A stretch of 25,548 nucleotides of DNA from a virus, in the IMG/VR virus record IMGVR_UViG_3300040801_000764, positions 1 to 25,548 of that record; one strand, 5' to 3'. Position numbers and translations under genes: made by a program. Shown in pieces: positions 1 through 25,548 of the stretch (positions are counted from its first letter, which is position 1; every line of letters starts with the position of its first letter). A model generated the notes under the pieces. The model had not been told where the DNA came from. It saw only the letters and a program-made list of their open reading frames with translations, and made no database searches.

Positions 1-798
1 CCAATTTGTTATATCTGCAGTTGCAATGTCATGAGCTGGTGAAGCTAAGAATACTGGGTCAGTTTCAGTGTAAGACTCTAAATAAACCCCTGAGTGATCA
101 TGAGTTGATAAGGAATACTCATTTGTATCCAGTTCCCAAGTCTCAGCTGATGTTTTTCTTAAGAACCCTGTGCCCTCTGCAGGTAGTTCAGCTATTGAAG
201 TTAGATCTCCATCTACTGGTTGGTAGTTAGAAGGGTCAAAATCAGTTATGTCTGCTACTACATGGTCATGGCCATCTAGAGAGTAGTTGCTTGGAGTAAA
301 GTTCCCAGCATGCCATACTTCATCAGTTCCTACTTTTACAGTGCCATCTCTTTTTACTGAGAATAGATCTGGTATTTCATTAGTTGCCTTTACTTGAAAA
401 GCATATACAGGGTCAGTAGAAGACATGTCTGCTTCTATTACAAATCTAGATTTAACTCTGACATGATCTGCAGAGCCTATACCATCATTACCTGAACCTA
501 GTATTAAAGCACCTCGTTCTCCAGCAGTTACGCCAGCTTCTGGATAATCTTCATCATAAACAATATAAGCAAAGTCTGAAGGAGAATTTCCAATTGAAGG
601 AAATAGAATAGCTGTTGCTCCATCATTTCCTGCTGGCTCTAGAACTAAAGCAACATTACCATCATAGTCCCAGTACCCAGTTCTAACTCCACCATCATAT
701 TGCCCAACTTGACCTTTTAAAACTAATATATCATTTATTTCTGAAGGACCATTCGCAAGTAGTCCATTTTTAACTACGAATTTTTTTGTGTTTGCCAT
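1..798 (-). CDS. Tail fiber protein, N-terminal part (runs off left edge)
   Basis: An open frame begins at ATG 798 (protein starts MANTKKFVVKNGLLANG) and stays open for 266 codons to base 1, so the C-terminus lies outside the window. The start has a strong Shine-Dalgarno, AGGAGGG, about 10 bases upstream. The sequence shows typical phage fiber features: a short N-terminal attachment-like segment; a region rich in 'GNVALVLEPAGNDGATAILF'-type beta strands; the linker motif DEVWHAGNFTPSNYSLDGHDH around residues 160-180, in which WHAGN and DGHDH are seen again and again in tail fibers; and a second H-D-H motif (STHDHSGVYLE) near residue 240. The family role is a trimeric adhesin that contacts the host surface. 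It directly follows another fiber gene (27 bases between that stop and this start). I cannot tell what receptor-binding tip it carries. Confidence 0.82.
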   Translation of the reverse strand, partial: MANTKKFVVKNGLLANGPSEINDILVLKGQVGQYDGGVRTGYWDYDGNVALVLEPAGNDGATAILFPSIGNSPSDFAYIVYDEDYPEAGVTAGERGALILGSGNDGIGSADHVRVKSRFVIEADMSSTDPVYAFQVKATNEIPDLFSVKRDGTVKVGTDEVWHAGNFTPSNYSLDGHDHVVADITDFDPSNYQPVDGDLTSIAELPAEGTGFLRKTSAETWELDTNEYSLSTHDHSGVYLESYTETDPVFLASPAHDIATADITNW

Positions 799-821
799 AG
801 TTCACTATCCCTCCTGGCATT

Positions 822-829
822 TATTTATA
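822..829 (-). promoter_or_regulatory. Possible T4-late-type promoter motif TATAAATA
   Basis: The minus strand reads TATAAATA here, 23 bases upstream of the ATG at 798 and overlapping the stop codon of the preceding fiber gene. The octamer matches the T4 late promoter -10 element. In DNA this AT-rich the octamer arises often by chance, and I also see it at positions where it serves no gene, so this is only a weak candidate. Confidence 0.15.
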
Positions 830-3800
830 GTAAGTCATACTTTATTTTGTAAGATACTGTATCTGCTGTTGCACTTGTAACTTTAATTCTAACATTATCG
901 CCAGATATATCTACATCTACAGTGAATAAATCGGAACCTGTTTTAATAGTACCATACTCAGTTGCATAGGCTGTCGTACCATCATGTATAACAAGAAGCT
1001 CTGTTATTTGTTTATCTGTTAGACCTGAAGCTGTGATAACTGTTTTAGCCGAGTCATAGTCTAACTTAGAGAAACTGAACAGTGTTGTCTCTGTTGTAGT
1101 TGATAACACTTCTGAATCTGTCCCTTGTTTAGAACCTTCTATGATAAGAGGAACAGAAGCTTCTATTTGTGTATTAGAAATCTTCATTCTTTCAATACTG
1201 TTGGTTTGGAGCGCTATTGTACCTGCTGAGTTTGTATTCTTTATAACTTGTGCTGAAGTAGTAGTTTCCCATAAGTTGTACTTAATATAATTAGAAGAAC
1301 CGTATAAAATAAGTTTTTTCCCATTAGCAACTTGTATATCTCCCGCTATATTTAAAGATAAACCTACTGATGCAGGATTTAAATAGTAAGAAGTATCTTC
1401 TAAATCATAAAAGGAACTGGCATATAGTAGACCATTAAATCTACCATTACCATTAACATCTAATTTTTGTGTAGGATTATCATACCCTATTCCTATGTCG
1501 CCACCATCTTTAAAAACAAGCATGGAAGTAGAAGTATTTAAGTCTACGAATAGATCCTCCCCACTTCTTCTTAATCTCGGATAGGAGTTAGTCCCTCCAA
1601 ATAAGATTCTATCAGAAAGTCTTATATCTCCCAATATATCTAATTTAAACCCAGGATCTAATCTCCCCAGCCCTACATTTCCGTTATAATCAAATATGTG
1701 TTGAGGAGTTGTAGTATCTCCTGTTTTAACATAAATATTTCTTGCAGCTTTTCTACCCTCTATGATTAAATGGCCACCAGTTCCACTAAATGCAGTATAG
1801 CTGGAAGTACCTCCAGCACTAGTAAAGATACCTGGAGAACTAGTATCATTTAAAAACTCATTTCTAGCTTCTAATCTTAACCCATGGGCACTATTAGAAG
1901 CTGAAGTTACTCTTATTTCACTTAATACATCTAAAAAGGCAACTGGTGTTGTCCTTATACCTACTTTCCCATCACCTTTAATTGTCATAGCAGGGGTTGA
2001 GGAATCTACATAGAAGCTAAGTAGATTATTCGGCTGAACACCATTGGAATTAAATAAAATCTTAGCATATTGAGCAGTAGTGGCTTGAACATCCCTAAAA
2101 ATAACCCCAGACTCTGTTTCTTCAGTGTTATCTATAATTATATTTGGGGTTGCTCCATATAAGTGTAGTAATTCAGTAGGTGTATTTGTTCCTATACCTA
2201 CATTACCTCCATGATCAAAACGAACTATCTCGGAACCGTTTTCTTCAAAAGTTATTCCATCATTATTTGTCAAGTTAATTCTAGAAGTATAACCTCTTCC
2301 AGCGTATAGAGTTAGCCAATAATCATTTGTAACATGTATCCAGTTTGATGAATTAGATCCTGTTGTATCGAAGAATATACCATCTTCCACATTATCAAAT
2401 CTTAAGTCACCAAGCATAACACCACCAACAACAGCAACTAGATCGGTTAGTTCTGAAGCTGTTGGTTTGTGTCCTGGATGATAAACTTCACTACCTTCTA
2501 TTTTTACTGTCCCTGAAGTCCAGTTAAAGTCATCGTACAATGTTTGTGGTCCAAACTTTGTAACAGTAGCCCCATCATTATTCAGATTAGGTCTTGATTT
2601 ACTCCACTCTATTTCTGTGGGTGCTGTCGTATAAGCAGAAGTTGTATCATGGCCGTATATAATAAATTCCATAATAGTTCTACCATAATTACTCCCATCA
2701 GAAACTTTAGCAACATAACCAGCGTTATCTTTAGTTCCTATATAATCTGTGAAGTCTTTCTTTTTCCAACCTATACCATGGTTATAATAGCTATAATTAT
2801 ATGCCCTATATTCTGTTTTATCAGGTGTGCCTGTGTAATAATATGAAATGAATATGTCTCCATAAGGATAACTAGGGAACTTTGAGTGCCCACTCTCAGT
2901 TGCCATTATTCTTATTTTCATATAATACCCATCACTGACAAGTGTAGAAGATTCATAAGAACCATCAAATAGATCGTATACATCTGAAACTGTCCCTGCT
3001 ACAGGACTATCTAAATATTGTGGTGTATCCCAATCTGGGAAGATATGTATAGTTCCACTAGGTGTGAAACTTAAAGTAATGACACCTGTAGAATTATTGT
3101 ATGTATAATCAGATATCTCTGTTTTTAAAGTAGTGCCATCATAGACAACAACGTTTGGGGGTGTAGCTACTGTATCTGTAATTGTATAATCATTTCCAGA
3201 TATAGAGTAAGTATACTCTTCTACCCAATCTGGATTTAACTTAGGATAAGTCTCCCCACCATAAGAAACCAAATGCCTTGTTCCAGATACAATAAAACGA
3301 CGATCAGCAGAATGAAAAGCATTATCCATTGCGCTAATATACAGCTTTCTACCACCAAAAGGATTAGTGTTTTGTAAAACCTCATTATGGAAAATAAAGC
3401 TTGTACTATTATACCCATCCAGTAATTCAGAGTCTGCAGCTTTATCTCCCACACCTAAAAAAGCACTTGCATGTTGGCCATCGAGTAAGTCTGCGTGTAA
3501 ACCTGACCCTGGTCCATCATTCCCAGAGTCCCAGATCTCATAAGTGTCCATGTGATATTGTCTGTATAGAGAACTAGAGTCATTAAGGGCCCTTAATATA
3601 ACAGGACTATAAGATAGATTATTATTTAACCCAATATAGTCTACTGATAAAGGCCCATCAAGATCTCCACCATTAAGAGGTAATGCTAAAAGAGTCTCTC
3701 CTAAATAGAAAGACTTATGTCCATCAGTGTCTTCTACAACATAGAAAGCATTACTATCTTTAGTTATTAAATTGTTAAAAGCTACTCTTGTGTAATGCTT

Positions 3801-3830
3801 AAATAATACTTGTGCGTTGTTTACTGGCAT
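825..3830 (-). CDS. Large tail fiber protein (1001 aa) with GIGTxxP repeats
   Basis: A complete 1001-residue open frame with Shine-Dalgarno TGGAGGT before ATG 3830. Residues about 25-50 (NAFYVVEDTDGHKSFYLGE) look like a virion-attachment beta domain. Residues about 110-150 hold 'ADLLDGQHASAF' and 'SELLDGYNSTSF', the LDG motif typical of tail-fiber shafts. A VYHPGHKPTASEL motif near residue 475 is a common fiber linker. Then come four degenerate GIGT-x-x-P/LDVxG repeats near residues 542 (NVGIGTNTP), 620 (KVGIRTTP), 717 (NVGLGRLDP) and 777 (DIGIGYDNP), which usually form a trimeric shaft. The last ~75 residues (ELLVIHDGTTAYATEYGTI and following) resemble a small beta domain common at the ends of virion fiber/structural proteins. 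The GIGT type is often followed by an S74 chaperone domain; I do not recognise one here. Role by family: host adhesion. Confidence 0.85.
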   Translation of the reverse strand: MPVNNAQVLFKHYTRVAFNNLITKDSNAFYVVEDTDGHKSFYLGETLLALPLNGGDLDGPLSVDYIGLNNNLSYSPVILRALNDSSSLYRQYHMDTYEIWDSGNDGPGSGLHADLLDGQHASAFLGVGDKAADSELLDGYNSTSFIFHNEVLQNTNPFGGRKLYISAMDNAFHSADRRFIVSGTRHLVSYGGETYPKLNPDWVEEYTYSISGNDYTITDTVATPPNVVVYDGTTLKTEISDYTYNNSTGVITLSFTPSGTIHIFPDWDTPQYLDSPVAGTVSDVYDLFDGSYESSTLVSDGYYMKIRIMATESGHSKFPSYPYGDIFISYYYTGTPDKTEYRAYNYSYYNHGIGWKKKDFTDYIGTKDNAGYVAKVSDGSNYGRTIMEFIIYGHDTTSAYTTAPTEIEWSKSRPNLNNDGATVTKFGPQTLYDDFNWTSGTVKIEGSEVYHPGHKPTASELTDLVAVVGGVMLGDLRFDNVEDGIFFDTTGSNSSNWIHVTNDYWLTLYAGRGYTSRINLTNNDGITFEENGSEIVRFDHGGNVGIGTNTPTELLHLYGATPNIIIDNTEETESGVIFRDVQATTAQYAKILFNSNGVQPNNLLSFYVDSSTPAMTIKGDGKVGIRTTPVAFLDVLSEIRVTSASNSAHGLRLEARNEFLNDTSSPGIFTSAGGTSSYTAFSGTGGHLIIEGRKAARNIYVKTGDTTTPQHIFDYNGNVGLGRLDPGFKLDILGDIRLSDRILFGGTNSYPRLRRSGEDLFVDLNTSTSMLVFKDGGDIGIGYDNPTQKLDVNGNGRFNGLLYASSFYDLEDTSYYLNPASVGLSLNIAGDIQVANGKKLILYGSSNYIKYNLWETTTSAQVIKNTNSAGTIALQTNSIERMKISNTQIEASVPLIIEGSKQGTDSEVLSTTTETTLFSFSKLDYDSAKTVITASGLTDKQITELLVIHDGTTAYATEYGTIKTGSDLFTVDVDISGDNVRIKVTSATADTVSYKIKYDLL

Positions 3831-3856
3831 TTTATAAAACCTCCAGTTTTATTTTA

Positions 3857-5185
3857 TTAGGTTGTAGTTACTGTCCACTGACAAATAGAAAGATCTCCAG
3901 AAGAAGTATCAAGGATAGAGTTCCCATTAATAGTTTTAACATATAGGTCATCTGAAACTAGATCATAACTATTGCCATCACTATCATTGAAACTAATCAA
4001 GTTAGGATTAGACAATTCGAAGTATGCTGAACCAGACCATCTATAAGATACATTGTCATCTATAGTTACATATATTTTCCCTGTCTCCCCTGTAGCTGGT
4101 AATGAGGCATAATCTGCAACCTCTATAACATCATCTACATAAGAAGGTAATAATGTAGCTTTAATTTTACTTGTTCCACTGTCAATTAGATAATGAATTG
4201 TTACTAGTTCATCTGTTCCTGGATCGAAAGCTCCTCCAGTTCCAGAGCCTAATATAGCATCTATTACATCATCAACATCGCTTTGAACATTAGCTACTTC
4301 AGAATCGACATATGCTTTAACAGTATTAGTTCCTGTGAATGTTATACCTGTAGAATCATCTATTAGACCTTGGATTACACCACTGTCTACAAATAAACCG
4401 TCAGACTCAACAGAGATCAAGTTGTCACTAGCTGTAGTATATCCAGTTAGTTCTGCATAATAATATGTAGCATTATCAATAACTTTAGCATATAGTGGGG
4501 CAAATGTTCCTGTAGTATAACCTCTTACAACATCCCCTAAATTAAAGTTTGATGCATAGTAATCCGTGTTAGCTTCTAAATATGTCTCAAAGGCTGCATA
4601 ATCTGCAAATAGAGTGTCTGCAACTGTTGCGACAATTCCAGAGCTCTCTAAGGTTTGCTCGTAGTCTTTAACAACTCCACCAACACTACCTCTTACAACA
4701 TCACCTATTGAATATGTTTCTGAAATAGTCCCTAAGAAAGTTAGGAAATTAGCTTCACTTGAAATAGCCCCATCTTGGTAGGTGTGTATATAATCTTGTT
4801 CTGATACCCCAGACCATACTTCATCTCCAGCACTACCAGAGCTTGAAACTCTTACACCTACAGAAGCGATAATATTACCACTACCATCTAAAGTAAAGTT
4901 TACAACTGCAGTATTTGTAGTACCCCCAGATAGGAAGCTGCTTATCATACTTGCTGTTAAGTCGTCTTCACTAAAACCATAAGCAATATTGTCTACAATA
5001 ATTTTTTGAATTTCTGGAATAAAGTAGGCTGTCGCTGGGTTCTTAGTTGCTATATTATTATATAGAGCTACTGTTTCTACCAGTTGTACATTAAAATCTG
5101 CGCCTTGAGCTATTGAAGGCGTACCTCCACCACCACCTGGATCAAATTGATTTGGTGATCTTAAAATCTTGTTATAAAATATCAT
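3857..5185 (-). CDS. Tail fiber / baseplate-attached structural protein (442 aa)
   Basis: Complete open frame with Shine-Dalgarno AAAGGAG before ATG 5185. The N-terminus (MIFYNKILRSPNQFDPGGGGG) is short and has a five-glycine linker. The body is beta-rich, low in charge and rich in Ser, Thr, Gly and Asp. It contains two similar segments, YSIGDVVRGSVGG and NLGDVVRGYTTG, each preceded by a 'FLTFL/FETYL' helix-like stretch, which suggests an internal duplication. Near residues 340-395 is the segment LLPSYVDDVIEVADYASLPA followed by GKIYVTIDDNVSYRWSGSAY, a module I recognise from many phage tail and fiber proteins. It lies between the spike base and the big fiber gene, so it may be a fiber-attachment or short side-fiber subunit. 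There are no visible enzymatic motifs. The exact role is an inference from position and composition. Confidence 0.7.
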   Translation of the reverse strand: MIFYNKILRSPNQFDPGGGGGTPSIAQGADFNVQLVETVALYNNIATKNPATAYFIPEIQKIIVDNIAYGFSEDDLTASMISSFLSGGTTNTAVVNFTLDGSGNIIASVGVRVSSSGSAGDEVWSGVSEQDYIHTYQDGAISSEANFLTFLGTISETYSIGDVVRGSVGGVVKDYEQTLESSGIVATVADTLFADYAAFETYLEANTDYYASNFNLGDVVRGYTTGTFAPLYAKVIDNATYYYAELTGYTTASDNLISVESDGLFVDSGVIQGLIDDSTGITFTGTNTVKAYVDSEVANVQSDVDDVIDAILGSGTGGAFDPGTDELVTIHYLIDSGTSKIKATLLPSYVDDVIEVADYASLPATGETGKIYVTIDDNVSYRWSGSAYFELSNPNLISFNDSDGNSYDLVSDDLYVKTINGNSILDTSSGDLSICQWTVTTT

Positions 5186-5201
5186 AATTTATTCTCCTTT
5201 A

Positions 5202-5975
5202 TTATGTGCTTGCCCATTTAACTTTTTCGGACTTCTTAACTATCATAACTGCTCCACTATCTATTCTTAACATAGTCCCACCATAAACACGACCATCATC
5301 AACAGAAATAACTTCGCGATCATCTACATCTTTATTTTTAGTCCAGTTCCCTGAACTAACAGTGTAAATACCATTATCTACGTCTATAGCTCCTACAACT
5401 AAATCCTTATCATCATTCAAAACTTCTATACCATCTATAACCCTAGAACCATATGTTGGTCCTGTATCTGTAAATACTTTAACAGTCCCAACTAATGTGT
5501 CCCCTAAAGCATCAGAAGGATTAATTAGTGATCTGTATGAAGTATCTTCACTGTCCCAATAATATAAAGCATTAGTTAGTAGAGATCTGTATATATGTGC
5601 TGTACTTCCTTCTTCAGGAAATGCAGAAACACTTGCAAAGGTTCTTATATATGTTGCAGAACTTATAGCATTATAAGACTCTCTAGGAGTTGCAATACCA
5701 AAGTATACTGGGTCATTATAGTCCCCTTGATTAAATATAATATAAACTCTCTTGTATTTCGAAACATCTTCTTCAAATGTTTCTGAGTTATAAGATAGAC
5801 CTGGTATAACTAAAGGTTTTGCAATAGGCAAGTCTCTATCTCTTACACCAGTTCTATAATTTGAACCATGGATCGTTGGAACACGAACCTTCAGCTCTAG
5901 TGTTGGAACACCATCATTGTCTTTTATAACCTCTACAACTTTACCTAAAAAGATTGTAGACATCTTATTTGTCAT
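5202..5975 (-). CDS. Baseplate central spike/OB-fold protein (gp5/gpV-like)
   Basis: 257 residues; Shine-Dalgarno GAAGGTG lies in the end of the upstream hub gene, whose TAA overlaps this ATG by one base (TAATG). Residues about 8-110 look like the OB-fold at the base of contractile-tail spikes: FLGKVVEVIKDNDGVPTLEL, then RVPTIHG, then LPIAKPLVIPGL and RVYIIFNQGDYNDPVYFG. This mirrors the 'G.V....D.....rv.Vrv.g' and 'V.v.f..gd...pv.lG' pattern of gp5/gpV N-termini. The middle (SAFPEEGSTAHIYRSLLTNA then LYYWD) is a short beta module also found in virion proteins. The C-terminus ends with GGTMLRIDSGAVMIVKK, which could contribute to a trimeric tip. No lysozyme domain is present, unlike T4 gp5. 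Position directly after the hub gene supports the call. Confidence 0.65.
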   Translation of the reverse strand: MTNKMSTIFLGKVVEVIKDNDGVPTLELKVRVPTIHGSNYRTGVRDRDLPIAKPLVIPGLSYNSETFEEDVSKYKRVYIIFNQGDYNDPVYFGIATPRESYNAISSATYIRTFASVSAFPEEGSTAHIYRSLLTNALYYWDSEDTSYRSLINPSDALGDTLVGTVKVFTDTGPTYGSRVIDGIEVLNDDKDLVVGAIDVDNGIYTVSSGNWTKNKDVDDREVISVDDGRVYGGTMLRIDSGAVMIVKKSEKVKWAST

Positions 5976-7246
5976 TACCCATCACCTTCTATTTCTGGAT
6001 CTAATTGAATATCTATATTATGTCTCACTAAACCTAGAGTAGTCTTATACCCAGTAAGCCCTATCTCTTCTTTTATCTTAATAACTTTCCATAACCCAGA
6101 AACTATATTAAACTTCTTATCTTCTTCCTCGGGTCTATTCATTACAGTCAGGTCAACTAAGTCCGTTGGTAATATGTCAGGGTTACCTATAACCACCAAG
6201 TTTATTGTATTAATTGACATAATTGCTTTTTTAAGTTCATTAATGAATCTGTTTTCTATTCTTTCTAAAGTTCCTGCATCTTCATCTTCTGCCTCTATGA
6301 GTTCTACACTAAATCTAAACTCATCTTTTTTAGGAACTGGTAGGTTAAACCTCTCCAGAGTACTAATAATAGAGTCCCATAGTTTGTCGAATAGTAATTC
6401 ATTAAGTCTATCTTCTATCGTATCTTGTTCTCCTAAGGTTTCTATGAAAAGTGCTGGCACCTTTACAGTTAACCCTTTAATTAGAAAATCATAATTTATT
6501 GTGTTTGTTAGATCTATAACACTGCTATCTAGAGATCCCCCATAAGTGTATTTCCAAACTTTAACTTTTTCACTATGTATACCTTCACGGTCTACATAAG
6601 GTCTGAACATTAGTTGTGTCTTTCCCTCTGGAGTATCATATATCCTAAAGTCCCAAAATTGTCCACTATAGGACGCATCTGGTGTAGAAGCGCTTAAGTT
6701 ACATACAGGTAATATTTTATCTTCTATAAAGGAAGCATCAGTCTCATCTGGTTTTTTATATATACCCCAAGGTAGTTTTAAATTACCTACGTTTATGTTG
6801 CTATTATTTTTCCCTAAATCCCAATTGTTTCTATTAGCAATAGCTACTAAAATGTCTTCTATAGAAGTCTCTCTATCATAGAACTCTGGGGGAAATGTCT
6901 CTCCTACCTGGTTTCCTATCGCACCTATTGCTACCATACAACCTAGGTTATTAAATGTAGAGTTTAGTTTGTTTATAGTCAAGTTGAATGTCTCAGACAT
7001 ATTATCCTCAAAACCATACCTAAATCTTAGCTTACCTTTATTTTTTTGTATAATTGAAAGTACTTTACTACCAGACTTATCAAATAAAGCTAAGTCTACA
7101 TTACTAACAAATTCTGACTTTTTATTATCTAAATTGCCAAGAAATCTGTTGAAGGTCATTCTTACTAAACCATCATTATTGACACTAAAGTCTTTTGATT
7201 CTCCAGTAGATTCCACTTCCATTATTACATTAATTGCTCGGGGCAT
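5975..7246 (-). CDS. Baseplate hub protein (gp27/gpD-like)
   Basis: 423 residues. ATG 7246 is preceded by a near-perfect Shine-Dalgarno, AAGGAGGTG, and lies 17 bases inside the 3' end of the upstream baseplate gene. The N-terminus is a beta-rich stretch (VRMTFNRFLGNLDNKKSEF, then LRFRYGFED with a preceding ...VLSIIQKNKG) like the first tube-like domain of hub proteins, where strands define the ring lumen. The C-terminus has LVVIGNPDILPTDLVDLTVM and then IVSGLWKVIKIKEEIGLTGY, matching the 'GnP.l.pGd.v.v ... G.Y.V..v.H.i...gy.T.l.l.R' pattern of gp27/gpD hubs. The next gene is an OB-fold spike, the normal partner that sits on the hub. In the family, a trimer joins the sixfold tube to the threefold spike. 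Family assignment is from pattern recognition without a search. Confidence 0.65.
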   Translation of the reverse strand: MPRAINVIMEVESTGESKDFSVNNDGLVRMTFNRFLGNLDNKKSEFVSNVDLALFDKSGSKVLSIIQKNKGKLRFRYGFEDNMSETFNLTINKLNSTFNNLGCMVAIGAIGNQVGETFPPEFYDRETSIEDILVAIANRNNWDLGKNNSNINVGNLKLPWGIYKKPDETDASFIEDKILPVCNLSASTPDASYSGQFWDFRIYDTPEGKTQLMFRPYVDREGIHSEKVKVWKYTYGGSLDSSVIDLTNTINYDFLIKGLTVKVPALFIETLGEQDTIEDRLNELLFDKLWDSIISTLERFNLPVPKKDEFRFSVELIEAEDEDAGTLERIENRFINELKKAIMSINTINLVVIGNPDILPTDLVDLTVMNRPEEEDKKFNIVSGLWKVIKIKEEIGLTGYKTTLGLVRHNIDIQLDPEIEGDG

Positions 7247-8327
7247 AGCTATACACCTCCTTAAACATGTCTCTCATATTATCTATATATATCTCTACTT
7301 CTTGAACAGCTCTGTTATATTGGTCCTCAGACATTTCTAAGTCCACATTGTCATAATAGTCATCTAAAAAAGTCTTAAAGTCTTGCTCTATATTGTCTAG
7401 TAGTTGTAATACTGAGATACCATTCTCTAAATTACTTTCTATATCTGTTTGAAAGATATAAATAGGCACTGAAGAATTTCTATTGTAGTGTGTGTATACA
7501 TCGTCTGCAGCACTATTTAAGTTAGAAATAACTTCCCCTAAACTACCTACACTCTCTTGTAAAGCTGTGAGATATCCTAAAGAGGTTTCGTCTAAAACAC
7601 TGACCTCGTCTACTGTAAAATTATTAAATATTTGACTGAATAGTTCTTCTGCATAGTTAAACTCTTGTGCTGTAAATCTTATATTTGATAATTTTTCTTC
7701 ATCGCTTGGGTCCCAAGTAACAAAATCTGAAGTCTGGTCAGTAAATACATTAAGTCTGTCTCCAAAAAACTCTTCATAATATCTAGATATCTTATATTTA
7801 GAACTATACGTTATTATAGTCTCAGTATCTTCTTCAATTACAATCTCTTCAACCTCTGGACTTGGCAGAACCTCTTCTACTGTAATATTAAAAGAAATAT
7901 CTGCTAGAATATATCTACCGTCTCTGAAAGGTTTTCTCCAGTTTATACTCGTTTTTACAATGCCAAGGCCCGAAAGTTCTCCTAAATGAAACTCTACTTG
8001 AGGTTTTTTTAATATACCTTCTTTAGATATAGTAGGATATGATAATGATTTTATAGCATCAACAAAGTCAATTATATTGTCATAGTTTGTGTTTATCATC
8101 ATATCTTCATGAATTGTAAGATTAAAAGAGTATACTTTAGCAGATCCTCCAGAATATATTTGGATTGGAGACATTCTACCTAAGGTTCCTTTTCCACTAT
8201 AGTTTGGTGAATAGTCATAACTTAAACTCTCTGGTATTATATCATGCATATATATTTCAATGAGATTATTTTCTAGAGGATATACGAAGTATAGATCTGA
8301 TCTAAGTTTTTCACTAAGATTTTTCAT
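7230..8327 (-). CDS. Baseplate / tail-tube-initiator-like protein (paralogue of the next gene upstream)
   Basis: About 365 residues. Two starts are possible: GTG 8336, overlapping the upstream TAA by 8 bases, or ATG 8327, one base after that stop. I chose ATG; neither has an ideal Shine-Dalgarno (AGGG is 3 bases before the GTG and 12 before the ATG). The first ~160 residues share a pattern with the upstream 480-aa protein: IPESLSYDYSPN, then PIQIYSGGSAKVYSFNLTIHEDM, then KPFRDGRYILADISFN. Such 'Y.GG..K..SF...lHEDM' domains recall baseplate proteins around the hub (XkdP-type and the T4 gp48/gp54 tube-initiator position). The second half is helical and acidic (residues ~230-360), unlike the paralogue. 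It lies between tape measure and hub, so it probably joins tube and baseplate. Confidence 0.6.
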   Translation of the reverse strand: MKNLSEKLRSDLYFVYPLENNLIEIYMHDIIPESLSYDYSPNYSGKGTLGRMSPIQIYSGGSAKVYSFNLTIHEDMMINTNYDNIIDFVDAIKSLSYPTISKEGILKKPQVEFHLGELSGLGIVKTSINWRKPFRDGRYILADISFNITVEEVLPSPEVEEIVIEEDTETIITYSSKYKISRYYEEFFGDRLNVFTDQTSDFVTWDPSDEEKLSNIRFTAQEFNYAEELFSQIFNNFTVDEVSVLDETSLGYLTALQESVGSLGEVISNLNSAADDVYTHYNRNSSVPIYIFQTDIESNLENGISVLQLLDNIEQDFKTFLDDYYDNVDLEMSEDQYNRAVQEVEIYIDNMRDMFKEVYSYAPSN

Positions 8328-8328
8328 G

Positions 8329-9771
8329 TTAATCACTCGCCCTATTACTTAAGAAACTGTAAGCTTCTTGTAGTTTAGTTATAAGATTTTCTAAGAACTC
8401 TAATTCATCGAAGATCATATTTTCAATTTCCTCGGGGGTCCCATACCAATCTGTATTTAATTGATACCAACCTGGGGACGTTCTGTCAAACTCTTGGGGC
8501 ACCACTCTCCAGTAATTAAGATAAACAAATCCCCCATCTATAGCACTTAAAGTCTCTGGTGAAATATCTTCAATACCTATAATTTGTCCAAGCTCGTTTA
8601 TAGTGATGTCTTCTTTAGGAATATAATAATCAGTACCCCCAGATCTAATTCTTAATTCTGGATCATACAGCATATAGATAGGATACTCAGAAGGAATCCA
8701 AATAGTATTACTTGTGTTTACTTCTGAACCTTCTTGGGAAGCTACTATGTTATCCTCAGAATACTCTGAACCTGGATGATATGCATTATTATAATCTTCT
8801 CTTATTGAAGGTATTCTTTGGTTTAGTACGTCTAGATCATTATATACAGCTTCGTAAGTCATTAATTTTGAAGCTGATAGTATATCAAAGAGTAGGATGT
8901 ATATTCTAAGAACATCTTTAAACCAAGGGTTATAAGTTATTCTTGTGATATAGCTTTTATCTTCTGTAATGTTAGCAACAGAGTCCATAAGGGAACTCAT
9001 TGTTGTCACTGGTATATCTACATTTCTATATTCCCTTCTCTTTTGGTCTACTAATCCAGAAACCACATAGTTCCAAAAAGATTCTTGTCTCTCTTCAGAA
9101 AAGATTGTACCTGTAATTATATAATCATAATCTAAAGTTTCTTTGTAGAAGTCCTCAATAGAGTCATAGCCACTAGGTAATTCATCTAAAGCAAACTCGG
9201 AAGTAATCGTAGAAGGTTCTTCAAAGAGCCTTTTTATTCCATCATTCTTAAATAGCTCATGGTATGTGAAGTTAAGTGATACCTTAGCTAATTTATAGCG
9301 CCCTTTTGAATAAGGTTTGCCATAAGATATTTTTGTGCTAATGTGTCCTTTTCCTGCAAACTGTTCTCCTAGTTGTAAATAGACTACAGGTTCTTTATAG
9401 ACACCATTCTCTACAAGAGGTTCACTCATAGCTTTAATCATGTTCATAGCTTTGTATAGTGAGTCAGAAATTCCCATGGCAACTACCATGTCTTCATGAA
9501 TGTCAAATTCAAAGCTTATTGTCTTTGGTGATCCTCCAGTATAAAAGTTTATAGGATGTAGAATACCAAAAGGACTCTCAGATATAATATTTGGTGAATA
9601 AGATTCCGATAGACTATTTGGTATTAGTTTTATATTTATTTCTACACCTGTATTAATATTATATAGGTATAATGAAGTTTTTGTATCTGGTGTCTTTATG
9701 TTTAAAAGATCTTCATTCTTCATGAAAGTTTGATTAGACGACCAAGGTTTTTTTAAATATGACTCTGCCAT
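8329..9771 (-). CDS. Baseplate / tail-tube-initiator-like protein (480 aa)
   Basis: 480 residues; Shine-Dalgarno GAGGT before ATG 9771, two bases after the tape measure stop. Residues ~30-190 carry the domain shared with the next gene: IPNSLSESYSPN, HPINFYTGGSPKTISFEFDI followed by HEDMV, a conserved LGEQFAGKGHIS segment and KPYSKGRYKLAKVSLNFTY. The paralogue has LGELSGLG and GRYILADISFN in the same order. The C-terminal two thirds differ: residues 210-330 are mostly helical, and residues 350-450 carry a beta-rich insert (SEYPIYMLYDPELRIRSGG, then YIPKEDITINELGQIIG and EDISPETLSAI), followed by 'VYLNYWRVVPQEFDRTSPGW'. Order tape measure, this pair, hub, spike fits proteins that start the tail tube on the baseplate. 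I do not recognise a named family with certainty. Confidence 0.6.
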   Translation of the reverse strand: MAESYLKKPWSSNQTFMKNEDLLNIKTPDTKTSLYLYNINTGVEINIKLIPNSLSESYSPNIISESPFGILHPINFYTGGSPKTISFEFDIHEDMVVAMGISDSLYKAMNMIKAMSEPLVENGVYKEPVVYLQLGEQFAGKGHISTKISYGKPYSKGRYKLAKVSLNFTYHELFKNDGIKRLFEEPSTITSEFALDELPSGYDSIEDFYKETLDYDYIITGTIFSEERQESFWNYVVSGLVDQKRREYRNVDIPVTTMSSLMDSVANITEDKSYITRITYNPWFKDVLRIYILLFDILSASKLMTYEAVYNDLDVLNQRIPSIREDYNNAYHPGSEYSEDNIVASQEGSEVNTSNTIWIPSEYPIYMLYDPELRIRSGGTDYYIPKEDITINELGQIIGIEDISPETLSAIDGGFVYLNYWRVVPQEFDRTSPGWYQLNTDWYGTPEEIENMIFDELEFLENLITKLQEAYSFLSNRASD

Positions 9772-9773
9772 TA

Positions 9774-11888
9774 TTATACCTCACTTAATGTTGTTGTTTT
9801 TGAATATGTTTCTCCTAAAAGTATAAATGTTTTGTTTTCTTCATGGTTTCCACTAATGATATTTACAAGTGCACTTGTTTGTTGATTTATTGCTTCCACA
9901 ATAGCTTCATCTCGACTAATGTCATAACCATAGTCGACAAAAGTCGATCTAGCATTAGTTTGTCTTCTTTGTCTATCTGCTTTATCTAGTTCTTCTAGTT
10001 TACTTTTTCTTTGATTTGCTCCTACAAGGGTATTAATACCTCCGACTAAGGCGCCTATTCCAGCACCTAAAGCAGTACCAACAACAGGGATTGCAGAACC
10101 AATTAAAGCTCCACCTAATGCCCCAGACCCTATATTTAATGCTCCACCAGCTATATTAGCTACTGGGTCACTCAAGTTAGTGTTTGATTGAACATTTCTA
10201 CCCCATTTATTACCACCATAAGCAAGAAGTCCACCACCAGCCATCGCTAAACCAGGTGCAATAGATACACCACTACCTGTGTTAGACTGTGGTATAATTG
10301 TAGAAGATCCATTTGATCCTATTTTTGGAATACCTTTCTGTAAAATTCCTCCAGATACTTTATTATTTCCTCCTAGGCCTATGCCAGTAAAAGCTTTCAT
10401 CATGCCCATAAGTTTTCCATCTTTAAGACCAATAGTTCTTACCCAGAATAAGATTCTTCTTACTGGATCTGTTAAACCATAGAGACCAAACTTTTGCATT
10501 ATTCTACCCATGCCTTCAGAGGCCCAATGGTTTTGGACAGCGTTCTCTATACGGTCAACCATGTTAACTCTTAGATCTGTTAACTCGTCTTTCATCGAAG
10601 TATTTACACCAGCTAGTTTCTCTTGAAGTTCTTGACTATATTCCCCTATTTTATTACCATGGGTCATGATAGCTAACAACTCATCTTGTGAGAACCCAAA
10701 GGTTCCACCTATCTGTTGCATATACTCTGCTCTTAGATAGTGATCATCTATGTTATTTAAAGTACCATAGATGCTTTTTAATAAGTCTCTAGTTGCAGTC
10801 TCATAGTTTTGCCCAATCATATCTTGTTGGAACTTTTGAGTATTGAACCCTTGAAGTAATGCACCACCTTGATAAATGGAAGCCATTTGCTCCATAGTAC
10901 CATATTGTGAGGTAGTTGCTAGTTTTCCAATAAAGTCATTAGATACTAAGCCAACATTGTGTGCCAGTGCTGCAGCTTTAATTAAGCTCTGATTAGCGCG
11001 CATATTAGCTTCAATATTGCTTCTGTTAATGAAATTATTAGATCTCATTAAGTCTACGACTACTTTTTGTAATTGTTGCGTTTGAACACCGAAAGTTTTA
11101 GAGTATTCATTCAGTTGATTACCTAGTTGGTTAATGAAAGAGTCCGTTTGATCACCAAATAATCTGTAGCTTCCTTCTAAACCTTTTACTAATCTAGCGT
11201 CCAGTTCACCAAGGGTTTTACTCATTTGCATAACTGAACTAGAAACATTAGTAAGTGTCTTTGGATCAATGTCTTTCCAACCTGATCCCATTAATCTATT
11301 TTGTGTATTTACTAAATCTTTTACATTAAATATTGATTGTTTTATCTCAGCATTGACTTTTCTAGAACCCTCAAAGGCTTTTTCATATAGCTTAGTATAC
11401 TCTTTCCATGTGGCATTAGATTGGAGTTGCATTTCACGACCAATCTTAAAGATCTCTTGATTGTTTCTAATAGTTTTGCTTAATATTCTGTTTGCATCTT
11501 TTCTAACGGCATTAAGTAAAGTGTTTTGGTTAGTTATTTTTTTATCTGTGTTTAATGCTTTTTCACTTGACTTTACTATTTTTTCTTGTGTCTCTAGTAA
11601 TTTTTCTGTGTCTCTTAGTTTTAGACTTAAATACTTGAGTGATTTTTGTTCATCTGCAGCATTTTCTTCTACATACTTCCTAAGAGCTTTATAATATTTT
11701 ACACGCTCTTCTTCTTTTTCAATATTAAGTTCTATGGCCTCTGTCCACTCTTTCATTTGTTTAAGAGCATCTTTACTACCTCTAAGAACACTTGCTATTG
11801 CACCTTTTCCAGATATACTAAGATCTATAGCTTTCTCTAGATCTTGTCTTCTTATATCTAAATCTCTATTAGTTTTTTGTTCTGCCAT
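9774..11888 (-). CDS. Tape measure protein (704 aa)
   Basis: 704 residues with Shine-Dalgarno AGAGGTGA before ATG 11888. The first ~200 residues are charged, heptad-rich helix (for example LEKAIDLSISGKGAIASVLR and EYTKLYEKAFEGSRKV), as in tape measure coiled coils. The middle is helical and rich in Gln, Asn and Met. Residues ~520-625 are Gly/Ala-rich and end in a hydrophobic glycine-zipper stretch (GALGGALIGSAIPVVGTALG then AGIGALVGGINTLVGA), the usual membrane-active region of these proteins. The last ~75 residues are again polar. Position after the tube and chaperone pair and before baseplate genes is diagnostic. By the family rule of about 0.15 nm per residue, 704 residues would give a tail near 105 nm. 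No peptidase or muramidase motif is visible. Confidence 0.85.
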   Translation of the reverse strand: MAEQKTNRDLDIRRQDLEKAIDLSISGKGAIASVLRGSKDALKQMKEWTEAIELNIEKEEERVKYYKALRKYVEENAADEQKSLKYLSLKLRDTEKLLETQEKIVKSSEKALNTDKKITNQNTLLNAVRKDANRILSKTIRNNQEIFKIGREMQLQSNATWKEYTKLYEKAFEGSRKVNAEIKQSIFNVKDLVNTQNRLMGSGWKDIDPKTLTNVSSSVMQMSKTLGELDARLVKGLEGSYRLFGDQTDSFINQLGNQLNEYSKTFGVQTQQLQKVVVDLMRSNNFINRSNIEANMRANQSLIKAAALAHNVGLVSNDFIGKLATTSQYGTMEQMASIYQGGALLQGFNTQKFQQDMIGQNYETATRDLLKSIYGTLNNIDDHYLRAEYMQQIGGTFGFSQDELLAIMTHGNKIGEYSQELQEKLAGVNTSMKDELTDLRVNMVDRIENAVQNHWASEGMGRIMQKFGLYGLTDPVRRILFWVRTIGLKDGKLMGMMKAFTGIGLGGNNKVSGGILQKGIPKIGSNGSSTIIPQSNTGSGVSIAPGLAMAGGGLLAYGGNKWGRNVQSNTNLSDPVANIAGGALNIGSGALGGALIGSAIPVVGTALGAGIGALVGGINTLVGANQRKSKLEELDKADRQRRQTNARSTFVDYGYDISRDEAIVEAINQQTSALVNIISGNHEENKTFILLGETYSKTTTLSEV

Positions 11889-11904
11889 AGTTTGTCACCT
11901 CTAT

Positions 11905-12171
11905 TTATTGGCTACTACTTCTATCTGCCTCAATCTCTCGTTGTTTCTTTAAAAACTCAAACCAGTTTTTTAATTCAAAAGGAGTCATTTCATCAGTATC
12001 TTCTTTAGATATTTTTCCATAATAAGATAAGACAAACTGTGTCTCCATCATCTCTTGTATTTTAGACTTCCTTAATTCCAACAAGTTATTGAGAGTTTTT
12101 TTAGGTAACTCATTTAGCTTATCAAACCCTACTTCATATAAGTATACTAAACTAACGAAACAGATCGGCAT
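11905..12171 (-). CDS. Tail assembly chaperone-like second ORF (88 aa)
   Basis: 88 residues, starting at ATG 12171 inside the last 20 bases of the upstream 227-aa gene, in the +1 frame relative to it. An AGGAGGT Shine-Dalgarno lies 10-11 bases before this ATG, inside the upstream coding sequence, and the triplet just before the ATG in this frame is TAA, so independent or coupled initiation is the simplest reading. The protein begins hydrophobic (MPICFVSLVYLYEVG), then has a helical region with MTPFELKNWFEFLKKQREI near the end. A short helical protein whose C-terminus reads '(M)s.yEl.yW...l' right before the tape measure is typical of the second partner of tail assembly chaperones (the T part of gpG/gpGT). 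Assignment rests on position and this weak motif. Confidence 0.55.
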   Translation of the reverse strand: MPICFVSLVYLYEVGFDKLNELPKKTLNNLLELRKSKIQEMMETQFVLSYYGKISKEDTDEMTPFELKNWFEFLKKQREIEADRSSSQ

Positions 12172-12835
12172 TTATGCCGATACCTCCTGTGAAATTAAGA
12201 CCACAGACTTTACAAGTTGTTTCGAAGTCTGTTAATAGTCCATATCTAAAAGAAAGTTTATCTGTTAGATACTGCATGTCTTTACCAGGAAGTTCTTCAA
12301 GGTATGTTATTGCTTCACCAAGGCTTACAACCTCATCATTTATTTTTTTAATTCTTACTGCGAATAATAGAATATAGGCATAAGTCTCTGGAAGCTTTCT
12401 TTTTTCTTTGTATCTGTCTAAAGCTACCCAATCTTTTTTTGTTGGTATTTTAACCCATACTTCTTTTTCATCGGGCATTTTAATAGGTGTGTTTATAATA
12501 TCTTCTTCTAGTAGTTTAAACTCTAGGTCATTATAATTCACTGAATAGTCTTTCACTGCACCACAACCAGGGCACCTGAGGGTTTGTGTTATTTCTGGAC
12601 CAAATGTTAGCTCTCTTGTCTTATGAAGGATATATCTTTTATCTTCATCTGAAAGTATATCTACATTAACACTTGGTTCTGTTACATCTTTAATTACTGC
12701 GTCAATTGCAGTTTCATTTAAAGAACTAAAAAGTGTAGAAATCTCTCTACCTTTCATTCCTCTTACAGTTACTTCTCTTGGAACTCCATCCAATAAACCA
12801 TTTGTTGGTAATACAATCTTTTCTATATTATTCAT
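12152..12835 (-). CDS. Tail assembly chaperone / gp26-like protein with two CxxC pairs
   Basis: 227 residues; Shine-Dalgarno AAAGGAG before ATG 12835. The N-terminus (VTVRGMKGREISTLFSSLNE) resembles the opening of phage proteins that sit between tube and tape measure. Two cysteine pairs are present: CPGCG near residues 88-92 and CKVCG near residues 212-216, likely a single zinc site formed by distant parts of the chain. Between them is a helical region including 'EELPGKDMQYLTDKLSFRYG'. This arrangement recalls the T4 gp26-like baseplate/hub assembly group and Zn-binding tail chaperones; I cannot decide between them without a profile search. It follows the strong terminator after the tube gene and overlaps the 88-aa ORF, so the pair probably acts on the tape measure protein during tail assembly. 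Confidence 0.6.
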   Translation of the reverse strand: MNNIEKIVLPTNGLLDGVPREVTVRGMKGREISTLFSSLNETAIDAVIKDVTEPSVNVDILSDEDKRYILHKTRELTFGPEITQTLRCPGCGAVKDYSVNYNDLEFKLLEEDIINTPIKMPDEKEVWVKIPTKKDWVALDRYKEKRKLPETYAYILLFAVRIKKINDEVVSLGEAITYLEELPGKDMQYLTDKLSFRYGLLTDFETTCKVCGLNFTGGIGINADLFR

Positions 12836-12856
12836 CTTTACTCTCCTTTAACTTTT

Positions 12857-12894
12857 AAAATAGAATCGGGACCTTGAAATCAACAAGGTCCCGA
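12857..12894 (-). terminator. Strong intrinsic terminator after the tail tube gene
   Basis: An exact 11-bp stem (arms 12866-12876 and 12884-12894, CGGGACCTTG against CAAGGTCCCG plus a closing A-T pair) encloses a 7-base loop. Read on the minus strand it is followed by TTCTATTTT, a U-rich run. The GC-rich stem stands out in AT-rich DNA. It lies 53 bases past the tube stop and 22 bases before the ATG of the chaperone gene, so it probably ends or limits the sheath-tube transcript and sets tube/sheath levels above those of tape measure and baseplate. Confidence 0.85.
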
Positions 12895-12946
12895 GCTGCG
12901 GGTGTATCTTTATGTTAACTTCTTCTATACTATAACTTTTTTAAGA

Positions 12947-13570
12947 TTATTCGTAATCTACTGGATTTTCAATTTGATTAACCTTTTCATCTACTGAAGC
13001 TTCTCCATCTGTAGTTGTGTAGTCAGAGTCTAACTCTTCGCCACCACCATCATAAGTTGGAGCAAAAGATCTTGAAGGATCAATTTGAATAGTTGCTGCT
13101 ATTTGTTTTAATTCTCCAGCTTGTGCATCTAGTTGACCGAAATCAAAATCAGAGATCCACATACCTTCTAGCTCCCAACGTCTTATGTATTTACCATCAG
13201 AAGCATACTCAGTAATATATCCTTTTTTCTTGTATTTTTCTGCAGTACCTATAGTACCTTTTTTCCAGTTGTAGGTTTGTTTAAACCATGCAAGTAACGC
13301 AGTTAGCTCATTTTGGCTTAGGACATCAATAATATTTAACTGCCCACCTTCCCAAGTAGCAACACCTGCAAATTTTTTAGAATCATTACCATGTTGTAGG
13401 TTTAAAACATTTAAACTTACTTTAGGTAAGAAAGCTTGTTGAACAATAAGTTCTAACTTAGGTGCTGAAGTAGACACGCCTTCTATAGTAACGATAAAGT
13501 TATTATCACGTCTTACTTCACCTAAGAGATCTGTTAAATATAATGCTGAAATATAATCGTTATTAGGCAT
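12947..13570 (-). CDS. Tail tube protein (gp19-like)
   Basis: 207 residues. Its ATG overlaps the sheath stop by one base (TAATG) and is preceded by an excellent Shine-Dalgarno, AGGAGGTG, nine bases away. The N-terminal half has the tube pattern: RRDNNFIVTIEGVSTSAPKL, then VQQAFLPKVSLNVLNLQHGN, then a KKFAGVATWEGG segment, matching 'f.v.i.g.......v....lp........v...ng....p' of contractile-tail tubes. Further on, LTALLAWFKQTYN and RRWELEGMWISDFDFGQLDA fit the family's 'l..W.......G.a.l.....W.l.na.p......l.....' C-terminal fold. Length, and the place directly after a sheath gene and before a chaperone and tape measure, support the call. The last ~25 residues are acidic (DGGGEELDSDYTTTDGE). It is followed by a strong terminator. 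Confidence 0.9.
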   Translation of the reverse strand: MPNNDYISALYLTDLLGEVRRDNNFIVTIEGVSTSAPKLELIVQQAFLPKVSLNVLNLQHGNDSKKFAGVATWEGGQLNIIDVLSQNELTALLAWFKQTYNWKKGTIGTAEKYKKKGYITEYASDGKYIRRWELEGMWISDFDFGQLDAQAGELKQIAATIQIDPSRSFAPTYDGGGEELDSDYTTTDGEASVDEKVNQIENPVDYE

Positions 13571-14799
13571 TATAAGTCACCTCCTGTGGTGTTAAGCTGG
13601 CTGATTCCAGCACGTTCTTTAATAATAATGTTGAATGTTATGTCTTCAATAACTCTTACAGGTAGATAGCTAATGTTTACAATTAATAGTCCATCGGCAA
13701 TATCGTCTTCAGTCATAGTAGTGCCGAGACCTACTTGAACATTGTAAGAGTCTACACCACCCATATCTACCATTCTAGAAAACATTGCTTTGATTGATAG
13801 AGATATAGAGTCCCATGAAGCTCTGTTATTAGGTTGTGAGTGGAAAGAGTCTGCAATCTTTTGAAGTCTTCTCTTTACATATAAAGCTTGAGTTACAATG
13901 TGACTTCTAATAAGCGGATTAGATGAGTCAGAATCATCTCCCATAGTATTTTGAGAAACAAATAAGTTTCCTACACCTTTTCTATTTAGTAATACATTGA
14001 CATTCTCTAATTGGAAAGCTTCTTTATCTGCTGTAAATATTCTGCTATAAAGAGAGATGAACTCTGGTACTAAACCATTTTGTTCCCCTGCTACAGGTTC
14101 CCAAGGTATTTTGCTCATTAATGCAGAAGCTTTTCTCGCAACTGCTGCGAGAGACGCTGGTATACCATAGAAATCTACCCCTTCTGAATACTCAGTGAGT
14201 GATACTGTAGCTGGCACTGCAAATTTACTTGTTGCCTCTGTAAAACCTGAATTAATGAATAGTTCTACTTTTGATGAAGGGAAGTCTGATATATCGCCTT
14301 TAATTGTAGAAACATCTCCAGAAGAAGTATCAGGGTCAAGATCTAAAAATAGTTGTGCATTAATATCACTATTAGTTGCCACCATTTCGACTAGAAGTTC
14401 TGGGAATGTAGTTGTAGTAGTATCACTGTCATAACTTACAAAGTCGTAAGGAATTACAACCATCTTATAATCATACTCTTGTTGGTCTTCAATATTCGTG
14501 ATATCTCCAGCTGCAAGAGTACCAGCATCACTTAAAATAGAATAGCAAAGTAAGCTTACTCCACTCTTTAATAAGTACTCAGCTGAATACAGTTCTGCGA
14601 ATTCTTCTACACTAACAGTACCACTACTGCCATGAGCAGTCCCAAATGCTTCATAGAGCTCGTCAACAGAGTCTACCCTTACTATCTCCCCTCTGCCTGC
14701 GTCTAGCAAAGCATGTTTGAATATAACTAATGTTAAGCCCCTGTCATTTACAAATGGTACAGTTCTATTAACATCTCCTAAATATTTAATTGTTGCCAT
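13570..14799 (-). CDS. Contractile tail sheath protein
   Basis: 409 residues; Shine-Dalgarno AGAGGT before ATG 14799. The N-terminus carries a beta-rich start with a loop typical of sheath subunits (GRGEIVRVDSVDELYEAFG), then EFAELYSAEYLLKSGVSLLC, a hallmark 'a.y.l..gg..v...Rv' stretch. The middle includes DFYGIPASLAAVARKASALM. The C-terminal domain has SIKAMFSRMVDMGGVDSYNV and VNISYLPVRVIEDITFNIII, which match the extended-strand C-terminus that links neighbouring subunits. At 409 residues it is shorter than T4 gp18 (659) and probably lacks the outer domains. Together with the adjacent tube gene this identifies a contractile tail. Sheath subunits polymerise around the tube and contract to drive it through the cell envelope. 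Confidence 0.9.
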   Translation of the reverse strand: MATIKYLGDVNRTVPFVNDRGLTLVIFKHALLDAGRGEIVRVDSVDELYEAFGTAHGSSGTVSVEEFAELYSAEYLLKSGVSLLCYSILSDAGTLAAGDITNIEDQQEYDYKMVVIPYDFVSYDSDTTTTTFPELLVEMVATNSDINAQLFLDLDPDTSSGDVSTIKGDISDFPSSKVELFINSGFTEATSKFAVPATVSLTEYSEGVDFYGIPASLAAVARKASALMSKIPWEPVAGEQNGLVPEFISLYSRIFTADKEAFQLENVNVLLNRKGVGNLFVSQNTMGDDSDSSNPLIRSHIVTQALYVKRRLQKIADSFHSQPNNRASWDSISLSIKAMFSRMVDMGGVDSYNVQVGLGTTMTEDDIADGLLIVNISYLPVRVIEDITFNIIIKERAGISQLNTTGGDL

Positions 14800-14815
14800 T
14801 AATCATTACCTCTCT

Positions 14816-15217
14816 TTATCGTAATTTTTTAAATAAATCTTTTAACCCAAAGTTCTTGGGCATCTTTTGTGTGATTAGTTTACTAGCATCTGGAGGTAGT
14901 CTATCTCCAGAAACCATGTCTAGGTTTGTCATTTTAAAGAATGCTTTTATAAAGTCAAGATCCTTTTGAGTAAGTGCCTCTGTTAGAAAGTCTTTATTTA
15001 TACTTTTAACAGCTTCTTTAACCTCATGAAGGTTTACTTTACTTTCTTCTATATTAGCTTTACGCAATCTCTTTCTAAGTTTCTCCCTATAGTATTCATT
15101 AATTGTTGCTATATGACCTTCATGATAGGCATCAATAACATACTTAGGGGCTTTTCTAACCTCAAGTTTTCGTAATGTCTCTATATAATTTTTTCTATCA
15201 AATATTGTTAATTTCAT
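14816..15217 (-). CDS. Unknown small basic protein between tail terminator and sheath
   Basis: 133 residues; Shine-Dalgarno AAAGGAG before ATG 15217. The sequence is strongly basic and helical (YREKLRKRLRKANIEES, KDFLTEALTQKDLDFIKAFF) and ends in NFGLKDLFKKLR. I see no cysteine pairs, membrane segments or catalytic motif, and I do not recognise the family. Its position between a probable tail terminator and the sheath means it is co-transcribed with the tail genes, so a role in neck, tail completion or tail assembly is possible but only an inference. A DNA- or RNA-contacting role would also fit the net positive charge. Confidence 0.5.
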   Translation of the reverse strand: MKLTIFDRKNYIETLRKLEVRKAPKYVIDAYHEGHIATINEYYREKLRKRLRKANIEESKVNLHEVKEAVKSINKDFLTEALTQKDLDFIKAFFKMTNLDMVSGDRLPPDASKLITQKMPKNFGLKDLFKKLR

Positions 15218-15245
15218 GTTGTTACTCCTTTATTCTTCATAAGGT

Positions 15246-15836
15246 TCATTCAACCTCGGTATCAATAGTATGGTCAAGAATGTCTGGTGTATTTTTAAAG
15301 TTAAGTATTCTTGCATTAAGGATGTCATAAGCAATGGAATAGTGATATACACGATCATCATTTTGAAACTCGCTTTGTTCTTGTGGCCCAGAATTATATG
15401 TAATATCATAAGATTCTGAAAAGTATTTATCGTTAGCAACGTCCACTTGAGTAACTATAATTTTTTGATCTAAGTTAAAAGCAAACATTAAGTGTTCCAC
15501 AACATCAGATAAGTCTTCTATAGACTTGGCATACACATCTATTTGATAAGGTAGATTAAGTGATAGAAATCTTGCCATACCCTTCTTATTTCCTTGTGAA
15601 TCCCTGTAGTATACTATACCACGCTTTCTTGCAGCAAACGTTTGGGTATTGTTTTGAGAAAACCCACCTGGTCGATATATTGATATTAATGGGAAACTTA
15701 AAGCTTCTTTAAGTGGATTATCCTCTACTAAGTTGTATATTACATTATACGTTATATCTGTCGGAGACCATATAGTATTTGAATACCAAGCTTTTACCTT
15801 ATTAGTGAAAGCTATATCATAGTCTTTAAGTGCCAT
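15246..15836 (-). CDS. Probable tail terminator / tail completion protein
   Basis: 196 residues from ATG 15836 (an in-frame TTG one codon earlier, at 15839, is less likely). The Shine-Dalgarno AGGTG lies 7 bases upstream. The sequence has a start of the tail terminator type (KVKAWYSNTIWSPTDITYN), then SFPLISIYRPGGFS near residue 50, then FLSLNLPYQIDVYAKSIEDL and SDVVEHLMFAFN, the 'yp.i.v.......  ..y.i.v.a.....d....l.' pattern seen in phage tail terminators of the gp15/gpU-like fold. The C-terminal VYHYSIAYDILNARIL is also consistent. It lies two genes upstream of the sheath, which is the usual place. In the family it caps the head-proximal end of the tail and joins it to the neck. The assignment is from pattern and synteny only. 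Confidence 0.55.
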   Translation of the reverse strand: MALKDYDIAFTNKVKAWYSNTIWSPTDITYNVIYNLVEDNPLKEALSFPLISIYRPGGFSQNNTQTFAARKRGIVYYRDSQGNKKGMARFLSLNLPYQIDVYAKSIEDLSDVVEHLMFAFNLDQKIIVTQVDVANDKYFSESYDITYNSGPQEQSEFQNDDRVYHYSIAYDILNARILNFKNTPDILDHTIDTEVE

Positions 15837-15846
15837 CAATCATCAC

Positions 15847-16359
15847 CTACTCAAAGGTGTCTATTTCCATAATGTCTATAATAAGGTCTTTAATATGTGG
15901 GATAGGGTCGCCTATAAACTCTTTTGGTAAATTAAACCAAGACACATTAGAGTCATTAATTTTATAAGAAAATCCACCATTAGTTGAGTTATATCCGAAA
16001 GAGTAATTATTATCATTATACTCTACGCCAATAACAAAATGATATAGTACCTCTTTAATCTTATATAATTCTAGGTTTGTAATATTTAAAATGTCTGGTC
16101 GGCCCATCATAATAAATAGAACTTCTTCATTAACATTACTTTTGTCTGTAGTAAACTGTAGCATTCTTGCTAACTTGTCTATGTCACTCTCTATGGTTCC
16201 CCTCTGTATAGCAACCTCAGAGATCATATTCTCCACCAGTTCTATAGAAAGATCCTCTGAACTATCTATAATTTCTAAGTATGTTGTGCTTTCTTCTTTT
16301 GATAGTAAACCAACTTCTTGTAGATTGTTAATCATTTTTTTAATTTCTTTTTTGTCCAT
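15847..16359 (-). CDS. Unknown 170-aa protein in connector region
   Basis: 170 residues; Shine-Dalgarno AGGAG before ATG 16359. The N-terminal half is helical and charged (KKMINNLQEVGLLSKEEST, VENMISEVAIQRGTI). The second half is mixed, with VEYNDNNYSFGYNSTNGG, WFNLPKEFIGDPIPHIKD and an acidic end. I recognise no family. It lies 11 bases before the probable tail terminator gene and after two acidic unknown genes, so it may be a head-tail connector or completion protein, but the sequence does not show a connector motif. The codon use and spacing are like the neighbours, so it is almost certainly expressed with them. Confidence 0.5.
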   Translation of the reverse strand: MDKKEIKKMINNLQEVGLLSKEESTTYLEIIDSSEDLSIELVENMISEVAIQRGTIESDIDKLARMLQFTTDKSNVNEEVLFIMMGRPDILNITNLELYKIKEVLYHFVIGVEYNDNNYSFGYNSTNGGFSYKINDSNVSWFNLPKEFIGDPIPHIKDLIIDIMEIDTFE

Positions 16360-16394
16360 TTCTTATTCTCCTATTCTCTTTTTTATAACTTCTT

Positions 16395-17351
16395 TTATGC
16401 ATATACCCATATCTCAGTAGGATTCTGATTCGTATGTTCTGGTAGCGTTACATACAACAGTATAATCCCAAGACCTGATTCCTCTTCTGTGCCATAATCT
16501 TCTAGGTATTCTTCTAGGTATTCTTCATAATCAAAATTATGTCTTACTACTGGGATGTTTTCCATTAATTCCCCCATGTCTCTATATATATCGTCTACCA
16601 TCTCTTCAAAAGCTACGCCTGGGTATCTCTCATAATAATCAAGCGTCTCAATTACATATTCCATATCTGAGATAAAGTCCTCAACGCCATCTCTATTGTC
16701 TAGAGAGTTGATCCATTCATTTAGTATTGTCTCTAGAGTATTAGCCCCATCACCAAGCCCAGCATCAGCAACCTCATCTGTCAGTTCATCAATGTCCATA
16801 GGGAATTCATCAGTCCAAGATACACTTTCTATAAGTCTTACTACTTCAGTATAGAAATCATTACTTAACCACTCTTCACCACAAGCCTCCCAATCTATAA
16901 ACCTAGAACCAAAATTAATACTTGTATACCAGATAGAATCCTCCGCAATACCTTGCAGTTCTATATCAGAGACCTCGTTGATCTCTTCAGGGATTTGTTG
17001 CTTTAAAACTTCAATTATATCTTCTGCCATAAACTCTTCTTCATTTAGGTAATCACCATAATATCTTTTAAATACAAAGGCTAGTCTTAGAACATCTTCA
17101 AAGTCTTCTACCTCTTCTTTAATAAGATTAGCTAATTCAATAATTTTAATTATAACTTCTGGGTTTTGAGATGTGATATGGAAGCCAAGGCCTATATTAG
17201 AAATACCTATGAAGCTTTTACCTTCTTCAAAAGCCCTTACTAGTAAATCTGTAGCTTCTTCTTCTTGGTTTTCTATCATATCTACAATAATATTACCTAG
17301 TCCATCCCCTATATTAAATATTACTAAATCTTTAAGTTCTTCTATTTCCAT
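16395..17351 (-). CDS. Acidic unknown protein (318 aa), likely paralogue of the next gene upstream
   Basis: 318 residues, very rich in Asp and Glu, with a strong Shine-Dalgarno (TAGGAGG) before ATG 17351. I do not recognise the family. Residues ~29-95 line up with residues ~26-102 of the upstream 382-aa protein: both have EEE.TD.L...FE, then a beta-like stretch with a conserved Gly, then 'P..II.II...N.IK...ED' (NPEVIIKIIELANLIKEE here). The middle is helical and has WYTSINFGSRFIDWEACG; the end returns to beta strands (GLGIILLYVTLPEHTN). No membrane segment or catalytic motif is seen. Its place between the capsid and connector genes means co-expression with late genes, but a structural role is not proven. 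Similar acidity is shared with the genes at 17361-18509 and 20783-22341. Confidence 0.5.
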   Translation of the reverse strand: MEIEELKDLVIFNIGDGLGNIIVDMIENQEEEATDLLVRAFEEGKSFIGISNIGLGFHITSQNPEVIIKIIELANLIKEEVEDFEDVLRLAFVFKRYYGDYLNEEEFMAEDIIEVLKQQIPEEINEVSDIELQGIAEDSIWYTSINFGSRFIDWEACGEEWLSNDFYTEVVRLIESVSWTDEFPMDIDELTDEVADAGLGDGANTLETILNEWINSLDNRDGVEDFISDMEYVIETLDYYERYPGVAFEEMVDDIYRDMGELMENIPVVRHNFDYEEYLEEYLEDYGTEEESGLGIILLYVTLPEHTNQNPTEIWVYA

Positions 17352-17360
17352 TATAGCCTC

Positions 17361-18509
17361 CTAGTATTCCTCCAGAGTAGCAATAAGAACTCTATTGTCT
17401 ACCAGTTTTAGATCTCTTATTTCATGATCATAAGAGAACCCTCTATCTAATAGATCACATTCAACGAGACCATCAATGAACCTTTCTATGAAACCTGTAT
17501 CATGTGAAAGGGCATATATGTCAAAGATATACTCATATGTATGCTCTACAGTGTAATATGTTAAAAGGAACTCTTCTAAAGTATCATCAGCAAATCCCAA
17601 CATTTCTGGAACAGATATATGTAAATCATCAATAATCTCAAGAGCTTCTGCTACGCCTGAATAGACAGTATCTTCTAACTCGTCATATAAATTAGAGAGA
17701 TCTTCTACTAGAGAATTAAGTTCATTAAACTGTTCAGGAGAAAAATATTCTTCTTCTGTTAGGTTTCTTATATAGTCAATTAATTCTGATATGTCATCAA
17801 TGTTCTCACAGTATTCGTACCTACCTTGCAATTCACTAGGAAGAGTGCTTAAATCATAATAATTTAACAAGTTCCTAAGACGCTTATCTACAACTCTACT
17901 CTCTATAATAGGAGCAAAAACATCTGTATATGTTTCTTCAGGTATACCATATAGTATTTCCTCTGCTTGGTCATCAGTTAATCCATCAATAAAATCTGTT
18001 CTTCTATGACCCATATAAAAATATCCTAAAATAAAGTCTACATACTTATCTTCACTTAATACAAAAGTTTCTAAGTCATCCATTTCTACAATAGTAGTTA
18101 AGTCTGTTATTGCTCTTTCCCCTAAGAAGTCTTGGAGTGTGATATGAGTACTCCACCCAGAAAAATATGGTGAGACAGGAAAATCATCGAGCCTCTGTGA
18201 AGTGCTAGGAAGAAAATACCACAATGTTTGTAGTAATTTGTCTTCAGGAACACTTTTTATAAAGTTAACGAAATCTATAATTGTAATAATCTCATCGGGA
18301 TCTTCTATGTATCTATTCCCAAAAAGTGTAGAATATCCTAAATTGTCCTCTTCATAGTCAACACTATATATTAAATACAGGGGTCTACGATTCTCAAAGA
18401 AAGGTATCAAGGCATCAGTCACTTCTTCCTCAGATATTTTCATAAGGTCTGTCCCAGAGAAGTCATCAACATTTTCTGATAATAATAATTCTGCTCTTAT
18501 TTGGCTCAT
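17361..18509 (-). CDS. Acidic unknown protein (382 aa) downstream of the capsid gene
   Basis: 382 residues, strongly acidic, Shine-Dalgarno AGAGGGGAG before ATG 18509. I recognise no family. Residues ~26-102 (SEEEVTDALIPFFENRRPLY, then DPDEIITIIDFVNFIKSVPE) match the N-terminal pattern of the 318-aa neighbour, so the two may descend from a duplication. Residues 240-330 are helical with repeated Leu/Ile and Asp/Glu (ELNSLVEDLSNLYDELEDTV). No signal peptide, transmembrane segment or enzyme motif is evident. The gene is separated from the capsid gene by an unusual intergenic region with a hairpin and a long inverted repeat, so it may be controlled separately from it. An acidic protein could mimic DNA, act as scaffold or inhibit a host factor; the sequence does not decide. 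Confidence 0.5.
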   Translation of the reverse strand: MSQIRAELLLSENVDDFSGTDLMKISEEEVTDALIPFFENRRPLYLIYSVDYEEDNLGYSTLFGNRYIEDPDEIITIIDFVNFIKSVPEDKLLQTLWYFLPSTSQRLDDFPVSPYFSGWSTHITLQDFLGERAITDLTTIVEMDDLETFVLSEDKYVDFILGYFYMGHRRTDFIDGLTDDQAEEILYGIPEETYTDVFAPIIESRVVDKRLRNLLNYYDLSTLPSELQGRYEYCENIDDISELIDYIRNLTEEEYFSPEQFNELNSLVEDLSNLYDELEDTVYSGVAEALEIIDDLHISVPEMLGFADDTLEEFLLTYYTVEHTYEYIFDIYALSHDTGFIERFIDGLVECDLLDRGFSYDHEIRDLKLVDNRVLIATLEEY

Positions 18510-18533
18510 ATATACTCCCCTCTTTAAGTAAGA

Positions 18534-18583
18534 TGTTTAGATATATAAATATAGGTTAGTAATTTTATTTATATATCTAAACA
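18534..18583. repeat. Exact 18-bp inverted repeat with 14-base spacer
   Basis: The arms TGTTTAGATATATAAATA (18534-18551) and its exact reverse complement (18566-18583) enclose a 14-base spacer. The element lies in the intergenic region between the capsid gene and the acidic 382-aa gene, 25 bases upstream of the latter's ATG. Each arm contains TATAAATA, pointing in opposite directions. As RNA it could form an 18-bp AU stem followed by UCUUACUU, weaker than a classic terminator. It could instead be a promoter/operator site or a processing site. Confidence 0.75.
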
Positions 18584-18592
18584 GGTATTCGA

Positions 18593-18614
18593 GAGAACAC
18601 CCAAAGGTGTCCTC
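18593..18614 (-). terminator. Hairpin downstream of the capsid gene (weak terminator or RNA processing/stability element)
   Basis: On the minus strand GAGGACACC (18614-18606) pairs with GGUGUUCUC (18601-18593) across a UUUG loop: nine pairs, one of them G-U. It lies 35 bases past the capsid stop. The bases after it (UCGAAUACCUGUUUAG) are not a clear U-run, so a full intrinsic terminator is doubtful; it may protect the capsid mRNA 3' end. Confidence 0.5.
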
Positions 18615-18648
18615 AAGAAATACTCTGATTATTTATGTAATACTATTC

Positions 18649-20331
18649 TTAGCTAGGGAATGCTGGAGCTGTTGCTTCAGAAGCGTCAGTTCCTAATACA
18701 CCCATATCTGAAGTAGTACCATCTTTAGTTACTAATAATACTGGTTGAGCCATAGTGTCATTAATGATTCTACCTCTTACGAAATAGTTAGCATTAGTAA
18801 CAAGCTTACCATAAGACATAGTATAAGCTCTACGGATAACGAAGTCATCTAGAGTAACTGGTTGTGTAGCAACTACTGGAATGTAAGGTGCGAACACGAT
18901 ACCTGCGTCTAGGTTATCTTTGTCATTTTTATAGATTACTGCCCAATCATTTTCACCAAGTGATGGAATAGCAATAACTTTGATGTCTTTTAATTTACCA
19001 ATAACTGTTGGTCCACCTAATTGTGATCCATAGTTACTTCCTTGGAAATCGTCTAATGTTTCAACGATAGTTTGTGCGTTAACACCAACTAGTAATACAT
19101 TACCACGAACACGTTTAGATACTTTGTAGATATAGTTTGAAGCACCTACGATTGCATCTCTGAATGATTGTTTGTGGAATTGATATAAACCGTTAGCAAC
19201 GCCTCCGCCTCTATTCCAGATTACTTGAACAGGAGCTGAGTTCATAATTTCAAATACGAAGTCTAAATCTGTTTCACGTTTAAGTTCGAACATTGCTGAT
19301 TCAGCAAGTTTATCTTCTAATTTTACACCGAACTGTGCTTCGAAACCTACACCAGCTTGGAATGAGAAATTAGTTTTAATTGTTCTTGCTTTAGCAACGA
19401 TGTCTCTTGAATCAACGTCAGCATTTAATTCAGGAACTTCTGTTGGAGCATACTTGTTGTCATATGAGTAAGTAATTTTTAGTCCTGGATCCCAACCGTC
19501 TTCATCTTTAGCGATGTCGAAAGTTACTTGAATTGAAGTTGCATCTGCTGTTACAACACCGTTAGTAATTGCGATTTCAGTTCCATCTGATTCTGTGTAA
19601 ACACCAGTGAAAGCTGTGTTAGTTGACCATGTAAGTTCTGCATTTTCGATTTGCACTGATTTTGCAATAAGTGGAGCCCATAAAACTTTTGAGCCTGAGT
19701 CATATTCGTTGTGATCTGTATCATAAGTTAATTGTGCATCTGCAATGTTAGGTAAGTTAGTTAAGTATGATGTATAGTTCACGTCAGTGTTAATTTCGAA
19801 TGGTGTAATTAATTCGTCTCCTTCAGAAACATTACCTTTATCGCTACCAGCGATAGTGTTATAATAGAAAATCATAGCTTTTTCAGTTTTGATCGGTTGT
19901 GTTGAAGCAATTTCAGTAACAATTAAGTTAGGGAAATATCCGAAGAAAATGTCGAAGTATGTTTTCATTAATCCAACACCAGCACCTTGTCCAGTTACGC
20001 CAGAAACGGCTGGGCCTGCTTGTGTTGCTTCGTGTAGCATTTTTACAGCATTAGTCATATTTTCAGCTAATGTTGTATATAAATATTTTTGTTCTTTTGT
20101 TTCGAACTGTGCAGTTCTTTGTTTGATGTCCTCTGTAATAGTTCTAGGTTGTCTTTTATTTTTGTCGCCTAAAAGAGTTTCTTTAACCACGCGTCTATCT
20201 TTAGTACCTTCATTCAGGTTCTTAGAATAAACAGGTCTTTTAATTCTTTTTTTAGCGGCTTCTAATTTAGCTGCACGTTCACGCTCTTGTCTGCGTTCCT
20301 TGATTTTATCAAGGATTTCTTGTTTTGTCAT
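18649..20331 (-). CDS. Major capsid protein (T4 gp23-like)
   Basis: 560 residues; Shine-Dalgarno AAAGAGGAG before ATG 20331. The first ~65 residues are highly basic (ERRQERERAAKLEAAKKRIK), as in the delta region of gp23-type capsid proteins that is removed during maturation. The mature part opens with helices (LAENMTNAVKMLHEATQAG) and then GLMKTYFDIFFGYFPNLIVT, EIASTQPIKTEKAMIFYYN, which match the gp23 pattern of 'P.li..ivg.qPm..p.g.if...'. The C-terminus has the P-domain and A-domain-like segments NVLLVGVNAQTIVETLDDF and GIVFAPYIPVVATQPVTLDD, then MSYGKLVTNANYFVRGRIIN. Candidate cleavage points for the gp21-type protease are ITE67 and LAE90. The codon choice is more regular than that of the neighbouring acidic genes, as expected for a highly expressed protein. 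Confidence 0.92.
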   Translation of the reverse strand: MTKQEILDKIKERRQERERAAKLEAAKKRIKRPVYSKNLNEGTKDRRVVKETLLGDKNKRQPRTITEDIKQRTAQFETKEQKYLYTTLAENMTNAVKMLHEATQAGPAVSGVTGQGAGVGLMKTYFDIFFGYFPNLIVTEIASTQPIKTEKAMIFYYNTIAGSDKGNVSEGDELITPFEINTDVNYTSYLTNLPNIADAQLTYDTDHNEYDSGSKVLWAPLIAKSVQIENAELTWSTNTAFTGVYTESDGTEIAITNGVVTADATSIQVTFDIAKDEDGWDPGLKITYSYDNKYAPTEVPELNADVDSRDIVAKARTIKTNFSFQAGVGFEAQFGVKLEDKLAESAMFELKRETDLDFVFEIMNSAPVQVIWNRGGGVANGLYQFHKQSFRDAIVGASNYIYKVSKRVRGNVLLVGVNAQTIVETLDDFQGSNYGSQLGGPTVIGKLKDIKVIAIPSLGENDWAVIYKNDKDNLDAGIVFAPYIPVVATQPVTLDDFVIRRAYTMSYGKLVTNANYFVRGRIINDTMAQPVLLVTKDGTTSDMGVLGTDASEATAPAFPS

Positions 20332-20388
20332 AGCTTTTCTCCTCTTTATTTTTTTGAATTTTACCTTCTTCTGCTAACTGAAAAACTA

Positions 20389-20396
20389 TACTTATA
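20389..20396 (-). promoter_or_regulatory. Possible late-type promoter motif upstream of the capsid gene
   Basis: The 96-base gap between the zinc-protein gene and the capsid ATG reads AAAAAATATATAAGTATAG on the minus strand; TATAAGTA is one base off the T4 late -10 octamer and lies 58 bases upstream of the ATG. A separate capsid promoter would make biological sense, but AT-richness makes chance matches common. Confidence 0.2.
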
Positions 20397-20427
20397 TATT
20401 TTTTGCTCTGTTTGTTTAAGAGCTTGT

Positions 20428-20781
20428 TTACTTTAAATTTTCGTTGTAGCTAATAATATCAGAAATTTTTTCTATTGCGTAGTCTGGCAAGTTGTTAATA
20501 AATTCCTCAGGAATCTTTTCAAGATCTTCTTGTGAAGTAATAGAGAGCCAATCATCGAAATCATTACCACAAGATTCACAATGAAATTCAGGGTCTACGA
20601 TTTCTACATCCATTGCTCCATCTACCCAACCACCTTGGTAAAACCAGTCCTCTTCTATACTATAAGAGTCAAGGTCATAATAAGCAACGCTTATCATTAC
20701 AAAGTTGTTATTAGCATATGGAGGAGGTGCTGCCCCACAATGAGGGCACAAAGGGAACCTCTTCTTAAAGATCCTTGCCAT
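20428..20781 (-). CDS. Small four-cysteine, putative zinc-binding protein
   Basis: 117 residues from ATG 20781, one base after the upstream stop (TAA-A-ATG). An in-frame TTG at 20790 would add three residues but is less likely; the Shine-Dalgarno AGGGA is 9 bases before the ATG. Two cysteine pairs, CPHCG (C12, C15) and CESCG (C68, C71), predict a zinc ribbon with a 50-residue insert (acidic and aromatic: YYDLDSYSIEEDWFYQGGW). The C-terminus (SQEDLEKIPEEFINNLPDYA) resembles the end of the DUF1281-like protein three genes away (AEDLLEIPEEELEDL). The N-terminus is basic (MARIFKKRF). I recognise no specific family. It is positioned just before the capsid gene. Confidence 0.6.
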   Translation of the reverse strand: MARIFKKRFPLCPHCGAAPPPYANNNFVMISVAYYDLDSYSIEEDWFYQGGWVDGAMDVEIVDPEFHCESCGNDFDDWLSITSQEDLEKIPEEFINNLPDYAIEKISDIISYNENLK

Positions 20782-20782
20782 T

Positions 20783-21586
20783 TTATTCAATCCCTATAGT
20801 AGCTTCTATAAAGTGTTGAACCATATCAAAGTCAGCATCTTCTAAAAGATCAAACTCTTCTTTAGATAAACCTAGAATATAATAGTCTGAGCCCATAGGA
20901 ACATCATGACTTGCCATTCTTAGTTTAACAAAGTTATCACCTGTGTCTTGGAAGTATAGACTAGCATCATAATCAAAGAAAATAATATCTTTAAGGTCTT
21001 GTGTAATCTTATAAGCATAAGATCCTCTATAATTCATACCATAACTGAAAGCTAAGTATGCCTCATAGTTTCTTCCCTCAAATAGTTGATCTTTAAAGTA
21101 GTAAATAAATTCATCTTCTTCAAAGGAATGAAACTCTGCAGAAACAAAATCTTCAATATCGTCTGCTGTTGCTACTACCCAATCATCTTCATTTTCTTCT
21201 GCTATCTCTGCATAGTCTTCTTTCATACTATCTTTAATATCCTCTAAAGGGACATACCAGTAAGTAAAAAGATCATAAAGGTTTGTATTTGGTGGTATAG
21301 ATTCAACAATTAATTCTCCTTGTGTGTCTTCTTCAATACTTTCAGAAAGCACTGGGTCCTCAATACCTAGAGCTGAAAATAGATCTATTTTTAATTCTAC
21401 ATATTCCTCAAAAGCTTCTTCTGTTTCAAAGCCTTCTTGTTCATAGATTCTATTCATTCTTTTTACTCTATTATATAGGGAGTCCAATTGTCTTGGTATT
21501 AAGTTGTTATCTTTTAAAAATTTTAGAGCTGCTCTCTCACTAGTCTCATATAGATCAAAAAAATCTCTTCTTTGTAAATCTGTCAT
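20783..21586 (-). CDS. Acidic unknown protein (267 aa)
   Basis: 267 residues with Shine-Dalgarno GAGGA before ATG 21586, two bases after the upstream stop. The first ~60 residues are helical and balanced in charge (LYNRVKRMNRIYEQEGFE); the rest is very acidic and aromatic (EENEDDWVVATADDIEDF, SFEEDEFIYYFKDQLFEG). Near the end are GSDYYILGLSKEEFDLLED and ADFDMVQHFIEATIG. No signal peptide, transmembrane segment, cysteine pair or known catalytic motif is visible. It is part of a run of three genes between the protease/scaffold and the capsid gene, a site that in T4-like phages carries head genes, but nothing in this sequence proves a head role. Confidence 0.5.
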   Translation of the reverse strand: MTDLQRRDFFDLYETSERAALKFLKDNNLIPRQLDSLYNRVKRMNRIYEQEGFETEEAFEEYVELKIDLFSALGIEDPVLSESIEEDTQGELIVESIPPNTNLYDLFTYWYVPLEDIKDSMKEDYAEIAEENEDDWVVATADDIEDFVSAEFHSFEEDEFIYYFKDQLFEGRNYEAYLAFSYGMNYRGSYAYKITQDLKDIIFFDYDASLYFQDTGDNFVKLRMASHDVPMGSDYYILGLSKEEFDLLEDADFDMVQHFIEATIGIE

Positions 21587-21588
21587 TA

Positions 21589-22341
21589 TTATTCCTCATT
21601 TCCTATCTCTGCTAATTTTTCTAACTCTTTATCTGAAAGATCTTCTAGTTCTTCCTCGGGGATTTCAAGTAAGTCTTCTGCTGTTTTTATTTTAAATACT
21701 AATAGCTCTTCTTGGGCTCTACGCCATAGGAGTTGATATACGTCAGTTACGTACTCCTCGTAGTTAGAACTCCCAGAATCAACCTCTTCTGCAACATACA
21801 TCTTGGCCAAGTCCCATAGACCCATCTCTTGACTTTCATCTAAGTTCTCATCAAAGTCTACGTTTGCGACCGCATCTCTTATTTCTTGAAGAGATATAGA
21901 ACTATACGCTATAGATTCTAATTCTGATTGAAGTAGTGTATCTTCAATTAGGTTTTCTCTTTCGATAATTTCTCCATTTTCTATAATGACACTCTCCGAG
22001 TTTTCACCGTCATTATAAATATATTGCCAAACAGCATCAGCATAGACATCGTTGAAGTAAGTAGAAATTTTTAAGACTAAAGGTACAATAGGCGTCCAAG
22101 CTGTTTCAAATGAAAGGTCTACACCATCTCTATAGACTTCTATAGCTCTGCTTCTGTTTGTCCCCCAGTTTCTGAGCATCCAGAAACTTCTTTCGGCTAT
22201 AGGTATAGAGATAGGTATAGGATCTATTTTTTCAAAATCAATATATAGATCGCCTTCTTCTTCTTCTACAATTAGATGAAAAAGTCTATCCATTAAGTCC
22301 CTATTTGGGGCTATTATAGTATTACTTACCCAGTTTGGCAT
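21589..22341 (-). CDS. DUF1281/YubB-like (Api92-like) protein
   Basis: 250 residues; Shine-Dalgarno GAAAGG before ATG 22341. The N-terminal domain has the hallmarks of the DUF1281/YubB ferredoxin-like family: it begins MPNWVSNTI (family MPNWxxN), has LRNWGTNRSRAIEV (family 'nWGTK...') and LSFETAWTPIVPLVLKIS (family 'F.TAW.PP.p....ls'). This family occurs on plasmids, phages and mobile elements and its function is not known. The C-terminal ~130 residues are extra, acidic and helical (LLQSELESIAYSSISLQEIR, KTAEDLLEIPEEELEDL). The gene begins 15 bases after the protease/scaffold stop, so it is likely co-expressed with head genes. Confidence 0.6.
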   Translation of the reverse strand: MPNWVSNTIIAPNRDLMDRLFHLIVEEEEGDLYIDFEKIDPIPISIPIAERSFWMLRNWGTNRSRAIEVYRDGVDLSFETAWTPIVPLVLKISTYFNDVYADAVWQYIYNDGENSESVIIENGEIIERENLIEDTLLQSELESIAYSSISLQEIRDAVANVDFDENLDESQEMGLWDLAKMYVAEEVDSGSSNYEEYVTDVYQLLWRRAQEELLVFKIKTAEDLLEIPEEELEDLSDKELEKLAEIGNEE

Positions 22342-22356
22342 ATCTATCAGCCTTTC

Positions 22357-24093
22357 TTAGTCTTCTACTTCATCTAATAAAGCTTCTAATTCTTCATCAG
22401 TTAATTCTTCTAAGTCTTCATCAGTAAGGTCTGCTAAGAAATCATCATCACCAAGGTCTTCTAGATCCTCATCTTCAAGGTCTTCATCTTCTAAGTCCTC
22501 TAGGTCTTCATCTTCTAAGTCTTCTTCATCTAAAAGTTCTTCTGGATCTTCTACAGGCATTAAAAAGTCTACTACCTTTTGGACTAAATCTTTTAATTCT
22601 GCTATCTGTTCTTCTACAGAAAGCTCTTCATCTTCTAGATCTTCAAGGTCCTCAAGGTCCTCATCTTCTAGATCTTCATCTAGATCTAGTTCTTCTTCAT
22701 CTAAGTCTTCTTCATCAGAATCTTCCTCATCAGAATCTTCTAATTCAGAGTCATCAAAGATATCTTTTTCCGCTTCTGTTGCATCATCAACGAATTCTCC
22801 AATAGTTTTATTTTCTTCATTGAATAAATGTTCTGACTCTTTAATTATTTCTGTAGATTCACTTAGAGACTGTAAGAACTTTTCAATAGCGTCTTTTTGT
22901 TTTTCATCACACTTGATTTCAAAGTGCACTAGTTTACCAGCTTCTGATGGTTCGTATATAATCTCTTCTTCCTTAAGAGCCTTAGCTAACTTTTTAGCTT
23001 TGTCTTTAGGCAATTCAATACTATATTTTTTAGCTTCGACAACAATAGTTTTTTCTTTCTTACTCTCTTGTTTTTTGTTCTTTAAGTTTTCCAATTCCTC
23101 TTTCACCTCTTTAAATTCGGCTTTCATATTTGCAAGGACTTTATCTTTACTTGTCTTATTTTTTCCATAAGCCTTTTCGAATTCGTCCTCTTCCATATCT
23201 TCAAGCTCATATATTGCATTATATAATTCATGCTCTTTAGCTCTTAAAGTTTTGAAGTATTCTTCTTTTGCTTGTTTGACTGATTTTCCTTCAGTCTTAG
23301 TTTTAGGATCTTCCTTAGGATCTTCCTTAGGATCTTCCTTAGGATCTTCCTTAGGATCTTCCTTAGGATCTTCAAAACCTAGTGTGTTAAAGTTTTCAGA
23401 AAACGTTTTATAATACTCTGCGTGTTTCTCATCTTCTTTAGCTAAAGCTTTAATTGATTCTGTTAAAGGTTTTAATTTTCCTTTAGTGTTTGATTCGTTG
23501 ATATTTGCTGTTGCTGTTTGGAAAGATGGATTATAAACAAAGTCAAAAGACATTAATTCGAAGCTTTCTGGAACAATAGCTTCGTATTGACCATCTGCAG
23601 ATTCTTCTAGTCTTGATTCACCAAGTGCTCTTGAAGATACACCAAGTAATCCTCCACCACCACGCGCTTTAGCATAGTCTAAGAATGTCTTAACAATTCT
23701 ACCTTGTGGGTTGTTAAGAATGTCTGCTTTTCCATCCCAAGATCCATCACTGTTTCTTTTTACCTCGTACCAAGCAATTGCAGCTTCAGAAAGCAAGATC
23801 TCAGCTCTATCATCTAAAGGGTGGTCAACACTACCGAGTAGGGTTGTTGGTTTTAGTTTACCACTTTCATCAATAAACTTACCTCCCTTTCCAAATGCTG
23901 TAGGTTGTGCCCATACTTCCCCAGAATATTTTGTTCTATTTTGACTAAGCATGTTCTCTACAGTCATACCATTTACAGAAAAAGATCCTAATATAGGATT
24001 ATCTGTCCCATGCCCAGTTTCTTGTGAACCTGCTTTATACGATTCAACAATACCAACATTAAATTGTCTGTTTTTGAATAATTTTTCCTTCAT
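22357..24093 (-). CDS. Prohead protease fused to acidic scaffold-like C-terminus (gp21-type, S77)
   Basis: 578 residues; Shine-Dalgarno AGAGGG ten bases before ATG 24093. The N-terminal ~200 residues match the gp21/S77 prohead protease: a histidine in GSVDHPLDDRAEI (H91), a serine in GLLGVSSRALG (S153/S154), and an acidic residue in ELMSFDFVYNPSF (D184), in the order expected for a His-Ser-Asp type site. The rest is not needed for the protease. Residues ~240-263 are six tandem EDPK units. Residues ~265-440 are charged helix. From ~440 to 578 the chain is almost all Asp, Glu and Leu (for example EDLEDEDLEDLEDEDL). Such acidic, helical, low-complexity tails resemble scaffold proteins, so protease and scaffold may be one polypeptide. 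The capsid gene follows four genes later. Confidence 0.8.
   Translation of the reverse strand: MKEKLFKNRQFNVGIVESYKAGSQETGHGTDNPILGSFSVNGMTVENMLSQNRTKYSGEVWAQPTAFGKGGKFIDESGKLKPTTLLGSVDHPLDDRAEILLSEAAIAWYEVKRNSDGSWDGKADILNNPQGRIVKTFLDYAKARGGGGLLGVSSRALGESRLEESADGQYEAIVPESFELMSFDFVYNPSFQTATANINESNTKGKLKPLTESIKALAKEDEKHAEYYKTFSENFNTLGFEDPKEDPKEDPKEDPKEDPKEDPKTKTEGKSVKQAKEEYFKTLRAKEHELYNAIYELEDMEEDEFEKAYGKNKTSKDKVLANMKAEFKEVKEELENLKNKKQESKKEKTIVVEAKKYSIELPKDKAKKLAKALKEEEIIYEPSEAGKLVHFEIKCDEKQKDAIEKFLQSLSESTEIIKESEHLFNEENKTIGEFVDDATEAEKDIFDDSELEDSDEEDSDEEDLDEEELDLDEDLEDEDLEDLEDLEDEELSVEEQIAELKDLVQKVVDFLMPVEDPEELLDEEDLEDEDLEDLEDEDLEDEDLEDLGDDDFLADLTDEDLEELTDEELEALLDEVED
23303..23374. repeat. Six tandem copies of a 12-bp unit coding for EDPK
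   Basis: The plus strand repeats TTAGGATCTTCC five times without change and a sixth time with the last base altered. The copies lie in frame inside the protease/scaffold gene and code for (EDPK)6 on the minus strand. The near-perfect DNA identity shows a recent expansion and predicts copy-number variation among relatives. Confidence 0.95.
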
Positions 24094-24159
24094 CGTTTAT
24101 AAACCCTCTTTACTTTTAAATTTTTTATACTTACATAGTGTCCAAGTAGAAGCACGAAT

Positions 24160-24384
24160 TTACTTAAGAATATCATTTTTAAAGTATTCTTTTAGGATTT
24201 CTCTATCACTGTCAACAACGTTTATTGTATAAGCGTAAGAACTATCCTTAAATTGCTCTAAGAATTGTCCAAACTCATCAAAGTCCATTGTGTCTGAAAA
24301 TACACCTTCAATGTCTCTTCCATGTATTTCAAACACAACATTTCTTTCTTCTTCGTTAACAGTATAAATGTATATATGATCCAT
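24160..24384 (-). CDS. Small acidic unknown protein (74 aa)
   Basis: 74 residues; Shine-Dalgarno GAAGGTG before ATG 24384. The sequence (starts MDHIYIYTVNEEERN; then FSDTMDFDEFGQFLEQFKDS) alternates strands and short helices and is acidic. No motif is recognised. It lies between the cold-shock gene and the protease/scaffold gene with 25 and 66 base gaps. Clear Shine-Dalgarno and operon position support a real gene. Confidence 0.55.
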   Translation of the reverse strand: MDHIYIYTVNEEERNVVFEIHGRDIEGVFSDTMDFDEFGQFLEQFKDSSYAYTINVVDSDREILKEYFKNDILK

Positions 24385-24409
24385 ACTTCACACCTTCTCT
24401 TTATTCACT

Positions 24410-24637
24410 TTACTCTAATCTTCTAACTTGATAAGCTCTAAGCCCTTTATCCTCAAAATCTTTATATAGGAATTCAACTTCTTCTCCGACCTCTAAGGTC
24501 TTTTTGCCTTCCATAATGATTTGAGTATAGTGAACATAAATATCACTATCAAGATCGTCTTCACACGAAATAAAGCCATAACCTCTTGCTGGGTTAAAAC
24601 TTTTAACGATTCCTCTAGCTTGTTTTATTTCTGCCAT
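24410..24637 (-). CDS. Cold-shock domain protein (CspA family)
   Basis: 75 residues, a normal length for this family, with Shine-Dalgarno AGAGGT before ATG 24637. It opens with GIVKSFNPARGYGFIS, containing the RNP1-like motif (family K-x-G-F-G-F-I; here R-G-Y-G-F-I), then the RNP2-like motif DIYVHYTQI (family VFVHFS), and ends with VGEEVEFLYKDFEDKGLRAY. These are the nucleic-acid-binding strands of a five-stranded OB-fold. Family members bind single-stranded RNA or DNA and melt RNA structure. It begins 121 bases downstream of the reverse transcriptase stop, behind a possible promoter and hairpin leader. In RNP1, the second aromatic is Tyr rather than Phe, a common conservative change. Confidence 0.9.
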   Translation of the reverse strand: MAEIKQARGIVKSFNPARGYGFISCEDDLDSDIYVHYTQIIMEGKKTLEVGEEVEFLYKDFEDKGLRAYQVRRLE

Positions 24638-24689
24638 ATCTGCTACCTCTTCCTTCTTGTATTTATTTTTGTGTCTTTTATCTTCTTTC

Positions 24690-24756
24690 GGTGTGTTCTA
24701 TACACCCCTACACTATATTATATGTATTATAATTATTAAACTCGCTTGTTTTTCAA
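24690..24756 (-). promoter_or_regulatory. Possible promoter and hairpin leader for the cold-shock gene
   Basis: On the minus strand TTGAAA (24756-24751) and TATAAT (24731-24726) are separated by 19 bases, slightly long for a sigma-70-type promoter; a second TATAAT lies at 24722-24717. Downstream, GGTGT (24706-24702) can pair with ACACC (24694-24690) to make a small hairpin at about the start of the leader, 53 bases before the ATG. Cold-shock mRNAs often have structured leaders. The TTGAAA overlaps the end of the reverse transcriptase gene region. Confidence 0.35.
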
Positions 24757-24758
24757 AA

Positions 24759-25548
24759 CTAATTCAATTTATAGTACTCATTTACTAATGTTTTGTATCC
24801 TAGGCGCTTAATATCCTCATAAGATAGCCTATAAAACTTCTTACCCTTATGCCAAGTCCCACTATCTAAATACCTTATACAGTCCACAAAGTATCTGTCT
24901 AAAAAATGGATTGACTCTGTGGTATTAATATTTGGTAAGTACCACCTAGACCAATTTATAGAATCTTCTTGGTCGGAGTACAGTTTAAAATTTATCTTCT
25001 TGATATAGTCTCTTAGTGCAACTTCCTTTTTAACATGCCTTCTTAGCATCCATTGTCTGTACCACTTGGCTCTTCTCTTGAAACGGGATTTCATTTTAGC
25101 CTTAGCTTTTTTAGATATATCTATTGTCTTGTCTTGGAATAGAAATCCTAAAAAAGTAATACCATCTTTGATGTTCATTGTCTTCATCTTCTTAGGGTTA
25201 AAAGCAATATCTAAATTACTTATTTGACTCTTAAAATACTCAAGAGCTTCAACACCAACAGTTAGAGTGTCATCCGCATATCGAATATATTTATAACCCT
25301 TCTCAAGCATTTTCTTATCTACTTCGTCCATGTAGATATTTGCGAGTATCCCTGATACTGGACTGCCTGCCATAACACCTTTATTATGAACTTCTATAAT
25401 ATTCCCTTTGAAATAAACTCTAGGTTCTCTTAATAGCCTCATTAGAAAATCTACTAGGTAAGAATCTTCAGTAAAGAAATCTTTTAGTTTTTCTTCTAGT
25501 CTGTCTAAAGGTATCGAATTAAAGTAGTCTGAAAAATCATTTTTATAA
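24759..25548 (-). CDS. Reverse transcriptase, C-terminal part (runs off right edge)
   Basis: The frame stays open from base 25548 to a TAG at 24759, giving 262 visible residues; the first methionine at 25442 is internal because clear homology extends upstream. Motifs in order: YKNDFSDYFNSIPLDRLEEK (palm motif A; the D of DFSDYF is a likely metal ligand), KGVMAGSPVSGILANIYMDE (motif B), YIRYADDTLTVG (motif C, catalytic YADD), FNPKKMKTMNIKDGITFLGF (motifs D/E). After this there is a basic thumb-like region (KSRFKRRAKWYRQWMLRRH) and an end with WSRWYLPNINTTESIHFLDR, GYKTLVNEYYK. Motif B lacks both the SQ of diversity-generating-retroelement enzymes and the PQG of group II intron enzymes, and no maturase or HNH domain follows. 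A stand-alone phage/defence-type RT is most likely; the exact group is open. Confidence 0.88.
   Translation of the reverse strand, partial: YKNDFSDYFNSIPLDRLEEKLKDFFTEDSYLVDFLMRLLREPRVYFKGNIIEVHNKGVMAGSPVSGILANIYMDEVDKKMLEKGYKYIRYADDTLTVGVEALEYFKSQISNLDIAFNPKKMKTMNIKDGITFLGFLFQDKTIDISKKAKAKMKSRFKRRAKWYRQWMLRRHVKKEVALRDYIKKINFKLYSDQEDSINWSRWYLPNINTTESIHFLDRYFVDCIRYLDSGTWHKGKKFYRLSYEDIKRLGYKTLVNEYYKLN

What the first reader, a model, noticed from the sequence alone, without database searches (positions are those of the whole stretch)
24759..25548. Stand-alone reverse transcriptase beside a phage head gene cluster
The visible palm domain has an intact YADD and clear motifs A to E, but motif B reads MAGSPVSGILANIYM, not the SQ type of diversity-generating retroelements nor the PQG type of group II introns. 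The chain ends with a ~110-residue basic thumb and a GYKTLVNEYYK tail and no endonuclease. It precedes head genes on the same strand. Such RTs may belong to uncharacterised or anti-phage-like groups; a phage carrying one next to its capsid genes could use it for defence against rivals, or for making cDNA.
Basis: partly seen in the sequence, partly recalled or inferred. Interest (0 to 1): 0.62.

Follow-up and report, generated by a model that had tools for sequence, protein, structure and literature searches.

The report
Phage core-gene relative of UG26 transcriptases
A T4-like phage lineage carries, at a fixed place beside its capsid genes, a reverse transcriptase related to a bacterial (candidate antiviral) group called UG26, kept about as well as the capsid protein but without the partner RNA that always accompanies the bacterial enzymes.

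Summary
Window 24759-25547 (-) encodes the last 262 residues of an intact reverse transcriptase (RT), cut off by the end of the record. Full-length relatives (392-397 aa) occur in five other phage contigs. It is not a group II intron, DGR or retron RT. The five copies scanned match the PADLOC model RT_UG26 best: 307-327 bits for four full-length copies, 257 for the window fragment, next best under 122. All six form a 100/100 clade, sister to bacterial UG26 from Lachnospiraceae (joint clade 100/99, about 32% identity).

Every bacterial UG26 locus with enough flank (25 of 25) has the structured RNA RT-5 (Rfam RF03026) just upstream. That RNA was found in none of the six phage records.

In all six phages the RT sits in the same slot, just before the only cold-shock-protein gene and the T4-type head genes. 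Its divergence follows that of the capsid protein (r=0.65, p=0.014). Catalytic residues are intact. It therefore looks like a core phage gene, not swappable defence cargo.

Most likely it is a functional, phage-fixed UG-type RT that makes cDNA from a non-RT-5 RNA. Whether it excludes rivals or serves the phage's own cycle is open. UG26 RTs in viruses were already reported (PMC10504277).

The parts
24759..25547 (-). Reverse transcriptase, C-terminal 262 residues (N-terminal ~133 residues lie beyond the record)
   Evidence: Open frame; RVT_1; RT_UG26 257 bits on the fragment, 307-327 bits on full-length relatives
25512..25547 (-). Motif A YKNDFSDYFNSI
   Evidence: Translation; invariant KxDxxDYFNSI across phage and one bacterial UG26
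25329..25373 (-). Motif B MAGSPVSGILANIYM
   Evidence: Translation; bacterial UG26 has the matching MAGxPxSxxxANxYL
25269..25280 (-). Catalytic YADD (motif C)
   Evidence: Translation; bacterial UG26 mostly YSDD
25143..25154 (-). FLGF (motif E region), followed by ~127-residue thumb/C-terminal part
   Evidence: Translation; 13 of 14 C-terminal columns conserved in bacterial UG26 are kept in the phages
24638..24758 (-). RT-to-CSP spacer; AT-rich promoter-like TATAATATAGTGTA at 24709-24722 and a small hairpin; no RT-5 RNA
24410..24637 (-). Cold-shock protein (CSD) gene; the only one in each of the six phage records and always next after the RT
   Evidence: PF00313
22357..24093 (-). Putative prohead protease/scaffold (identified by position only)
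   Evidence: Same slot as the annotated T4-type peptidase in LIS04; no Pfam or PHROG hit
18649..20331 (-). Major capsid protein, Gp23 type
   Evidence: PF07068 88.7 bits; phrog_138

Best explanation
A catalytically intact phage RT, sister to bacterial UG26. UG26 is a UG-family RT group, taken here to be Class 2-like; that step is inferred. An ancestor of this T4-like phage lineage probably took it from a Bacillota host (inferred). It became fixed between the late genes and the cold-shock protein/head cluster. Shown: placement, intact active site, fixed locus, sequence constraint, no RT-5 RNA in the sampled phage DNA. Inferred: it is made during infection and copies an RNA that is not RT-5 (encoded elsewhere in the phage, or a transcript of host or rival) into cDNA, as characterised Class 2 UG enzymes do. 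The cDNA most likely acts as a resident superinfection-exclusion or takeover device. That last step is the weakest.
For: RT_UG26 best for all five copies scanned: 307-327 bits full length against under 122 for any other model; unrelated viral RTs give UG26 at most ~92 bits. L007's RT gave 314 bits in a genome search with the same model. Tree: phage clade 100/100, sister of 26 bacterial UG26. NCBIfam group II 78-109 bits against cut-off 300. Fixed locus in 6 of 6 records that reach the site. RT-MCP co-divergence r=0.65, p=0.014. dN/dS ~0.1 in the two pairs where dS is measurable. Ribosome-binding-like sites before the start in five relatives (read by eye). 13 of 14 C-terminal and 7 of 8 motif-A columns conserved in bacterial UG26 are kept. 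AlphaFold model pLDDT 89 with near full-length matches to RT structures. DRT2, DRT9, DRT10 and DRT3a use ncRNA templates (PMC12632851, PMC13174585).
Against: I found no published function for UG26, so the defence step rests on other groups. That UG26 belongs to Class 2 was not shown here: the tree has one long-branch UG17 and no DRT2 or DRT9. No partner RNA for the phage enzyme was found. A gene as fixed as this one need not be for exclusion. All records are fragments. The closest fold by Z is a group II intron RT, so fold alone does not separate the classes.
Confidence: 0.45

Rival explanations
1. Domesticated RT needed for the phage's own cycle, for example cDNA made from its own transcripts or RNA handling together with the adjacent cold-shock RNA chaperone, with no role against rivals.
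For: Present in all sampled members, at one locus, about as conserved as the capsid protein; one CSP gene per record, always adjacent.
Against: No RNA target or product known; adjacency to CSP may only reflect stable gene order; CSP identity does not track MCP identity significantly (r=0.27).
Confidence: 0.33
2. Counter-defence: the phage enzyme interferes with host UG26/RT-5 systems, for example by forming inactive complexes or competing for RT-5 RNA.
For: UG26 found in about 10% of 397 sampled genomes of the L046 family; phage enzyme lacks RT-5 of its own in sampled DNA yet keeps UG26-conserved C-terminal residues.
Against: Host unknown; active site intact, which a decoy would not need; half of the finger-region residues conserved in bacteria are lost.
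Confidence: 0.12
3. Group II intron, DGR or retron RT that has strayed into the phage.
For: RVT_1 fold; best VIA-align match is a group II RT (Z 29.3).
Against: Profile scores, tree, no intron RNA in the RT-flanking phage sequence scanned at gathering thresholds, no A-biased repeats, motif B not SQ.
Confidence: 0.03

Closest known systems
Bacterial UG26 RTs (PADLOC RT_UG26, PDLC03764)
   Same: Same length, full-length profile match, MAG[ST]P motif B, shared C-terminal signature ending GY..LV..YY; sister clade
   Different: About 32% identity; phage RYADD and KGVMAGSPxxGILANxxM; no RT-5 RNA upstream; fixed in a phage head-gene cluster
RT-5 RNA (Rfam RF03026)
   Same: Marks the upstream region of all 25 bacterial UG26 loci with enough flank
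   Different: Not found in any of the six phage records
UG26 RTs reported in cold-seep viruses (PMC10504277)
   Same: UG26-class RTs in viral contigs, function unknown
   Different: The main text names the class only; here a defined T4-like lineage, fixed synteny and absence of the cis RNA are shown. Whether the same sequences are involved was not tested
DRT9 (UG28), DRT10 (UG17), DRT2, DRT3a
   Same: UG RTs that use ncRNA templates to make repetitive cDNA (PMC12483538, PMC12632851, PMC13174585)
   Different: Low profile scores for the phage RT; no SLATT gene recognised among the few neighbours scanned
Bacillus SP-15 / Listeria LIS04 phages
   Same: Nearest cultured capsid relatives (28-29% MCP identity) with the same order of protease, MCP, sheath, tube
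   Different: Ribonucleotide reductase genes, not an RT and CSP, precede the protease

Membership tests
UG26 RT clade | Full-length best match to the UG26 profile | tested here: met
   307-327 bits over 1-395/398 in full-length relatives, next best under 122; fragment 257 bits
UG26 RT clade | Groups with bacterial UG26 in a tree | tested here: met
   Joint clade 100/99, phage clade 100/100 as sister; tree lacks DRT2, DRT9 and UG27
UG26 plus RT-5 two-part system | RT-5 RNA immediately upstream of the RT | tested here: not met
   25/25 bacterial loci with flank have it; none of 6 phage records; upstream gap in phages only about 10-50 nt
Class 2 UG / DRT-type systems | ncRNA-templated, repetitive cDNA synthesis | not testable with these tools
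   Needs biochemistry; other groups per PMC12632851
DRT10 (UG17) | UG17 profile as best match | tested here: not met
   UG17 72-103 bits against 521 for a true UG17
DRT10 (UG17) | Adjacent SLATT gene | tested here: inconclusive
   The few neighbours scanned gave holin or no hit, none SLATT; not all neighbours of all six RTs were scanned
Group II intron RT | Profile over curated cut-off | tested here: not met
   78-109 bits, cut-off 300
Group II intron RT | Intron RNA around the gene | tested here: not met
   No Rfam intron at gathering threshold in window, L002-L005, L007, L078, L079
Diversity-generating retroelement | Template/variable repeat pair with adenine-biased mismatches | tested here: not met
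   None in six records, which are fragments
Diversity-generating retroelement | SQ-type motif B | tested here: not met
   MAGSPVSGILANIYM
Retron | Retron RT profile over cut-off | tested here: not met
   St85 42-52 bits, cut-off 235
Retron | msr-msd RNA | tested here: inconclusive
   No Rfam hit at gathering threshold; msr-msd not sought specifically

The most novel reading that the evidence does not exclude
A DRT-type reverse transcriptase has become an essential or near-essential core gene of a lytic T4-like phage lineage, freed from its ancestral RT-5 RNA and using a different RNA, perhaps with the adjacent cold-shock chaperone, to make cDNA during infection.
Probability: 0.3. Interest if true: 0.75.

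Novelty: new variant of a known kind. Interest (0 to 1): 0.5.

Why it matters
Characterised UG-type RTs are studied as bacterial antiviral systems. A phage lineage that keeps such an enzyme as a fixed gene beside its capsid genes, without the RNA always found next to its bacterial relatives, raises two testable questions: what a DRT-type RT does for a phage, and what it copies when its usual RNA is gone. The strict RT-5/UG26 pairing also gives a ready candidate partner RNA for the bacterial UG26 group.

Tried and rejected
Group II, DGR and retron readings: rejected on profiles, tree, RNA families and repeats. RT-5 in phages: sought with Rfam, an own covariance model and a pattern, none credible. 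ncRNA overlapping the RT coding sequence: no strong local excess of synonymous conservation, mean ratio 1.05, highest 25-codon window 1.31. RT-CSP spacer as a shared ncRNA: only a promoter-like motif is shared; the large structured leader occurs in L002 alone. Fixed upstream partner protein in bacterial UG26: ten upstream genes gave no common Pfam family. UG27 reference sequences: none found in 249 genomes and no control rang, so the tree lacks them. Cultured phages carrying this RT: none; best phage hits 21-31% identity; no near DNA match to the window. Fold search does not separate RT classes.

Full report
WHAT IS THERE. The window is a 25,548-bp virus record that ends inside the RT gene. 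The frame 24759-25547 (-) gives 262 residues with motifs A, B, YADD and FLGF. Close relatives were found only in five IMG/VR contigs; they are 64-74% identical to the window RT over its 262 residues and 55-60% to L002 at full length. Full-length proteins are 392-397 aa with ribosome-binding-like sites. No domain beyond RVT_1 was found.

WHICH FAMILY. PADLOC places the five copies scanned in RT_UG26; L007's copy gives 314 bits with the same model. The model gives at most 92 bits to six other viral RTs and 102 to a UG17 enzyme, but 457-585 bits to the typical bacterial UG26 in Lachnospiraceae, a few divergent ones scoring less. The maximum-likelihood tree puts the phage RTs in one 100/100 clade, sister to 26 bacterial UG26, away from group II and other viral RTs. 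Mean phage-bacterial identity is 32%. The tree has only one UG17 (a long branch) and no DRT2, DRT9 or UG27 sequences, so the placement within UG rests on profiles. That UG26 is Class 2 is my inference.

THE BACTERIAL RELATIVES. 41 of 397 sampled genomes of the L046 family have a hit at E<=1e-40, four of them weak, near 1e-41. Aligning upstream regions showed a conserved element. nhmmer finds it in 24 of 24 loci with enough flank; L058, L059 and L061 were not in its training set as full copies. L046 also has it. It is Rfam RT-5 (RF03026), 68-92 bits in the four loci scanned. Three helices, including a crossing helix (columns 35-41 with 95-101), are 97.9% paired with changes on both sides in 15 of 20 pairs, so RT-5 contains a pseudoknot. 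I did not check whether Rfam already draws this.

THE PHAGE LOCUS. In all six phages the order is RT, cold-shock protein, (small genes), protease/scaffold, Gp23-type capsid. Every contig that reaches the site has the RT; the others stop short. Each record has one CSD gene, always next to the RT. RT and capsid identities correlate across 15 pairs (r=0.65, permutation p=0.014), and RT identity (55-74%) is close to that of the capsid (59-80%) and mostly above the scaffold (39-69%). dS is mostly saturated; where measurable, dN/dS is 0.09-0.12. No tyrosine integrase was found and the 82-kb record carries 26 tRNAs and a tmRNA, which fits lytic large phages but is not proof. The nearest cultured capsid relatives, SP-15 and LIS04, have ribonucleotide reductase genes before the protease and no RT there.

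NO RT-5 IN THE PHAGES. Rfam, an own covariance model and a pattern gave nothing credible. The gap upstream of the RT is only about 10-50 nt and the coding sequence shows no clear hidden RNA constraint. The records are fragments, so a distant copy is not excluded.

MECHANISM. Shown: intact RT, UG26 sister clade, fixed locus, sequence constraint, cis RNA missing. Established for other groups: DRT2, DRT9, DRT10 and DRT3a copy ncRNAs into repetitive cDNA for antiviral defence (PMC12483538, PMC12632851, PMC13174585). Inferred: the phage enzyme makes cDNA from a different RNA. I lean slightly to a resident exclusion or takeover function, because that is what characterised relatives do, but fixation as a core gene makes an own-cycle role nearly as likely. 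The AlphaFold model (pLDDT 89) matches group II, G2L4, DGR, DRT9 and DRT2 enzymes over most of its length and does not decide between them.

NOVELTY. UG26 RTs in viruses have been mentioned without function (PMC10504277). The defined phage lineage with fixed synteny, capsid-like conservation and missing RT-5 RNA, and the 25/25 UG26/RT-5 pairing, were not found in the papers I could search; the main UG survey (NAR 2022) was not held.

Noticed in passing
L002:10806-11054 and L078:3772-3996: A ~210-nt strongly folded leader RNA (z -7.1 and -8.5) occurs twice in the 82-kb phage record, with a constant core and variable helices, directly after a promoter-like TATAATATAGTGTAAGGG; no Rfam match, and the exact core is in no other IMG/VR contig.
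   Followed up: partly
window 18510-18648: A structured stretch follows the capsid gene in all six phages (z about -3 to -8): one terminator-like hairpin and, in four of them, a long AT-rich inverted repeat.
   Followed up: partly
L079:3714-10206: 26 tRNA genes and a tmRNA gene (tag read as GNTHFSFA) in the 82-kb phage record.
   Followed up: no
L047-L071 upstream regions; L046:5814-5961: Rfam RT-5 RNA precedes all 25 bacterial UG26 RTs with enough flank and forms a covarying pseudoknot.
   Followed up: yes
L002:2269-2568, 6040-6678; L081:6843-10015: Long arrays of imperfect repeats in phage genes (in L002, EYDxxGNxVYYED-type units).
   Followed up: no
L011-L045: Many other viral RTs surfaced in the scan; those put in the tree lie apart from the UG26 group.
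   Followed up: no
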